Shown here: in pieces, positions 1-64,000 of the stretch | Numbering within the stretch: position 1 is the first letter of the stretch | How the letters are laid out: the number at the start of each line of letters is the position of its first letter | DNA from: Ignavibacteria bacterium | GTDB lineage: Bacteria > Bacteroidota > Ignavibacteria > Tepidaquicellales > Tepidaquicellaceae | Reading direction: 5' to 3' | NCBI GenBank assembly: GCA_019187405.1 | Contig: JABAQZ010000019.1 | Location: 62,001-126,000, forward strand | Length of the DNA stretch: 64,000 bases | Program-made: the position numbers and the translations under genes | Notes under the pieces: model-generated | What the model was told of the DNA's origin: nothing | The model's database searches: none | What the model saw: the letters and a program-made list of their open reading frames with translations, nothing else

Positions 1-244
1 GCTTAGATGCGTATGCAAATCCTGCATTCGTTATCTCAAATCTATTTGAATTCTTTGCATCTGATTTACCGCTTAGTACATTCAGCCTAAGATTTTCTAT
101 ACTGCGTATCTCGTTAATCTTTTTGCCGAGATCGGCATATACTAATGCTATACCGGAATTAGCCGTCAGGATGCTTTCAAAATCAGATAAGTAAGCATAT
201 AATCCCTCAAGCATTGACAGCTTATTTTTATATCTTTTTAACAT
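1..244 (-). CDS. Helical hypothetical protein, truncated by window edge
   Basis: An open minus-strand frame starts with ATG at 244 and runs off the left edge; only the N-terminal 81 residues are visible, starting MLKRYKNKLSMLEGLYAYLS. A good ribosome binding site (AAGGAG) lies about 10 bases upstream of the ATG, unusual for this genome, and supports the start. The fragment looks entirely alpha-helical, has no signal peptide or membrane segment, and ends in a Lys/Asn/Ser-rich linker. It resembles the small helical proteins of unknown function that are frequent in Bacteroidota genomes (from memory, not checked). The function is unknown. Confidence 0.7.
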   Translation of the reverse strand, partial: MLKRYKNKLSMLEGLYAYLSDFESILTANSGIALVYADLGKKINEIRSIENLRLNVLSGKSDAKNSNRFEITNAGFAYASK

Positions 245-285
245 TTTTCTTTTCTCCTTATTTTTAATTAATGATTATTTAATAT

Positions 286-316
286 GTCCGCTGCGCAACG
301 GACTTTAACCGCACGG
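286..316. other. Two short palindromes in 5' leader
   Basis: GTCCG at 286-290 pairs with CGGAC at 299-303 around TGCGCA, and ACCG/CGGT pair at about 307-316. They lie 40-70 bases upstream of the ATG at 244 and would sit in the leader of that gene's transcript. No function is evident. Confidence 0.35.
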
Positions 317-385
317 TCATTTTATTTTTGTTCCCTTCAAATAATTTCTATAATTTTAATTTTCTCCTCTTTCAGTCTCCAATTA

Positions 386-607
386 TTATATTTCAGTCTT
401 CATTTCTTCTGTGTCAATCATCATTTCTTCTGTGTCAGTCTTCATTTATTTTATGTCAATCATCATTTCTTCTGTGTCAGTCTTCATTTGTTTTATGTCA
501 ATCATCATTTCTTCTGTGTCAGTCTTCAATAATTTTATGTCAATCATCATTTTGAAATTACCATAATCCTGAATAACAACCTCTATATGTTCGCTTACAA
601 TTGTCAC
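386..607 (-). pseudogene. Decayed heptad-repeat coiled-coil gene
   Basis: On the minus strand a frame opens with GTG at 607, reads MTIVSEHIEVVIQDYGNFK and then runs into near-exact repeats of MKTDTEEMMIDIK. A single TAA at 446-448 interrupts it. The same frame resumes at once with ATG at 445 and continues the same heptads to two TAA codons near 386. If the TAA is ignored this is one coiled-coil reading frame. The DNA repeat unit is 42 bases (two heptads), so it may have expanded by slippage inside a coding region. The N-terminal piece looks protein-like, while the rest is low complexity. I read it as a decayed gene, but a short 53-residue peptide is possible. Confidence 0.45.
395..550. repeat. 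42-bp tandem repeats (21-bp half units)
   Basis: About three and a half copies of a 42-base unit combine a CATTTCTTCTGTGTCAGTCT half and a TCATTTATTTTATGTCAATC half. Copies differ at only a few positions. Two 21-base halves of similar sequence make up each unit, so the period is seven codons on the minus strand. Confidence 0.85.
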
Positions 608-623
608 TCTTCATTTATTAGAT

Positions 624-761
624 TTAACTGCTCATTTCTTTTGTATTAGATAATATTTCTCTTGATTCAAATTCCATTTCTCTTTTATTACTTAATATTT
701 CTCTTGATTCAAATTCCGTTTCTCTTTTGCTACTTAACATTTCCATTCTTTCACTCTCCAT
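624..761 (-). pseudogene. Short heptad-repeat ORF, probably a relic
   Basis: Minus-strand ATG at 761 opens 45 codons with an internal duplication: EFESREILSNKRE occurs twice, 42 bases apart. Composition is Glu/Arg/Ser-rich and helical. GAGAA precedes the ATG, but the same GAGAAATG word recurs throughout the array, so it is weak evidence for initiation. It shares the seven-codon periodicity of the neighbouring array and is probably another remnant of the same repetitive gene. Confidence 0.35.
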
Positions 762-825
762 TTCTCTAATGTCATACTACATTTTAACAATTTCACTATG
801 CAGCCTGACATTAACTAAAAGTTCT

Positions 826-909
826 CTAACATTTGTCAGTCTTCATTTCTCTTGCGTCACACTTCATTTCTCCTATGTGACACTTCATTTCTCCTATGTC
901 ACACTTCAT
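826..909 (-). repeat. 21-bp tandem repeat reading as MKCDIGE heptads
   Basis: Four successive 21-base units read on the minus strand as MKCDIGE, MKCHIGE, MKCDARE and MKTDKC followed by TAG. Each unit contains AGGAGAAATGAAG or AAGAGAAATGAAG, so every repeat carries what looks like a ribosome binding site and start codon. This is the third block of seven-codon repeats between 380 and 910. Confidence 0.6.
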
Positions 910-1990
910 TTCTCTTGCATTACACTTCCCTTCTCCTGCTTAAAAAATTAATAATAACATGTCATTTATCTTCAATTCAATGCTAAGCAGCATAATTTCC
1001 GTGTTTATGTTTAGTTAGTTTGCGTTGTAGTAAGTTACGTCGCTTTAAATATCCATCTACTAAATATCAGGATACTTCGCTGTAATGCGTTTATGCGCTG
1101 ATTAATTGTCCAGCCGGATTCTGATTAATTGACATCACAATTTACATCTCTTGGAGTTTTCTTTTTTGTTTTAACTTCTGATTCTGCAATTATCAAGTTA
1201 TATTTTTTCTTTGCAATGTGAGATTTGGCGTAGTTTACATTTCATCATTTCAAATTTTCTTCAATTCATTTTACTTTGCCTTTTCTCCGTACAAATGTCA
1301 TTCGTTAATACTTCAACAACTAAGTACATTTTTACTCATCTTAAAGTTGTTTTGCAGTTTTCATCTTCAATCAGAATGCTTAACAATAAAGTTTTTGAGA
1401 ATTGAGTTTTAATGTCAGTGCATTTCTTTTACCTGGGTTATTATCAGATGAAGTCATACAGTAATCAATTTATGAATGTCTCGACAATAATAATTTTTAC
1501 ATCTGTTATTATTCAGGATTACATTATTTCAAAGAACTGAGCAAAACTACATAAGATTTATTATAAAAGTCAAAGGACACTTTTTTAAAAGGGTGAAGTG
1601 AAAATTTGATGATTTTAGAAATTTAGACTTTATAAAATTTGAACAATATTTTTAGATAATATAACAAGATAAAATTATTGATCACGGGAAATGCCCTACC
1701 AGAGCAGGTTTGCAGAGGTTTGAAAAATAATTTTGTTTACCAATTAAGTTTTTTTGTATGAATATTTTTAAAAAAAGATACCGAAAAAATCCCCAAAAGG
1801 TGAAGTACAGTATTTTGTGGGAACTCATTTTTTTTGCTTCATCATGTAATTTTTGATTGTTTTTGTAACCTTGAGGGTGTTTTTTTAAAATTGATTAATT
1901 CATTATGTGTCATCTTTCCAAACTATTAAAATTTGAAAGCTGTGATTTTTTTATGAATTAATTGAAATTTGACAAGCAGAGGTTAACACA
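910..1990. other. AT-rich intergenic stretch, no gene supported
   Basis: Both strands were read. Two overlapping plus-strand frames at 1211-1412 are Phe/Ser-rich low-complexity translations without a ribosome binding site or family resemblance. No tRNA, terminator or clear promoter was seen. The sequence looks like decayed non-coding DNA. Confidence 0.5.
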
Positions 1991-2125
1991 AAAATCATTT
2001 CTGATTTTTACAATTATAAACAGCCGCGAGATTTTACCCAATAAATTTCCATTCAACATTAAAACAGATAAACCTATAGGAGTTGTGTCGGCATAATAAA
2101 GATTTATAATTGTAAAAATGATTTT
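1991..2125. repeat. 135-bp inverted-repeat element
   Basis: TTTTTACAATTATAAA at 2005-2020 is perfectly complementary to 2103-2118. The pairing resumes outside it, AAAATCA at 1991-1997 against TGATTTT at 2119-2125, after a few extra bases on the left arm. The arms enclose about 80 bases. It lies 80 bases before the VOC lipoprotein gene and could be a leader structure or a decayed small mobile element. No target duplication was found. Confidence 0.5.
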
Positions 2126-2204
2126 AATGTATAATTCTTATAATATGTTTAACAAACATAATTTTTTTTGTATCTTGAATAAAAATATTTATCAATAACA
2201 ATAA

Positions 2205-3077
2205 ATGACTCCAAGAGCACAATTAATTCCAGTTTTAATTTTATTAAGCGCTGTAATTTATTTAACAGGATGTTCGGTTAAACCGGTAGAATTTCCTTCC
2301 GTTAATTATTCAGCCAATAAGACTCATACACCCGGACAGATTGTTTGGCGAGATCTCATAAGTCCCGATCCGGCAAAATCAATTGAATTCTATAGTAATG
2401 TTTTCGGCTGGACTGCAGTAAAATCTGGTTCAGATGAAGATCCATACTGGTTATTTAAATTAAACGGAAAACCAATTGCAGGTATGGTTCAAATGAAAGA
2501 AGAAAGAAAAAGATCCGGAGGAGAATGGGTTCAATATTATTCTCTAAATACACAGGAGGATTTTTACACAAGAGCTAAATCTCTCGGAGCATCTCAGATA
2601 TTTAAGCCATTACAGATTCCGGGCAGAGGAAAAGTCTCTTTATATACTGATCCCGATGGAGCATATTTTGCTTTAATAAATTCTTCTAACGGAGATCCTG
2701 AATTTACGGAGCCGTCCGATTTTCAATTTCTCTGGAGTGAATTATGGTCAAACAATACCGATAAATCATCGGAGTTTTACAAAAATGCATTCAATTTTCA
2801 GTTGGAGGAAAAAAAAGACGACACAAGAAATTACATTGTCTTAAAAAATAATGATAAATTAGTTTCAGGCATCATTAAAAATCCTGCCGAAAATGTCAGA
2901 AATCACTGGCTGCAATATATAAGAGTAAGTGATGTAAAATCAATCGAACAAAAAGCAATTTCTGCCGGTGCTAAAGTGATCATTCCATCAGATCCAAAAA
3001 TCCGCAAAGGTACAGTTTCAGTTTTTATCGATCCTACCGGCGCTCCGGTTGGAATTCAAAAATGGCCAATTGAATAA
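2205..3077 (+). CDS. Lipoprotein with two VOC (glyoxalase-fold) domains
   Basis: The 290-residue protein opens with a lipoprotein signal ending in LTGC, giving lipidated Cys23. Two tandem vicinal-oxygen-chelate domains follow, at roughly residues 45-160 and 170-287. Each has the beta-alpha-beta-beta-beta pattern: IVWRDLISPDPAKSIEFYSN opens the first and YTDPDGAYFALI closes it; LWSELWSNNTDKSSEFYKN opens the second and FIDPTGAPVGIQKW closes it. Paired VOC domains form one metal or ligand site in many such proteins, but most cytoplasmic members are not lipoproteins, so a periplasmic or outer-membrane role is inferred. The substrate is unknown. It is followed after 20 bases by the Gly/Tyr-rich peptide gene. 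Confidence 0.85.
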   Translation: MTPRAQLIPVLILLSAVIYLTGCSVKPVEFPSVNYSANKTHTPGQIVWRDLISPDPAKSIEFYSNVFGWTAVKSGSDEDPYWLFKLNGKPIAGMVQMKEERKRSGGEWVQYYSLNTQEDFYTRAKSLGASQIFKPLQIPGRGKVSLYTDPDGAYFALINSSNGDPEFTEPSDFQFLWSELWSNNTDKSSEFYKNAFNFQLEEKKDDTRNYIVLKNNDKLVSGIIKNPAENVRNHWLQYIRVSDVKSIEQKAISAGAKVIIPSDPKIRKGTVSVFIDPTGAPVGIQKWPIE

Positions 3078-3097
3078 AAATTATTTTTTATTATAAT

Positions 3098-3286
3098 ATG
3101 AAAAAAATATTAATCTTAATTTTAATATCTCTTATCGTAACAACTTTCTTTTACTGCGCAGGTTATCAGGTAAGTTATGGTGTAGGTTTTGGAGCTAATT
3201 ATGGTCCATACGGTTATGGCTCTTACGCTTACCCCAGAGTTAATGTGGGTGTTTACGGCGGCGGATATCCAGGATACAGATATTAA
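3098..3286 (+). CDS. Small Gly/Tyr-rich exported peptide
   Basis: This 62-residue product has a hydrophobic N-terminus (residues 1-20) ending FYCAG. Cys20 could be cut as a lipoprotein, or the peptide by signal peptidase I. The rest is dominated by Gly, Tyr and Val (motifs GYGSYAYP and YGGGYPGYRY). Such tails occur in small surface or periplasmic proteins of unknown role. It starts 20 bases after the VOC lipoprotein and is probably cotranscribed. No recognisable ribosome binding site is present. Confidence 0.6.
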   Translation: MKKILILILISLIVTTFFYCAGYQVSYGVGFGANYGPYGYGSYAYPRVNVGVYGGGYPGYRY

Positions 3287-3455
3287 TGATATATTTAAAT
3301 AAATAAAAATTTGCATTAAAATATTTCTGATTTTACGGCGTTTTTAAGCTGTTTTTCAACTTTTCAGCCCTTTTTTAAGGAATTCCCTGCAAGTCAAAAA
3401 TACTTATATTTTAAGATTTATACTTCTGTAATATTTTAAGTCATAATTAATTGCA

Positions 3456-3920
3456 ATGACTTACTATCACCAGCAAACCAAATTTACCTGCGGTCCCGCA
3501 TCTATTCGAAACTGCCTGCTGGCTCTTGGATATATCTTTTCCGAAAAAAGAATCAGACTGTTAACTCAGACAGACAGAGAAAACGGAACCAATGAGAAGA
3601 AAATTTTTAGAGCATTAAAAACTTTAGGATTTAAACATAAAGCCTTTTTAAATAAATCAGATAAGGCGTTTATGCAAAAGGTATTGTACAATATTAAAAA
3701 AGGAAATAAAATCATTCTTCTCACCGACCATGAAGATCATTGGATAAGCGTTGTTGATTATAAAAATAGAAAACTCGAAGTAATTGACCCTGAACAAAAA
3801 AGAAATAAAACTGAACTTACCCCTAAAGAATTAAGCCAATGGTGTCTTAACTTTAATAAAAGACTTAAAGAAACTTATTATTTCGGAATAATAATTTTTA
3901 ATTCGGATGTAAAGGATTAA
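3456..3920 (+). CDS. Peptidase C39-like cysteine protease domain protein
   Basis: At 154 residues this is a bare C39-like (papain-fold) domain. TCGPASIRNCLLALG holds the candidate nucleophile Cys12, DHEDHWISVVDY supplies His95, and LEVIDPEQ supplies Asp111, the order and spacing of the C39 triad. It has no signal peptide, transmembrane segment or ABC domain, so it is not a bacteriocin-processing exporter. Stand-alone domains of this kind act on unknown substrates or are non-enzymatic. It is monocistronic: 170 bases separate it from the gene before, and a strong terminator follows. Confidence 0.8.
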   Translation: MTYYHQQTKFTCGPASIRNCLLALGYIFSEKRIRLLTQTDRENGTNEKKIFRALKTLGFKHKAFLNKSDKAFMQKVLYNIKKGNKIILLTDHEDHWISVVDYKNRKLEVIDPEQKRNKTELTPKELSQWCLNFNKRLKETYYFGIIIFNSDVKD

Positions 3921-3994
3921 TCTGATTAAGTAAAAATCCTAAAATACATTTTTGATTTTAAATCCGGAATTCTGCCTTCATAGAATTTTACAGC

Positions 3995-4043
3995 AGATTA
4001 TATCCTTACCGGTTTTTCGCCGGTAAGGTATAATCTTTTTTTT
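3995..4043 (+). terminator. Intrinsic terminator after C39-like gene
   Basis: CCTTACCGG (4004-4012) pairs with CCGGTAAGG (4020-4028) around a 7-base loop. The flanking AGATTATA and TATAATCT extend the stem, and eight T follow at 4036-4043. It lies 75 bases after the stop at 3920. It may also work weakly for the convergent gene ending at 4062. Confidence 0.9.
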
Positions 4044-4061
4044 ATCATCTGCCGATAAAGC

Positions 4062-5768
4062 TCACTTGAGATACATCATTTTTTTAGATTGAATGAAATT
4101 ACCCGATTCAATTCTGTAAAAATATATTCCGCTTGCAAGATTGCCGGTTATGTTTAAAAATCCTGCATCAAACTTAACGCTGTAATAACCTGCAGATTTA
4201 AATTCATTCAGGAGCTTTGCAATTTCCTTTCCGTTTATGTCATATAGAATAAGTTTAACATTGCCGTCATTTGCAATGTCAAAGTTTATTTTAGTTGACG
4301 GATTAAATGGATTTGGATAGTTTTGTGATAAATAATATTTATCCGGTTTACCTACAGATACTTCGTTGTCAAGTAAATAAAAAGTAAAATTTCCGTTGTA
4401 ATCAATCTGCTTCAGTCTGTACTTATATCTGCCTGAGAATAAATCTTTATCCATAAATTCATATTCGGTGATTTTACTGACTGTGCCGTTTCCCTGAACG
4501 AATCCTATATTAATCCAATCATCAGAATTTTCATCATCATACAAAGCCCTTTCAACCTGAAAACCAGAATTGTTAATCTCTGTTCCCGTCTTCCATTTCA
4601 GCGTAACATCGTTACCGCTGACGGAGGAAATAAAAGATAACATCTCAACCGGCAGAGATTTTTCGACGGTAACCTGCAAACAGCAAATTGAATCTCCGCA
4701 TGTATCCGAAATGCTTAAGCAAAGACTGAAAGTTCCGGCGAAAGCGCCCGGATCAATATATATAGAATCACCTGAATTTGTACCGACAATTGAAGCATTG
4801 CATGGAGGGAAGTTTGTCAGAGTCCATAATCCTTCAACGGAAAATGCTTCATATAATTCCGGTGTCTGATTTGCATACAATAAATTATCTCCATAAATAA
4901 TGCACATCTCACATTCTGTTACATCACTCGGAGCGCAGCCGCAAAGCGAATCTGTCTCGATGTAACATTCACAGATGAAGCATGTATCGTCATCAGGCGG
5001 ACCAATAAGAGAATTCTGTGGTCTGTTTCTCGGCATTGTATATCCCGAAATGATCACATTAACTTTGCCTGCTCCAACAAGACTGTCAACAAGCTGCTGC
5101 GCACATGTTCTCTGATTTGCTGCCGGCGCAGGCATTCTGTTAATCGGCGGGCAAGACTTCCACCTGATTGATAACTGCGGATGCTGAATTACTCTTGCAG
5201 CTGAATCCACATCTCTCTGCCTTGCTCCTGCTTTCGGGCGTAGCGTCATTCTATTTGAAGCAACTGCATAACCTGTAAAACCTTCTGCAGTATGTCCCCT
5301 GCCTGAACCACCCATTGCTGCTATAATTTTCGAAATGAGCGTAGTATCTGCACCGTAAGGATCTTTGGCAGAAAAGCAAGAACTGAATTTTGTATGAATG
5401 TTTCTTAACGTATCAAAGCCGGACGGCACAGGATATTTTCCGGTTCCGGTTCCAAAACCATTGTATTTTAATCCACCCCATACAAAAGAACCTCCAACTG
5501 TATCCGGCGAATGTGTGATGATAATCAACGTATCGCCGTTGTTTAATCTTTTAAGGCAGGAGTCGAGTCTGCCTCCCAAAACTATTAAGTCGCCGGGTCT
5601 GTGATTCTGCCATTCCCAGCCCTCGCGATTATTCAGATATCCTCTCGACGAAGGACTGCTTCCTGAATCAATGCATACTACTTTTCTGGCAAAAGATTTA
5701 TCTGAATTGAATGTAATAACTGATGTTATTATAAGCAGTGATAAGATAAAATATAATATTTTATTCAT
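4062..5768 (-). CDS. T9SS-sorted protein with possible caspase-fold N-terminus
   Basis: This exported protein has 568 residues. A signal peptide covers about residues 1-27. Residues 28-200 read like an alpha/beta sandwich: strand KVVCIDSG, helix LGGRLDSCLKRL, strand TLIIITHS with His86, then strand KFSSCFSA with Cys131 followed by a helix. A His after one strand and a Cys after the next is the arrangement of clan CD (caspase/C11/C13) peptidases; this is inferred from pattern only. A Cys-rich stretch (about 270-300) and a beta domain follow. The C-terminal 85 residues, with QNYPNPFNPSTKI and ending KKMMYLK, are a T9SS type A sorting domain. The protein should be secreted and surface-attached or released. 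Confidence 0.85.
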   Translation of the reverse strand: MNKILYFILSLLIITSVITFNSDKSFARKVVCIDSGSSPSSRGYLNNREGWEWQNHRPGDLIVLGGRLDSCLKRLNNGDTLIIITHSPDTVGGSFVWGGLKYNGFGTGTGKYPVPSGFDTLRNIHTKFSSCFSAKDPYGADTTLISKIIAAMGGSGRGHTAEGFTGYAVASNRMTLRPKAGARQRDVDSAARVIQHPQLSIRWKSCPPINRMPAPAANQRTCAQQLVDSLVGAGKVNVIISGYTMPRNRPQNSLIGPPDDDTCFICECYIETDSLCGCAPSDVTECEMCIIYGDNLLYANQTPELYEAFSVEGLWTLTNFPPCNASIVGTNSGDSIYIDPGAFAGTFSLCLSISDTCGDSICCLQVTVEKSLPVEMLSFISSVSGNDVTLKWKTGTEINNSGFQVERALYDDENSDDWINIGFVQGNGTVSKITEYEFMDKDLFSGRYKYRLKQIDYNGNFTFYLLDNEVSVGKPDKYYLSQNYPNPFNPSTKINFDIANDGNVKLILYDINGKEIAKLLNEFKSAGYYSVKFDAGFLNITGNLASGIYFYRIESGNFIQSKKMMYLK

Positions 5769-5803
5769 GACTTTAATTTTTTTTTGTTTTTTAAATTGTT
5801 TTT

Positions 5804-5960
5804 AATAGTTCACTGAAGTTATGCAATTATCTAATCTTAAAGATAGGAACGGAGCGAAGTGAAATGAAGAATCCATAATTTAGATAGAATGGAAGTTATC
5901 TGGATTCTTAGCTTCGCTCAGAATGACCAAAAAAGTGTGTTGCATAACTTCAATAGTTCA
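5804..5960. mobile_element. MITE-like element with TIRs and target duplication
   Basis: TGAAGTTATGCAA at 5814-5826 is the perfect inverse of 5940-5952. AATAGTTCA is repeated directly outside both ends (5804-5812 and 5952-5960), as expected of an 8-9 bp target duplication. Two more complementary pairs are nested inside: GAGCGAAG 5852-5859 with 5912-5919, and AAGAATCCA 5867-5875 with 5901-5909. The whole unit can fold into one long hairpin. It encodes nothing. The rest of the gap 5769-6233 is AT-rich with no gene. Confidence 0.7.
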
Positions 5961-6233
5961 TTAACAATAAAAGTAAAATGGTTCCATTCATTTACCCTCC
6001 GAAATAAATTAATTTGAAAATCAGTTTATTAAAGACTAAATTAATTCAGTTCTAACTTAATTATTTTGAATGTACAATTTTGGGGAAGTTAATTACGAAT
6101 TTCAAAAGAAAAGTATTATTCTCTAATTAACTTTGATTTAATTAAAGCGGAATATTTTGTTTTTCAAATTTAATAATATTAATATTTTTTTCAAAACTAA
6201 TTCTGCAATTAATTTTTTCGGCGCATCAAGCTT

Positions 6234-6668
6234 ATGAATTTTCCATTTACTGTTTTTAATACTTTAAGAAAAAGTAAATTCGGTATTCTCTCGTTTATTA
6301 TATCAATAGTTTTATCTTGCTGCGGCTGTGAAAAACCTTCCGTTAAAATTGAAAATAAAGACAGCGGGTTGAGTAAAGAAAACAAAATTGCTCAGACAAA
6401 TTACAAGTGTATTTATGAATTTAAAAATGATAAGCATCTTGCAAAAGACTGCAGCAGCGGAAGGATTTTTATTCTTGACCCGGCAGGTGAAACAATTGAA
6501 ATAAAAAAATATTCCGACAAGCATTTATACATCGATACATCATCGGCAGTTTATGCTGAGTTTGAAGGCTTTGAATCAATCGGAACTTCAGGCAGCAGTT
6601 CGAAGTCCGATACAATGATAATTCCAACACGAATCATACTTCTTGACAAAAAGCGAAAATGCAATTAA
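6234..6668 (+). CDS. Hypothetical lipoprotein
   Basis: This 144-residue protein has a long N-region (MNFPFTVFNTLRKSK), a hydrophobic stretch and a lipobox reading VLSC, giving Cys29 as the probable lipidated residue; Cys30 and Cys32 follow at once. The mature part is polar, with YKCIYEF and LAKDC providing a possible disulfide and a Ser-rich loop near residue 118. No family is recognised. It converges on the gene ending at 6699 with only 30 bases between. Confidence 0.65.
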   Translation: MNFPFTVFNTLRKSKFGILSFIISIVLSCCGCEKPSVKIENKDSGLSKENKIAQTNYKCIYEFKNDKHLAKDCSSGRIFILDPAGETIEIKKYSDKHLYIDTSSAVYAEFEGFESIGTSGSSSKSDTMIIPTRIILLDKKRKCN

Positions 6669-6698
6669 GCAGTTTCATAGTTTGACTCGCACAGGTGA

Positions 6699-8864
6699 TT
6701 ATTTTGGCGCAATAACGGCTATATAAATATTCGCATTATTTTCTGCTATCAATACATCGGAACCATCTGTAATACCATCTCCGTTTAAATCAGTTATTTG
6801 GCTGACTGCACTGATTACAGCATCATTACTAATCTGACTTAAATCTATTCCCTCAATCATTCCGTCCTGATTTACATCACCTGTGTACAAATGCGCTTTT
6901 CCGTTAATCATTTTCAGATTATTACCGTAAGCTTTTGATGGGTCCGTACTGAAATCATAATTCATCTCACAATTATTGAACTTAAGAGTTCCTGCGCTGC
7001 TCCATACTTGTATGGAATTATTATGCCTGACATTTACAAAGTAATTGACATCATTTTCGCCCAAAGAAAACGAACAAATACCGTTTCCCTCGTTCAGATT
7101 TACTTTCCGTGATTCTAACATCACTGCAGGTTTTTCGGGATATGACAATGAAACAGTTACAGTATCATTCTCTATTGATTCAATCAATGCAGTTAAGCTG
7201 AGTTCGGTGCATCTTGAATTCAGAGTCATGGGATTTTTCCCGAATTCTACAGCCAAAGAGCCGTTAAATAAAGGACCAGGATAACTTTCAGTACCGTTTA
7301 TACTCTTTCTGTAATAAAGAAATTCATTTCTTGAAGAATTAAGAATTCCTGAAATATTATCAGGAAGATTCTGATTTAATAATTTTTGGTAAAAGCCGAT
7401 TCCCGTTGATTCAAAATCATATTGAAAGATAATTCTTGAATTACTGTCAAGAGCTTCGACAGTTTCAAGTATGATTTGAAAGCTTACGAAGTTTCCGGAT
7501 GCTTCGTTTTTCAGGGGTACTTTTTCGTAACTTATGATAAGATGATTTTTCAGCATTCGGCAGCTTAATCTGTTTTCTGTATTTTCACTATTACCAAAAT
7601 CAAAATTCATCCATAATGGAGCAATGAAAGGCAGAGAACCTGACAGAAGATTATCAATGCCAAGCGGCTCACCTGTTGTCAGCAGACTGCTTTCGGTAAA
7701 TGCGATTATTCCGTTTGTGGTAATGAATACCGAATCATATAAATTCTCATTGAATTTTATTTTCCTTCCCGAATTAAACAAATCTCCGAGTTTAAAATAA
7801 CCGTCATCTGTGTTTCCACTGAATAAATCCTGCCGGAGAACCATTCCGTTGAGAATTAAATTCATATTGCCGGAATTATCCTTTAGGCAGAATTCCGGTT
7901 TTGATAATGCACTGTTTGCGCATTGTGAAGAATTAGAAAAATAATATCCAAAATAATTCTCTCTGTACTCCAGATAATTTGACTGAACAACTTTAAACTC
8001 CGAATAGACAGTATCATTGTTTCTGTTTTCATCATTGTCCATGCTTGTAAATATTTTAACAAAATATCTGCCGGTATCCTGCAATGTCAATAACGTATCA
8101 AAGAAAATTTCCTTTTCATGGTTGATCCTAATTGTATCATGTCTGATGCTTGTATAATTTACAGGTCCGGATATTGAATAAGAAATTTCAAAAGGTTGAG
8201 TTATATTTACCGACCCGTAATTTTTAATTATAGCCTTTGGAATAATAAACGGATACTCGCAACTGCCGATGTTTCCGGAAGGATAAACATTCTTCTCTAC
8301 TCCGACTTCATATCGAGCGGGTTTCCCGACCATAACTTCATCAATTCTGATATTCTCTCCGTTTAAGTTTGAATGACAAAAAGCTATCCATACCGTCTGT
8401 CCTGCATATTGATTTAAACTAACTGCAGCTTTAGTATAAACATTATATACCGGATAATTTAAACCTTCACGAAACAAAGCAAGTTGAGTTGTCATGCTTT
8501 GAAACAGAGAATCAGTGTTTGAAATTAAAACTTTGAGAGTATCCTGAAACACATTATAAAATGTCTGCTTGAAGTAAAATACAAGCGAATCACCGTAAGC
8601 AGGCGTGAATCTCTTTGATATGATATAACTTGATGTGTTTGTTCCCGAAAAATTTGAAACAGCGCATCCTGAACCCAGCTTAGGTGCAGTATTAGCAGAT
8701 TTCCACTGGCTTTCATCTCCGGAAGTGTTAAAGATACTCCATCCTTCCGGCGGAAAAATGTTCTCCTCAAACCCCTCGTAAAGTTTTACCTGCCCGTTAA
8801 TGTTTGAAACGCTTTGCAATAAAATCAAAATCAGGCAGAAAACAATCATGAAAAAATTTTTCAC
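6699..8864 (-). CDS. Cleaved-adhesin-type exported protein with dockerin-like C-terminus
   Basis: The 721-residue protein starts at GTG 8864, chosen because AAGGAG lies seven bases upstream. A signal peptide ends near NINGQ (residue 25). Residues 26-185 form a cleaved-adhesin/choice-of-anchor-J-like jelly roll (EGFEENIFPPEGWSIFN start, WIAFCHSN, IRIDEVMVGKP end). Further beta domains follow, including one around 300-560 with an IAPLWMNFDFG motif. The last 150 residues hold a beta domain with FVNVRHNNSIQVWS and then the pair GDVNQDGMIEGIDLSQISND / DLNGDGITDGSDVLIAENN, a dockerin-like double calcium loop. There is no T9SS CTD. The role is probably surface adhesion or ligand binding. Confidence 0.8.
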   Translation of the reverse strand: MKNFFMIVFCLILILLQSVSNINGQVKLYEGFEENIFPPEGWSIFNTSGDESQWKSANTAPKLGSGCAVSNFSGTNTSSYIISKRFTPAYGDSLVFYFKQTFYNVFQDTLKVLISNTDSLFQSMTTQLALFREGLNYPVYNVYTKAAVSLNQYAGQTVWIAFCHSNLNGENIRIDEVMVGKPARYEVGVEKNVYPSGNIGSCEYPFIIPKAIIKNYGSVNITQPFEISYSISGPVNYTSIRHDTIRINHEKEIFFDTLLTLQDTGRYFVKIFTSMDNDENRNNDTVYSEFKVVQSNYLEYRENYFGYYFSNSSQCANSALSKPEFCLKDNSGNMNLILNGMVLRQDLFSGNTDDGYFKLGDLFNSGRKIKFNENLYDSVFITTNGIIAFTESSLLTTGEPLGIDNLLSGSLPFIAPLWMNFDFGNSENTENRLSCRMLKNHLIISYEKVPLKNEASGNFVSFQIILETVEALDSNSRIIFQYDFESTGIGFYQKLLNQNLPDNISGILNSSRNEFLYYRKSINGTESYPGPLFNGSLAVEFGKNPMTLNSRCTELSLTALIESIENDTVTVSLSYPEKPAVMLESRKVNLNEGNGICSFSLGENDVNYFVNVRHNNSIQVWSSAGTLKFNNCEMNYDFSTDPSKAYGNNLKMINGKAHLYTGDVNQDGMIEGIDLSQISNDAVISAVSQITDLNGDGITDGSDVLIAENNANIYIAVIAPK

Positions 8865-8907
8865 AATAAATCTCCTTGATAATTTAAAAATGCTTGGGGA
8901 GTTTAGA

Positions 8908-8960
8908 TTTAGGATTTTATTTGAGGAGAACTTTCTCTAAAGTTCTTTTATCATCCTAAA
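8908..8960. other. Nested hairpin upstream of the adhesin-type gene
   Basis: GAACTTT (8928-8934) pairs with AAAGTTC (8939-8945) around CTCT. TTTAGGAT (8908-8915) pairs with ATCCTAAA (8953-8960) outside it. It lies 44-96 bases upstream of the GTG at 8864 and could be a leader RNA structure of that gene. A second weak pair is AGAAGAC/GTCTTC at 8977-8999. The gap 8865-9208 otherwise holds only AT-rich DNA and a terminator for the next gene. Confidence 0.5.
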
Positions 8961-9123
8961 AGAAATACATCATCACAGAAGACCGTGGGGTTTGTCTTCC
9001 GTTCCTTTCTTTTTGATAATTAATTTTGTTCGCAATATTAAAATATTTTTCTTTTAATGCAAGATATATTATAAAGAAAATTATTTTTATTTTTATTTTT
9101 ATTATAAGAGTTTAATTCTCTTT

Positions 9124-9147
9124 TAAAAAATCTTCCTGGAAAGGAAG
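9124..9147 (-). terminator. Probable terminator of glutamine synthetase gene
   Basis: Read on the minus strand, CTTCC and GGAAG pair around TTTCCA and are followed by ATTTTTT. It is 62 bases past the stop at 9209. The stem is short, so efficiency is uncertain. Confidence 0.45.
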
Positions 9148-9208
9148 TATTGAGTATCAGTTAAATCTGAAATGAAGGAATTGTTCTTAAATATTATCAA
9201 ACGATGTT

Positions 9209-10711
9209 TTACATATTATGGGCAAACTTATTCACAAGCCCTTTTATCGCTTCATTATTTCCAAAAATCCTTTCGCTTAAATTCTTATCATCATACGATC
9301 TTAGTGATTTTAAAATTCTGTCAATTGTACCCGGAGGGAATATGTTATTAGTTTCGAAAAATATTCTTTCTCTCTCAAGCTCATCTGCAGATTCACTGCA
9401 TGATGCAGGAAGAGATCTGAATTTACTATGTTTCACAGCGGCATTATCAGAATTTAAACCTGCAGAATAATACTCTTCTGATTTCTTCAGAGCATCAGGC
9501 AGTTTCAGTCCGTATAGCGCCGACATTATAACGGCTGCAAACAAATGGTAAATGTCTGCAGAACCGTCAGGAGTCCTTAACTCGATAGTCTGTTTTCCCT
9601 GAATGAATGGCACGTCATATTTTTCAAAAGGATTAGCATCCTTAATCATGTTGGTTTCGGCAACCCAGCCAAGAGGTATTCTGATTAACGATGCTCTGTT
9701 GGAATCTCCCCAACAGATTTTTGTCGGAGCTTCCTGATTTGGGACAAGCCTAAGATATGACAAAGGAACAGTATTGCCGAATGCAGTGAGCGCTCCGGCT
9801 TTATCCAACAGCCCGGCTATTATTCTTTTAGCGGTATCGCTTAATCCATTATTTTCAGTCATTACGTTTACGCCGTTTTTTTCAGCCTGTAAATGAATAT
9901 GCATACCGCTTCCGGCTTTGCCTGTTGTAATCTTCGGAGCAAAACTTATGTGCACGCCGTATTTGTTTCCCAGATTTCTCAAAATCCATTTAGCTATTAT
10001 CAACTGATCAGCAGCATCTCCTGCCTCTGCAGGCTGAAATTCAATTTCATGCTGTTCAAAATATTTATCACCTGCAGTAAAATTTCCCACCTCACAATGT
10101 CCGTATTTTATTTTGCCTCCGCATTGTGCAATCAGGTTCATTGCTTCGACTCTTAAATTTTCCCATTTTGCAAACGGCGTTGAGTTTGTATAACCCCTCT
10201 GGTCAATAGCAGGATAAAACTGACTCTTATCACCAGCTACATAATATTCAAGTTCTCCCATTGCTTTAAACACAAGACCTGTTTCATTTTTGAATTCATC
10301 ATGGGCTTTTCTTAAAATATATTCAGGCGAGCTTTCGAGAGGCAGACCTTCCTTTGTATAAAATGAACATAATATGTCAAGAGACGGAACTTCAGAAAAT
10401 GGATTTACAAATGAAGTACTGAATCTTGGAATGACATACAAATCACTCGAGCCTGCATCAATGTATGAAAACAAACTTGACCCGTCAACTCTTTCACCAG
10501 TTGAAAGTATGGATTCAAGATAATCTCTGCTTGTAATTACAAAATTAATCGTCTTTAATTTCCCATCTTCTGCAACAAATCTGAAATTAACCATTTCAAT
10601 ACCGTTTTCTTCAATGAATCTGATTATGTCATGTCTTGTGAATTCCGAAGACGGCTTCTTTAAATATTTTACCAGTTTATTCGGATTCAGTGATACTTCA
10701 TATTCTCGCAT
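9209..10711 (-). CDS. Glutamine synthetase family protein
   Basis: At 500 residues this is somewhat longer than typical type I enzymes (440-470). The beta-grasp domain (about 25-110) includes GERVDGSSLF. The catalytic barrel shows Glu153/Glu155 (GELEY), HEIEF at 221-225, GSGMHIH at 267-273, NRASLIRIP at 338-346 and ELRTPDGSAD at 377-386, so metal and glutamate ligands appear intact. It should form glutamine from glutamate, ammonia and ATP in the cytoplasm. I do not see the NLYDLPP-type adenylylation loop, so GlnE control is unlikely. A role on another amine cannot be excluded. It is monocistronic, with no PII or ammonium transporter nearby. Confidence 0.9.
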   Translation of the reverse strand: MREYEVSLNPNKLVKYLKKPSSEFTRHDIIRFIEENGIEMVNFRFVAEDGKLKTINFVITSRDYLESILSTGERVDGSSLFSYIDAGSSDLYVIPRFSTSFVNPFSEVPSLDILCSFYTKEGLPLESSPEYILRKAHDEFKNETGLVFKAMGELEYYVAGDKSQFYPAIDQRGYTNSTPFAKWENLRVEAMNLIAQCGGKIKYGHCEVGNFTAGDKYFEQHEIEFQPAEAGDAADQLIIAKWILRNLGNKYGVHISFAPKITTGKAGSGMHIHLQAEKNGVNVMTENNGLSDTAKRIIAGLLDKAGALTAFGNTVPLSYLRLVPNQEAPTKICWGDSNRASLIRIPLGWVAETNMIKDANPFEKYDVPFIQGKQTIELRTPDGSADIYHLFAAVIMSALYGLKLPDALKKSEEYYSAGLNSDNAAVKHSKFRSLPASCSESADELERERIFFETNNIFPPGTIDRILKSLRSYDDKNLSERIFGNNEAIKGLVNKFAHNM

Positions 10712-11202
10712 ATAATATATTTATTTTATTTTTTTGATCACTGCAATATATTGTAAATGAATGTGAGAATTTAGTCAAAGAATCGGAACAGATTGCATAT
10801 AGCCAATGCTTGTTTATTTTTATTAAGACATTTGCTAAACTTTTCGATGATGGGAATATATTAAAATAAGATGCTTTCTATTCTTGTTTTCTTCTCTTTC
10901 TTAAGCCACTGCTCCTCCACGCTGTCTCTTTACTACGCCCTGCGAGGGAAAGTCCACTCACACCTTCTCTCCGGATTTGTTTTGGATCAATATGTAGTGT
11001 CTAAGCGGACGCGAAAGCAGCGCTAATGAATAAGGCTTGAATTACCCAATCAAAGTCTTCCTTATTTAACATGATACTCTACTATAAAGGCTGGGGATTC
11101 TTAAAACAAAGATGCAATTAATATCAAATGCGGCGGAGTCCCAAAAACCAGAGACTCCGCAAGTGGTTCAATTAGTTTCTTACATTTGCAATTTGTAATT
11201 TT
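10712..11202. other. Intergenic stretch with a dispersed repeat
   Basis: No gene is supported. The segment 10878-11000 differs in composition from its AT-rich surroundings. Read on the minus strand it is open for about 37 codons (IDPKQIRREGVSGLSLAGRS and on, stop at 10878). A 23-base piece at 10959-10981 recurs exactly at 17697-17719, also with QIRREGV in frame. This is a dispersed repeat or relic. Confidence 0.5.
11133..11160. other. Strong hairpin past M23 peptidase gene
   Basis: GCGGAGTC at 11133-11140 is the exact inverse of GACTCCGC at 11153-11160 with a 12-base loop. It lies about 43 bases past the stop at 11203 on the minus strand. There is no T-run, so it may protect the mRNA 3' end rather than terminate transcription. 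Confidence 0.5.
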
Positions 11203-13128
11203 TTAAGGTCTGACAGCTGCAACGAAATTAGAAGCATTATTATCCGCAATAACTGCATCATCTGCATCTACAACTTCATCACCTGTCAAGTCCGTTACTA
11301 CATATCCTGTTTCAAAATTAAATGCATCATTGTCGATTCTGCTGTTATCCGTTGCGTCAACTACTCCGTCCTGATTTACATCTCCTGAATAAATACAATA
11401 TTCTCCGCTTTTGTATTTAAGATTATCTCCAAAAGCTTTTGTTTTGGAAGTTGTAAAGTCATAAGCAATCGGATCTCCTGTTGTAAATTGCATTACTGTT
11501 TTGCTCCAGGTTTCAATGGAGTTTCTGTGCTTTACAACAAGATAATAATAAATGCCGGGACTGATGTTAAAGAAATTCGATAAAGCGTATCCGTTTGAAT
11601 TCAAAAGTACTGTTGCCGAATCAATTATACTATAAGGAAATAACGAAGCTCTAATCAATATTTTTACGCTGTCCTCATTCATTTGGCTGCCATTCCAAAA
11701 TCCTTCAAGCTTTGCAGTCAGCTCAAGTGATTCTATTCCATTTCCGGGAAAAGGATTTTTTGTTGTATCAATAAGCTTATATACCATTGTATCTCTTAAA
11801 GTAGAACTTCCTCCCATACTCGCAATTACTTTGAATTCCCTTAACCTGAATAATTGTGTGAAACTGCCGATGTTAATAATTGAATCATTTGTAATCGTAA
11901 CTTCCGAAGGAGCATTTAATAAATCATACTGCATGTTGGACCTTACGGGTCTAACTCTCAGCGTGTCCTTTTGAACAAAGAATGATCTTCTGAAACATTT
12001 GCCGGCAACAGGATAAAGTCTCGGACGATTACTCGTGAGAAGCTGAACATTAAAGAAGCATCTTTTCTTTTCAACGTTATCATACAATACTCTCACATAC
12101 CAGTCACCTGTAACCGAAACACCGGGATTAAAATCCGGAGCCCACCAGCTCCAGTTGTATTGTGACTGACCACTAATATAAAAATATATATCATCAAATA
12201 ATGTCCCGTCAGATCTTCTGATTTCATATCTGACCTGCTTACCGGTATAATTTCCCTGGAACTGCATCCAGAATCCAATCTTACTTTCGTATCCGCTTAT
12301 TGTATTTGGCTGATAGATTCTTTCATTAAAATAATCTCCGGTATTATTAAAATTTCCTCCGACTAAACTTGCAGTATAAACACCGCAATCCTGCAGCTTA
12401 AAATCCCTGAAACCTATATAAGCTTTTTGACTTTGCCATAGTGATGCGCTGTGATTGTATGTCCCTTGCCACGGATCTCTCTTTACCCATGTGTTTCCGG
12501 AGTAATACCCCGGTTCAAAATGCAGGTGAGCTGCCGTCGAGTTACCTGAACTGCCGACATAACCTATTGTCTGACCTTCAAGTACATATTCACCAAGTTT
12601 AACGGCAATTGATTTTTTCATTAAGTGGTAGTAGAATGCATAAGTACCGTCGGCGTGACGAATTTGTACGAGATTAGAAGGAAGACCTGTTCCCCATTCT
12701 GTATTTCTGTCATAATTATTGATTGAAATCTGAACGACAGTTCCTGCTGCAGCTGCTTTTACTCTCACACATCTGTCCATTTGCCTGAAATCATGCAGAC
12801 AAATATCCGTACCGTTGTGTCCGTTATAAGACCAGTCATTATCATTGTAATCTTTTATCCCGCTGCCGGAAAGATCGTCAACATAATTTACAATCATAAC
12901 ACCTTCGTCGAGCTCTTCATCAAAAGGCCATATATATTCAGTTGCCGAAGCATCAATCGGCGCAGTAAGATTTTGGTGTATCTCCGGATTAAATGTGTTA
13001 TCCACTCCGCAATTGTCCGATGCATTCGGTTTATCCGAATACAAATACAGATCTTCTCCGATCTGTTTAACCTGACTTTGAGCCGTGAAACTGAAAGCCA
13101 TTAATAACGCAATTAAGATTTTTTTCAT
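11203..13128 (-). CDS. Exported M23 metallopeptidase with dockerin-like C-terminus
   Basis: The 641-residue protein has a signal peptide cut near TAQSQ (residue 18). The LytM/M23 domain (about 65-225) keeps all motifs: His104 and Asp108 (HNGTD), catalytic His168 (YYHLM) and HLH at 201-203, so a zinc endopeptidase acting on peptidoglycan cross-bridges or external peptides is expected. Beta-sandwich domains fill about 245-480. The C-terminal 150 residues repeat the module seen in three other proteins here: YYLVVKHRNSIETWS, AFGDNLKYKSG, then GDVNQDGVVDATDNSRIDND and DLTGDEVVDADDAVIADNN, ending VRP. There is no T9SS CTD. Confidence 0.9.
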   Translation of the reverse strand: MKKILIALLMAFSFTAQSQVKQIGEDLYLYSDKPNASDNCGVDNTFNPEIHQNLTAPIDASATEYIWPFDEELDEGVMIVNYVDDLSGSGIKDYNDNDWSYNGHNGTDICLHDFRQMDRCVRVKAAAAGTVVQISINNYDRNTEWGTGLPSNLVQIRHADGTYAFYYHLMKKSIAVKLGEYVLEGQTIGYVGSSGNSTAAHLHFEPGYYSGNTWVKRDPWQGTYNHSASLWQSQKAYIGFRDFKLQDCGVYTASLVGGNFNNTGDYFNERIYQPNTISGYESKIGFWMQFQGNYTGKQVRYEIRRSDGTLFDDIYFYISGQSQYNWSWWAPDFNPGVSVTGDWYVRVLYDNVEKKRCFFNVQLLTSNRPRLYPVAGKCFRRSFFVQKDTLRVRPVRSNMQYDLLNAPSEVTITNDSIINIGSFTQLFRLREFKVIASMGGSSTLRDTMVYKLIDTTKNPFPGNGIESLELTAKLEGFWNGSQMNEDSVKILIRASLFPYSIIDSATVLLNSNGYALSNFFNISPGIYYYLVVKHRNSIETWSKTVMQFTTGDPIAYDFTTSKTKAFGDNLKYKSGEYCIYSGDVNQDGVVDATDNSRIDNDAFNFETGYVVTDLTGDEVVDADDAVIADNNASNFVAAVRP

Positions 13129-13186
13129 TTTAGGTTAGTTTAGTTTTATGTTTTAGTAAATATTTTTTTAATAAACTTATTTTTGC

Positions 13187-13322
13187 CATTGCGAGCGAAG
13201 CGAAGCAATCTATTTGACGCTCGTTCCCATTTTGTCATTGCGAGCGAAGCGAAGCAATCTATTTGACGCTCGTTCCCATTTTGTCATTGCGAGCGAAGCG
13301 AAGCAATCTATTTGACGAGCGT
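13187..13322. repeat. 49-bp tandem repeat, about 2.8 copies
   Basis: Copies begin at 13187, 13236 and 13285 with CATTGCGAGCGAAGCGAAGC and are identical over 49 bases; the third is cut short and its end differs (GACGAGCG). Each contains GAGCG...CGCTC and TTGC...GCAA pairings. The core word is a type of intergenic repeat seen in many bacterial genomes. Confidence 0.85.
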
Positions 13323-13346
13323 TTTCCTAAGTCCCTTGCGCCTTCT

Positions 13347-13372
13347 CTTTCACAAGCCCCAGCTTGAGAAAG
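13347..13372 (-). terminator. Hairpin just past the FN3-domain gene
   Basis: CTTTC...GAAAG (13347-13351 / 13368-13372) and CAAGC/GCTTG inside it form a ten-pair stem with one mismatch, seven bases past the stop at 13379. No T-run follows on the minus strand, so termination is uncertain. The core word AAGCCCCAGCTTG recurs inverted near 17725. Confidence 0.4.
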
Positions 13373-13378
13373 CTTAAT

Positions 13379-13675
13379 TCACGGCGCTGTCTTTGTTTTG
13401 CCGTCGCTAACCCGTTTTCTTCCCTTTTCATCTATTGACGCAATACGAAAAGTATAACTTTTATTGGACTTCAGATTTCTCACAGTATAGAAGGAATCAG
13501 AAATTATATCAAGAATCTGCCACTTGCTGTTCCCCGCACTATTTAACATTGAAATTTCTATCATATAGGAAACTGTATTTTCAATTGCGTCCCAATGAAG
13601 ATTTAATTCACCTCTTGAATTTCCCCTCGCTACCGAAAAGTTAACTAATTTTACTTTTAAATTTTTCACATACAA
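13379..13675 (-). CDS. Single fibronectin type III domain protein
   Basis: The 98 residues form one FN3-like sandwich: LNLHWDAIENTVSYMIEI holds the core Trp and Tyr, FYTVRNLKSNKSYTFRIASI the tyrosine-corner region, and the chain ends TKTAP. There is no signal peptide and the start is TTG. Isolated FN3 domains without an export signal are odd, so it could be a C-terminal fragment of a former larger gene. The upstream 145 bases contain no continuation I could find. Confidence 0.55.
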   Translation of the reverse strand: MYVKNLKVKLVNFSVARGNSRGELNLHWDAIENTVSYMIEISMLNSAGNSKWQILDIISDSFYTVRNLKSNKSYTFRIASIDEKGRKRVSDGKTKTAP

Positions 13676-13819
13676 AAATATTGATGATGTGTTGTTGAAT
13701 CAAAGAATCTTTTTTTAAATTATTTTCATGTTCCGGATATGAACTGTCTTATTTTGATTGTTTTTTTGAGATTTTTGAACAATTTTATGTTAAAATTATA
13801 ACCAAAGATTTTTCTCAAT

Positions 13820-15271
13820 ATGTTTAACTCGGCGTTAACAAAAGTATTAAAGACATTCAGCAAGCAGGAAATAAAAGAATTTGGCCTGTTCATTAAGTCT
13901 CCATTCTTTAATACAAATCAAAGTGTAGTAAGACTTTACGAGCAGATTAAAATGCTGCATCCTGATTTCGATGAAAAGCTTTCCGGTAAAAAATTATTAT
14001 TTGAAAAAGCTTTCGGGAAAATTGATTTCAATGACAGCTTTATGACAATGACTGTTTTCAGATTGATGGAACTGGCAAAACAATTTCTTGTTTTTGCAAA
14101 TCTGCAAAGGAATGATTTATTTAATGGTACAATTCTTCTTGACGAACTTAATCACAGAGAATTGGATAATTTATTAGTAAAGTCCATATCTGACCTCGAT
14201 AAGAAAATTAAAAAAGAGAAAGCTAATGACGCTGAAACCTATTACGCAAAATACAAGCTTGAGTATTATAAAAACGATATTAAATCCAGAGATACAAAGA
14301 TGATTACTTATAAGGACATTCTTGACAAAGAGCTTATTCTCGAGCAGAAATATATGAACACGAATTTTTTTATTAACTCATTAATATTTTTTCAGTATTT
14401 CCTCAATCAAAAAAACTTTGTTGTTAATACAGAAGGGTATCCGGATTTTATCAATGAGATTCTTGGCTATATAGATCAAAACCCCGATTATCTGAATGAG
14501 CCGGAATTAAATTTATATTATAAGCTTGTGAAGTTGTTAATTACAAACGATGATAAATATTTTTTTGAAATGTATAAAAAATTGTTTGAGGATAAGGATG
14601 ACTTAAAAATAAATTCAAAGCATAATCTTATTGCCGTTCTGAGAAATTATGCACAGCGGAAAGTTCAGGAAGGACAACGTGAGTATGTTGAAAAGGCATT
14701 TGAAATTTTAAAATTCTCTCTTGAAAAAGATATTACTACATATTCACCTTCATCGAAGTATATGACCGAGACAAGATTTATGAATATTGTCTGGACAGGA
14801 CTCTCTCTCAAGAAGCTTGATTTTACGGAGGAGTTCATAAATAAATATATAAATAAAATAGAGCCGGAAAAACGGCAGTATGTCTTTGCTTACAATGCTG
14901 CTAAACTTGAATTCGAGAGGAACAATTTTTCTTTAGCACTGCAAAAACTTTCCGAAAGCGGACAAGTAAAAAATGTAATGTACAAAGCTGCTATCAAACA
15001 GCTTCAGCTGATGATTTACTTTGAGTTAAAATATTTTATTCCTGCAGGTGAATTGCTGGATTCATACAGACACTTTACAAAAACCGACAAGCTTCTTCCG
15101 GAAATATATAAGTCGCAATGCAATACTTTTATTAACTATTATGACAGGTTACTAAAAATTGCAGTCAGCACGGACAAAAAGTCTATCGATTTGGAAAAAT
15201 TAATTACCGAACTTAAATTAACGCCGCTTAACTGGCTTTTAAAAAAAGCAATTGAGCAGTCAAAATCATGA
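13820..15271 (+). CDS. Conserved hypothetical helical-repeat protein
   Basis: The 483-residue protein is all-helical with no signal peptide or membrane segment. It begins MFNSALTKVLKTFSKQEIKE and includes FGLFIKSPFFNT near residue 30, a signature I associate with a hypothetical family of Bacteroidota/Ignavibacteria (from memory). The C-terminal half (about 230-470) shows TPR-like helix pairs such as RQYVFAYNAAKLEFERNNF and ALQKLSESGQ. A scaffold or regulatory role is possible; the function is unknown. It stands alone and converges on the S9 peptidase gene. Confidence 0.75.
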   Translation: MFNSALTKVLKTFSKQEIKEFGLFIKSPFFNTNQSVVRLYEQIKMLHPDFDEKLSGKKLLFEKAFGKIDFNDSFMTMTVFRLMELAKQFLVFANLQRNDLFNGTILLDELNHRELDNLLVKSISDLDKKIKKEKANDAETYYAKYKLEYYKNDIKSRDTKMITYKDILDKELILEQKYMNTNFFINSLIFFQYFLNQKNFVVNTEGYPDFINEILGYIDQNPDYLNEPELNLYYKLVKLLITNDDKYFFEMYKKLFEDKDDLKINSKHNLIAVLRNYAQRKVQEGQREYVEKAFEILKFSLEKDITTYSPSSKYMTETRFMNIVWTGLSLKKLDFTEEFINKYINKIEPEKRQYVFAYNAAKLEFERNNFSLALQKLSESGQVKNVMYKAAIKQLQLMIYFELKYFIPAGELLDSYRHFTKTDKLLPEIYKSQCNTFINYYDRLLKIAVSTDKKSIDLEKLITELKLTPLNWLLKKAIEQSKS

Positions 15272-15290
15272 TATTACAATTTTCATTGCT

Positions 15291-17456
15291 TTAAAAATTT
15301 TTGGGCTGAAACTCTTCGTTCCCGCACTGCCACATTATAAATGAACATATATCCGACAGGTTTTGAAAATAGTCGGTCATTGTTTCTCCGCCGAAGTGAC
15401 CTGTCGAGTAATCAACATGAAGCAGTATCGGATTGGATGAACTGTTGCAGCTCTGCATCTTAGCGGCAAACTTTGCAGGAATCCAGGAAATAACTCTCGG
15501 ATCATTAAATCCCGTAGTTATTAAAGTTGCAGGATATTTTTCACCGGACTTTAAATGAAAATATGAATCCATTTCCTTAAGAGCTTTATATTCTTCTTCT
15601 ATTGCAACTGTTCCAAACTCCGGAATATTTACCGGACCGTTCGGGCTGAATTCTCCTCTTAATGTATTCATGCATCCGACTTTTGGTATCGCAACTTTAA
15701 ACAGATCAGGTCTTTCGGTAATGGCTCTGCCTATTAATATTCCGCCTGCGCTTGTTCCGGTACCGGCTAATTTTTCTTTGGATGTATAACCTTTATCCAC
15801 AAGATACTGTGCGCATGCTATGAAATCCTTCCATGTGTTTGGTTTAGTCGACTTCCATCCGGCTCTGTACCAGTTTTCTCCTTTTTCACTGCCCCCTCTC
15901 ACATGAGCATAAGCCATTATTACTCCTCTGTTCATAAGCGGCATCATGAATGTATTAAAATACGGATTGGTGGAATAACCGTATGCTCCGTAACCATCTA
16001 TGTAACATATGTTGCTTCCGTCTTTCTTCATCAGATTTTTGTTATAAACAATTGACAGCGGAACTTTCTCGCCGTCATGAGAAATTACTTCTACAGTTTC
16101 AGATACAAGATTCTCTATACCGTCAATTTCATAGGAAACATTAAACGGACCATCGCTAAACTCCCCTTTTTCCAAATTGACAGTAAATGTATTTGAAGGT
16201 TCGGTCCAGCTGCTGTTCCATAAATTGCATATATTTGAATATGGGCTTTCCGCAGAAGCATAGATTGAACCTTTAAGCGGAAGTTCAATCTTTTCCGCTT
16301 TCCCGCCTGTTAATTTCATTTTGCTCAATGTAAATTCAATACCGTTATAAGTATGTGATATGATCATGTAATCTCTTGTGGAATTAATTGATACTATAAC
16401 TTTTTCACTTTCGGGAATGACAACTTCGGGATTGTTTAAATCCGGTTTATCGAGTGATACTCTGATTACTTTATAGTTTGGGGCATCCTTGGAAGTTAGA
16501 AAATAAATATTATTCTTATCAGCAATAGCATAGGTTGTTTTATCATCTTTTGTCGTCAGCTGTTTCCATTTTATTTTATCATCCTTCAGAGTTGATTTAG
16601 GAGCGTAAAAATATTCCTGATTATTATCTACCGTTCCTTTTCCCGCAAAAATATAATCACTGTTGTTATAGTAAAACATATATGGATAATCTTCCGGATT
16701 AATATTTAATTCAGGATTATTATCTCTGCTTAAAACAATTTTATCCTTACTCTGGTCTGTTCCCAGCTTATGTATCTTCACTCTCGAATTTTGCGTGGAT
16801 TCCATTTTGTGAACGTCATCGCTCTGAAGCTGAAGATACATGAATTCGTCATTACTCTCCGGCAGCCAGTCCATTACATAGCTTACCTTAAAATTTTCGG
16901 GCAACAGTGATTTCTTCTTTACATCCAGAATTCTAAGAGTTTGCTTTTCCTTTCCGCTTTCCGAAAGACCAAGAAGTATTTTACCGGCATCATCGCTTAC
17001 TACCCATGACTGAATAGTATAATTTACATTGCTGTCATAATTTTCAGGATCAAAAATGAGAATATCAGCGCTTCCTTGATTTTCCCTCATGTATAAGCTG
17101 TAGATTTCTTCTCCTGCCAGTCTTTTTTCAAAAAAATATTTCCCTGCTCTTTCTGAAATCGTACCGTATCTGATTTTTCTGCTTTTGTCAAGTTCTTTCA
17201 TTTCATTAACGAGCTTATCCCTGTTGGGAATTTTCGATATCACATCTAAAGTATAATCCGATTGAACTTTAAACCAGTCTTTAACTTCACTGTTTTCGAT
17301 ATCTTCCAGCCACTGATACGGATCTTCAATTGTTTCTCCGAAATATATCTCAATGCTGTCAGCAGTCTTTGATTCCGGATAAATCCACTGTGAATTTCCA
17401 TCATTATAGAATAAAATTACTATAATGACTAATAATAACTTACTTAATCGTTTCAT
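15291..17456 (-). CDS. Prolyl oligopeptidase family (S9A) serine peptidase, exported
   Basis: The 721-residue protein has a signal peptide (residues 1-22, ending GNSQ). An N-terminal arm with YQWLEDIENSEVKDW leads to a seven-bladed propeller (about 85-440) and the alpha/beta hydrolase domain. The catalytic residues are Ser569 in GTGTSAGG, Asp652 in GFNDPRV and His687 in STGHFGGE; the family's AHVRGGSEKGENWY is at 517-530. It should cleave short proline-containing peptides outside the cytoplasm. The nucleophile elbow GTSAGG is closer to oligopeptidase B (GGSAGG) than to classical POP (GGSNGG). It is monocistronic. Confidence 0.93.
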   Translation of the reverse strand: MKRLSKLLLVIIVILFYNDGNSQWIYPESKTADSIEIYFGETIEDPYQWLEDIENSEVKDWFKVQSDYTLDVISKIPNRDKLVNEMKELDKSRKIRYGTISERAGKYFFEKRLAGEEIYSLYMRENQGSADILIFDPENYDSNVNYTIQSWVVSDDAGKILLGLSESGKEKQTLRILDVKKKSLLPENFKVSYVMDWLPESNDEFMYLQLQSDDVHKMESTQNSRVKIHKLGTDQSKDKIVLSRDNNPELNINPEDYPYMFYYNNSDYIFAGKGTVDNNQEYFYAPKSTLKDDKIKWKQLTTKDDKTTYAIADKNNIYFLTSKDAPNYKVIRVSLDKPDLNNPEVVIPESEKVIVSINSTRDYMIISHTYNGIEFTLSKMKLTGGKAEKIELPLKGSIYASAESPYSNICNLWNSSWTEPSNTFTVNLEKGEFSDGPFNVSYEIDGIENLVSETVEVISHDGEKVPLSIVYNKNLMKKDGSNICYIDGYGAYGYSTNPYFNTFMMPLMNRGVIMAYAHVRGGSEKGENWYRAGWKSTKPNTWKDFIACAQYLVDKGYTSKEKLAGTGTSAGGILIGRAITERPDLFKVAIPKVGCMNTLRGEFSPNGPVNIPEFGTVAIEEEYKALKEMDSYFHLKSGEKYPATLITTGFNDPRVISWIPAKFAAKMQSCNSSSNPILLHVDYSTGHFGGETMTDYFQNLSDICSFIMWQCGNEEFQPKNF

Positions 17457-17796
17457 ATTTGAATTTAATTTTTCATCAAAATAGTAAATTCATACTGTAT
17501 AATCCATAAATGAAGAAATAATAATAAAGGATATAATTTAGTAATTACTGTAAATATTTTATTCATTTCGTGTTAACTATTCTCTTTGCTTTGCTCTTGC
17601 CCGGAAACGTTCATAAGTTCCGAATCCTTCATTTTGTTTCACACAGCGTAACAGTGAAACTTAAGCAAACTCCATTATTGATTTAAACTTTCCACACACA
17701 CCTTCTCTCCGGATTTGTTCACCAAGCTGGGGCTTGGCAAACAGACTGAAAAAATCGCGCTTATATTCAATGTGAGACTCGAGTTTTATTTTCCAT
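17457..17796. other. Intergenic stretch with dispersed repeat and hairpins
   Basis: No gene is supported. The 23-base segment 17697-17719 is identical to 10959-10981. GTTTCAC/GTGAAAC flank 17636-17660, and CCAAGC/GCTTGG form a hairpin near 17722-17737 whose core matches 13354-13366 inverted. These look like degraded copies of an intergenic repeat family. Confidence 0.45.
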
Positions 17797-17835
17797 AATA
17801 AAAAAACCGGAAGGCTTTGAAGCCCATCCGGTTTT
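17797..17835 (-). terminator. Intrinsic terminator of small membrane-peptide gene
   Basis: On the minus strand a nine-pair stem AAAACCGGA/TCCGGTTTT (17803-17811 with 17827-17835) plus an inner GGCT/AGCC with loop TTGA is followed by a run of T. It lies 32 bases past the stop at 17867. Confidence 0.9.
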
Positions 17836-17866
17836 GATTGCATCGATGCTTCGTTCTTCCCAACTC

Positions 17867-18103
17867 TTAATATAGCATTGAGCACGAATTGTCATGTAAA
17901 GTAAACACCGTATTCGAAAGTTTCTGCATTCCAAGTTTCATGCCTGCTTCTGGTCTGAACAATCTGTAATTGCCGTTTGATTTGGTGTTCAGATCCTTAT
18001 TTTTAAAATTATTATCAGCAGTGGATTCGGTGGCAAGCATTAATTTTATAATCACAGCAGCCAGAAAGAACATTAACAACAAAAGCTTTAAGTAAAGTCT
18101 CAT
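17867..18103 (-). CDS. Small protein with N-terminal signal or membrane segment
   Basis: The product has 78 residues. MRLYLKLLLLMFFLAAVIIK is a strong hydrophobic N-terminus, then about 55 polar residues with SNGNYRLFRPEAGMKLG and a C-terminal Cys in NSCSMLY. The start is supported by AAGGAG about nine bases upstream, and a strong terminator follows. No family is recognised. It is probably periplasmic or anchored in the inner membrane. Confidence 0.75.
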   Translation of the reverse strand: MRLYLKLLLLMFFLAAVIIKLMLATESTADNNFKNKDLNTKSNGNYRLFRPEAGMKLGMQKLSNTVFTLHDNSCSMLY

Positions 18104-18358
18104 AATTTTTTTCTCCTTAGTTTAGAATTTTTAAGTTTATTCTTTTTATGAATTCTATTGCTTCATTTAAAGAACTAAACAAAAATCGTCATTACGCAGG
18201 AGAAAATTAATAAATACACTTACGCTTTGTTTTTAAATGAATTTATTGAAAGAGCATAGGGGTATTCTATTACTTACATAAGTGTCAGACAAGTTTATGT
18301 CTCATAATTAAAGAAATTCCGAAGTAATTGATAAATTAATTCAGGATAATGTCTTTTA

Positions 18359-19018
18359 TTAAAGCAGCGATTTATTTTCAAATGCAAATTTTATGAGACT
18401 GTTAGGACCTTTCAGTTTTAATTTTGCATTAATGTTCGATCTGTGATTTTCGACTGTTTTATTGCTGATAAAAAGTTCATGAGCTATTTCTTTGGATGTT
18501 TTCCCTTCGGAGATCATTTTCAAAATAATCAACTCAGTCTTTGTAAGATCGTTAAGCGACGGATTTTGTTTTTCAAACTTCTTTATTTTTTCTCTGCGAC
18601 TGAGGAGAAAATTTGATATGGAAGGCGATATATAGTAATTATCTTCCGCTACTTTGTTAATGCAGTCAATGATATCATCCACTGCACAATCCTTGAGAAC
18701 GAATCCATTTACGCCCAGCTCCATGGATTCGTCAAAAATATCTTCCGAAGAAAATACCGTGAGAAAAACTACTTTAGTTTTTGATTTTTTTTCTTTAAGA
18801 TTTTTAAGCACCTGAAGACCTGTCATTTTTGGCATGTCAATATCGAGCAGTGCAATATCAGGATTTAACTCCTCAATTTTTTCCAGCGCCTTTTCTCCGT
18901 TTTCAGCAACTGCCAGTATCTCAATGCTTTCATCTTCTTCAATAGTTTGCTTTAATCCGCTTCTGAATATCGGATGATCATCAGCAATTATGATTCTGAT
19001 TTTATTTTGCTCAGCCAT
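18359..19018 (-). CDS. NarL/LuxR-type response regulator
   Basis: The protein has 219 residues from the ATG at 19018, which overlaps the upstream kinase stop by eight bases, as expected for coupled genes. A longer frame back to 19117 is not believable because it lies inside the kinase domain. The receiver domain (6-120) has the acidic pair Asp13/Asp14, phospho-acceptor Asp59 (LLDIDMP) and Lys109 in VLKD. The LuxR HTH (about 150-215) contains LTKTELIILKMISEGKTSKE and NKTVENHRSNI. It should bind DNA when phosphorylated by the adjacent kinase. It is the last gene of the metzincin cassette, so it may control that cassette. Confidence 0.93.
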   Translation of the reverse strand: MAEQNKIRIIIADDHPIFRSGLKQTIEEDESIEILAVAENGEKALEKIEELNPDIALLDIDMPKMTGLQVLKNLKEKKSKTKVVFLTVFSSEDIFDESMELGVNGFVLKDCAVDDIIDCINKVAEDNYYISPSISNFLLSRREKIKKFEKQNPSLNDLTKTELIILKMISEGKTSKEIAHELFISNKTVENHRSNINAKLKLKGPNSLIKFAFENKSLL

Positions 19019-22000
19019 AATTAATTTCCTTAATTGGAATTTTAATTTTATAAACAGTTCCTTTACCCGGTTCTGATTCGATTTTATATTCACCCATATA
19101 TTTGATCCTCTCTGCAATACCCTCGAGTCCTATGCCTTCTTTTGCTCCTGGAAGCAATTTGCTTGAGACATTAAATCCCGTACCATTATCGGATATCAGA
19201 CAATAAATGCTTTTAGCGATTAACTTAACTTTAAAATTGGCTTTTGTAGCTTTTGAATGCTTGATTATATTGCTGATGATTTCATGAATTACTCTGAAAA
19301 GATTAATTTCGTTTTCTTTGGAAAGAATGTTATCTATATCGTCAATATCAGCCGAAAAGGAAATGTTGGTTGACTTATCAGCCTGATTAATGTTTGATAT
19401 AATTGTTTTAGTCAGCCCGAGTCTTTCGAGCTGATGCGGATGAAGATTATATGCAATACTTCTCACTTCATTTATCGCAGAAGATGAAAGCTCGGATATT
19501 TCTTTAAGAGCCTCTTCCATTTTTTTGTTATCGTTTTTATGTTTGAGAGCGAGAGCCGCTTTTTGTTTTGAAATGAGAAATTCGTGCGCTATTGTTTCGT
19601 GCAGGTCATGTGCAATTCTTTTTCTTTCGGTTTCCTGCGATTCGATAAGTTTTCTTGAAAATTCTTCCTGCGCCTTTTTTTCTTTTTCGATTTTATTCAA
19701 TCTTTGTTTGTAACTTAATCCTGTAATTGCGGCAAGGCTCAGCGCACCAAGCGATTTAAACCACCATGTTTTCCAGTAAGGTGGAGAGATATTTATCTTT
19801 ACTGAAGTTCCTTCTTCATTCCATTTACCATCGTTATTTGATCCTTTTACTCTGAACACATAGTTGCCAGGGTTAAGATTGGTGTAAGTAACTCTTTTTC
19901 TTGTTTCGCTGTATGTCCAGTCTTTGTCGAAACCTTCCATCTTATAGGCGTATTGATTTTTTTGAGGGTTGTTGTAAATAAGAGAAGCGAATCTGAAAGA
20001 AAAGACGCTTTCTTTGTATGTTAACTTTATTTCCTCAGCGTATGTGATGTTTTTTTTGAGAAAAGGATTATCGGGAGCGCCTTCGACAGATTCGTTGAAT
20101 ATTTCGAAGTCGGTGATGACGGTATTGGGTAAAAACGAATTTTCTCCAATATCTTCCGGATTAAAATAAGTTACACCATTTACTCCGCCAAAAAACATGC
20201 TGCCTGATTTATCCTTAAAAAATGCGCCATCATTGAATTCATTACTTTGAATACCATCTGAGTAAACATAATTTTTAACTAACTGAGTATTGAAATTATA
20301 CTTTGTTAATCCACTATTAGAACTTATCCATAAATTATTCGATGAATCTTCCAATATCCCTTTAATGTATTCATTAGGAAGCCCGTTAGATGAATTAATT
20401 CTTTGAAATGAATTACTTTTCTCGATATACTTATTTAATCCGCCGTTTTTAGTTCCAATCCATATATTGCCGGAACTGTCTTCTGCAATGCATGTTATGC
20501 AATTGTCGCTTATACTTGTATCATCATTCGGAATATATGTGAAATTTAAAATCTCCTTTTTCTTGAAATCACATTTATATAATCCCTCTCTGATGGTGCC
20601 TAACCATAATGATTTTTTTGAATCAATAAATGAACAGTAAATTATTTTTGTTTTCAATTTTTCATAAAATGGATCGTCATTGTCATATTTTACAAATTTT
20701 TCATTTACTGTGTCAAATTTCAGAATTCCCTTTTCCCGAATAGCTATATACAAATATGAATTAATGTAAAATATAGAATTTATCCCAAATTTAAATGGGT
20801 GCTGGAATTCGGATAATTCGTTTGTTAATAGATTATACTTATAAAAATAATCTTTCCTTAAACAGCAAAGCCAAACATTATTCTTATCATCTTCAATAAT
20901 GGAAGTAATAGCTTCGTGTGAATGATTCTTTAAATCAATATTTTCTGATAACGTTAGAAAACTATTGTCTCTTTTAAAGATCTTGATTCCATTACTGAAC
21001 GTACTTATCCAATGATTATTTTTACTGTCAACCAGTATTTTGACAACGCTTCCAATTTCTTCATTTTTTTCATTTGCATATTTTAAGTTATAAAAACGTT
21101 TCCTGCCGCAGTCCAGTTTATTAATTCCTCCTCCCAATGTTCCGATCCAAAGTACATTCGATCTATCCAAATACAAAGAATAAATGCTGTTTGTGCTAAT
21201 ACTGTTATAATCATTTTTTTCATGACAATATTGTGTCAATTTATTCTTGTCATCAATTTTCAATAATCCGTCAGTGTAAGTAGCTATCCATTTGTTCTTT
21301 GAATTATCTTCCAATATGGAAAATATCAGAATATCTTTGTTTGAAATGATATCCATTTTAGGACAAGAAATTAAATCATTTTTTTTTCGGTTAAAAATAT
21401 TCAGACCTTTGATTGTACCAATCCAAATGTTAGAATCCGAATCCTCAAAAATACAACGGACAGCATTGCTTCTTAAGTTTACCTTTGTATCAAAATGATC
21501 TTCTAATTTCTTTATTGTACTCTCCATTTTATTATAAATAAAAATTCCTTTATCCCAAGAACAAATCCAAATCAATCCAAATGAATCCTCATACAAAGCC
21601 GAAACATCAGTTAGATTTGAAATATCAAAATCATTATTTCCCGGTTTAAATGCTCTGATATTAGATATTCTGTTATCTAATACTTTTATTCCTCCATAAT
21701 ATGATCCAACAAGCATACTCTTATCTTCCATACATAAAAATGAAGTAAGTTCACTTTTTACTTCATCTGATTCATTGTCAATGCTAATGTTTGAAAAATT
21801 ATCCATAAACTTATTATATCGAAATATAAATCCATTTAAAGTTCCTGCCCATAATTGACCCGATTTATCAATTATTAATTTCTTGACAAAATTATCCGCA
21901 ATAGAATTTTGGTCTGAAATTCTGTTTTTATAAATTTTAAACTTAACGCCGTCATACTTGTTTAATCCTTCTTCCGTACCAAACCACATATAATCATCAC

Positions 22001-22067
22001 TGTCCTGAACAATTGAATATATCGAATTTTGAGAAAGACCTTGCTCTAATGATAATCGTTCAAACAT
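19011..22067 (-). CDS. Propeller-sensor histidine kinase (HisKA_3) without signal peptide
   Basis: The 1018-residue protein has about a dozen two-component regulator propeller blades (residues 5-600; motifs such as WFGTEEGLNKYDG and DSSGNIWIGTKNGG), a Y_Y_Y domain (about 690-755), a weakly hydrophobic stretch (767-786), then a HisKA_3 domain with His820 in RIAHDLHE and an HATPase_c domain (DNGTGFN, GIGLEGI). Relatives usually have a signal peptide that puts the propeller in the periplasm. Here the ATG opens directly on the first blade, a stop lies in frame just upstream, and the putative TM segment is poor, so the protein may be cytosolic. It pairs with the NarL-type regulator downstream. Confidence 0.9.
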   Translation of the reverse strand: MFERLSLEQGLSQNSIYSIVQDSDDYMWFGTEEGLNKYDGVKFKIYKNRISDQNSIADNFVKKLIIDKSGQLWAGTLNGFIFRYNKFMDNFSNISIDNESDEVKSELTSFLCMEDKSMLVGSYYGGIKVLDNRISNIRAFKPGNNDFDISNLTDVSALYEDSFGLIWICSWDKGIFIYNKMESTIKKLEDHFDTKVNLRSNAVRCIFEDSDSNIWIGTIKGLNIFNRKKNDLISCPKMDIISNKDILIFSILEDNSKNKWIATYTDGLLKIDDKNKLTQYCHEKNDYNSISTNSIYSLYLDRSNVLWIGTLGGGINKLDCGRKRFYNLKYANEKNEEIGSVVKILVDSKNNHWISTFSNGIKIFKRDNSFLTLSENIDLKNHSHEAITSIIEDDKNNVWLCCLRKDYFYKYNLLTNELSEFQHPFKFGINSIFYINSYLYIAIREKGILKFDTVNEKFVKYDNDDPFYEKLKTKIIYCSFIDSKKSLWLGTIREGLYKCDFKKKEILNFTYIPNDDTSISDNCITCIAEDSSGNIWIGTKNGGLNKYIEKSNSFQRINSSNGLPNEYIKGILEDSSNNLWISSNSGLTKYNFNTQLVKNYVYSDGIQSNEFNDGAFFKDKSGSMFFGGVNGVTYFNPEDIGENSFLPNTVITDFEIFNESVEGAPDNPFLKKNITYAEEIKLTYKESVFSFRFASLIYNNPQKNQYAYKMEGFDKDWTYSETRKRVTYTNLNPGNYVFRVKGSNNDGKWNEEGTSVKINISPPYWKTWWFKSLGALSLAAITGLSYKQRLNKIEKEKKAQEEFSRKLIESQETERKRIAHDLHETIAHEFLISKQKAALALKHKNDNKKMEEALKEISELSSSAINEVRSIAYNLHPHQLERLGLTKTIISNINQADKSTNISFSADIDDIDNILSKENEINLFRVIHEIISNIIKHSKATKANFKVKLIAKSIYCLISDNGTGFNVSSKLLPGAKEGIGLEGIAERIKYMGEYKIESEPGKGTVYKIKIPIKEINYG

Positions 22068-22093
22068 TAAAATTTTTTTATTTCAAATATGCT

Positions 22094-22501
22094 TTAACTT
22101 CCGGAGTTTTTCAATTCCATGTTTATAATCTCATACATCGATACTATTAACTCTTTTAACCTGTTAAGTTCATTGATTTTTGCTGTTACCTTTACGTCAA
22201 GGTTTGTCAGTTTGATAACTTCTTTAAGATACTTGCCTGCAGTATCTCCGTTTAATTTGTTTTCTGCCTCAGACAGAATATCCGAAAATATTTCTTTTGC
22301 AATAGCATCTGATCCGGTATCTCTTGAAAGATAACCCTGATTGGGTCCGGTGCCGCATGGAACACACTTATATCCGGGAGGTACATCAAATCTGGTGTCG
22401 CAAAATGGTCCGGGACATGGACCGCTGTTGGCAGAAATTGCAACTAAAACATTTTGCTCAATTGAATTGAATTCAGAAAATAGATCTTCAACTGTTGCCA
22501 T
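22094..22501 (-). CDS. Cys-rich small protein of metzincin cassette
   Basis: This 135-residue product has an N-terminal helix (VEDLFSEFNSIEQNVLVAIS). A short Gly/Pro/Cys segment follows, with Cys29, Cys34, Cys46 and Cys49 (GPCPGPFC, YKCVPCG) spaced like a small zinc knuckle. Residues 64-133 are a long helical region. No export signal is seen. AAAGGA precedes the ATG. It lies 102 bases after the HEAT gene and 26 before the kinase gene. No family name is known to me. It could be a substrate, adaptor or inhibitor of the metzincin. Confidence 0.75.
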   Translation of the reverse strand: MATVEDLFSEFNSIEQNVLVAISANSGPCPGPFCDTRFDVPPGYKCVPCGTGPNQGYLSRDTGSDAIAKEIFSDILSEAENKLNGDTAGKYLKEVIKLTNLDVKVTAKINELNRLKELIVSMYEIINMELKNSGS

Positions 22502-22603
22502 TTTTTAATCCTTTCTTTTTAGATTAATAAATTATTTTTTAAAATACTTGTATTTCGTATTTTTTATATCTTTATTTTTTTATAAAAGCTTAGAAAACTA
22601 TTA

Positions 22604-23092
22604 TTAAAAATACTTATTAAACTTGCGAGATAGATTCTTTAGCTTCCGCTTTATTTTCTGATTAAGCGATTTATCATTTTCCATATTAAAATTTGCGCTA
22701 TATCCTTCTTTTGAATTTATTGAATTACGCGTATATTTTTTTACGCCAGCATCCTCATCTGAATTCAGTTTATTCAAAAGTTCTGTAATTTTATTTGGGA
22801 TAAGATCATTCCCTGAAGTTTGCATGCTTAATTTATTCCTTAATGCCTGTGCGGCAGATATTTTTAATATCGGATCATTACTATTTACGGCAAATTCAAT
22901 TCCTTCATAAGTAGAATCAAAATCCATAAGACTTAAAATTACTAAAGCCTTGGCAGAAACTGATTTATCAGGCTCGCGTACAAGCTCTGTAATTAACGGG
23001 ATATCCGCTTCACTGAATGTATTTGCAATTTCTTTATAATTTGGATTATCCCGATTTATAATTTTTTTTACTTCTTCTTTATTATAAGTCAT
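22604..23092 (-). CDS. HEAT-repeat protein of metzincin cassette
   Basis: The 162-residue protein is made of about four HEAT-like helix pairs (for example SVSAKALVILSLMDF, DPILKISAAQALRN, EDAGVKKYTRNSI). A basic tail, QKIKRKLKNLSRKFNKYF, ends it. There is no signal peptide. Its start lies five bases after the metzincin stop, so the two are translationally linked and probably interact. The fold suggests a protein-binding scaffold. Similar HEAT proteins next to metalloproteases in other phyla come to mind, but this could not be checked. Confidence 0.8.
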   Translation of the reverse strand: MTYNKEEVKKIINRDNPNYKEIANTFSEADIPLITELVREPDKSVSAKALVILSLMDFDSTYEGIEFAVNSNDPILKISAAQALRNKLSMQTSGNDLIPNKITELLNKLNSDEDAGVKKYTRNSINSKEGYSANFNMENDKSLNQKIKRKLKNLSRKFNKYF

Positions 23093-23097
23093 TGCAT

Positions 23098-23664
23098 TTA
23101 ATTAGCTTCATTGAAATAATTGCTGCCTAATATCGTTGTAATTTCATCTTCCGTCAGTAATGGAGGATGACGTGAGATATTTGCAGTCCCTTCTCCAGTC
23201 ATTAAAAAGGAATAGTCGCCGCGTGTCAATGTATGTTGCAATCCAAGAACATGTCCAATTTCATGTGCAAGAGTATATTTTGAAGAAATTGAAGAAATAT
23301 ACACCGCAGGATTATTTGGCGGATGTGAAGCACAGCCATTTACAGATCCTACTATTCTATCATGTAACGAAAACGATGAAACAGTCCTGCAAAAAAATAC
23401 TTTAATATCTTTACTTCCCAACTCAGTAACTTCTATTCCGGCTAACTGTATCTGCTCTGTCGAAGGATATCCCATCATGCAGCTTTCTGTATCGAGATCA
23501 TTGAGCGATTCATATTCATCTTCATTCAGCAGCACTTGCTCGTAAGAAAGTACATATACATGTATATTAGCAGCTTCATAAATCTGATTCATTGCATTTA
23601 TCATATCTAATACAGGAATATCCGGTTCTGTTAATATTCTAATGTGTAAATTTAATACTGGCAT
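23098..23664 (-). CDS. Metzincin (matrixin-like) metalloprotease, no signal peptide
   Basis: This 188-residue protein carries the full zinc motif HEIGHVLGLQH (His134, Glu135, His138, His144) and a Met-turn at Met155 (FLMTG), the hallmarks of metzincins. The start, MPVLNLHIRIL, is the first strand of the fold, and no export signal precedes it, which is odd for a matrixin-like enzyme. A conserved-looking loop with Cys111 and His114 (NGCASHPP) lies just before the active helix. It is the first gene of the five-gene cassette ending at 18359. The substrate is unknown. An intracellular or non-classically exported protease is inferred. Confidence 0.9.
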   Translation of the reverse strand: MPVLNLHIRILTEPDIPVLDMINAMNQIYEAANIHVYVLSYEQVLLNEDEYESLNDLDTESCMMGYPSTEQIQLAGIEVTELGSKDIKVFFCRTVSSFSLHDRIVGSVNGCASHPPNNPAVYISSISSKYTLAHEIGHVLGLQHTLTRGDYSFLMTGEGTANISRHPPLLTEDEITTILGSNYFNEAN

Positions 23665-23837
23665 TTTTTTAGAAAGAATTTAAGTATTCAATAGATAGTG
23701 AAATAATAATGACAATATTTTAGTTTTGATAAAAGCATTTTTTTAAATGTACTTTATATCATCTTTACTTCAATTCAACTTCCGCCGCCGGCAAAAAGCT
23801 TATTAAATATTCTCGTATCGAGAGATATACCAAAAAA

Positions 23838-24060
23838 TCATTTCCATTCATATTTATCCTTTGTAACTATTTGATCTTGCTGTCCATTAAATTGAGTTTT
23901 ACCTAACTCAAATTTTTTCATCAGCCAGTTGTAAGGTCTTCCGGTAATGTCCGCCACCAATTAGGCTTCCTCCCCTTGCAAATACCATTGTTAATCCGAT
24001 AAAGAAATTTTCTGCAATATTGTAAAAACTGAAATTAGATTTATCACATATCGATAAAAT
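23838..24060 (-). pseudogene. Frameshifted gene remnant
   Basis: On the minus strand one frame is open from 24060 to a TGA at 23908 and reads DKSNFSFYNIAENFFIGLTM followed by VFARGGSLIGG. A second frame, open from 23960 to 23838, reads VADITGRPYNWLMKKFELGK and ends KDKYEWK. Both look protein-like and fit together if a frame change occurred near 23930-23960. No start codon or partner is present. The parent gene is not recognised. Confidence 0.4.
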
Positions 24061-24847
24061 TTATTCCGATTAGCTATTAAACTTTAACATACATGCAATA
24101 TTTATATTAGGCAAAATTAAAACAGTAAATAACTCCACACTTTCTCCATAGGTATCTCCCCTCATTTTTCGCTTCTGTGATTTTAATCATATTTTTGTTT
24201 TTAGCTTTTTAATATTTTGGTTTAAATTAAAAGCAGACGGGGCTTAATACTCCAAAAGTATTATTATTTTAAATATTCGCTTGCCGGCTTTATTTAAAAT
24301 TCCTGCTCTGCTTTTTTGTATCTTAAATCATATTTACCACTCCAGTATTTACTTCATTTATCAATTTTTAATTCAACCTAAAATGTAAATTAACACAAAG
24401 ATGTTAATTGCAAATCTTCATTTTTAAATGAAATAATATTATCCTAATAAATGAAAAGGATAAATCTTTATTTCCTGAAAATTCATTTCCGGTACTGTAA
24501 AGGACAATTGGTTTTTGAAGCTTATCTACTCGCTGGTATGTACTGATTCGTTTGGAGTTTTCATATTCAATCAGTTTTCTTTCTCTATTTTGCTGATGTC
24601 AAATTATAAAAATTGATTTTAAATTGCAAACACTAATTTATTTTTCACCGCTGAACTTTTCAGAAGCTTTAGAAATTTATTCTGTACTAAAATAAATTTG
24701 AAGATAAATGATTCTATTTATATCTTGTTTTTATCTTCATGCTAAACCTTCTCGGTTTTATTTCAGCTGTTTGTTTCTCCTGCTTTTTTGACTGTTAAAT
24801 TTTAACTGATAATTTTAATTTTACTTTTAAAAAAGTAAAATACTATT
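24061..24847. other. AT-rich intergenic stretch, nothing recognised
   Basis: No open frame of protein-like composition, RNA gene or strong hairpin was found on either strand. The region, with the remnant before it, separates the metzincin cassette from the DUF302 gene. Confidence 0.5.
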
Positions 24848-25243
24848 ATGATAAAATTAGATTACGGATTTTCAAAGAAAGTCCCTTACAATTATGAGGA
24901 AGCTCTGGTCAAAGCCGCAGATGCTTTGAAATCTGAAGGTTTTGGTATTCTAACTGAAATTGACGTTAAAGATACTTTAAAGAAAAAATTAAATGCAGAA
25001 CTTAAGCCTTATAAAATTCTCGGCGCATGCAATCCGCCTTATGCTTTTAAAGCTCTGAAAGAAGAAGAACAGATCGGTCTGATGCTCCCCTGTAACGTAA
25101 TTGTTTTCGTTAACGAAAACGATGAAACGATAGTGTCGGCTATCGATCCCATTGCCTCAATGAGCGCGGTGAAAAATGAAAAACTTGGAATTATTGCTGA
25201 AGAAATCAGAAACAAGCTGAAGAATGTGATTGAAAATATTTGA
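24848..25243 (+). CDS. DUF302 domain protein
   Basis: This 131-residue cytoplasmic protein is a single DUF302 domain. YEEALVKAADALKSEGFGIL is the first helix and strand, TEIDVKDTLKKKL follows, then KILGACNPPYAFKALKEEEQ with the typical CNP motif, and LMLPCNVIVFV. The family has a dimeric alpha/beta fold of unknown function, sometimes linked to sulfur or metal metabolism. The conserved Cys pair (in GACNPP and LPCN) could bind a ligand. It is monocistronic, and a minisatellite begins 37 bases after the stop. Confidence 0.9.
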   Translation: MIKLDYGFSKKVPYNYEEALVKAADALKSEGFGILTEIDVKDTLKKKLNAELKPYKILGACNPPYAFKALKEEEQIGLMLPCNVIVFVNENDETIVSAIDPIASMSAVKNEKLGIIAEEIRNKLKNVIENI

Positions 25244-25280
25244 TTTAGGAAAATTAATAAAGTTAATTACTGAAGAATAG

Positions 25281-25724
25281 GTGTCTGCGGAATCTGCGTG
25301 AGGTGTCTGCGGAATCTGCGTGAGGTGTCTGCGGTATCTGCGTGAGGTGTCTGCGGAATCTGCGTGAGGTATCTGCGTGAGGTGTCTGCGTGAGGTGTCT
25401 GCGAAATCTGCGTGAGGTGTCTGCGGAATCTGCGTGAGGTGTCTGCGGTATCTGCGTGAGGTGTCTGCGGTATCTGCGTGAGGTGTCTGCGGTATCTGCG
25501 TGAGGTGTCTGCGGTATCTGCGTGAGGTGTCTGCGGTATCTGCGTGAGGTGTCTGCGTAATCCGCGAGAGAAGTCTGCGTAATCTGCGTGAGAAGTCTGC
25601 GTAATCCGCGTGAGAAGTCTGCGGAATCTGCGTGAGGTATCTGCGGAATCTGCGTGAGGTGTCTGCGTAATCCGCGTGAGGTGTCTGCGGTATCTGCGTG
25701 AGGTGTCTGCGGTGTCTGCGTGAA
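25281..25724. repeat. 22-bp minisatellite, 21 units
   Basis: There are nineteen 22-base units (type GTGTCTGCGGAATCTGCGTG AG) and two 13-base deletion variants in head-to-tail order with no spacers. Variation is concentrated at a few positions (GGAAT, GGTAT, GTAAT; GTGT or AAGT). A run of five identical GGTAT units lies in the middle. The array fills the gap between two convergent genes and stops one base before the TAA of the radical SAM gene. It is much more G+C-rich than its surroundings. Confidence 0.95.
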
Positions 25725-25725
25725 A

Positions 25726-27300
25726 TTATTTTAATCCCGCAAGCCTGTCCCCGATAAGCTTATTCTCCGGATATAAACTACTTAAATAGTTAAATCTCGA
25801 TCTGAACAACTCTATCTTCGCTGACTCTGTTTGTATTGCCTTTTTCATATCTTTGTGATATCGCTCGGAAGTGTAAAACTCCAGCTCAAGCTCATTCCTT
25901 ATTTTCCCCATGTTATACCCAATATCCATCGCTCCTGCACTCGTATCAAATCGTGTCCAGTCAATTTTTCCCGCTTTGTTCCTTATAAGTCTTCCGGATT
26001 CATAAGCTTCTTTCCAAAGTTTGGTACCGGGAAATGGCGTAAATATTGGTAAGTATGCAATATGTAAATCTCTCAAATTGGAAAATTTCTTAAATCCCTC
26101 CCTTACCTCTTCCTCGCTTTCTCCGAGATTTCCAAATATGTAATCTCCAATTATTAGTATCCTGTGCCTCTGTGCAAATATAATTGCACTTTGCACACAT
26201 TCAAAATAATGATCAACAAGCATTTTGTCTTGCTCTTGCTTTGAAAGATTTTTATACAATAATCTTTGATCATCTGTCATCGTAAGATGTATCATCTTTT
26301 CTTTATTGAAAGAACGTAATACTTGAGGATTAAATGATTCTATTCCAACTGTAAAACTATTGAATCCTGCTCTATGCATCCTATCTAATAATTCTCCCCT
26401 TCCCTGAATCTCAAACTGTCGTAAATCATTTATACTTGCAAACGTATCAAATTCAATTCCGTATTTACCATGCAGGTCGCGTTTTTCTAAAAGCTCTACA
26501 AGTTCTTCAACCCATTTTGTGCTGGCAAAAAAATCTTCATCCGTAAATGTAATGACTTCCGGTTTATATCTTGTCAATAAAGATTCAATTTGTCCTACCG
26601 CTCGCTGCGGAGAAAACCTTCTTACACCACGACCATATAATGTCGGTGTAGGACAAAAACCGCAGTTAAATCTGCAAGCTCTGTTAAAATGACAGCTTAA
26701 ATCAAGCGCTCCGCTTCGTTTATCCCGATAATTATCTATCTGCAATCCATTCCAAGAAGGATCTCTCAAAACATTTAGATCCTTTATTCTTTCTGCTGCA
26801 TTAATCCTTATTCCATTATCACCCATAAATACTAATCCCTTTATGTCATCAGGCTTTTCTCCGGCTGATATTCTTCTAACTAATTCCGACATAGCAATCT
26901 CTCCCTCGCCCTCTATCAAATAATTAAAAGGTGAACCGGATGAAACTATCTCTTCAAGCGTTTCTCTCTCCTGCCCTTTTAAATATGCTTGAACACAACC
27001 CGATGCATGCCACCCTCCTATAACAATTATTATATTCTCTCTCTCAGACTTGATTGCTTCTGCCAATTTTCTGCCTTCCGGAAAATTAACTGTCATTGTG
27101 GATATTCCTACAACTCTTGGATCAAATTCCATTAAATTTTGAATTAACTCATCACTTACTTTCTCATGAAACATTCTGACTTCATGACTTTCACCCTCTA
27201 ATTGAGCAGCAAGTGTTTGTATTGAAGCTGGTGATTTCTCGATCCCTAAAGACCTTCCGGCAGCAATGTGTGGCTGAACTAATGCTATCCTCTCAGACAT
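25726..27300 (-). CDS. B12-binding radical SAM protein, function unknown
   Basis: The 524-residue protein has an N-terminal B12-binding-like Rossmann domain (about 1-180, with VVGISTMTVNF and VIGGWHASG). A radical SAM core follows, with Cys209, Cys213 and Cys216 in CRFNCGFC, the Cx3Cx2C cluster motif. Later motifs include FTDEDFFAS and FTVGIESFN. The C-terminal 100 residues are helical. The class includes methyltransferases and ring-forming enzymes in lipid and cofactor pathways. With no pathway genes beside it the substrate cannot be named. It is monocistronic, and its stop codon abuts the minisatellite. Confidence 0.88.
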   Translation of the reverse strand: MSERIALVQPHIAAGRSLGIEKSPASIQTLAAQLEGESHEVRMFHEKVSDELIQNLMEFDPRVVGISTMTVNFPEGRKLAEAIKSERENIIIVIGGWHASGCVQAYLKGQERETLEEIVSSGSPFNYLIEGEGEIAMSELVRRISAGEKPDDIKGLVFMGDNGIRINAAERIKDLNVLRDPSWNGLQIDNYRDKRSGALDLSCHFNRACRFNCGFCPTPTLYGRGVRRFSPQRAVGQIESLLTRYKPEVITFTDEDFFASTKWVEELVELLEKRDLHGKYGIEFDTFASINDLRQFEIQGRGELLDRMHRAGFNSFTVGIESFNPQVLRSFNKEKMIHLTMTDDQRLLYKNLSKQEQDKMLVDHYFECVQSAIIFAQRHRILIIGDYIFGNLGESEEEVREGFKKFSNLRDLHIAYLPIFTPFPGTKLWKEAYESGRLIRNKAGKIDWTRFDTSAGAMDIGYNMGKIRNELELEFYTSERYHKDMKKAIQTESAKIELFRSRFNYLSSLYPENKLIGDRLAGLK

Positions 27301-27656
27301 TCATCTTACATTTTGTGAATTACTTTTTTTATCAGTCATTCTTTATTAAATTTATTTGTTTCAATTCGTATTCATATAGTCTTTTACTTTTAAAATTTAT
27401 TTGCTTAATAAATATATTCAACTTTCTCTTTCCTTTTATATACTATATTTTTTCATTATAAAATTGTAAGTCAATTTTGATATTTTATTCTGCTGATTCT
27501 TGAAAAGATTGGTAAATACATCTTGCTGAAGTAATTTGGTAGTTCGTTTAGTCGATTCGCTGTTATGCTTACTCTTTTATTTGAGATGCTAAATTTTAAA
27601 GATTTGTTTTATATTTATAATGTTTTGTAATTTATAAAATTATCTGAAAGATATTC
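27301..27656. other. AT-rich intergenic stretch, nothing recognised
   Basis: This is the upstream region of the radical SAM gene and the downstream region of the T9SS protein gene. A Phe/Tyr-rich plus-strand frame at 27213-27461 is an antisense and low-complexity shadow. No terminator was seen after 27657. Confidence 0.5.
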
Positions 27657-28742
27657 TTACTTTAAATAAATAATCTTCTTTGTCTGCACGAAACTGCCTG
27701 CCGTAATTTTATAGAAATATACTCCTCCTGCAAATGAAGAAGCATCCCATTTTACTTCATATACTCCCGGCAAATATTTGTCATCAGTTAAAGACGTTAC
27801 TTCCTTCCCCGTTATGTCATATACTGAAATTTTTACTCGTGCTTCTTCCGGAATTTCAAATCTTATTACCGTTACCGGATTAAAAGGATTGGGATAATTT
27901 TGGTGAAGTATATATCTGATTGGTATGCCAATATTAATTTCATTCTCAAGGAGGAAGTATTCAAAATTCCCATTATAATCAATCTGCTTAAGCCTGTATC
28001 TGTATTTTCCACTCTGAATATTTCTTTCTTTGAATGTATAATTTGTTAAGTCTGATGAACTTCCTTTACCATTAACAAATCCGGTTTTTATCCAGCTTAA
28101 TTCATTTCCGCTTTCCAATTTTGCTCTCTGTATTTCAAATCCGTAATTGTTTATTTCGCTTGAAGTTGTCCAATTAAGTTTTACTTCTCCATTTTTATAT
28201 TCTCCTGAAAATCCTGAAAGTTCAACCGGCAGTAAACCTTCCACAGGATTTATGAATATGATGTTTTGAGTGATGTTGTTCCCGTTTTCATCTGTTATTG
28301 CTGAATAATCCGTATCCCATGTTAAATTATGAAGTCCAATCGGACTTGTAATCTCAAACCTTATTACTCCCAATAAAACAGGATCAGTTGATATTTCCGA
28401 ACCTGCTGCAGTATCATTTGTTAAACCAAGTTCAATCGACAATCTGTTAGTCCCTGGATATCTCACAATTATCTGATCATCATAATCCGAACTTGTCTCA
28501 TTATCACATATTCCTTCAAGATGCTCAACCGGATTTATCATAGCCGATGAGTTGTAATTGAAAACCAAACTGGCATAACCGAGTTTCCATGTTTCTGTAG
28601 ATGTCCTTTTTATGTGAATGCTGACATTTGCAAAAAATCCATCATTTACCTGCGAAAGCAGTAACTCGCCGGTTTGTGAATAAAGATTTTCATTACTGAA
28701 AACGAATAAATAAATAAAAACTATGTAAACAAATCTCTTCAT
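27657..28742 (-). CDS. T9SS-sorted protein with cohesin-like N-domain
   Basis: The 361-residue protein has a signal peptide (1-22, ending YSQ). Residues 23-165 form a beta domain resembling cohesin-type sandwiches (FFANVSIHIKRTSTETWKLG, YASLVFNYNSSA, LSIELGLTND, LLGVIRFEI). A beta domain common before T9SS tails follows (LPVELSGFSGEYKNGEVKLN to YRLKQIDYNGNF). The C-terminal type A sorting domain has QNYPNPFNPVTVI and ends KKIIYLK. It starts 18 bases after the dockerin-bearing sugar dehydrogenase gene, so a cohesin-dockerin pairing of the two is conceivable; that is inference. Confidence 0.8.
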   Translation of the reverse strand: MKRFVYIVFIYLFVFSNENLYSQTGELLLSQVNDGFFANVSIHIKRTSTETWKLGYASLVFNYNSSAMINPVEHLEGICDNETSSDYDDQIIVRYPGTNRLSIELGLTNDTAAGSEISTDPVLLGVIRFEITSPIGLHNLTWDTDYSAITDENGNNITQNIIFINPVEGLLPVELSGFSGEYKNGEVKLNWTTSSEINNYGFEIQRAKLESGNELSWIKTGFVNGKGSSSDLTNYTFKERNIQSGKYRYRLKQIDYNGNFEYFLLENEINIGIPIRYILHQNYPNPFNPVTVIRFEIPEEARVKISVYDITGKEVTSLTDDKYLPGVYEVKWDASSFAGGVYFYKITAGSFVQTKKIIYLK

Positions 28743-28760
28743 AAAATAAATTTTATTCAG

Positions 28761-30464
28761 CTATGGCGTGATTTTAGATTTTCCAAGATTACTTATTAAA
28801 ATTAACTTGTCTGCTTCATTGACTATTCCGTTTCCGTCAAGATCGCCGGAAAGAGTTCCGCTCATACCCGTCTGCTCCACAAGCTCAGCTCTGTCAAGAG
28901 CGTTAATTATTCCGTCCTGATTGCAGTCTCCGCTTATCATACAGTAAACAGAACCAATCTGCTTTAGATTATTGCCAAATGCCTGCGATAAGCCGGTTGT
29001 AAAATCATAATTATATAAATATCCTCTTGACATAAATTCTCCACCTGGTTTGCTCCAAGTTTCTACTCCGTTTTTTGTCTTTACGCTTATGAAGTATATA
29101 CCTGATTGTGCCGTTGGAAATTCAAATAATCCCGTAAATGTCAGTGAATCAATTATGCTTAATGCTGAATCTATCTGTATGAGTCCCGGATATGAATATA
29201 ATTTAATCATCACCGTATCATTCTTGTTAAGTGTATTGACAGGTATGTTATATTGTCCTTCCTGAATGAGCTTTACGTTTACTGTAATTTTACCGTTGTT
29301 TACTATTTTATAAATGCTCGTTGAATCAGCATAGCTGTGCTGAAGCAGATATACTTCATTATTTTGATCAACTCCGAAAGAAGAAAGATACATGTTTGAA
29401 TCAAGCAGGCGATTGTAAGTAACTTGCCCCGGTCCCTGATAATCAAGTGCCCATATTCTTCCATAATACCAGTCAGCAAACAAATACTTTCCGTAAAGTT
29501 CAGGCAATTGAGTGCCTCTGTACACATAACCCCCAATGATCGATACAGCCGAATCTCTTATAAAATCAACTACTGGTCTTGTAAAATTTCTTCCTGTAGT
29601 ATCACAATTATTTTCCGGATAACAGATAAATCCTTCCATTTTATTCCAACCATAATTTTTCCCGTTTTGTATTATGTCAATTTCTTCTCTTGCAGTATTG
29701 CCGACATCAGCAGCCCATAATCTGTTCGTCGGTAAATCAAAGCTGAATTTCCAAACATTTCTGAATCCATACGCATACAATTCTTTTTTAAATACAGGAT
29801 CGTTTGCATATGGATTGCCGGGAGGTATTCCGTATCTTCTACCGCCGGTCATGGTGTCAACATTTATTCTGTGAATTTTACCGAGCCAGCTTGTTCTGCT
29901 CTGACCATTGTTTAATGGATCACCCGGTCCACCGCCATCACCAACCGAAAAATACAGATATCCGTCAGGTCCAAAAGCAAGCCTCCCTCCATTGTGCTGT
30001 GTTGTAGGCTGCTTGCTGAACGTAATTAATATGTCCTGAGTTGCCTGATATACTGTATCCGGATTAAGTGAATCTGCAGTAAATGCAGATAACCTGCACC
30101 ACTTGCCGCTCTGACTTCCTACACTGTCAATGGTATAATAAACATAAAGTTTTCTGTTGTTTTCAAAATTAGGATGAAACGCAAGCCCGAGAAGCCCGAA
30201 ATCCGATCCGCCTTGAGAAACTAAATTCCTTAAATCAAGAAAAACTTTGCGTGAATTTGCAAGCGGATTATTATCAAATGTATAAATTAATCCCCTCTGC
30301 TGAACTACAAATAAACGGTTCGTCCCATCATCTGCATGCACAAATTCTGCAGGTAATGAAAATCTTGGCAAATCAGGGAATGCTTTAACTAATTGGTATT
30401 GTGAATATACTCTTATCGGAATAAAAACAAGGATAAGTAATATTATTTGAAAATATCTGTTCAT
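28761..30464 (-). CDS. PQQ-type soluble sugar dehydrogenase with dockerin-like C-terminus
   Basis: The 567-residue protein has a signal peptide (1-21). Residues 22-400 form a six-bladed glucose/sorbosone dehydrogenase propeller: FVVQQRGLIYTF, GLLGLAFHPNF, HNGGRLAFGPDGYLYFSVGD with the catalytic-type His, YAYGFRNVWKFSFD, and YIFADWYYGRIWALD-type blade ends. Members oxidise aldoses with PQQ and calcium in the periplasm. The substrate here is unknown. The C-terminal 165 residues hold the shared beta domain (VKTKNGVETWS) and a dockerin-like pair (GDCNQDGIINALDRAELVEQ, DLDGNGIVNEADKLILIS) ending ITP. No PQQ synthesis genes are in the window. Confidence 0.87.
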   Translation of the reverse strand: MNRYFQIILLILVFIPIRVYSQYQLVKAFPDLPRFSLPAEFVHADDGTNRLFVVQQRGLIYTFDNNPLANSRKVFLDLRNLVSQGGSDFGLLGLAFHPNFENNRKLYVYYTIDSVGSQSGKWCRLSAFTADSLNPDTVYQATQDILITFSKQPTTQHNGGRLAFGPDGYLYFSVGDGGGPGDPLNNGQSRTSWLGKIHRINVDTMTGGRRYGIPPGNPYANDPVFKKELYAYGFRNVWKFSFDLPTNRLWAADVGNTAREEIDIIQNGKNYGWNKMEGFICYPENNCDTTGRNFTRPVVDFIRDSAVSIIGGYVYRGTQLPELYGKYLFADWYYGRIWALDYQGPGQVTYNRLLDSNMYLSSFGVDQNNEVYLLQHSYADSTSIYKIVNNGKITVNVKLIQEGQYNIPVNTLNKNDTVMIKLYSYPGLIQIDSALSIIDSLTFTGLFEFPTAQSGIYFISVKTKNGVETWSKPGGEFMSRGYLYNYDFTTGLSQAFGNNLKQIGSVYCMISGDCNQDGIINALDRAELVEQTGMSGTLSGDLDGNGIVNEADKLILISNLGKSKITP

Positions 30465-30884
30465 TATAAATTTTAATGCAGCTTTCTTTCATTTTTTAGT
30501 TTTTTTAGTATGGCAAAATTATGCTATTTTTACTTAATTCACAACATATATATGTTTTCAATTATCGAGTCGTCATCTCTTCCACATAAAACAATTTGAA
30601 GTTGCAATATTATACAAAAGCTTCAGGCTTTTTAATTGTTAGAAAACAATATTAATCCTCATAAATCTCATCCTAAATGTGGAGTTGTTTGAAGATTAGT
30701 AAATTTATTTAACTATAATTTTTTTAAAAATAGTTTTTATTGAATTGAAAAATATTTTAAATACTATCAAATCGAGGCAGTCTTAAAATTAAATGAATTT
30801 TCTTCCTTCATAACAACAAATATTTAAAAACACTTAATGTTTAAATATTATTTTCCAATGGAAATTCAACAACACTAATAGTAA
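30465..30884. other. AT-rich intergenic stretch, no gene
   Basis: This separates the divergently oriented upstream region of the sugar dehydrogenase gene from the end of the cca operon. A small AAAAGC-TTCAG-GCTTTTT hairpin occurs near 30616-30634 on the plus strand without an associated gene. Confidence 0.45.
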
Positions 30885-30922
30885 AATAATTATCAATTAA
30901 TAATTAATAATTGATAATTATT
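30885..30922 (-). terminator. Terminator of the cca operon
   Basis: A perfect 15-base inverted repeat (30885-30899 with 30908-30922) overlaps the TAA of the gene ending at 30921 and is followed on the minus strand by a short T-run. The stem is AT-only, so thermodynamic strength is modest. Confidence 0.65.
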
Positions 30923-32321
30923 ATCCCAGTATTTCATCTTTTATTTTAAACAAATACTCTCTTGCTGCTTCATATTCATTCCGTATCTCTCCTTCCAGTA
31001 TTGCTTCTTCTATTCTCTTTTTTATTATTCCGACTGTCCTTCCGGGTTTGATGTTGCATATCTCCATAATTTCATCCCCTCTGACAGGTGATTGGAAATT
31101 TCTCAGCTCATCTTTCTTCTGAACTTCAACAATTTTTTTCTCTACTATCTCGTAATTTTTCATGAATCTGCTGACTTTATCCGGATTCTTTGAAGTTATA
31201 TCTGCTCTGCAAAGCAGCAGCAAATCCTCAAGTTCTTCGCCGGCTTCCGCAGCTAACCTTCTTACAGCTGAATCTGTTACTATATCCTGCGCAAGCGGAA
31301 TCGGTCTTAAATGCATCCTCACTAACTTTTCCACATATTCAAGTTTACTCATCGGCAGTTTCATTTTTTTGAAAATGTTTTTCATCATTCGTGCTCCAAA
31401 CTCTTCATGACCGTGAAATGTCCATCCAGTGCCTTCAATGAATTTTTTAGTTTTAGGCTTTGCTATATCATGCACAAGCGCTGAAAATCTCAGCCATACA
31501 TTGTCGGTTTTCTCAGCTGTATTATCCACAACTATAAGCGTGTGATAAAATACATCCTTGTGATGATAATCTTTTCTCTGATCCACTCCCTGCAAAGCGG
31601 AAATTTCGGGAAATACTTTATCCATGACTCCGGTTTTAAACATTATTTCCAGTCCAAGAGAAGGCTTGTCTGACATTAATATCTTAAGAAACTCATTTGT
31701 AATTCTTTCCTGTGATACTACTTTATCCTCAGTCAACCTGTCAACCGACTTCTTTATTCCTTCTAATGTTTTTTCTTCTATTGTAAAATTAAACATCGAT
31801 GCAAATCTTATCGCTCTCATTATTCTCAAGGGATCATCACTGAAGGTAACTACAGGCTCGAGCGGAGTTTTTATGACTCCTTTTCTTAAATCATCATATC
31901 CTCCGAATAAATCAGTTATCTCTCCGAAGTTATCGCTGTTTAATCCTGCTGCTATTGCATTGATCGTAAAATCTCTTCTCGATAAATCATCTTCCAATCC
32001 TGACATTTTAACAATAGGTTTCCTTGACTTTTTGGAATAACTTTCTTTTCTGGCTGATGTAAATTCTATTTTCATTTCATCAAGCATTACTAACGATGTT
32101 CCAAATTTTTCATAAACTGCACTGGGGCTTCTGCCAAACTTCGATGCAGTTAACTCAGCAAATTTTACCCCGTCCCCTATTACAAGTATGTCTATGTCAT
32201 TATCTTCCTTGCCCATTAACCAATCTCTAACATATCCGCCTACAACAAAAACCTTAAATCCGTTCTCATCCGCAATCCTGCCTATTTCTTTCAATATGTT
32301 TTTACTTAAATCTATTTTCAT
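30921..32321 (-). CDS. cca: tRNA CCA nucleotidyltransferase / poly(A) polymerase family with HD domain
   Basis: This 466-residue enzyme has the class II nucleotidyltransferase head: GGYVRDWLMG at 28-37, catalytic Asp42 and Asp44 in NDIDILV, and RRDFTINA at 115-122. An RNA-binding helical region and an HD domain follow (His284/Asp285 in LVHDIAKP). It adds or repairs the 3' CCA of tRNA. The head-plus-HD architecture also occurs in A-adding or CC-adding enzymes where the work is split, so full CCA activity is likely but not certain. Its ATG overlaps the preceding stop by one base (TAATG), so it is translationally coupled to the phosphoesterase gene. Confidence 0.92.
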   Translation of the reverse strand: MKIDLSKNILKEIGRIADENGFKVFVVGGYVRDWLMGKEDNDIDILVIGDGVKFAELTASKFGRSPSAVYEKFGTSLVMLDEMKIEFTSARKESYSKKSRKPIVKMSGLEDDLSRRDFTINAIAAGLNSDNFGEITDLFGGYDDLRKGVIKTPLEPVVTFSDDPLRIMRAIRFASMFNFTIEEKTLEGIKKSVDRLTEDKVVSQERITNEFLKILMSDKPSLGLEIMFKTGVMDKVFPEISALQGVDQRKDYHHKDVFYHTLIVVDNTAEKTDNVWLRFSALVHDIAKPKTKKFIEGTGWTFHGHEEFGARMMKNIFKKMKLPMSKLEYVEKLVRMHLRPIPLAQDIVTDSAVRRLAAEAGEELEDLLLLCRADITSKNPDKVSRFMKNYEIVEKKIVEVQKKDELRNFQSPVRGDEIMEICNIKPGRTVGIIKKRIEEAILEGEIRNEYEAAREYLFKIKDEILG

Positions 32322-33190
32322 TAAATATAAACTCTTTCAATTTTCAGATATTCATTCTCATCTTCTTTATCGGGTATGTATAATAAGTTGTAACTTCTGA
32401 TTCCGTCATCGGTCAGTGGAACCAAACAGGCAGAACTGTTTACCATTGTAATCCCTCTTTCCATATAAACTTCATTAATATGCGTGTGTCCATGACAAAT
32501 TATGCTTGCTTTATTTTTACTTAAAAATTTAAGCAGCGCTTTTCTGTTGTGCAGTTTCATTTTCCAGTTAATTGTTTTCAGCCACAATGAATGTGCAGGA
32601 TATTCGTCATTTAATTCAGGAATGTTAAGGTGATGATGAAGTATAACAATTTTATTCTTTGTAGTTGATTCATCTTTCTTAAATATTTTTTTCAGCATCA
32701 GAAAATCTTCCGTTTCTATATATCCGTTTGATCCCTCTGGATTTTCATCTACAGACCACTTTTGTACCGAGTTGAGCGCAGTTACTGTTACATTATCCAT
32801 AATTTTCATATAAGGATAGTATGCATTTTCAGGAAAAGTTTCTCTAAAAACTTCAATGAACATTCCTAGTTTCTCTTCATAATCCGTATTTCTGCATCTC
32901 AATGGAAAATTGATCGAACCCAATCCTTCCTTGTAAGCTCCGCCGAATATGTCATGATTTCCCGGAACTATGCTCAATCTTTCCTGATGCATTAAATCAA
33001 ACTTTACAAGTATTTCCCTGACAAAATGCAAATCCTGCTCTCCGGGATTTTCCACAATGTCCCCTGTAATGAAAACATGATCGCAGTCTTTTTCTTTTAT
33101 GTCATGCAAAAGCTCAACGAGCTTTTTCCCATTGCCGTCTTCATCTTTGTAACTTATATGAAGATCCGATATGTGTGCAATTTTATACAT
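32321..33190 (-). CDS. Calcineurin-like metallophosphoesterase
   Basis: The 289-residue cytoplasmic protein has all metal motifs in order: ISDLHIS (Asp9, His11), VFITGDIVENPGEQDL, VPGNHDIFG, LHHHLN and CHGHTHINE. It hydrolyses a phosphodiester or phosphomonoester with two metal ions. The family includes cAMP phosphodiesterases, nucleases and UDP-diacylglucosamine hydrolases, and no feature decides the substrate. It sits between a Gfo/Idh/MocA gene (6-base gap) and cca (1-base overlap), so operon membership is firm. Confidence 0.88.
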   Translation of the reverse strand: MYKIAHISDLHISYKDEDGNGKKLVELLHDIKEKDCDHVFITGDIVENPGEQDLHFVREILVKFDLMHQERLSIVPGNHDIFGGAYKEGLGSINFPLRCRNTDYEEKLGMFIEVFRETFPENAYYPYMKIMDNVTVTALNSVQKWSVDENPEGSNGYIETEDFLMLKKIFKKDESTTKNKIVILHHHLNIPELNDEYPAHSLWLKTINWKMKLHNRKALLKFLSKNKASIICHGHTHINEVYMERGITMVNSSACLVPLTDDGIRSYNLLYIPDKEDENEYLKIERVYI

Positions 33191-33196
33191 AGTATT

Positions 33197-34204
33197 TCAT
33201 ATTTTCTTTGATGATTCAATTTCGTTAATAATCTCATTTGCAACTTCAAGCGCTTGAAGTCCGTCTCCTAATGTTACTACCGGCTCCGTATCATCTGTTA
33301 TCGCATTAAAAAATTTGTTCAGCTCATACTTCATCGAATTTACTTCTTTTACTTCCGGTTTCTCATATAAAATCTTTAGTTTCTTTTCTCCCTGCATAAA
33401 TTCTGCCAGTGCAAATGCATTGCTGCCATTTAGATTCAATGTTTCGCCGTCAGACAATCTGAATACTTCTGAAGAATTCTGCAGAAAATCTACAGAAATA
33501 TATGCACTCTTCTGAAACATTCTCATTTTTCGCATCTTATTTTGTGAAATCCGTGAAGCAGTAATGTTTGCAACGCACCCGTTATCGAATTTTATTCTTG
33601 CATTTGCAATGTCAATCTTATCTGTAATTACTGGCACTCCGCTTGCATCAATCTTGCTGACTTTCGACTTTACAAGATTTAAAATTATATCTATATCATG
33701 TATCATTAAATCCTGAATTACCGATACATCTGTTCCTCTTGGATTGAATTGCGCCAGCCGGTGAGTCTCGATAAACATTGGCTTTAAATCAATGCTGTCC
33801 AATGCAAGTATCGCGGGATTAAATCTCTCGATGTGTCCGATTTGTATTTTAATCTTTTTATCGACTGCTGACTTTAATAATTCTTCTGCCTGAGTAGTGG
33901 TCTCGGTAACGGGTTTTTCTATGAAAGTGTTAATGCTTTTTGATATCATCATTGTTGCCAGTTCATAGTGTGTCGATGTCGGTGTTACAATAATCGCCGT
34001 ATTGATCTTATCAGTAAGTTCTTCGGCTTTTTTGTTTATCTTTAATCCGAGTTCGTCAGAAATATTCTTATTCTTTGATTCATCCGTATCAAAAATCCCT
34101 ATAAGCTCGATATCGCTTCTTTCATTGCATAACTCTTTCACCAGTTTCAGGTGAGTCTTTCCCAGATGCCCTAATCCGAATATTCCGGCTTTTATTTTTT
34201 TCAT
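33197..34204 (-). CDS. Gfo/Idh/MocA family oxidoreductase
   Basis: The 335-residue protein has an N-terminal Rossmann fold with GIFGLGHLGKTHLK (glycines 10, 12, 15) and the diagnostic EKPV at 96-99, then the family's beta-sheet domain with HIERFNPAI and DLMIHDIDI. It is an NAD(P)-dependent sugar or sugar-nucleotide dehydrogenase. The HIERFNP/DLMIHDIDI pair is typical of enzymes acting on UDP-HexNAc in lipid A or surface glycan synthesis (GnnA-like), but no partner aminotransferase or acyltransferase lies nearby. It overlaps the CDF gene by four bases. Confidence 0.85.
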   Translation of the reverse strand: MKKIKAGIFGLGHLGKTHLKLVKELCNERSDIELIGIFDTDESKNKNISDELGLKINKKAEELTDKINTAIIVTPTSTHYELATMMISKSINTFIEKPVTETTTQAEELLKSAVDKKIKIQIGHIERFNPAILALDSIDLKPMFIETHRLAQFNPRGTDVSVIQDLMIHDIDIILNLVKSKVSKIDASGVPVITDKIDIANARIKFDNGCVANITASRISQNKMRKMRMFQKSAYISVDFLQNSSEVFRLSDGETLNLNGSNAFALAEFMQGEKKLKILYEKPEVKEVNSMKYELNKFFNAITDDTEPVVTLGDGLQALEVANEIINEIESSKKI

Positions 34205-35613
34205 GCTTTTTTATTTGAAGGTTCTGCGTGTATGATTACGTTTGATAATTTTGGATACTTCTCTTTCAGCTCAATGAATATTTTGCTTTCCAGTATCGTT
34301 ACAATGTCATGTACTTCGTCGAGCGAATGAATAAAATTAAACATACAGTTCATCGATATCCTTATCTTTCCGTTTGTACTGACTACCTGAATTTCATTTC
34401 CCGATATTACATCTGAATTATTATTAAGTATTTTCTGTACATCCCTTATCATCTCATCGGAGTTTTCTGTTATGTCCTGCGTATCAAACAATATACCGCT
34501 CGGTTCATCAATATGTATTTTTATATGTTTTATTATGGGAATTTCCTCTTTTAATTTTTCTTCAATTCCAGTTACAATATCGTGCGCCTTTATCAGATCA
34601 TTCGTCGAGCTTATTTCAATGTGAAGTTCTGAATATATTTCGTTACTTATTTTGTGCGAAAAAATATCATGACATTTATAGCCGCATTCGCTGACAATAA
34701 TTCTGATCTTATCATTAATTGTTTCATCTTTAGTCTCCACCGGTTCGGAATGTATTACAATATCAGCATCCGGTATGATCTCCATTATTTTCTTTTCTAC
34801 GTTATCCATTATGTCATGCACTTTTGAAAAAGGCAGTATTCTACTCACAAAAATTATCATGTCAACGTAAATGCCCGGTCCTGAATTCCTTAATCTTATG
34901 CTCTTTATTTCCTCTACTCCTTTTATAAGTAATGTTTCGTATTTAATTTTTTCATGAAGTCCGGCCGGCACCCTGTCCATCAGCACGTCAATTGATTTCA
35001 TAAGCATTTTATAACCGAGATAAATTATAATGATGCTTACTATTAATGCTGCAATCGTATCGGCAATTCTGCTTACTTTAAAATAAGTTAAAAGCAAGCC
35101 TGCAATTACTACGAATGATGCAAGTATATCTGTACTGAAATGGAGCGCATCTGCCGATAATGCGCTTGACTTAGTTTCATCAGCCGTTTTCTTTAATACC
35201 CTTGCCCTTTGAATGTCAATTATTATTGCAGCAATAAGAGATAAGAATATCCAAATGTTAATGCTAAGCTCGACATCCTTCTCTATAAATAATCTTATAA
35301 TTGCTTTGTATATAATAAAAGATGCAATAAAAAATAATATCAGCACCTGAAACAATGCAGAAAAGTTCTCGGCTTTTTCATGTCCGTAATTATGATCTTC
35401 ATCCGGCGGTCTTGAAGAATACTTGATCGAAATAATTGTAATCAGACATACCATTATGTCTATGCTTGAATTCAAAACTTCAGATAATATGCCGAGACTT
35501 CCGCTGAAATATGATGCCAGAAGTTTTATTAAAGTAATAATCACCGCCGCATATAATGACTGCCTGGCAACTTTTATCTTTAATTCGCTTTTATTTGTAA
35601 AATCTTTTTCCAA
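34201..35613 (-). CDS. Cation diffusion facilitator with three tandem cytoplasmic domains
   Basis: This protein has 470 residues; ordinary CDF transporters have about 300. Six membrane segments lie within 18-200, with site-A residues NxxxD in TM2 (LNSSIDIM) and HxxxD in TM5 (LHFSTDIL), and HNYGHEKAE before TM3. It should export Zn, Mn, Fe or Co in exchange for protons; the Asn in TM2 is atypical for Zn and nearer to Mn-type members. Three successive ZT-dimer-like ferredoxin folds follow, each with a VHDI/AHDI...E..K motif (near 265, 345, 440). The start is TTG; no ATG or GTG is available. It is 20 bases from the EamA gene. Confidence 0.88.
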   Translation of the reverse strand: MEKDFTNKSELKIKVARQSLYAAVIITLIKLLASYFSGSLGILSEVLNSSIDIMVCLITIISIKYSSRPPDEDHNYGHEKAENFSALFQVLILFFIASFIIYKAIIRLFIEKDVELSINIWIFLSLIAAIIIDIQRARVLKKTADETKSSALSADALHFSTDILASFVVIAGLLLTYFKVSRIADTIAALIVSIIIIYLGYKMLMKSIDVLMDRVPAGLHEKIKYETLLIKGVEEIKSIRLRNSGPGIYVDMIIFVSRILPFSKVHDIMDNVEKKIMEIIPDADIVIHSEPVETKDETINDKIRIIVSECGYKCHDIFSHKISNEIYSELHIEISSTNDLIKAHDIVTGIEEKLKEEIPIIKHIKIHIDEPSGILFDTQDITENSDEMIRDVQKILNNNSDVISGNEIQVVSTNGKIRISMNCMFNFIHSLDEVHDIVTILESKIFIELKEKYPKLSNVIIHAEPSNKKA

Positions 35614-35633
35614 AAACTCTTTTGACTGTAACT

Positions 35634-36533
35634 TTAATTCAAGGTACTTATTGGCATTTCATCTTTAACTCTCTGCGTGAAGAATACTCCGAGCATTGTT
35701 ACTGCAGCGCCTGCCATGAAAAAATAACTTAAATTTTCATTTAATAATAACCAAGAAAATATAATGGTAACAACCGGCGACATGTTTGTCATGGTTGTCA
35801 GCGTACTTGATTTAATTACCTTTATTGAATAACTGTATAAAAAATAACTGCCAAATGCCACAAGAATTGTCAGATGAAGAAAACCGAGAATGGTATAAAA
35901 ATTTACTTTATCAAAATTCAGATTTCCGAAGTCCATTATAAATAAAGGAATGTAAAAAATTATTCCAAGCGTAAATGAAATAGTCTGTGTCTTTAATGCA
36001 CCATACTTCAGCACCATATTCTGACTGAATGCGAGATACAAAGACCATGAAGCAACCGCAAAAAAAAGCACTATGTCTCCTGCAATGAAATATTTTCCTT
36101 TATTTTCGGGAAGCAGCAGATTTTCATAAAATATTATAAGAATTCCCAAAATCGTTAGTGATATGGAAAAAAGTTTTCTGTAATTAAATGTTTCATTCTT
36201 GGTCTTTATAGAAGCAATGTAAACTATCAGCGGTGTGCAGGCATAAAGAACTCCTGAATGAGATGCCACAGACAGCTTTATTCCATTTAGAAAACAAAAC
36301 TGATTTATGGGAATTACAAGCAATGCAAGAAAAACAAATAATGCCCTGTCCTTTTTATCTATTTTAAAATTTAGACCGTAAAATCTGAATACCGCAAGCA
36401 AAAGCAGCGTCGCCGTTCCGAATCTCAGAAAAGCAAGTGACAGCGGCGAAATAGCATTCACTACTACTTTTGCTGCTATTGGAGTAAATGCAGCTGTGAA
36501 AGTGAGAAAAACAATCAAGAGAATTTTTTTCAT
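35634..36533 (-). CDS. DMT superfamily (EamA) transporter
   Basis: The 299-residue protein has ten predicted membrane helices in two EamA repeats (about 5-135 and 150-285). Motifs are PIAAKVVVNAISPLSLAFLR at the first helix-helix junction and TTMTNMSPVVTIIFSWLLLN in the second repeat. The superfamily exports or imports amino acids, nucleotides and other small metabolites; the substrate cannot be inferred. Just upstream lies an 8-residue mini-ORF (ATG at 36560, TAG at 36534-36536) whose stop abuts this ATG (TAGATG). Confidence 0.88.
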   Translation of the reverse strand: MKKILLIVFLTFTAAFTPIAAKVVVNAISPLSLAFLRFGTATLLLLAVFRFYGLNFKIDKKDRALFVFLALLVIPINQFCFLNGIKLSVASHSGVLYACTPLIVYIASIKTKNETFNYRKLFSISLTILGILIIFYENLLLPENKGKYFIAGDIVLFFAVASWSLYLAFSQNMVLKYGALKTQTISFTLGIIFYIPLFIMDFGNLNFDKVNFYTILGFLHLTILVAFGSYFLYSYSIKVIKSSTLTTMTNMSPVVTIIFSWLLLNENLSYFFMAGAAVTMLGVFFTQRVKDEMPISTLN

Positions 36534-36614
36534 CTAACCTTCCGGCTCCATGATTTTCATTTCCTCTGTAATTAAAGTATTTGCCTCTCTTATATCATGC
36601 CTCTGTAGGGCAAT

Positions 36615-36728
36615 TTATGCGTTCTCTTTCTTTTCTTTTTTATTTGCAAGCGAAGCTTTAATCTTTGCCTTTTTTATCTTTGCTTTTTTTCTGTGCTTGC
36701 TTAATGCTTTCTTCTTTGGTTTGTTCAA
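36615..36728 (-). CDS. Small Lys-rich basic protein downstream of fbaB
   Basis: An open frame of 37 codons starting at TTG 36728 reads MNKPKKKALSKHRKKAKIKK and ends KKEKKENA. More than 40 percent of the residues are Lys or Arg and there is no acidic stretch, as in small ribosome- or nucleic-acid-binding peptides. It begins 20 bases after the aldolase stop, in the same operon. No ATG is available; ATA or ATT codons upstream are in frame. I recall similar short basic proteins (PKKKALNKH pattern) in Bacteroidota and Chlorobi, which raises confidence but is unverified. The function is unknown. Confidence 0.5.
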   Translation of the reverse strand: MNKPKKKALSKHRKKAKIKKAKIKASLANKKEKKENA

Positions 36729-36748
36729 TTTTATTATTATTATTTTTT

Positions 36749-37810
36749 TTAAGCTATTGTAATTTCTTTTTCAAGATAAACATCCTGTATGAGATTCAAA
36801 AGTTCCACTCCTTCGTTCATGGGCTTCTGAAAAGCTTTTCTTCCCGATATAAGTCCCATTCCTCCTGCCCGCTTATTTATTACAGCAGTTTTGACGGCTT
36901 CTTTCAAATCGGATTCACCTTTACCGGTAGATGCCCCGCCTGAATTTATAAGTCCCGCACGCCCCATATAACAGTTAGCCACCTGATACCTTGTGAGGTC
37001 TATCGGATTATCGGTGGTCAGTTTTTCATAAACATCTTTGTGTGTCTTGCCGAATTTAAGCGCATTATAACCGCCGTTGTTTTCCGGAAGCTTTTGCTTT
37101 ATGATGTCAGCTTCTATCGTAACGCCAAGATGATTTGCCTGACCGGTCAAATCCGCCGACACATGATAATCTTTGTCACCTTTGACATTGAATGCGGGAT
37201 TTCTTAAGTAACACCAAAGTATCGTTACCAATCCAAGCTCATGTGCATATTCAAATGCTTCTGAAATTTCCTGTATCTGCCTCCCTGATTCATCCGAACC
37301 AAAATAAATCGTAGCTCCGACAGCCGCTGCTCCCATATCAAATGCCTGATCTATGCTTCCAAAAAGTATCTGATCATATTTATTTGGATAAGAAAGAAAT
37401 TCATTGTGATTAATTTTTAATATAAAAGGAATCTTATATGAATATTTCCTTGCAACACTTCCCAAAACTCCTAATGTGGATGCTACGGCATTGCAACCGC
37501 CTTCAATTGCAAGCTTTACTATGTTCTCCGGATCAAAATATATTGGATTAGGCGCAAACGACGCGCCGGCAGAATGCTCTATGCCCTGATCCACAGGCAG
37601 AATCGAAAGGTATCCTGTCCCCGAAAGTCTTCCGGTATTGAAAATCAAATTCATGTTCTTTAAAACATTCGGGCTTCTGTCTGAATCTTTCCAGACTCTT
37701 TCAATAAAATCCGGACCCGGTATGTGAAGCATTTCTTTTGGTATGGCAGAAGTTTTATATGAAAGCAGACTTTCATTATCCTTTCCAAGTAATTCTTTTA
37801 TTTTTTTCAT
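36749..37810 (-). CDS. fbaB: Class I fructose-bisphosphate aldolase, FbaB/DhnA type
   Basis: The 353-residue enzyme matches E. coli FbaB along nearly its full length by recall: [85 protein letters not shown] and the C-terminus KEITIA. It splits fructose 1,6-bisphosphate to the triose phosphates through a Schiff base and is expected in glycolysis or gluconeogenesis in the cytoplasm. It follows ygfZ by nine bases. No other glycolytic gene is adjacent. Confidence 0.95.
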
Positions 37811-37819
37811 GTATGTGGA

Positions 37820-38716
37820 TTAATTTATTTTAAAAATATTTATTTTGTTTTTTATATTTTCATTCATAGTATAATATTCTTTCCCAAAATCAAGTTCTGT
37901 GGTTCTGATAAAACCAAGAGCTTTAAATTTTTCCCGATCCTTTACAGCGCTCAAGATAAATCCGGCTTCCTTTTCTTCAGAAAAAATTTTATCGCCATTA
38001 TTTAAACTTACTTCCGATTCTATTTTTATCATCTGCTTTGGAATCTTTCCCTGTGAGTCAAGCCTTGCAATCACTTCCTGTCCGATATAACACCCTTTGT
38101 TAAATGATATGAAGTTCTTCAGTCCGCACTCAACTGGATTTATTTCTTCATTCAGTTCGTCTATGCTGTCCGGTATCCCATTATCAATTCTAAAACTTTC
38201 GTATTCCTCTGCAGATAATTTTTTAATTTCCTTCAGCTTTTCTTCATAATAACCGCAATTTTCTTCAATACAAATAATGATAGCCTTTGATTTTCTAAAG
38301 TCATCTCTAAATATAAAATCATTTTCGTTTAATGATATTACTTCATTTCCCGAGATATTTTTACCGGAAACTAATTTAATAATCCGGTCGGGATTTTCAG
38401 TAAAAATCTGAAGTTCAAAATATTTCTTGTCGCTGATATCAAAAAATACATCATCCGAAATGATGTATTTTTCCAGATGAGTAATAACTTTTTCCTTATT
38501 AAACGCCGATGTGCGAAGCAGAGATTTATCGTTTATGTTTATCAAAGTTACGAGATCTATGATTCTTCCCTTATCTGATGTTAAAACTGTTTTTTTATAT
38601 TCATTTACAACCGGTTTTCTATAATCATTAGTTGACATCCTGTTTAAAAAGTCATTCAGATCTTTTCCGCGGGAAATTAAAATACCGGCTTGTCTAATAA
38701 AATATGTATCGGACAA
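37820..38716 (-). CDS. ygfZ: YgfZ/GcvT-like folate-binding protein
   Basis: The 298-residue protein has the signature FNKGCYIGQEVIARLDSQGK (KGCYIGQE), which holds the conserved Cys, near residues 205-225. The N-terminal GcvT-like domain includes SRGKDLNDFLNRMSTND. Relatives bind tetrahydrofolate and help assemble or repair Fe-S enzymes such as MiaB. The start is TTG, with two TAA codons of the upstream gene directly before it. It lies in the operon small TM protein - ygfZ - fbaB. Confidence 0.88.
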   Translation of the reverse strand: MSDTYFIRQAGILISRGKDLNDFLNRMSTNDYRKPVVNEYKKTVLTSDKGRIIDLVTLININDKSLLRTSAFNKEKVITHLEKYIISDDVFFDISDKKYFELQIFTENPDRIIKLVSGKNISGNEVISLNENDFIFRDDFRKSKAIIICIEENCGYYEEKLKEIKKLSAEEYESFRIDNGIPDSIDELNEEINPVECGLKNFISFNKGCYIGQEVIARLDSQGKIPKQMIKIESEVSLNNGDKIFSEEKEAGFILSAVKDREKFKALGFIRTTELDFGKEYYTMNENIKNKINIFKIN

Positions 38717-38719
38717 TTA

Positions 38720-38905
38720 TTATAAATATTTTTCAAAAATTATATAAACGGATAAACTAACTGTAAATAAAGTCAGAATTATTAGAATAACAATCATTGA
38801 AAATTCCAAAATCCCCGGTCGCTTCAAATTAACATTTGTATCAGGCGCTGTCGGGTCAACCGGAAAATGTTTGTTTTCTTTTAAGACTTTATCTATAGTT
38901 TCCAT
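38720..38905 (-). CDS. Small single-pass membrane protein
   Basis: The 61-residue product is polar for 33 residues (METIDKVLKENKHFPVDPTA then NVNLKRPG) and then has one strong transmembrane helix (about 36-57, MIVILIILTLFTVSLSVYII). The positive N-side suggests the N-terminus is inside and the C-terminus outside. It begins the fbaB operon and ends three bases before the ygfZ start. No family is known to me. Confidence 0.7.
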   Translation of the reverse strand: METIDKVLKENKHFPVDPTAPDTNVNLKRPGILEFSMIVILIILTLFTVSLSVYIIFEKYL

Positions 38906-39258
38906 AAAAATTAATTATGCAAATATACTTATTTCAATTATGAGTTTAAACGAAAGAAAATTTAGATTTGTTAAAGAAACTAATTTGAAATCCCCCTGAA
39001 GTCTCTATCTCAAATTTCAACTCTCACTTTTGTTGTATAAGTTTATAATTGTATAAACCTTTGTGATAGATGTAATATTTCTATAAATAATTAGGTCATT
39101 ATTACTAAAAAATCTAAATCACATCTTTATTATTTAGTTTAAAATCTATCCAAATATGTAATTTTTGGTACTTTAATACATATATTGATACAAAAATATT
39201 TTCTAAAAGTCAGAATATTTTTCTTTGCAAACTTAATACTTAACTCTTAATTTTGTGA

Positions 39259-39375
39259 AAGGCGATGATAAAGATGTTGTTTTTATTTCAAAATAATTTT
39301 TTCCCCCGGTATCAATCAAAGACAGCATCTTCATCGCCTTGAATTTGCCTCTGATTAACCGGGGGTTTTGCTTTT
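39259..39375 (+). ncRNA. Candidate structured RNA or attenuator with pseudoknot pattern
   Basis: Two long stems interlock. Segment A (39259-39280) pairs with A' (39322-39340): ten perfect pairs, a 3-base bulge, then nine pairs with one G-U. Segment B (39303-39318, beginning CCCCCGGT) pairs with B' (39352-39365, ending ACCGGGGG): eight perfect pairs, a bulge and five more. The order A-B-A'-B' means the stems either form a pseudoknot or exclude each other. TTTTGCTTTT follows B', so B-B' reads as an intrinsic terminator and A-A' as its competitor. It lies 80 bases before the Gly-rich lipoprotein gene. The rest of 38906-39456 is AT-rich without a gene. Confidence 0.6.
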
Positions 39376-39456
39376 AATTTTAATATTGAGTGAAAAATAG
39401 CTTTATAATAAATATTAAAATAAATATTTTAAACTAAACTTAAAAAAGGAGAAAAA

Positions 39457-39861
39457 ATGAAACACTTTATTTTGTTATTGGCTTTTACTGTGGTTTTATC
39501 ATTATCCGGATGCGGCAGTGATTCAAGCGGCGGGTCTGGCGGAATTGGCGGCGGAGGCGGCGGCGGCGGTGCAGCCATTTCCTATACCGTAAGAGGGCAG
39601 GGTGACGTTAACAGCTACACATTTTTTGTAAAACCAAGTGTGGATACAAAAATAACAAAAGTCGTTGCATCTGTTCCTGCTTTACAGTTTGCAGATACGA
39701 TCAATGTTGATCCAAATCAAACTTTTACCGGAGGAACCGAATATCAACTTGATCCTTATTCAGGCGTTCAAACAGGACAAGCATGGACTTTTTCTTTTAC
39801 AGGAAATTTAGTAAGCAATAATCAAGCTTATACAGTTACAACAAATTATACAATTCCATAG
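39457..39861 (+). CDS. Gly-rich lipoprotein
   Basis: The 134-residue protein has a lipoprotein signal with LSGC, lipidated Cys19. A flexible SGGSGGIGGGGGGGGAA linker (about 23-40) follows, then a small beta domain (about 42-134; ISYTVRGQGDVNSYTFFVKP and TNYTIP at the end). AAAGGAG lies just upstream of the ATG, a strong ribosome binding site. It precedes an outer-membrane barrel gene by 38 bases and the two are probably cotranscribed. It may be a surface or barrel-associated lipoprotein. No family is recognised. Confidence 0.7.
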   Translation: MKHFILLLAFTVVLSLSGCGSDSSGGSGGIGGGGGGGGAAISYTVRGQGDVNSYTFFVKPSVDTKITKVVASVPALQFADTINVDPNQTFTGGTEYQLDPYSGVQTGQAWTFSFTGNLVSNNQAYTVTTNYTIP

Positions 39862-39899
39862 TTTATTTTATGATTAATTAAAAAATTAAAAAAAGAAAA

Positions 39900-40529
39900 A
39901 TGAAAAACATTAAGTATTCAATTTTATTGGTAATAGTAATCATCTTCATAAGTAACTCTCTTTTTGCGCAAAGAGTCTTAATAGGTCCCAGACTTGCAGG
40001 TAATTTTAATATTTATAATCAGAAAGGATTAACCGGAACGTATAACGGTCTTGGTATAACTGCAGGAGGACAGGTTGACGTTCTCTTCAATAAAAATATC
40101 GGTATGTTTGTGAATGTAAATGTTTTCGATATGAAAAATTTCGGAAGATCATCTACAGCAAATAATGTAACTACTGATGAATCTTATTCATTATCCTATG
40201 CATCAGTTGAACCTCTTTTTCAGGCAAATTTTTCCGGATTCTATTTTGGCGGAGGCACTGCTATTGGATTTAAATTAAATTCAAGCGGAGAAATTACACA
40301 AACTGCTACTGGTCAAGCGCCGGTTGTTACTGCAAATGACATTGAAACAAAATCCGTGAGATTTGACATTGTAGTCAATACGGGATATACGTTCACTTTA
40401 TCTCCGACAATGGCAATGGGAACCGACTTTAACGTTCATATCCCCGTTACGGATACATACAATACACCCGGAATTAGCAACAGCATTCTTTCATTAAAAC
40501 TCGGCGTTGCATTGAAATTCAGAATATAA
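39900..40529 (+). CDS. Outer-membrane beta-barrel protein
   Basis: The 209-residue protein has a signal peptide (1-23, ending LFAQ). The mature part is built of alternating amphipathic strands with Gly/aromatic turns (RVLIGPRLAGNFNIY, FYFGGGTAIGFKLN, VNTGYTFTLSPTMAMG) and ends SLKLGVALKFRI with a terminal aromatic/Ile as barrel proteins often have. The length suggests eight strands. It is probably a small porin-like or structural barrel of the outer-membrane beta-barrel superfamily. A strong terminator follows. Confidence 0.8.
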   Translation: MKNIKYSILLVIVIIFISNSLFAQRVLIGPRLAGNFNIYNQKGLTGTYNGLGITAGGQVDVLFNKNIGMFVNVNVFDMKNFGRSSTANNVTTDESYSLSYASVEPLFQANFSGFYFGGGTAIGFKLNSSGEITQTATGQAPVVTANDIETKSVRFDIVVNTGYTFTLSPTMAMGTDFNVHIPVTDTYNTPGISNSILSLKLGVALKFRI

Positions 40530-40552
40530 TCAGATACTAAACTCTATATTAC

Positions 40553-40583
40553 ACCGGTTAACTAATAGTTAACCGGTTTTTTT
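40553..40583 (+). terminator. Intrinsic terminator after barrel gene
   Basis: ACCGGTTAACT (40553-40563) pairs perfectly with AGTTAACCGGT (40567-40577) around AAT and runs into seven T. It lies 24 bases past the stop at 40529. Confidence 0.93.
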
Positions 40584-40649
40584 ATGCACACATTGAATTT
40601 AATTTTTAATTGATGTAACTTTAATTGAAATTAAATTAATTATCCGATC

Positions 40650-41402
40650 ATGAATTATCCTAACAGAGTAATAAAAAAAGGCGAAACAAATAAAAGCATA
40701 GTAAAAGCAATTCAGCAAAGACTGAATGAAGTCAATTGCGGTCCGCTCGATGTTGACGGCGAATTCGGTAACAAAACATTCAATGCCGTGAAGCTTTTTC
40801 AGGCTCGAAGCGTTGATAATAATGGAAATCCGTTAATTGTCGACGGGAAAATTGGTCCAATTACCTGGGAAATTTTATTCGGCTCAAATACAATAATTGT
40901 AACTCCGGAACCTGATTCAGATTTGCTTGGCAAAGTTGTCAGCATTGCAAAATCACAAATCGGTGTTATGGAAAATCCTGTCGGAAGCAATTCCGGTCCA
41001 GAAGTAAACCAATATCTGAAAAGTGTCGGTCTCGGACCCGGATATTTTTGGTGCATGGCTTTCGTTTACTGGTGCTTTCAGGAAGCAAGTAAAAAACTTG
41101 GCGTCTCAAATCCGTCATACAAAACCGCCGGTGTCCTTATGCATTGGAATAATACTTCAGGCAGGAGAATTACTTCCGCCGATGCTGTCAACAACCCTTC
41201 AAAAGTAAAACCCGGACAAATTTTCATAATGAGTTACGGAGGCGGAGCTGGTCATACCGGAATTGTTGAAAGTGTCAGCGGTGGTTTTATAACCACTATC
41301 GAGGGAAACACTAATGAAGCCGGCAGCAGAAACGGAATAGGAGTTTTCAGAAGACAGAGAAAAATAAATTCCATTAATAAAGGTTTCATTGCCTACAAGT
41401 AA
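40650..41402 (+). CDS. Peptidoglycan-binding plus CHAP-type hydrolase
   Basis: The 250-residue protein has an N-terminal PG_binding_1 domain (12-78; SIVKAIQQRLNEVNCGPLDV, DGEFGNKTFNAVKLFQ, GPITWEILFG). It is joined to a C-terminal papain-fold CHAP/NlpC-like domain (95-250) with Cys135 (GYFWCMAF), His202 (AGHTGIVE) and Glu218/Asn220 (IEGNT). It should cut peptidoglycan peptides or amide bonds. No signal peptide is seen, so export is either non-classical or lysis-linked, as in phage endolysins; however, no phage genes are near. It stands alone, 67 bases past the barrel terminator. Confidence 0.85.
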   Translation: MNYPNRVIKKGETNKSIVKAIQQRLNEVNCGPLDVDGEFGNKTFNAVKLFQARSVDNNGNPLIVDGKIGPITWEILFGSNTIIVTPEPDSDLLGKVVSIAKSQIGVMENPVGSNSGPEVNQYLKSVGLGPGYFWCMAFVYWCFQEASKKLGVSNPSYKTAGVLMHWNNTSGRRITSADAVNNPSKVKPGQIFIMSYGGGAGHTGIVESVSGGFITTIEGNTNEAGSRNGIGVFRRQRKINSINKGFIAYK

Positions 41403-41494
41403 TCCCTTAAACTTTTTTAATCTGAATTCGTTTGAACAAATATTCAATTTGTTCACTATTTGTATTATTATTTTCAGCAGTATAGAGCTGTCCG

Positions 41495-43282
41495 ATGAAA
41501 TTACTTTATAATTATCTTAGAAAATATAAAACGCTTGTAATTCTTGCACTCTTTCTTGCAGCCGTTAATCAGATTTTTTCTTTGCTTGACCCGGCTATCT
41601 TCAGGCATGTGATAGATGATTATGCAACAAGATATTCTGAATATACTACAGGCGAATTTTTTAAAGGTGTAGGTTTCCTGCTCATGCTTGCCGTAGGCGC
41701 TGCGCTTGTTTCGAGAATAGCAAAAAATTTTCAGGATTATTTTATAAATGTCATTACTCAAAAACTCGGCGCACAAATTTATTCTGACGGTATCAGACAC
41801 TCGCTCGAGCTTCCCTATTCCGTTTTCGAAGATCAAAAAAGCGGTCAGACTCTTGGCATCCTTCAGAAAGTCAGATCAGATTCTGAAAAAATAATTTCGG
41901 CAGGCATTAACATTCTTTTTATTTCAATTGTGGGAATTGTATTTGTAGGTATTTATGCAATGACAGTTCACTGGATCATTGCGCCGATTTATCTCGCTGC
42001 TATTCCCATTATCGGATGGCTCAGCTCTTCCTTCGGCAAGAAAATTAAAAATGTTCAGAAATCAATCGTTGCCGAAACTACCGGGCTTGCAGGTTCGACA
42101 ACCGAATCCCTGAGAAACATTGAGCTTGTAAAGAGTCTCGGTCTTGCTAAGCAGGAAACAGAAAGACTCAATCATACAACAGATAAAATTCTTGGAATGG
42201 AATTGCAAAAAGTGAAATATATTAGAAGTCTCAGTTTTATACAAGGATCCATTGTAAATCTTCTCAGAACCGGAATTCTTCTTCTGATGATGTATCTGAT
42301 ATTTACACAAAAAATTACCACCGGACAATTTTTTACTTTGTTTATTTACTCATTTTATATTTTCGGGCCCCTGCAAGAACTCGGGAATATAATTAATATC
42401 TACAGAGAAGCTGAAGTTTCTCTTGGTAAGTTTAAGGAAATAATGAATACTCCCAAAGATCCTAAACCTCTTCATCCTCAGAAAATCGGTTCAATTGAAA
42501 CCCTCACATTTGATAATGTCTCGTTTAAGCATAAATCCTCGCTTACTTATGCGCTGATGGAAATTTCATTTCAGACTTCAAAAGGAAATACTGTGGCTTT
42601 TGTAGGACCATCAGGTTCTGGCAAGACTACACTTGTAAAACTATTGCTTGGTCTTTACAGACCGGAAGAAGGCAGTATATTATATAATGATATTCCTTAT
42701 GATAAAGTCGAGATGGACAGTCTTAGAGAAAAAATCGGTTTCGTATCGCAAGATACACAGTTATTCTCCGGAACAATCAGAGAAAATCTTTTATTTGTTA
42801 ACCCGTCTGCTTCAGATGAAGAGTGTTATGAAGTTCTGCGCAAAGCCGCATGCGGCTCTTTGCTCGAAAGAGCCGATAATGGACTCGATACCCTAATCGG
42901 AGAAGGAGGTGTAAAAGTTTCAGGTGGCGAAAAGCAAAGACTTTCCATTGCAAGAGCATTATTAAGAAATCCGAGTTTGCTGATTTTTGACGAAGCTACT
43001 TCGGCTCTCGACTCAATTACCGAAGAAGGAATCAACAAAACAATTAGAGATATTTCTCAAGACATCAGTCACATAACTATTATGATTGCTCACAGACTTT
43101 CCACGATAATGCATGCCGATACGATTTACGTTCTGGAAAAAGGAAGAATTGTAGAAATGGGAAGGCATGATGAATTAATCGAATTAAAAGGATTGTATTA
43201 TGCAATGTGGAGACAGCAGATCGGAGAAAGAGAAAGCATACTGAAGTCAAATGGCATCACTGTTCAGGAAAGTTTAAATTGA
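41495..43282 (+). CDS. ABC exporter (fused membrane and ATPase domains)
   Basis: The 595-residue half-transporter has a six-helix membrane domain (about 15-310; no peptidase domain) and an ATPase domain with Walker A GPSGSGKT (371-378), Q-loop VSQDTQLFSG, signature VSGGE (475-479), Walker B LLIFDE (495-500) and H-loop AHRLST. It belongs to the MsbA/BmrA-type family, which functions as a dimer exporting lipids, drugs or peptides. No accessory protein is adjacent. The substrate is unknown. Confidence 0.92.
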   Translation: MKLLYNYLRKYKTLVILALFLAAVNQIFSLLDPAIFRHVIDDYATRYSEYTTGEFFKGVGFLLMLAVGAALVSRIAKNFQDYFINVITQKLGAQIYSDGIRHSLELPYSVFEDQKSGQTLGILQKVRSDSEKIISAGINILFISIVGIVFVGIYAMTVHWIIAPIYLAAIPIIGWLSSSFGKKIKNVQKSIVAETTGLAGSTTESLRNIELVKSLGLAKQETERLNHTTDKILGMELQKVKYIRSLSFIQGSIVNLLRTGILLLMMYLIFTQKITTGQFFTLFIYSFYIFGPLQELGNIINIYREAEVSLGKFKEIMNTPKDPKPLHPQKIGSIETLTFDNVSFKHKSSLTYALMEISFQTSKGNTVAFVGPSGSGKTTLVKLLLGLYRPEEGSILYNDIPYDKVEMDSLREKIGFVSQDTQLFSGTIRENLLFVNPSASDEECYEVLRKAACGSLLERADNGLDTLIGEGGVKVSGGEKQRLSIARALLRNPSLLIFDEATSALDSITEEGINKTIRDISQDISHITIMIAHRLSTIMHADTIYVLEKGRIVEMGRHDELIELKGLYYAMWRQQIGERESILKSNGITVQESLN

Positions 43283-43328
43283 AAAAGAGTAATATGATTA
43301 TGTTGAATATATTGTCAGAATAAATTAC

Positions 43329-44360
43329 TCAATATTCTCTCTGCAAATCCACAACATTTATAAAATCACTCCTTCCTGCTGAAATACGTTTTATGTTTTC
43401 AATTATATCTTCGAGTCTTTCAGTATCATCAAAAGGTGATGCTGCCCTGTGCGGAGATAGTAAAACGTTGTCAAGCTTATGAAATGGATACTTATATGGA
43501 TATTCCCTGCCTGCTTTATCTTTTTTAGGTCTGTAATTATACCAGACATCAATTGCAGCGCCTGATATTATTTTATTCTTTAGCGCGGTATATAAACTTT
43601 TTTCATCAATGATTATTCCTCTTGCAACATTTATAACAAAGGCTTCTTTGCCGAGAAGCTTTAACTCCTTCATACCTATCATGCCTTCTGTAAGTTTTGT
43701 ATGCGGGACTGCAATTATCAATATGTCTGTATTCTTCAGAAACTCATTAAATCTGATCTTTGAATAAAACTTTATATTATTTTTTCCGTCTGATTTGCTC
43801 TTGTCTTCAGTTAGTTTAAATATGTGAAATTGGTTTTCATATCCGGAAAGAAATTTATGAACATATTTATTTATTGCTCCATAACCCAGAAGTCCTATGT
43901 TTTTGTTTTTTAATCTTATCGACGAAGAGAATATGTCTTTCTCATCACTTGTTCTCCATCTGCCTTCTTCCATTTTCTTATGATGCAAACTTATCTTGTT
44001 GGTAAAATCAAGAAGCATAGCAACTGTGTGCTGCGCTGTCGAATAAGCATGACCGTGACTGTTAATCAGCAATACTTTTCTTTTTTTATTTAATTCTCTG
44101 AATACGGGAATATGATGTTTGATTCCCGTCCCTGGATTAATAAGTGCAATAAGTTTATGAGAGTTTTCCAGCAGTTGTGCCGAAGGTCTCCATCCTATAT
44201 ATACATGAGCATTCTCCGATAACTTCATCAGATTTGCTTCAGATAAGTCTGACGGAAAAATTAATCTCATATTTTTGATTCCGGAAAGATTTTTCCTGAA
44301 AAATGATTTGATTTTCCTTTCAGGCTTCCAAAGGAATACTACATTTATAATTTTTTTCAT
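43329..44360 (-). CDS. D-isomer-specific 2-hydroxyacid dehydrogenase family protein
   Basis: The 343-residue protein has an NAD-binding fold with IGLLGYGAINKYV at about 156-168, the Arg-region FVINVARGIIIDE, and the catalytic-type His in LLSPHRAASP; an acidic residue lies between in AIDVWYNY. It should reduce 2-keto acids to D-2-hydroxy acids or work on phosphorylated analogues. The glycine pattern (G-x-G followed by Ala) is slightly off the strict GxGxxG. The substrate is unknown. It diverges from the TPR gene. Confidence 0.85.
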   Translation of the reverse strand: MKKIINVVFLWKPERKIKSFFRKNLSGIKNMRLIFPSDLSEANLMKLSENAHVYIGWRPSAQLLENSHKLIALINPGTGIKHHIPVFRELNKKRKVLLINSHGHAYSTAQHTVAMLLDFTNKISLHHKKMEEGRWRTSDEKDIFSSSIRLKNKNIGLLGYGAINKYVHKFLSGYENQFHIFKLTEDKSKSDGKNNIKFYSKIRFNEFLKNTDILIIAVPHTKLTEGMIGMKELKLLGKEAFVINVARGIIIDEKSLYTALKNKIISGAAIDVWYNYRPKKDKAGREYPYKYPFHKLDNVLLSPHRAASPFDDTERLEDIIENIKRISAGRSDFINVVDLQREY

Positions 44361-44480
44361 ACCTTTGCAGAAATTGGATTTACCTTATAAATTAATTTAA
44401 TTATAAAATAGTAATAAGTCTTTGCACAAATTATTTCAACGGTTTCAATAAAAAATATTTTGAAATTTAAATATACAATT

Positions 44481-46115
44481 ATGAAAATAACATTAATTTT
44501 TGCAATGCTGTTTTCTGCAAGTCTTTCTTTTTCACAGCATGACATGTATAGCTCAAAAGAGAAAAGTGATGCTGTATTAATTCCCGGTCTTGGGAATTAT
44601 TCATTAAGAGTTAGCACAGATGATAAACTTGCCCAAAAATTTTTTAATCAGGGTTTGACACTCATCTATGCTTTTAATCATGATGAAGCAATACGCGCTT
44701 TTAAAAAAGCCGCGTCAATTGATCCTCAGCTTGCAATGGCTTACTGGGGAATCGCTTATTCTCTCGGACCAAATTACAATCTTCCCGCAGGGGATGAACA
44801 AAGGAAAACCGCATATAGGTATGTAAAGAAAGCTCTTAAGCACTTAAAGCATGCTTCAAAAAAGGAAAAAGAATTAATCAATGCCTTGGCAAAAAGATAT
44901 TCCAAAGATTTAAAAATTGACCAGAAAGAACTCAACAGTAAATTTAGATACGCTATGAAATCCCTTTATGAAAAATATCCCGACGATCCTGATATTGGAA
45001 CAATCTATGCTGAAAGCATGATGGTACTGAAACCTTGGCAGCTCTGGAATAATATGGGAAATCCTGCTGATGATACAGAAGAAATTATAAAAGTACTTGA
45101 GCGAATCCTCATATCATATCCAAATCATCCGGGAGCAAACCACTATTACATTCATGCAGTAGAAGCATCGAAAGATCCGGGAAGAGCTTTAAAGAGCGCA
45201 CTCGTTTTGAAAGATCTTGTTCCCGCTGCCGGACACCTTGTTCACATGCCTGCTCACACATTATTCAGAGTGGGAGATTATGCCGGCGCATCAGAGGCAA
45301 ACATTAATGCAATTTTTTCCGACGAAAAATATATATCTACATATAAGCCGACTGGATTTTATCCTGCAATGTATTATAATCATAACATTAATTTTCTATC
45401 AGTTTCAAGGATGATGGAAGGAATGTTTAATGAATCCATTAAAGAAGCCGAAAAGATCGGAGAAAATACAAAACTAATGATGTATGAAATGCAGATGCTT
45501 GAATCTTATCATGCCAATCCTGTTATGATTCTGATATCATTTAACAAATGGGATGAAATCCTCGCGTTTAATGTTCCAGATAAAGACGTAAACACATACG
45601 CTTCGCTGATTCATTTTGCAAGAGCGCTTGCTTTTTCAAAGAAGGGAGATTTATCCGAAGCAGAAAAGGAATTAGCGCTTTTCTCAGAAAGGAAGTCCAT
45701 AATAAAACCTGAAGATGTAATCGGAAACAACAGCGCTCAATATATTAATGATCTTGCCGGCAAAATAATAAACGCTAACTTAATGATTCTAAAAAATGAA
45801 AAATCCGAGGCAGAGATATTGTTGAGAGAAGCTGTCGAAATGGAAGACAAAATAAATTACAATGAACCGCCCGATTGGTATCCATCAGTAAGATTATCAT
45901 TAGGGAAATTATTGTTTTCAGAAAATAAGTTTAAAGAATCAGAAGCCGTCTTCAGGGACGATCTGAAAAAATATCCGCACAACGGCAGAGGCCTCTTTGG
46001 TTTGTATGAATCATTAAAAGCACAAGGAAAAGCAGAAGAATCGGAAAAGTATTTAAAAGAATTTCAGGAAGCTTGGAAAAATTCTGACTTTACGCTTACA
46101 ATGGATAAATTATAA
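44481..46115 (+). CDS. Exported TPR-repeat protein
   Basis: The 544-residue protein starts at ATG 44481, which gives a clean signal peptide (MKITLIFAMLFSASLSFSQ). A TTG seven codons earlier would add a charged extension and is less likely. TPR-like repeats are clear at AFNHDEAIRAFKKAASIDPQ (about 55-75), NHPGANHYYIHAVEAS, VHMPAHTLFRVGDYAGASEA and near the C-terminus FKESEAVFRDDLKKYPHNGR. The NHYYIHAVEAS and HMPAHTLFR motifs recur in a family of bacterial exported TPR proteins of unknown function. A periplasmic scaffold role is inferred. Confidence 0.83.
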   Translation: MKITLIFAMLFSASLSFSQHDMYSSKEKSDAVLIPGLGNYSLRVSTDDKLAQKFFNQGLTLIYAFNHDEAIRAFKKAASIDPQLAMAYWGIAYSLGPNYNLPAGDEQRKTAYRYVKKALKHLKHASKKEKELINALAKRYSKDLKIDQKELNSKFRYAMKSLYEKYPDDPDIGTIYAESMMVLKPWQLWNNMGNPADDTEEIIKVLERILISYPNHPGANHYYIHAVEASKDPGRALKSALVLKDLVPAAGHLVHMPAHTLFRVGDYAGASEANINAIFSDEKYISTYKPTGFYPAMYYNHNINFLSVSRMMEGMFNESIKEAEKIGENTKLMMYEMQMLESYHANPVMILISFNKWDEILAFNVPDKDVNTYASLIHFARALAFSKKGDLSEAEKELALFSERKSIIKPEDVIGNNSAQYINDLAGKIINANLMILKNEKSEAEILLREAVEMEDKINYNEPPDWYPSVRLSLGKLLFSENKFKESEAVFRDDLKKYPHNGRGLFGLYESLKAQGKAEESEKYLKEFQEAWKNSDFTLTMDKL

Positions 46116-46131
46116 CGCCGGCAGTTTATTC

Positions 46132-48633
46132 TTAAAGCTGATTCTTTCTGAATAACTTAACGAATTCTATCCAGATAACAGAAACAAATGCCGTAATAAC
46201 GCACATCAGAAAATCAGAAGCGCTTATAAGAGTAAACTCGAAGATTTTCATTACCGGCTCCGCTTTTAATGACATAACAAGCAGCAGCAGAGTTATTCCT
46301 ATGATAAAATACAGCAGAGTATTTTTATAAAATATTGTTTTTAAAATTGTGTAATTATCCGATCTTCCCGTCAATGTAAGAAATATGTTTGAAAGCACAA
46401 GCGTTGTAAACACCAATGTCCTCGCTTCACTTTCATCATACTGTCTGTTTCCGGAATAAATCAGAATAAACAATAATCCTGCCGTAATCATAAGACCTTG
46501 AACCACGCTCAAAAACAATTCATTGAATTTAAAAAGTACTGAAGTATTCATTCTCGGTTTTTCTGACATAAGATATTTCTCCGCAGGCTCGTTTTCAAAT
46601 GCGATCGAACATGTCGGACCCATAACAAGCTCGAGGAAAATTACATGAACAGGCGAAAAAATGTTTTGAAACTTTAATCCGAGCATCAATGGCAGCGTAA
46701 CGACGGATATTAATGGAATGTGAATCGAGATGATATATCTGAATGCTTTTTTCAGATTTGAATAGATTTTTCTTCCATAAGAAATCGCTGTTACCATATT
46801 GCTTAAATCATCGTTCACTAAAATGAGTGAAGCTGACTGCTTCGCTGTTTCTGTACCCCGCTGTCCCATGGCAATTCCTATGTGAGATGCCTTTAATGCA
46901 GGTCCGTCATTTACTCCGTCGCCGGTCATGGCAACTATTTCTCCATTCGATTTTAATGCCTCGATTATTCTGAGCTTCGCTTCCGGAAATACTCTTGCAA
47001 AAATGTTTATCGTGCTGACGTATTCTTTCAGCTCTTCAATTGTCATCTCCATCACTTTTTTGCCTGTTAAAACTTTTTCAGTGTTCAATATCCCTGCCTG
47101 CTCCGATATGCTTTTTGCAGTAAGCGGAAAATCTCCCGTGAGCATTTTTACTTTAATGCCGCATTTATAAAAATCGCTTATTACTTTTTTAATATTTTTT
47201 TTTGGAGGATCTTCGAGTCCGAGCAAACCGAGAAACTCCCAGCAAAACCTGCTCTGATCTTCGGGAAAGTGATCGATCAGATTTTTCCCTTTAGCTACTG
47301 CTATTACTCTTAAGCCCTCTTCAGCCATTCCATTAATTATTCTCAGTAACGAAATTATTTCGGAATCATTTAATTCTGCATATTCAAAAATTGTTTCAGG
47401 AGCTCCTTTGCATGCTATGACAATTTTTTCTCCGAATGAATGTATATGCGTCATGACATGATGACTAAGCGGATATTCATGAATCATTTCATATCGGCTG
47501 GTGTCATTTGGATTTCCGGAATTATTAAAACATTCATGGATCGCTTTTTCCATAGGATCAAACGGAATTGTTTCTGAAGCCCACATTGCATACTCAATCA
47601 GTTCGTGAAAACTACTTGGTATCGAAATCCCAGCATCAATTTTAATTTCTTTTTCAGATTTAAAATCAAAGAGCTTTACAACTTGCATTTTATTCTCGGT
47701 GATGGTGCCGGTTTTGTCAAGACAGATTACTGTAGCCGAGCCCAGAGATTCCACAACTATCGGCTGTTTCGTGATTATATTGTTTTGAATAAGATGATAT
47801 GCTCCGAGCGCCATGAATGTAGAAAATGCTACCGGAATTTCCTCGGGTAAAACTGCCATTGCAAGAGTCAATCCGTGCATTAAACTTTGAATAAAATCTC
47901 CAGTCAAAATAAAATTATAAACACAGACAAATACAAAAGCAAAAATACCGCCTGCAGCCATAAGATTAACAAATTTGCCGAGCTGAATCTGAAGAGGTGA
48001 TTTTTCTTTTGTTATCTGCTCTATAATTATTCCCAGCTTTCCGGTTTTAGTATTTATTCCTACATCTGTTACCTTGCAATATCCCCAGCCGGAGGTAACA
48101 AGTGTTCCGTAATACAAATCTCTTCTTGACTTACTTTTATCAACCGGCAGCGATTCTCCGGTGATTATCGACTCGTCCACTGAAAGGTCGTTTGATTCAA
48201 TCACTTCTGCATCAGCAGGTATAATCTGTCCTTCCTCAATCATCAGAATATCATTTACGACAATTTCTTCCGATCTGATAGAAATATTAATTCCGTTTCG
48301 TATGACATTTGAAAATGGCTGATTCAGCTTTTTCAATGCTTCAAGTGCCTTACCGCTTCTAAACTCCTGATAAAAAGAAATGCCTGCCACAATAAATATT
48401 GCCGCAAGCATTATTATCCCTTCGGTAAGCTGATCGCTAAGGAAATAAATTGTACATACAATAATCAAAAGAAAAATCATCGGCTCTTTTATAAGCCCTT
48501 TCATGATTTCTATCCAGTGTTTTCCTTTGGTGCCGGTAAGAATATTTTTACCGTAAATCTCTCTGTAATGCTTTACTTCTTCATCACTCAAACCTTTAAA
48601 AGAGTTTTTTTTATCTGTCACATTTTCACCCAT
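46132..48633 (-). CDS. P-type ATPase, calcium/cation type (P2)
   Basis: The 833-residue pump has an N-terminal cation_ATPase_N domain, an actuator domain with ITGES at 157-161, the M4 motif PEEIP at 263-267, phosphorylated Asp306 in DKTGT, and MTGDGVND further on. About ten membrane segments are present. PEEIP is the P2-type M4 sequence (SERCA/PMR1 have PEGLP), so Ca2+ or Mn2+ export is likely; the exact ion is uncertain. It probably shares transcription with the hypothetical helical gene upstream (9-base gap). Confidence 0.9.
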   Translation of the reverse strand: MGENVTDKKNSFKGLSDEEVKHYREIYGKNILTGTKGKHWIEIMKGLIKEPMIFLLIIVCTIYFLSDQLTEGIIMLAAIFIVAGISFYQEFRSGKALEALKKLNQPFSNVIRNGINISIRSEEIVVNDILMIEEGQIIPADAEVIESNDLSVDESIITGESLPVDKSKSRRDLYYGTLVTSGWGYCKVTDVGINTKTGKLGIIIEQITKEKSPLQIQLGKFVNLMAAGGIFAFVFVCVYNFILTGDFIQSLMHGLTLAMAVLPEEIPVAFSTFMALGAYHLIQNNIITKQPIVVESLGSATVICLDKTGTITENKMQVVKLFDFKSEKEIKIDAGISIPSSFHELIEYAMWASETIPFDPMEKAIHECFNNSGNPNDTSRYEMIHEYPLSHHVMTHIHSFGEKIVIACKGAPETIFEYAELNDSEIISLLRIINGMAEEGLRVIAVAKGKNLIDHFPEDQSRFCWEFLGLLGLEDPPKKNIKKVISDFYKCGIKVKMLTGDFPLTAKSISEQAGILNTEKVLTGKKVMEMTIEELKEYVSTINIFARVFPEAKLRIIEALKSNGEIVAMTGDGVNDGPALKASHIGIAMGQRGTETAKQSASLILVNDDLSNMVTAISYGRKIYSNLKKAFRYIISIHIPLISVVTLPLMLGLKFQNIFSPVHVIFLELVMGPTCSIAFENEPAEKYLMSEKPRMNTSVLFKFNELFLSVVQGLMITAGLLFILIYSGNRQYDESEARTLVFTTLVLSNIFLTLTGRSDNYTILKTIFYKNTLLYFIIGITLLLLVMSLKAEPVMKIFEFTLISASDFLMCVITAFVSVIWIEFVKLFRKNQL

Positions 48634-48642
48634 GATATAAAA

Positions 48643-49095
48643 TCACAATTGCTTTTTTGTCAGCATCCTGATTAAGAGCTGATTGTAACTAAATATATTT
48701 CTTACTCTTATGTATAAATTAATATGCTCCGAATTATAATCCTTTTTTAAATAAGCAATTTTGATGTATATTTTTTCAAGCACCATTTCTAAATCATTAT
48801 CCAATGCCTTGATATAATCTAAATCAGCAAGCATTTCCTTAGTAACTTTTGAAGGTGTAATAAGCTCGAGTGGTATCCCGCATGTTATTGCAGCTTTTAA
48901 TTCATTCACTTCAAGATTGCTGACTATCTTTATCAGCCTGTCATTATTAATTCTTTTTTCTTTATCAGATATTTCTTCAAGAAATTTATTATTAAGTTTT
49001 GACTCAGTCAGAAGAGCTTTCTTGATTTTATTCAAAGCAATCTTATTTCCCGCAAGATCCTTTGTTACGTCGTATATTTCCTTTACTATGCTCAA
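48643..49095 (-). CDS. Helical hypothetical protein
   Basis: The 150-residue protein appears all-helical and cytoplasmic. It starts at TTG 49095, ten bases after the cinA stop; there is no ATG in this frame nearby. Motifs such as KLNNKFLEEISDKEKRINND and AAITCGIPLELITPSKVTKE suggest two helical bundles. No family is recognised. Its position ties it to the pgsA-pgpA-cinA operon upstream and the P-type ATPase downstream. Confidence 0.65.
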   Translation of the reverse strand: MSIVKEIYDVTKDLAGNKIALNKIKKALLTESKLNNKFLEEISDKEKRINNDRLIKIVSNLEVNELKAAITCGIPLELITPSKVTKEMLADLDYIKALDNDLEMVLEKIYIKIAYLKKDYNSEHINLYIRVRNIFSYNQLLIRMLTKKQL

Positions 49096-49105
49096 GACCT
49101 GTGCT

Positions 49106-50368
49106 TTATTTAAAATTTAAATCAGTTTTCAAAAGTTTTCTTCTTAGAATTTCAAGCGCACGCATTGAAGCTCTTCTGATATTAATTTCTCTGTTGCTGC
49201 CAAAACTGAAATCTATTGCAAATGAAATCTCTGAATCCGAATAACCAATCCAAACCAGACCGACGGGTTTCTCAGGGAATCCTCCGTCCGGTCCGGCTAT
49301 TCCCGTCGTCGAAATAGAATAATCAGACTTAGTAAGTTTTCTGACTCCTTCAGCCATTTCAATTGCTGTTGCTTCGCTTACTGCTCCATATTTTTTTAAT
49401 GTTTCCTCTTTCACTCCGAGTATGTTAATCTTTTCTTTATTTGAATAAGAACAGACTCCGCCAAGATAGTAATCCGAACTTCCCGGTATGCTTACCAACT
49501 TCTGCGATATCATTCCTCCTGTGCATGACTCTGCAACGGACAGAGTCTTCTTCATATCCCTTAGTATTTTCCCAATCACTTTCTCCAAACTATCCTCATT
49601 AACTCCGTAAATAAACTTCCCGATTTTTTCACGTAATTTTATTTCAATCTCATTCAATTGCTTTTGAGTTTCAGTTTCCCTCTCGCCTTTGACATTTATC
49701 CTTAATCTTACACCTTCGGCAGAAGGAAGGAATGCGAGCTTTGCTTCACCAATAACAGACTTTATGTCTCCTATTTTTTCAAACAAACTTGATTCACCCA
49801 ATCCGGTAGTAAGCAATGTCTTTTGCTTTAAAAAGATTTTATTTTCTTTTAGTAAATTGCTTTCAAGATAGGGCAAAATAAAATTTTCCATCATTGCTTT
49901 CATTTCATAAGGCACACCCGGAAGTGACATTATTATTCTGCCATTTCTTTCGAATAAAATGCCGGGAGCCGTTCCAAGTTCATTCCATATTACCTTTGAA
50001 TTTTTCGGTACCATTGCCTGCTCGACGTTTATTTCCGGCATTTCTATTTTTCTGTCGGAGAAAATTTTTTTTACATGCTCAAGTACCTTTTCATCCTTTA
50101 CAAGTTCATCATTAAAAAATCTTACAAGCACAGGTTTTGTTATATCATCATGCGTAGGTCCCAGCCCGCCTGTAATTATAGTTACATCATAATTATTCAA
50201 TGCATCTTCAAGTTCAGAAATCAGCATGCTTTCCTCATCGCCGATTACAACAATTTTTTCCACAGGTACTCCTGCACTGTAAAGTCTTTCTCCAAGATAT
50301 GATGCATTGGTGTTTACAATCTGCCCAATCAGTATTTCATCACCTATGGAAATTAATTTTGATTTCAT
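49106..50368 (-). CDS. cinA: CinA: competence/damage-inducible protein, NMN amidohydrolase type
   Basis: The 420-residue protein has an N-terminal MoaB/MoeA-like domain (GDEILIGQIVNTNASYLGER, ITGGLGPTHDDITKPV) and a C-terminal CinA domain (VAESCTGGMISQKLVSIPGS, GLVWIGYSD). In other bacteria the protein is an ADP-ribose pyrophosphatase and nicotinamide-nucleotide deamidase for NAD recycling. One base separates its ATG from the pgpA stop. The position after pgsA-pgpA is conserved in many bacteria. Confidence 0.93.
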   Translation of the reverse strand: MKSKLISIGDEILIGQIVNTNASYLGERLYSAGVPVEKIVVIGDEESMLISELEDALNNYDVTIITGGLGPTHDDITKPVLVRFFNDELVKDEKVLEHVKKIFSDRKIEMPEINVEQAMVPKNSKVIWNELGTAPGILFERNGRIIMSLPGVPYEMKAMMENFILPYLESNLLKENKIFLKQKTLLTTGLGESSLFEKIGDIKSVIGEAKLAFLPSAEGVRLRINVKGERETETQKQLNEIEIKLREKIGKFIYGVNEDSLEKVIGKILRDMKKTLSVAESCTGGMISQKLVSIPGSSDYYLGGVCSYSNKEKINILGVKEETLKKYGAVSEATAIEMAEGVRKLTKSDYSISTTGIAGPDGGFPEKPVGLVWIGYSDSEISFAIDFSFGSNREINIRRASMRALEILRRKLLKTDLNFK

Positions 50369-50369
50369 T

Positions 50370-50909
50370 TCAATATTTCAACGTTGTTAATATTTTTTCT
50401 GTCAGTCCTGTAATATGTAAGATATATACCAATATGCCTGAATAAATACCGGAGATTACGTCATCCATAATTACTCCAGCTGCATTTTTCATATCGTCGA
50501 AATATTTTGCAGGCTGTATTTTTATTATGTCAAATATTCTGAAAAATAAAAAAAGTAATATCAGTTGAATTAAACTTATGCTGTCCCCTGCAGGCAATAC
50601 ATATATTAATACCGCCGTCCACATCCCTATTACTTCATCAATTACTATTACCGACGGATCGTCGCCGTATCTTTTCATAACTTCATTTGATGTCATCAAT
50701 GCAGCTATGACAGTAATTACTATTACGGCAGTTAATACAACGGGATTAGAAAACTCCGGTATGAGAAACGGAATCAATGCAGCCAGGCTGCCAATCGTTC
50801 CGCTTGCCACGGGGAAATATCCCGTATAAAAAAAACTTGATATCAGAATGTTTAAGATGCCGGGTTTTATGCTTTCGTCTGCAATCTTTTTCGTCTTAAT
50901 TATTTTCAT
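50370..50909 (-). CDS. pgpA: Phosphatidylglycerophosphatase A
   Basis: The 179-residue membrane protein carries the PgpA features FPVASGTIGSLAALIPFLIP, VIVIDEVIGMWTAVLIYVLP (Asp/Glu metal region) and the C-terminal GVIMDDVISGIYSG with the double Asp. Four membrane segments are predicted. It removes phosphate from phosphatidylglycerol-phosphate to make phosphatidylglycerol. It overlaps pgsA by 14 bases, matching the two successive steps of the pathway. Confidence 0.92.
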   Translation of the reverse strand: MKIIKTKKIADESIKPGILNILISSFFYTGYFPVASGTIGSLAALIPFLIPEFSNPVVLTAVIVITVIAALMTSNEVMKRYGDDPSVIVIDEVIGMWTAVLIYVLPAGDSISLIQLILLFLFFRIFDIIKIQPAKYFDDMKNAAGVIMDDVISGIYSGILVYILHITGLTEKILTTLKY

Positions 50910-51486
50910 AACTTTCTTTCATGATTTTTCTCTTTTCAAAAAAATAAGAAATTCCCGTATAGACAGTAAGCAGCGTAACTATGAGCATAAGACAATAATT
51001 GAAATCCGAAATCAGAAAATCATTTATCACTTTTTTCAGAGTCTCATCTATGTCCAGTGAAGCAAGAGAAACAAGTACAATTATCAGAAATATATAAGTC
51101 ATCTGAATGAACGTTTTGGCTTTGGCAATAAACGAGGTTTTCATGGTATGTCCTTTGTATTCATGATATGAGCGGACAACTGTAATCGCAATGTCTCTTA
51201 CAACTATCAGAACTACCATCCACAAAGGCATATAACCCAGTTTGTGAAAACCAAAAAATGCAAGTGAAGTGAGTATCTTATCTGCCAGTGGATCTATGAA
51301 AATTCCAAAATTGCTGATCAGTCCGAATTTTCTTGCAAGAATCCCGTCATACCAGTCTGTCAATGTCGCAATAAAATATATCACCAATGATAAAATTTTA
51401 TCGTAGCCGCCATCCGATAAAAAGAAAAATAAAAATATCGGAGCAAGTATAATTCTTAAAAGCGACAATTGATTTGGAAATGACAT
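50896..51486 (-). CDS. pgsA: CDP-diacylglycerol-glycerol-3-phosphate 3-phosphatidyltransferase
   Basis: The 196-residue integral membrane enzyme has the CDP-alcohol phosphotransferase motif DWYDGILARKFGLISNFGIF followed by IDPLADK, that is DxxDGxxAR then GxxxDxxxD. It makes phosphatidylglycerol-phosphate, the substrate of the next gene product. About five membrane helices are predicted. This is the first gene of the pgsA-pgpA-cinA operon. Confidence 0.93.
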   Translation of the reverse strand: MSFPNQLSLLRIILAPIFLFFFLSDGGYDKILSLVIYFIATLTDWYDGILARKFGLISNFGIFIDPLADKILTSLAFFGFHKLGYMPLWMVVLIVVRDIAITVVRSYHEYKGHTMKTSFIAKAKTFIQMTYIFLIIVLVSLASLDIDETLKKVINDFLISDFNYCLMLIVTLLTVYTGISYFFEKRKIMKESYENN

Positions 51487-51543
51487 GTTTATGTATTACC
51501 GGGATTTGATTTTCAATATTGCGTTAAATAATATTAAACATCT

Positions 51544-52746
51544 TTAGACTCGTTCGATAATCGTTGCAATACCCTGCCCTACTCCGATACACATTGTTGC
51601 AAGCCCTGTTTTTTTATTCTGCTTTTCCAGTTCGTTAAGCAAAGTTACTATCAACCTCGAGCCGCTGCTTCCAAGCGGATGACCAAGCGCAATTGCGCCT
51701 CCGTTTACATTCACGATGCTTTCATCGAGATCGAGTTCGTTTATGCATGCAAGACTTTGTGATGCAAATGCCTCGTTTAATTCAATAAGTTCGATATCTG
51801 ATAACTTCATTGCTGCTCTCTGCAGAGCTTTGCTTGTCGCAGGCACGGGACCTATACCCATGCAGGACGGATCAACTCCGGCAACAGCAGATGAAATAAA
51901 TCTTGCCCTTGGCTTTAGTCCGTGTTTTTTAACAAATTCTTCCGATGCAAGCATCAACATACTCGCGCCGTCGTTTATACCGCTGGAGTTTCCCGCAGTA
52001 ACTGTTCCTCCTTCCCGGAATGCTGGTTTCAATTTTGAAAGAGCTTCCATTGTCGTATCAAATCTTGGAAATTCATCTTTGTCAAAAATAATTTTTTCCT
52101 TTTTTACTGTAATTTCAATTCCTTTAATTTCGTTTTTGAATTTTCCAGATTCGATAGATTTTTTTGCTTTCATCTGAGAGTTAAATGCAAATTCATCCTG
52201 CTTATCCCTGGATATTTTATATTTCTCCGCAACATTTTCAGCTGTCTCACCCATTGAATAAGGATGATACATTTTTTTCAGTAACGGATTAATAAACCTC
52301 CAGCCGATTGTAGTATCATAAATTTCTGCATTCCTTCCGAAAGAGTCAGAGTTTTTCCCCAATACAAACGGCGCTCTTGTCATCGATTCAACTCCACCCG
52401 CAAGATAACATTCGCCTTCTTGGTTCCTAATTCCTCTTACACCGTCAATAAATGCCTGCATTCCCGATCCGCATAGCCTGTTAACTGTTACTCCTCCTGT
52501 GCTCAAAGGAAGTCCGGCAAGCAAGACGCACATCCTTGCAGCATTTCTGTTCTCCTCGCCCGCTCCGTTTGCATTGCCTAATATTACGTCTTCTATTTCT
52601 TCAGTAGGTATCTTGTCGCCGAAATTTCTGCTGACAATTTCTTTAATTAAGACGGCTGCCATGTCATCAGGTCTCGTATTCTTTAATGAACCGGCATATC
52701 TGCCAATGGCAGTTCTAATTGCATCTATGATAAAAACATCTTTCAT
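51544..52746 (-). CDS. Thiolase (acetyl-CoA C-acyltransferase)
   Basis: The 400-residue enzyme has nucleophile Cys92 (NRLCGSGMQAF), His356 (GHPLGSSGSR) and Cys386 (CIGVGQG), all family catalytic residues. It condenses or cleaves acyl-CoA: beta-oxidation, acetoacetyl-CoA formation or aromatic (beta-ketoadipyl-CoA) degradation are possible. No hydratase, dehydrogenase or CoA-transferase gene is adjacent, so direction and chain length are undecided. It is monocistronic. Confidence 0.93.
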   Translation of the reverse strand: MKDVFIIDAIRTAIGRYAGSLKNTRPDDMAAVLIKEIVSRNFGDKIPTEEIEDVILGNANGAGEENRNAARMCVLLAGLPLSTGGVTVNRLCGSGMQAFIDGVRGIRNQEGECYLAGGVESMTRAPFVLGKNSDSFGRNAEIYDTTIGWRFINPLLKKMYHPYSMGETAENVAEKYKISRDKQDEFAFNSQMKAKKSIESGKFKNEIKGIEITVKKEKIIFDKDEFPRFDTTMEALSKLKPAFREGGTVTAGNSSGINDGASMLMLASEEFVKKHGLKPRARFISSAVAGVDPSCMGIGPVPATSKALQRAAMKLSDIELIELNEAFASQSLACINELDLDESIVNVNGGAIALGHPLGSSGSRLIVTLLNELEKQNKKTGLATMCIGVGQGIATIIERV

Positions 52747-52789
52747 TTAATTAAACCTTTCTAATAAATATAAAATATAATTATAATAA

Positions 52790-53398
52790 TCACTTACAGA
52801 AATCTTTGTACAGATACATATAGTCAAGAATTATTTTCTCTGCATATAATCTCATGTCATGATTTAACTTTTTATTATTGTCAACCTTATTATATATTTT
52901 CCAAACAGAGCAAAAATCTTTTTCCATGGCAATTTGAGATTTTACCAGTGAATAAATAATATTCACTGTATAGCTCTTGCTTAATTTCTTCTTTGCCTTT
53001 TTTAGAAACTCCAGCGATTCATTCGGATTATGATAATTTTCCATTGCCGATAGGTATCCAATTACAAATAAATCCTCTGCACCAAGCTCATCTATATCAA
53101 GTTCATCTGGAGTTTTATTGAAAATATACATGCAGTACTTTTCGGTATTTCCCGAAACTTTTTCCCATCCCAATGCATTTATCAATGCTGCCTTTAAATC
53201 AATTGCGTTTATTCTTGAATGTAAAAAGTCGGCAAATTCCGGAGACATTGTACCGAGCTGCTCTGCTTTCAAAACTTCGTCAACATCTATGTAAGCATCA
53301 TGAAACTGTGTAGAAGTTAATGGAGAATCGGAAAAGCTTTTTCCGGCAATTAAGAGAAATAAGGTTGTTAATATTATAATTTTCAGAAATCGGTAAAT
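52790..53398 (-). CDS. Exported hypothetical protein with non-canonical start
   Basis: The first ATG (53272) leaves 160 residues, but the same frame is open back to a TAA at 53399-53401 and encodes a convincing signal peptide, YRFLKIIILTTLFLLIAGKS, before that ATG. No ATG, GTG or TTG lies in the extension; ATT at 53398 or CTG at 53386 would have to start it. From ATT the product is 202 residues. The mature part is helical and TPR-like (GAEDLFVIGYLSAMENYHNP, SLEFLKKAKKKL). Either a rare start codon is used, or a start has been lost by mutation and a cytoplasmic form remains. Confidence 0.6.
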   Translation of the reverse strand: MYRFLKIIILTTLFLLIAGKSFSDSPLTSTQFHDAYIDVDEVLKAEQLGTMSPEFADFLHSRINAIDLKAALINALGWEKVSGNTEKYCMYIFNKTPDELDIDELGAEDLFVIGYLSAMENYHNPNESLEFLKKAKKKLSKSYTVNIIYSLVKSQIAMEKDFCSVWKIYNKVDNNKKLNHDMRLYAEKIILDYMYLYKDFCK

Positions 53399-53502
53399 TT
53401 ATTTTTATCAAAATACTTAATTATGATTTCTTTTGAAATAAATTTAATTGAGGTTAAATTTTTGAATTCAGGCAGGCATGTTTCGAAATTCAGTGCAGTG
53501 AG

Positions 53503-54444
53503 CTATTGATTTCCAATATTCAGATTATTGACTTTATCTTTAATTATTCTAACGGCTTCCATTATTCTCGGTCCGGGCCTGAACATTATGTCATCATCAA
53601 CTATTATTATTCTTCCCGTTCGCGCGGCAACGTTTATGGATAGCATTTTTTTTATCATACCAACCTGGAGTGAATTTTTTTCATGCGCAGTGGTATCTGC
53701 CGGCATTATTATAATTTCCGGATTTCTAAGCGTCAAATCGTCAAGACCCATGAGTGGATAATCTATTACTTCATCTTTATATAAGTTTTCCATTCCTGCC
53801 ATGTTTACAATTTCACTTATAAACGTCTTGGCATTTGTAGTCATAAACGGTTTTATAGAAATTATAATCAATGCCTTCAGCTTTTTCTTAGCTGTATCAG
53901 AGCGAATGTAATTATCTCTGATTTTAATCAGTGAATCGGAGAGCTTACCGGAGGCTGATTCTCTATTGGAAATTTTCCCTAAATCTCCAAACATTTTAAT
54001 AATCCCGTCAAAATTTTTTGCGTTACTTACAAACAATTTCATGTTAAGCTTTTTCAAAGCTTGATATGTTGTCTGATTTCTGCTTTCAACATTCATCAGC
54101 ACTACATCAGGATCCAATGATGCGATTTTCTCGAGATCTGGCGCAAAGTAACTGCCTGTAGAAGTTTTGTTTTTTGCTTCGGGAGGATAATCGCAATAAT
54201 CCGTAACGCCTGCAATAAGAGAATCTGCTCCGATTGCAAACAATGTTTCAGTTATATTTGGCGCTAACGAAATAATTTTTTCGGGAAACTTCTGAAAGCT
54301 TACCGTATCTCCAAGATCATCAGTCAATGAAAAAAGAATTTTTCCCTGCTTCGGACTTTTATTGCATGACTGAAATACAAATAATGAAATTAAAACGATA
54401 AGAATGCAAATGAGAGGTTTGAGAATCACTACAGTAAATTTCAT
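53503..54444 (-). CDS. BtuF-type periplasmic binding lipoprotein
   Basis: The 313-residue lipoprotein has lipidated Cys27 (VFQSC). The class III binding-protein fold opens with SLTDDLGDTVSFQKFPEKII, then SLAPNITETLFAIGADSLIA and DYPPEAKN, all typical of cobalamin or iron-complex binding proteins. DYCDYPPEA matches the BtuF pattern best, so vitamin B12 or a related corrinoid is the first guess. No permease, ATPase or TonB receptor lies nearby, so it is an orphan component. Confidence 0.85.
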   Translation of the reverse strand: MKFTVVILKPLICILIVLISLFVFQSCNKSPKQGKILFSLTDDLGDTVSFQKFPEKIISLAPNITETLFAIGADSLIAGVTDYCDYPPEAKNKTSTGSYFAPDLEKIASLDPDVVLMNVESRNQTTYQALKKLNMKLFVSNAKNFDGIIKMFGDLGKISNRESASGKLSDSLIKIRDNYIRSDTAKKKLKALIIISIKPFMTTNAKTFISEIVNMAGMENLYKDEVIDYPLMGLDDLTLRNPEIIIMPADTTAHEKNSLQVGMIKKMLSINVAARTGRIIIVDDDIMFRPGPRIMEAVRIIKDKVNNLNIGNQ

Positions 54445-54480
54445 TCAGGATTAAATATTAAAGATAAAATTTATTTTCAA

Positions 54481-55758
54481 TTATGTCTTCAGTTTTTTCT
54501 TTTTTGCAGCCGGGAATAAGACATTATTAAGTATTAATCTGTAACCCGGAGAATGCGGATAATTGTCAAGCTCGGTTTTTGGATCACCCACTGCATGCTG
54601 ATAATCTTCAGGATCATGTCCTCCGTAAAATGTGAAAGTTCCTTTCCCGTAATTGCCGTGAACATAGCGGACATATTCAGTTCCTTCATTCATTGCCAAA
54701 ACTCTGACTTCCTTTTTTAGATACTGCTTTTTAAATCCCGTTGTCTGCCCCATGAATCCGCTTATCAGCGATGTATGATCCTGAGTCAGCATTGAAGGCA
54801 CAGGATCAAACTTTGCGGAAAACTCCACAAGTTTGAAATTATCATTGAACTGTCCTAAATTTATTAATTCATTTGTTACATCCAAATTCGAATATTCATA
54901 AACATAAGGATTCATGTCAACCTGAAAATTTTCGAATGCAATACATTCTGAAAAATCAAGCTTGGTATTAGCCAATGGATCGGCAGGATCACCGTCATAC
55001 ATGCTTTCGCAGATATCGGTATATTGAGAAGCAAGAGCAATGTCATAAGTATCGGTCGCCGAGCACATCGTGAATAGAAATCCACCGTTGGCTATATATT
55101 CTTTGAGCTTTTTTACGACTGCCAATTTAAGCTTTGATACTTTGCTGAAGCCAAGTTTTGCAGCCATCTCCTCATTGATTTCTTTCTGAGCAAGATACCA
55201 TGGTGAAGTACCGTAAGTTGCAAAAAACTTTCCGTATTGTCCCGTAAAATCTTCATGATGTAAATGCAGCCAGTCAAATCCTTTCAGCTTTCCAGAAAGT
55301 ACTTCCTCATCCCAAAGCTTCTCATAAGGTATCTCCGCATATTCAAGTACAAGCTGAACAGCATCATCCCAAGGGAGTGCATTCGGAGGAACGTAAACTG
55401 CAATCTTCGCAACTTTTTCAAGTCTTACAACATCCATGTTATTTTTTTCATCTTTAACTTCGGCATATACTTGTGCAGTCTGAGTTCCGTTCAGCAATTC
55501 AAATGAAACTCCTTTCGCTTTGCATTCTTCTTCAAGCCTGCCGGAATAATTAAACATAAATGATCCTCCCCTGTAATTGAGCAGCCAGTCAACTTCTTTA
55601 CCTGACAATAGATGCCTGTAAGCAATTCCATATGCCCTCAGATGATTTGTCTGATCAGGCTCCATCGGTATTAACAATTTTACCTGTGATGCTGCATATC
55701 CGGGTAATATGAATGACAAAAAAATTAATGAGAAAAATTTTATTATGTAATTATTCAA
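54481..55758 (-). CDS. Exported protein with glutamine-amidotransferase-like fold, unknown function
   Basis: The 425-residue protein has a signal peptide (1-25, ending AASQ). It starts at TTG; no ATG is available in the N-terminal part. Family motifs are LLIPMEPDQTNHLRAYGIAY, WLLNYRGGSFMF, HHEDFTGQYGKF, FLFTMCSATDTYDIALA and YGGHDPEDYQH. Relatives in Bacteroidota are often labelled asparagine synthetase B, but the N-terminal Cys and ATP-PPase motifs are missing, so that name is unsupported. The GGxLFTMCSA strand-elbow suggests a GATase1-like fold. Substrate and reaction are unknown. Confidence 0.75.
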   Translation of the reverse strand: MNNYIIKFFSLIFLSFILPGYAASQVKLLIPMEPDQTNHLRAYGIAYRHLLSGKEVDWLLNYRGGSFMFNYSGRLEEECKAKGVSFELLNGTQTAQVYAEVKDEKNNMDVVRLEKVAKIAVYVPPNALPWDDAVQLVLEYAEIPYEKLWDEEVLSGKLKGFDWLHLHHEDFTGQYGKFFATYGTSPWYLAQKEINEEMAAKLGFSKVSKLKLAVVKKLKEYIANGGFLFTMCSATDTYDIALASQYTDICESMYDGDPADPLANTKLDFSECIAFENFQVDMNPYVYEYSNLDVTNELINLGQFNDNFKLVEFSAKFDPVPSMLTQDHTSLISGFMGQTTGFKKQYLKKEVRVLAMNEGTEYVRYVHGNYGKGTFTFYGGHDPEDYQHAVGDPKTELDNYPHSPGYRLILNNVLFPAAKKKKLKT

Positions 55759-55830
55759 GGTTAAAAATTAATTTATTCAAAAATAAGAAATTAATACTCA
55801 ATACAATAGTTTTTTATTTATAAAAGTTTA

Positions 55831-56856
55831 ATGATAACACTTGCAATAGAGACTTCATGCGATGAAACGTCGGCAGCCGTTTTAAATAAAGATAAAGTTT
55901 TATCTAATATTATTTTATCACAGCAGGATCATTCAAAGTTTGGAGGCATCGTTCCCGAGTTAGCATCGCGCTCGCATCTTGAGAGTATCGTATCCGTTAC
56001 ACGAACCGCATTGCTCAATGCCGGGATAAACCTGAAAGACATAAATCTGATTTCGGCAACATCTGAACCGGGACTTATCGGCGCGCTTTTAGTAGGATTG
56101 AATTTTGCTAAATCTCTTGCAGCAAGTCTTAACATACCTTTCATTCCGGTAAATCACATTCGCTCGCACTTGTATTCAAATTTTCTCTGCAATCAAAAAG
56201 CAATTTATCCGTTCATAGGTCTTATTGTGTCGGGCGGACACACAATGCTTGTACTTGTTGAAGATTTTAACATGCACACGGTATTAGGAAATACAATTGA
56301 TGACGCAGCCGGCGAAGCATTTGACAAAGCTGCAAAACTTCTCGGACTCGGTTATCCCGGAGGAGCTCAAATTGACAATTCTGCAAAAAGCGGAAATGAA
56401 AATTTTATTCGTTTTCCCAAAGCTAAAATTAAAAACAGCAAATATGATTTTTCTTTCTCAGGAATTAAAACTTCTCTTTTATATTATCTCAGAGATGTTT
56501 CCGAAAATGAAAAATCCCGCGCAGATTTTGTAAATGATGTGTGTTCATCTTTTCAAAAAACTGTAACGGATGATCTCTTTGAAAAAACAGTTTCTGCTTG
56601 CAGTGAATTTAACGTAAAGAAAATATCTGTATCGGGAGGCGTATCAGCCAATTCAGAAATGAGAAAAAAATTTAATCAGCTCAAATCTCGAAACTTCGAA
56701 GTGTACTTTCCTGAAATTCAGTATGCAACCGACAATGCGGCAATGATAGGACTGTGCGGATACCTTAGTTACATTTCGGCAGACGATAAGACATTTTTTA
56801 AATCAGCTTCTTTACTTACACCGGCAAAAGCAAGACTCGATTATGAAAAATTTTAA
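55831..56856 (+). CDS. tsaD: tRNA threonylcarbamoyladenosine transferase TsaD
   Basis: The 341-residue protein starts with the ASKHA signature ITLAIETSCDETSAAVL. It includes KFGGIVPELASRSHLE and the metal ligands His109 and His113 (NHIRSH), GLIVSGGHTMLVLVED, and YATDNAAMIGLCGY with the third ligand Asp. It transfers threonylcarbamoyl to A37 of ANN-decoding tRNAs with TsaB and TsaE, which are not in the window. It is divergent from the gene at 54481 across 72 bases. Confidence 0.95.
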   Translation: MITLAIETSCDETSAAVLNKDKVLSNIILSQQDHSKFGGIVPELASRSHLESIVSVTRTALLNAGINLKDINLISATSEPGLIGALLVGLNFAKSLAASLNIPFIPVNHIRSHLYSNFLCNQKAIYPFIGLIVSGGHTMLVLVEDFNMHTVLGNTIDDAAGEAFDKAAKLLGLGYPGGAQIDNSAKSGNENFIRFPKAKIKNSKYDFSFSGIKTSLLYYLRDVSENEKSRADFVNDVCSSFQKTVTDDLFEKTVSACSEFNVKKISVSGGVSANSEMRKKFNQLKSRNFEVYFPEIQYATDNAAMIGLCGYLSYISADDKTFFKSASLLTPAKARLDYEKF

Positions 56857-57292
56857 ATTCACTGTAAAAATTATTTTGTTGGCGCATTATATGATTGCAT
56901 TGAACGGCTGTAATGAAATCAGCTCAGGTGATAAAAGGAGAAAGTTTGAATTTCTTTACTCAATGAGTAATTCAGTTACAATGTTTTCCGAATACTCCGG
57001 AAGCTTAACTTATTACAAAGATCTTTCTTTTTATGAAGAAAGAATAAAACTCATTAAAGAAGATATAAAAAATATAAAGCGGCTGAATAATTGGGACACT
57101 TCTGAAAATCTTAAGCTTGCCTTCGTAAAGGTGATAGACGAAAATCTGGAAAGTGTTTTGATTTTAAAAAATCAGAATCTGCCTCCGGAAGAAAATATTA
57201 AGAAACAATATGAAGCAATCTTAATCAGAGAAAGAGTGGCAGATTTAAAAAACAGTATTGAAGCCGAGATTGTAAAAGTTGGCAAAGAATGA
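56843..57292 (+). CDS. Helical lipoprotein downstream of tsaD
   Basis: The 149-residue protein starts inside the end of tsaD (14-base overlap), so translation is coupled. A lipoprotein signal ends LNGC (Cys23). The mature part is long, charged and helical (ERIKLIKEDIKNIKRLNNWD, EENIKKQYEAILIRERVADL) and may form a coiled coil. No family is recognised. It converges on the choice-of-anchor gene with eight bases between. Confidence 0.7.
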   Translation: MKNFKFTVKIILLAHYMIALNGCNEISSGDKRRKFEFLYSMSNSVTMFSEYSGSLTYYKDLSFYEERIKLIKEDIKNIKRLNNWDTSENLKLAFVKVIDENLESVLILKNQNLPPEENIKKQYEAILIRERVADLKNSIEAEIVKVGKE

Positions 57293-57300
57293 AACTGAAT

Positions 57301-58656
57301 TTATTTTAACAAAGCCATTTTGATAATCTTGGATTTTCCTTCAAATTCAATTTTACAATAAAATATTCCGCTTGATAATTCCCTTCCGTTGGTTGAGGCA
57401 TTAAATTTATAATTATGCAATCCTTTGTTTTTAAAAGAATTAACAAGCACTTTAATAAGTTTTCCCGAATTATCATAAACGGATAATTTTACAAATCCGC
57501 TTTCTGTTAAATCGAATTCAATGTTAGTTTCAGGATTAAACGGATTTGGATAATTCTGAAACAAACTTAATTTTTCGGGTTGGTGTGAAAGATTGCTTAT
57601 ATTAGTCGGTATTGTCATTTTAAAAACAAACAATCCGTTTGTTATATCCGATGCAATGATTTTTCCTGATTGAAATTTATAAACTGCCCAGCAGCCAAGA
57701 TAATTGTTTGAATTATCCTGAGGTCTTGTATCATACCACGCAATTTCAACCGGATCGGCAGGATTCGATATGTCAATGATTCTCACGCCTGCCGTATAAT
57801 GTGCGGCAAACAACAGATTCCCGTAAACTTCCACATTATGAACAGGACTTGTAAAGATTCCCGTCGGCTGCCAACTTCTTACAAAAGTTATATTATCGAG
57901 ATTCTGAATATCATAAATATCAATTGTCCCCGGATTCATGTTTTCATGTGTTACAAAAATAAACCTCCGGTCATCTGACAATGCACAATTATGAGGCATC
58001 TGCTGAATGGTTGTAAAGTTTCTGATTTCCCTGATGCTGTCTTTATTTAATGCATTTAGTATCGTTACCTTCTGATTGTTAATGTTTGTAGCCCAGACAG
58101 TATCGTCTCTTACTCTGCAGTCATGAGTATATCGCAGAGTATTATTACCTCTTTTTACCGGCAAAATTGGATTCGTAACATCAATTACCTGAACCCCTCC
58201 GTTTGGCGAAGCATTTCCTCCGCTTAAATAAAGATACGGACCGGACTGTGAAATAGCATGAGTAAAAGAATATCCGCTGTATCCCCAAGTCGTAATTAAA
58301 CTCACTGAATCTGGAAGATACTGAAGATCAATTATCTGCAAACGACTCCCGGTACCCTCTGATACAACATAAGCATAATGTGAATAAGTCTTTATTTCCC
58401 TCCAGTTGCTGCCTACACCGGGAACGTAATCAACTTCGACCACATTTGAAGAATCGGTTATATCAACAAATGATGTTCCCGCAAAACATCCGAGTATAGC
58501 ATATTCTCTGCCATTTCCGTCAGTATATCCCCAAAGCGCAGAATAACTTTCATAATTATCAATGTTGGCAATCAAATATGTGTTGTGATCGGGTAACTGT
58601 GCAAAAAGATTATTACACAATAACAATGAAACAATATAAATTAAAAGCTTGTTCAT
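57301..58656 (-). CDS. Choice-of-anchor B / LVIVD-repeat protein, T9SS-sorted
   Basis: The 451-residue protein has a signal peptide (1-19, ending LFAQ). The beta-propeller (25-350) is of the choice-of-anchor-B/LVIVD type: ALWGYTDGNGREYAILGCFA, TSFVDITDSSN, LQIIDLQYLPDS, GGVQVIDVTNP, VRIIDISNPADPVEIAWYDT. A T9SS type A CTD follows (QNYPNPFNPETNI, ending IKMALLK). It is probably a surface protein; the propeller may bind a ligand or partner. The gene converges on the tsaD-lipoprotein pair. Confidence 0.87.
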   Translation of the reverse strand: MNKLLIYIVSLLLCNNLFAQLPDHNTYLIANIDNYESYSALWGYTDGNGREYAILGCFAGTSFVDITDSSNVVEVDYVPGVGSNWREIKTYSHYAYVVSEGTGSRLQIIDLQYLPDSVSLITTWGYSGYSFTHAISQSGPYLYLSGGNASPNGGVQVIDVTNPILPVKRGNNTLRYTHDCRVRDDTVWATNINNQKVTILNALNKDSIREIRNFTTIQQMPHNCALSDDRRFIFVTHENMNPGTIDIYDIQNLDNITFVRSWQPTGIFTSPVHNVEVYGNLLFAAHYTAGVRIIDISNPADPVEIAWYDTRPQDNSNNYLGCWAVYKFQSGKIIASDITNGLFVFKMTIPTNISNLSHQPEKLSLFQNYPNPFNPETNIEFDLTESGFVKLSVYDNSGKLIKVLVNSFKNKGLHNYKFNASTNGRELSSGIFYCKIEFEGKSKIIKMALLK

Positions 58657-58832
58657 AAAGTTAATCTAAAATAAGAAATATGTTCGGCTAAAACTATTTA
58701 CATTCAGAGATACATCTTCTGAAATAAAATAAAAATCCTTTTAAAAATTTCAAATTACTTTTATTTAACAGTCAAAAATACTAATTTAATTTCAAAAAAA
58801 TTTTACATTCAAACTTTATTCAAGCCCAAATC

Positions 58833-61800
58833 ATGATAAAATATTTTACAATTTTAACCATATCAATTTTTATTTTCACAAACATAAACAGTCTGTATTC
58901 TCAGGTATCACAGGAATGGATACACAGATATACCGGACCCGAGGCAAGTACAGATTCACCGGTTGATTTTGCTGCGGACAGCAAAGGCAATACTTATCTT
59001 ACAGGAAAATCTATCGTAGGCGGCGGTTATTTTAAAATGATAACCGTAAAATTCAACTCGTCCGGAATACGAAAATGGATTGCCAAATATTCTGGACCGC
59101 CAAATCAAAATGAGGATGGAAAATCTGTCTCTGTGGATACTTCAGGTAATGTATATGTTGCCGGGAATGTAAGAGGACCTTCGGGATTATTTGATATGCT
59201 TGTGATAAAATATGATTCTTCTGGAAATAAACTTTGGGAAAACTTGTACAACAGTCCTTCTAACCTTGATGATCTGTCTAATACTTCCGCTCTCGATGCC
59301 GAAGGTAACTTTTATGTCGGAGGATACAGTAACGGAACCGGTACCTCTGCAGATTACATATTATTGAAATATAATTCGTCCGGAGTCTTTCAATGGGTAA
59401 AAAGATTTAACGGTGTCTCAAACTCTGACGATTATCTTATTAAGCTGGCTGTAACATCAAACGGAAACATTGCCGTCGGCGGATATAGTTTTAAATCTCT
59501 TGCTTCATATAATTTTGTTACCATTCTATATGATCCGTCCGGAAATGTATTATGGACAAGAGAATATAACGGTCCTTCCTCCTCTTCTGACCAGCTCTCG
59601 GATCTTGTCACCGATGCAGGAAGCAATGTTTATGTTTCGGGTAAAAGTTCAGGCTCAGGTACCGGATTAGATTTTGCAGTTGTAAAGTATGATGCTGCCG
59701 GAAATCAGCAATGGGTTTCAAGATTTACCGGAGCAGGAACAAGCGAAGAAAATCCATTTGCCATGAGCGTTGACCTTGCTGGGAATGTATTTCTTACAGG
59801 ATATTCAAATACATTTTCACCTTACTATGATTTTTTAACAGTGAAATTTAATTCATCAGGCGTCCAGCAGTGGTTTAAATATTATAACGGAGTCGAAAAT
59901 TTTTTTGATAAAGCCGTTGATGTATTGAATGATGCAGAAGGAAACAGTTATGTAACGGGAAACAGCGTTAAATCTTCTGACGGAACTTCAGATTTAATTT
60001 TAATAAAATACAATCCTTCGGGTGATGTTTTATGGACAAAAACTTATGACGGTCCGGGCGGACAGGATGATATTCCCATAAAGCTGATTAAAAACAACAT
60101 GGGAAATGTTCTTGTACTCGGTGACAGCTACAGTTTCTTTTTTAATCCTTTATGCGGAACAAGCGATTATCTGATATTAAATTACAATCAGGATGCATCA
60201 CTCAACTGGGAATCCAGATACGATGGTGCAGGTACGGGTATTGACATTCCCGTTTCCCTTGTTAATGATAATTCCGGTAACAGTTATGCAACGGGTTACA
60301 GCTTTGATAAAGTTGCAAATTATGACATGGCAACTGTTAAGTATAATTCTTCAGGCGCACCGCTTTGGGCTGCAAGATATGACGGGAATTCCGGAATTGA
60401 TAAGTCTGCAGATGTTGCCGTTGATAATTCAGGTAATGTTTTTACTTGCGGTACAAGCCAAGGAGCATCTTCAGGCAACGACATTGTTACTATAAAATAC
60501 AATCCAGATGGTACTGAAAACTGGGTCCAGAGATACAACGGCAGCTCAAACGGAGATGACTATGCTGCAGGGATTTTTGTTGATGCTTCCGGAAATGTTT
60601 ATACGGGAGGTTACCGGGATTCGTCGGGAACAGGAAAAGATTTTATTCTCATTAAATACAATTCATCAGGTGTAATTCAGTGGAAAGCTTTTTATAACGG
60701 ACCGGGCAATGCCGATGATATTATGACTGCAATGATTTCCGATGCAGCGGGAAATATTTTTGTAACAGGTTCAAGCATTGGAGCAGGTACATTGGAAGAT
60801 GTTGCTGTAGTAAAATTCGGTATAAACGGAAATCTGCTGTGGCAGGCAAGGTATAACGGGTTTTTGAATAATTCTGATATCCCGTCAGATATTGTATTAG
60901 ACAATTCAGGCAATGTTATTGTAACAGGAAAAACATTTACCGGTACTGCAGAAGCAAGTTTGAGTTCGCAAAATTTTGACATGCTTACAGTGAAATATAA
61001 TTCCTCCGGCAGTCAGCAATGGGCTGCTTTGCACAACGGAACTTTAAACAGCGAAGATGAATCGAATTCGGTTACAACCGACAATGCCGGTAACATTTAT
61101 GCAGCAGGAAGTTCTGTTAATACAATTTCAAATTCGGATTTCACAATCATAAAATACCTGCCTGACGGTACTCAGTCCTGGGTTAAAAACATCAACGGAG
61201 CTGCCGGACTGGATGATAAAGCTTTCTCGATTTGCTCGGATCTCTCCGGTCAGATTTATGCAACCGGCTATTGCAATGACGGAATTACCGGATACAATTT
61301 TTTAACCGTAAAGCTTAATCAGAGCGGAATTTTAAAATGGGAAGAAAAATATAATTACATAGACAATGATACTGACAAAGCAGTTATGATTAGAAATGAT
61401 GCCGAAGGAAATATTTTTGTAACTGGTTTCAGCAAAGGTCTTGAAGGAGGAATTGATTACAACACAATCAGATACAGGCAGGATAAGTCGCTCGAACTTA
61501 CAACACTTATTCAGGGATTTTATAATGAAAATACTAATCTGATGATTTCCGATACAGCAACTGTGCTTTTAAGAAGTTCTGTTTCTCCTTATGGAATAAT
61601 TGATTCCGCAACTTCTGTTTTAAATACCGGAGGAAACGGGAATTTTTATTTTTCGCAGGCTCAGAACGGCATTCAGTATTATCTTGTAATCAAACACCGA
61701 AATTCTGTTGAAACATGGAGCGCGTCTCCTCAATCGTTTGTTTCATCTTCTGCATCCTTTGATTTTACTTTGTCAGCCAATCAGGCTTTTGGCAGTAATC

Positions 61801-62018
61801 AGATTCAGAAAGGAAGCAGGTTCTGTATTTACAACGGAGAAATTACCAAAGACGGCGTCATTGATGCATCCGATATGGCAATAATTGAAAATGCAGCTTC
61901 GGAATTTAAGAAAGGTTACGTCATTTCTGATCTTACGGGCGATGAAATTGTTGACGGGAGCGATATGACTATTGCCGATAATAATGCATCAAACTTTATC
62001 GGCGTCATAACTCCATAA
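58833..62018 (+). CDS. SBBP-repeat surface protein with dockerin-like C-terminus
   Basis: The 1061-residue protein has a signal peptide (1-23, ending LYSQ). About sixteen SBBP beta-propeller repeats of 50-58 residues follow (30-895), each with a pattern like DNSGNVFTCGTSQGASSGND, then VKYNSSGxxxW and a YNG turn. This would form two or more propellers. The last 160 residues carry the shared module: YYLVIKHRNSVETWS, AFGSN, GEITKDGVIDASDMAIIENA and DLTGDEIVDGSDMTIADNNA, ending ITP. The first calcium loop has TKDG where others have NQDG. There is no T9SS CTD. Confidence 0.9.
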   Translation: MIKYFTILTISIFIFTNINSLYSQVSQEWIHRYTGPEASTDSPVDFAADSKGNTYLTGKSIVGGGYFKMITVKFNSSGIRKWIAKYSGPPNQNEDGKSVSVDTSGNVYVAGNVRGPSGLFDMLVIKYDSSGNKLWENLYNSPSNLDDLSNTSALDAEGNFYVGGYSNGTGTSADYILLKYNSSGVFQWVKRFNGVSNSDDYLIKLAVTSNGNIAVGGYSFKSLASYNFVTILYDPSGNVLWTREYNGPSSSSDQLSDLVTDAGSNVYVSGKSSGSGTGLDFAVVKYDAAGNQQWVSRFTGAGTSEENPFAMSVDLAGNVFLTGYSNTFSPYYDFLTVKFNSSGVQQWFKYYNGVENFFDKAVDVLNDAEGNSYVTGNSVKSSDGTSDLILIKYNPSGDVLWTKTYDGPGGQDDIPIKLIKNNMGNVLVLGDSYSFFFNPLCGTSDYLILNYNQDASLNWESRYDGAGTGIDIPVSLVNDNSGNSYATGYSFDKVANYDMATVKYNSSGAPLWAARYDGNSGIDKSADVAVDNSGNVFTCGTSQGASSGNDIVTIKYNPDGTENWVQRYNGSSNGDDYAAGIFVDASGNVYTGGYRDSSGTGKDFILIKYNSSGVIQWKAFYNGPGNADDIMTAMISDAAGNIFVTGSSIGAGTLEDVAVVKFGINGNLLWQARYNGFLNNSDIPSDIVLDNSGNVIVTGKTFTGTAEASLSSQNFDMLTVKYNSSGSQQWAALHNGTLNSEDESNSVTTDNAGNIYAAGSSVNTISNSDFTIIKYLPDGTQSWVKNINGAAGLDDKAFSICSDLSGQIYATGYCNDGITGYNFLTVKLNQSGILKWEEKYNYIDNDTDKAVMIRNDAEGNIFVTGFSKGLEGGIDYNTIRYRQDKSLELTTLIQGFYNENTNLMISDTATVLLRSSVSPYGIIDSATSVLNTGGNGNFYFSQAQNGIQYYLVIKHRNSVETWSASPQSFVSSSASFDFTLSANQAFGSNQIQKGSRFCIYNGEITKDGVIDASDMAIIENAASEFKKGYVISDLTGDEIVDGSDMTIADNNASNFIGVITP

Positions 62019-62261
62019 AGAAATATTAGCCGCTGACTGCAGTTAGTATCTGTTGTGAAATCAGTTGGATTTTTATTTACATAATCTATACTCTTGTAAC
62101 TTTGTTCTCAATAAAATCCAGAATGGATTCTCTTCTGAATATCTTAAAGCTTATTGTCACAAATTAAAACTGCAATTATCTGTAAGCATGTAAATTAAAA
62201 CATAGTTTCATTACAACTGAAAACTTGTTTTCTGATTCTCGTGAATTAATTTTATTGCAAT

Positions 62262-62293
62262 AAAAAAGCCGGAAGGTTCTTCACCTCCCGGCT
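62262..62293 (-). terminator. Intrinsic terminator of the last T9SS gene
   Basis: On the minus strand AGCCGG(G)AGGT pairs with ACCT(T)CCGGCT around a short loop and runs into TTTTTT. It lies 25 bases past the stop at 62318. Confidence 0.9.
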
Positions 62294-62317
62294 ATTTATA
62301 TCTGTTAAATCAACTGA

Positions 62318-63991
62318 TTATTTAATCAGCGACATCTTCATTACTTTTGTATAATTCTGACCGTTTGCATTGAACTCAAGCTTATAGAAGTAAATTCCGC
62401 TTGGGAGATTTACTGCGTTGAATTCAGTGGTATAGTAACCTGCAGCTCTGTAATCATTGATTAGAGAAGCAACAAGTTTACCAGTGTTGTCATATACATT
62501 AAGTTTTACATGACCCATATCCGGAATTTCAAAATCAATCTTTGTTGATGGATTGAATGGATTCGGATAGTTCTGCATGAGATCTATCTTTGACGGAATT
62601 CCGATTATTACCTGACTGCTTAAATTGAAATATTCAAAGTTTCCGTTGAAGTCAATTTGTTTCAGCCTGTAATTGTATGTACCGGAATTTAAGTTTCTGT
62701 CAACAAATGTGTAATTGCTTTGATTTGTAGTTGTTCCGTTACCGTTTACAAATCCGACTTTTGTCCACAGATTATTTCCTGTTGATCTTTCGATTTCAAA
62801 TCCGGAGTTGTTGAGCTCGGATGAAGTTGACCAGTTAAGGGTTACGTCTTTATTGCTGATTGAATATGAGAATGCAGATAATTCAACCGGTCCGGCGCAA
62901 TCTTTCCATGTTTTTCTTACAATGTTTGATGTCTGTGTATTTCCAAGAGCATCGACAAATGTAGCTTTTATATAATCAGTTCCGGGAGTATTGCAATGAT
63001 AGCTGATCGTTGCTACACCAGCGCCGTTTGTTACCGCATTTCCAATAACGCCTGCGCAAGGTCCGCTGATAACTGTAAATGTTACTGTTGCTCCAACAAC
63101 AGGCGTACCTCCGCTTGTTACTGTTGCTGTCAATTGATGGTCCGGTCCTACGATACAGTTTGTATCGTTTTCAGGTCCAAGAGTAATATCACTAAGAACT
63201 CTAACACCTCTTGCAAGAATGTAAGGAATTCCCTGTGATCCGTCAGGCGCAATATAATTTATTGCAGCATCTCTTGCTATTGCAAGTACCTGATAATTTA
63301 AAGAATCCCATCTGTCAAAAGCTTCGTGAACTGAACAAGACCAGTTTGATAATGTAGCATCGGTTAGTCCTGCAAGCGCCGGATGTGTTGCCACAATATG
63401 TGCGTTGTTATAACAACCGCCTCCTAAGAAAGCGCCACCTGTAACGCTCATTGATCCCGGGATACTGACAGCGTCAAGCAATGGCACTAAAGTTCCGGCG
63501 ATAGCATTATGATAATAACAGCTTAAGCTGATGAAAGCGCCGGTCTTTGTCTGACCCGGATCATCAGCAAGTACAAAAGCCATTGCAGAATTTGCAAGCT
63601 GTGTTCCACCAGAACCTGAATGGAAATCCTCGTCTGTTCCGATAATTACAACGTTACCGTCAACAATTGAACCCCACACTGTTGCATTTGCAACTGCAGC
63701 AGCAATTGTAGAAGTACCTACCACACAAGTCGGATCTCCAAGACAAACCGCTCTGTATCCTGCAAAATCACCGGCTGTTCCCAATGCCCAATCAGCTGGT
63801 GAACATAGCACCGGCGTAAAACCTGCTAATGTAATTGCATTAGCTTCCTGGCTTCCAAGTCCGCCTGAAACAGTCGAACTCAGTATAAGTACTGATGTAC
63901 TGTTTGGAGCAGGAGGGAATGCAGCATTTGCGGTTTGGTTTACAGAGAAACAAACCGACAAAACAAAAAGAATTGCTAAGAAATGTTTCAT
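62318..63991 (-). CDS. T9SS-sorted protein with GATase-like and Ig-like domains
   Basis: The 557-residue protein has a signal peptide (1-23, ANAA). An alpha/beta domain (31-270) starts with SVLILSSTVSGGLGSQEANA and has VVIIGTDEDFHSGSGGTQLA, SCYYHNA and GCYNNAHIVATHPALAGLTD, resembling exported GATase1/ThuA-like sensor domains. A bacterial Ig-like (Big_1) domain follows (QLTATVTSGGTPVVGATVTF, GVATISYHCNTPG; 282-365), then the pre-CTD beta domain and a T9SS type A sorting domain (QNYPNPFNPSTKI, ending MKMSLIK). It is a likely surface or secreted protein of unknown function. Nothing upstream is visible in the window. Confidence 0.87.
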   Translation of the reverse strand: MKHFLAILFVLSVCFSVNQTANAAFPPAPNSTSVLILSSTVSGGLGSQEANAITLAGFTPVLCSPADWALGTAGDFAGYRAVCLGDPTCVVGTSTIAAAVANATVWGSIVDGNVVIIGTDEDFHSGSGGTQLANSAMAFVLADDPGQTKTGAFISLSCYYHNAIAGTLVPLLDAVSIPGSMSVTGGAFLGGGCYNNAHIVATHPALAGLTDATLSNWSCSVHEAFDRWDSLNYQVLAIARDAAINYIAPDGSQGIPYILARGVRVLSDITLGPENDTNCIVGPDHQLTATVTSGGTPVVGATVTFTVISGPCAGVIGNAVTNGAGVATISYHCNTPGTDYIKATFVDALGNTQTSNIVRKTWKDCAGPVELSAFSYSISNKDVTLNWSTSSELNNSGFEIERSTGNNLWTKVGFVNGNGTTTNQSNYTFVDRNLNSGTYNYRLKQIDFNGNFEYFNLSSQVIIGIPSKIDLMQNYPNPFNPSTKIDFEIPDMGHVKLNVYDNTGKLVASLINDYRAAGYYTTEFNAVNLPSGIYFYKLEFNANGQNYTKVMKMSLIK

Positions 63992-64000
63992 TTCTATCTC

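What the first reader, a model, noticed from the sequence alone, without database searches (positions are those of the whole stretch)
18359..23664. Five-gene metzincin-HEAT-Cys protein-propeller kinase-regulator cassette, apparently all cytosolic
Seen: metzincin with intact HExxHxxGxxH and Met-turn, HEAT protein five bases downstream, a 135-residue protein with four Cys, then a propeller histidine kinase and NarL-type regulator with an 8-base overlap, all on one strand. None has a signal peptide, which is unusual for a matrixin-like protease and for this kinase class. Inference: a protease whose activity or product is sensed by, or controlled through, the two-component pair, with the Cys-rich protein as possible substrate or inhibitor. 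No named system with this set is known to me.
Basis: partly seen in the sequence, partly recalled or inferred. Interest (0 to 1): 0.78.

Follow-up and report, generated by a model that had tools for sequence, protein, structure and literature searches.

The report
Metzincin-HEAT pair beside cytosolic kinase
A small protein-cutting enzyme travels with a dedicated partner protein across distant bacteria, and in this genome the pair sits next to an internal sensor-regulator pair whose closest relative in another genus sits next to different protein-cutting enzymes; the five genes are not a conserved unit, but the two modules are real.

Summary
All five genes are real and placed as described, but the interpretation must be split. 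(1) Metzincin and HEAT form a true two-gene module. It recurs in all four full-length finds: this genome, a Spirosoma plasmid, a Streptomyces plasmid and an unrelated Bacteroidota genome. HEAT always follows directly, no signal peptide is evident, and N-terminal modules differ (none, zinc-ribbon repeats, LGFP repeats). No propeller kinase or Cys protein lies beside the others. (2) The Cys protein has no detectable relative. (3) The kinase is not odd in lacking a signal peptide: 11 of 19 sampled propeller kinases lack one and group together. In its five-member clade every kinase follows a small, mostly unrelated gene. (4) The sister kinase/regulator in another genus (regulator 84% identical) lies beside two signal-less subtilases and, further up, a patatin. 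Best reading: a mobile protease/partner pair (HEAT as inhibitor, immunity protein or chaperone) beside a two-component operon that may regulate neighbouring hydrolases. No sensing link or shared transcript is shown.

The parts
23098..23664 (-). Signal-less metzincin, 188 aa, HEIGHVLGLQH + LMTG, two invariant Cys (aa 62, 111)
   Evidence: Pfam Reprolysin_3/_5 over cut-off; 37-45% identical relatives in three other records
22604..23092 (-). HEAT-repeat partner protein, 162 aa, 5 bases after the metzincin
   Evidence: tblastn E 2e-14 and 7e-11 to HEAT proteins adjacent to the related metzincins; alignment A5
22094..22501 (-). Orphan 135-aa protein, CxxxxC-x11-CxxC then predicted helical hairpin
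   Evidence: no relatives; coding by codon score; low-confidence model
19011..22067 (-). Signal-less two-component propeller histidine kinase (Reg_prop, Y_Y_Y, HisKA_3, HATPase_c), 1018 aa
   Evidence: Pfam; tree
18359..19018 (-). NarL-type response regulator, 219 aa, overlaps the kinase by 8 bases
   Evidence: Pfam Response_reg + GerE; 84% identical to the G011 regulator
22543..22554 (.). Inverted repeat AATACTTGTATT between HEAT and Cys genes; possible but unproven regulator site
   Evidence: the only match in the window, present in 9 of 100 shuffles

Best explanation
Two modules lie side by side. Module A is a laterally spread metzincin protease with a tightly linked HEAT-repeat partner, which most likely binds the protease and keeps it inactive or folds it in the producing cell (inhibitor, immunity protein or chaperone). 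In relatives the protease core carries exchangeable binding repeats; here it stands alone. Module B is an operon of a small variable protein, a signal-less propeller histidine kinase and a NarL-type regulator; it most likely senses an intracellular or membrane-proximal cue and controls transcription of adjacent hydrolase genes. Shown: the genes, the recurring pair, the kinase clade with its small upstream genes, and the sister pair beside other proteases. Inferred: HEAT as inhibitor or chaperone, regulation of A by B, a cytosolic propeller.
For: Pair conserved in 4 of 4 full-length finds across two phyla, HEAT gene at -4 to +53 bases; exchangeable N-termini; HEAT diverges faster (25-31%) than the protease (37-45%), as inhibitors and immunity proteins often do; patchy distribution. 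Kinase clade 100/99 with a small same-strand gene just upstream of every member. Sister locus with an 84% identical regulator beside two signal-less subtilases and a patatin, in a genome with only 14 S8 domains.
Against: No shared promoter motif between window and sister locus. The link rests on one sister locus found after the fact, and the two subtilases may be one tandem event. In the sister locus a hairpin and a 275-base gap separate the kinase from the small gene, so co-transcription with the proteases is doubtful there. No direct evidence that HEAT binds the metzincin.
Confidence: 0.45

Rival explanations
1. Chance neighbourhood: a mobile metzincin-HEAT pair landed upstream of an unrelated small-protein/kinase/regulator operon, with no functional link between the two modules.
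For: The pair lives elsewhere without a propeller kinase; most kinase relatives live without any protease; the 102-base gap before the Cys gene leaves room for a separate promoter.
Against: The sister kinase/regulator also lies beside signal-less proteases, of a different class; all five genes are co-directional with tight spacing.
Confidence: 0.35
2. One reading: the metzincin cleaves the Cys protein, and the kinase senses the product or the protease itself.
For: The Cys protein lies between protease and kinase; known metzincin pairs include one where the partner is cleaved (Listeria Mtz/Tim, PMC8235301).
Against: The Cys protein is absent from all other metzincin-HEAT loci; the small genes before related kinases are mostly unrelated, and three of five are predicted secreted, which does not fit one shared substrate for a cytosolic propeller.
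Confidence: 0.12
3. A metallopeptidase peptide-processing system of the FxSxx-COOH kind, in which a zincin cuts a small, fast-diverging precursor.
For: Zincin plus a small variable protein in one neighbourhood, as described in PMC7159879.
Against: C-terminus MELKNSGS lacks the FxSxx motif; no NCBIfam hit for the small protein; the pair occurs elsewhere with no such precursor beside it.
Confidence: 0.05

Closest known systems
Metzincin peptidases (Pfam Reprolysin_3, Reprolysin_5, Peptidase_M10)
   Same: HExxHxxGxxH zinc site and Met-turn; Pfam Reprolysin_3/_5 over cut-off
   Different: No signal peptide or propeptide; followed by a HEAT partner; N-terminal modules vary between relatives
Listeria Mtz/Tim metzincin and TIMP-like pair (PMC8235301)
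   Same: Two adjacent genes, a metzincin and a protein partner
   Different: Mtz is secreted and Tim is a lipoprotein with a TIMP-like fold that Mtz cleaves; here both lack signal peptides and the partner is HEAT-like
Polymorphic toxin/immunity loci with peptidase toxins (PMC3482391)
   Same: Variable N-terminal repeats, C-terminal peptidase, small fast-diverging gene directly downstream
   Different: No known trafficking domain in the window protein; immunity function not shown
Two-component propeller kinases (Reg_prop/Y_Y_Y/HisKA_3) with NarL-type regulators
   Same: All domains, order and regulator type
   Different: Belongs to a signal-less group, so the propeller is probably not periplasmic
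Zincin/FxSxx-COOH peptide-processing systems (PMC7159879)
   Same: Zincin beside a small rapidly diverging protein
   Different: No FxSxx-type C-terminus, HEAT partner present, no ternary NTPase system seen beside it

Membership tests
Metzincin peptidase | HExxHxxGxxH/D zinc-binding motif | tested here: met
   HEIGHVLGLQH, conserved in 4 of 4 relatives
Metzincin peptidase | Methionine turn downstream of the motif | tested here: met
   LMTG invariant in 4 of 4
Metzincin peptidase | Metzincin fold | tested here: inconclusive
   single-sequence model pLDDT 34
HEAT-repeat protein | HEAT profile match over cut-off | tested here: inconclusive
   window protein 14.1 bits against 27.7; adjacent homologues 46.6, 31.8, 32.8 bits
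Two-component propeller histidine kinase | Reg_prop repeats, Y_Y_Y, HisKA_3, HATPase_c | tested here: met
   all over cut-off
Two-component propeller histidine kinase | Signal peptide and periplasmic propeller (classical members) | tested here: not met
   no signal peptide; shared by a whole group of relatives
Polymorphic toxin/immunity locus | N-terminal trafficking or secretion domain on the toxin | tested here: not met
   window metzincin has only the catalytic domain
Polymorphic toxin/immunity locus | Immunity gene directly downstream that neutralises the toxin | not testable with these tools
   HEAT gene is in the right place in 4 of 4; activity needs an experiment
FxSxx-COOH peptide-processing system | Small protein with a conserved C-terminal motif | tested here: not met
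   C-terminus MELKNSGS; no NCBIfam hit
Metzincin/TIMP-like pair (Listeria type) | Secreted metzincin and lipoprotein partner | tested here: not met
   neither window protein has a signal peptide or lipobox (sequences)

The most novel reading that the evidence does not exclude
A clade of cytosolic propeller kinases acts as an internal sensor that switches on interchangeable signal-less hydrolase effectors (a metzincin-HEAT pair here, subtilases and a patatin in the sister genus), a two-component-controlled counterpart of bacterial protease conflict systems.
Probability: 0.15. Interest if true: 0.8.

Novelty: new variant of a known kind. Interest (0 to 1): 0.45.

Why it matters
A signal-less metzincin with a fixed HEAT partner, found in Bacteroidota and Streptomyces, looks like an undescribed protease-partner pair whose inhibition or chaperoning can be tested directly. 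If the sensor pair controls it, this would be a transcriptional route by which a cell arms cytosolic proteases. The signal-less kinase group also raises a testable question: what a propeller sensor reads when it is not in the periplasm.

Tried and rejected
Pfam, NCBIfam, PHROGs, PADLOC and PDB sequence searches gave nothing convincing for the Cys protein. Genome-contig and viral scans gave no true relatives of metzincin or Cys protein; two viral hits were unrelated lipoprotein metzincins sharing only the zinc motif. Phage records: no match. A shared-motif search between the window and the G011 locus was no better than shuffles. No Rfam hit. Single-sequence structure models of the Cys protein (pLDDT 55) and metzincin (pLDDT 34) were too weak for fold searches. 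Homology between the window Cys protein and the Cys-rich secreted proteins before the C5a and G022 kinases was considered and rejected (BLAST E 0.8 or worse). A Rhodococcus plasmid M57 protease hit was not followed, because the list was dominated by LGFP repeats. Literature searches found no description of a metzincin-HEAT pair or of this kinase clade.

Full report
Observation. The five same-strand genes are there. The regulator begins at 19018, giving the 8-base overlap with the kinase. The metzincin has HEIGHVLGLQH and LMTG, and HEAT starts 5 bases after it. The Cys gene follows after 102 bases and the kinase after a further 26. Codon scoring puts the annotated frame above the other five for every gene, the orphan included.

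Metzincin and HEAT are one module. A plasmid search found relatives of both proteins, adjacent, on a Spirosoma and a Streptomyces plasmid. A profile search in another Bacteroidota class found a fourth pair (G826, L078). In all four the HEAT gene directly follows (from a 4-base overlap to a 53-base gap). No member shows a signal peptide. N-termini differ: none in the window, three CxxC zinc-ribbon-like repeats in Spirosoma, a degenerate one in Streptomyces, four LGFP repeats in G826. The catalytic core keeps its zinc site, the Met-turn and two invariant cysteines. HEAT is less conserved (25-31% to the window protein) than the protease (37-45%). The pair is rare: only the own genome had a full-length match among 148 relatives and among 396 phylum genomes, one of 395 in another class, one of 108 in that hit's order. 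None of the other three loci has a propeller kinase or the Cys protein beside it. Spirosoma has a GAF/HisKA histidine kinase about 0.6 kb upstream, which may be chance. The two invariant cysteines could form a disulphide, which would hint at action outside the cytosol; this is inference only.

The Cys protein has no relative in 148 relatives, the plasmids, the bacterial genome contigs or viral contigs. Its single-sequence model shows helix, Cys-bearing strands and a helical hairpin, at low confidence.

The kinase lacks a signal peptide, but so do 10 of the 18 other propeller kinases sampled (nearest relatives plus paralogues of the own genome, where 3 of 8 lack one); the signal-less ones group together on the tree (87/91). 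The trait is therefore old and shared. Their membrane-like segment is slightly less hydrophobic than in signal-bearing kinases (Mann-Whitney p 0.02, 18 sequences, not corrected for relatedness). That fits a segment that no longer spans the membrane but does not prove it. If it did span, a cytosolic propeller would put the kinase domain outside, so the all-cytosolic reading needs it not to span. The window kinase belongs to a five-member clade (100/99) with G011:C34 as sister (100/99). Each member has a small same-strand gene just upstream: Cys orphan (window), Gly-rich repeat protein (G011), related Cys-rich secreted proteins (own C5a and G022), another secreted protein (G009). This places the Cys protein more naturally with the kinase than with the metzincin.

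The sister locus. The G011 regulator is 84% identical to the window's, with near-identical DNA-binding helices; the kinase is 47-57% identical depending on the stretch. Upstream of that kinase lie, on the same strand, a Gly-rich protein, two subtilases with intact catalytic residues and no signal peptides, a membrane protein and, further up, a patatin phospholipase; a propeptide-like protein (Tk-SP N-propeptide, just below cut-off) lies on the other strand between the subtilases. G011 has 14 S8 domains in 3.4 Mb, so two within 7 kb of the kinase is unlikely by chance (about 0.03 expected), though it is a single post hoc locus and may be one tandem event. No close relative of the larger subtilase was found in the other relatives except one distant match, so the association cannot be tested further here.

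Conclusion. The five-gene cassette is not a conserved unit. It is a rare, laterally spread protease-partner pair beside a signal-less two-component operon. The sister comparison makes a regulatory link to neighbouring hydrolases plausible, not shown. Protease sensing by the kinase, and any role of the Cys protein as substrate or inhibitor, remain speculation. No published description of the pair was found in the searchable library. The nearest precedents are the Listeria Mtz/Tim pair (PMC8235301), peptidase polymorphic toxins (PMC3482391) and metallopeptidase peptide-processing systems (PMC7159879).

Noticed in passing
window 15291-17456 and 17867-18103 (-): Downstream of the regulator on the same strand lie a 78-aa predicted secreted peptide with a good ribosome site and a secreted prolyl oligopeptidase (S9A); the G011 sister locus has no such gene next to its regulator.
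   Followed up: partly
L052 1676-5332 and L073 12683-14707 (G011:C34): Signal-less patatin, two signal-less subtilases, an opposite-strand propeptide-like protein and a (GGSGDPSNS)n protein next to the sister kinase: a possible hydrolase island in its own right.
   Followed up: partly
L037 1044-1589 and L053 5520-6047: A family of small secreted proteins with six conserved Cys, each directly upstream of a signal-less propeller kinase; found in only 2 of 148 genomes.
   Followed up: partly
L015 7554-8000, L041 5001-5414, L042 4875-5495: Tandem WxFCxKCGxxFFxG...CPAGGxH repeats (zinc-ribbon-like) in a Spirosoma metzincin, a Paraburkholderia propeller protein and a Streptomyces protein next to a G1 endopeptidase: a repeat with no full Pfam model, seemingly protease-associated.
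   Followed up: no
L037 1635-4718: The own-genome C5a kinase has GLHN instead of LHD/LHE after the phospho-acceptor His, a deviation in the H-box.
   Followed up: no
window 23665-24847: A 1.18 kb AT-rich stretch upstream of the metzincin with only tiny ORFs (for example a 26-aa Gly-rich one); possibly gene debris.
   Followed up: partly
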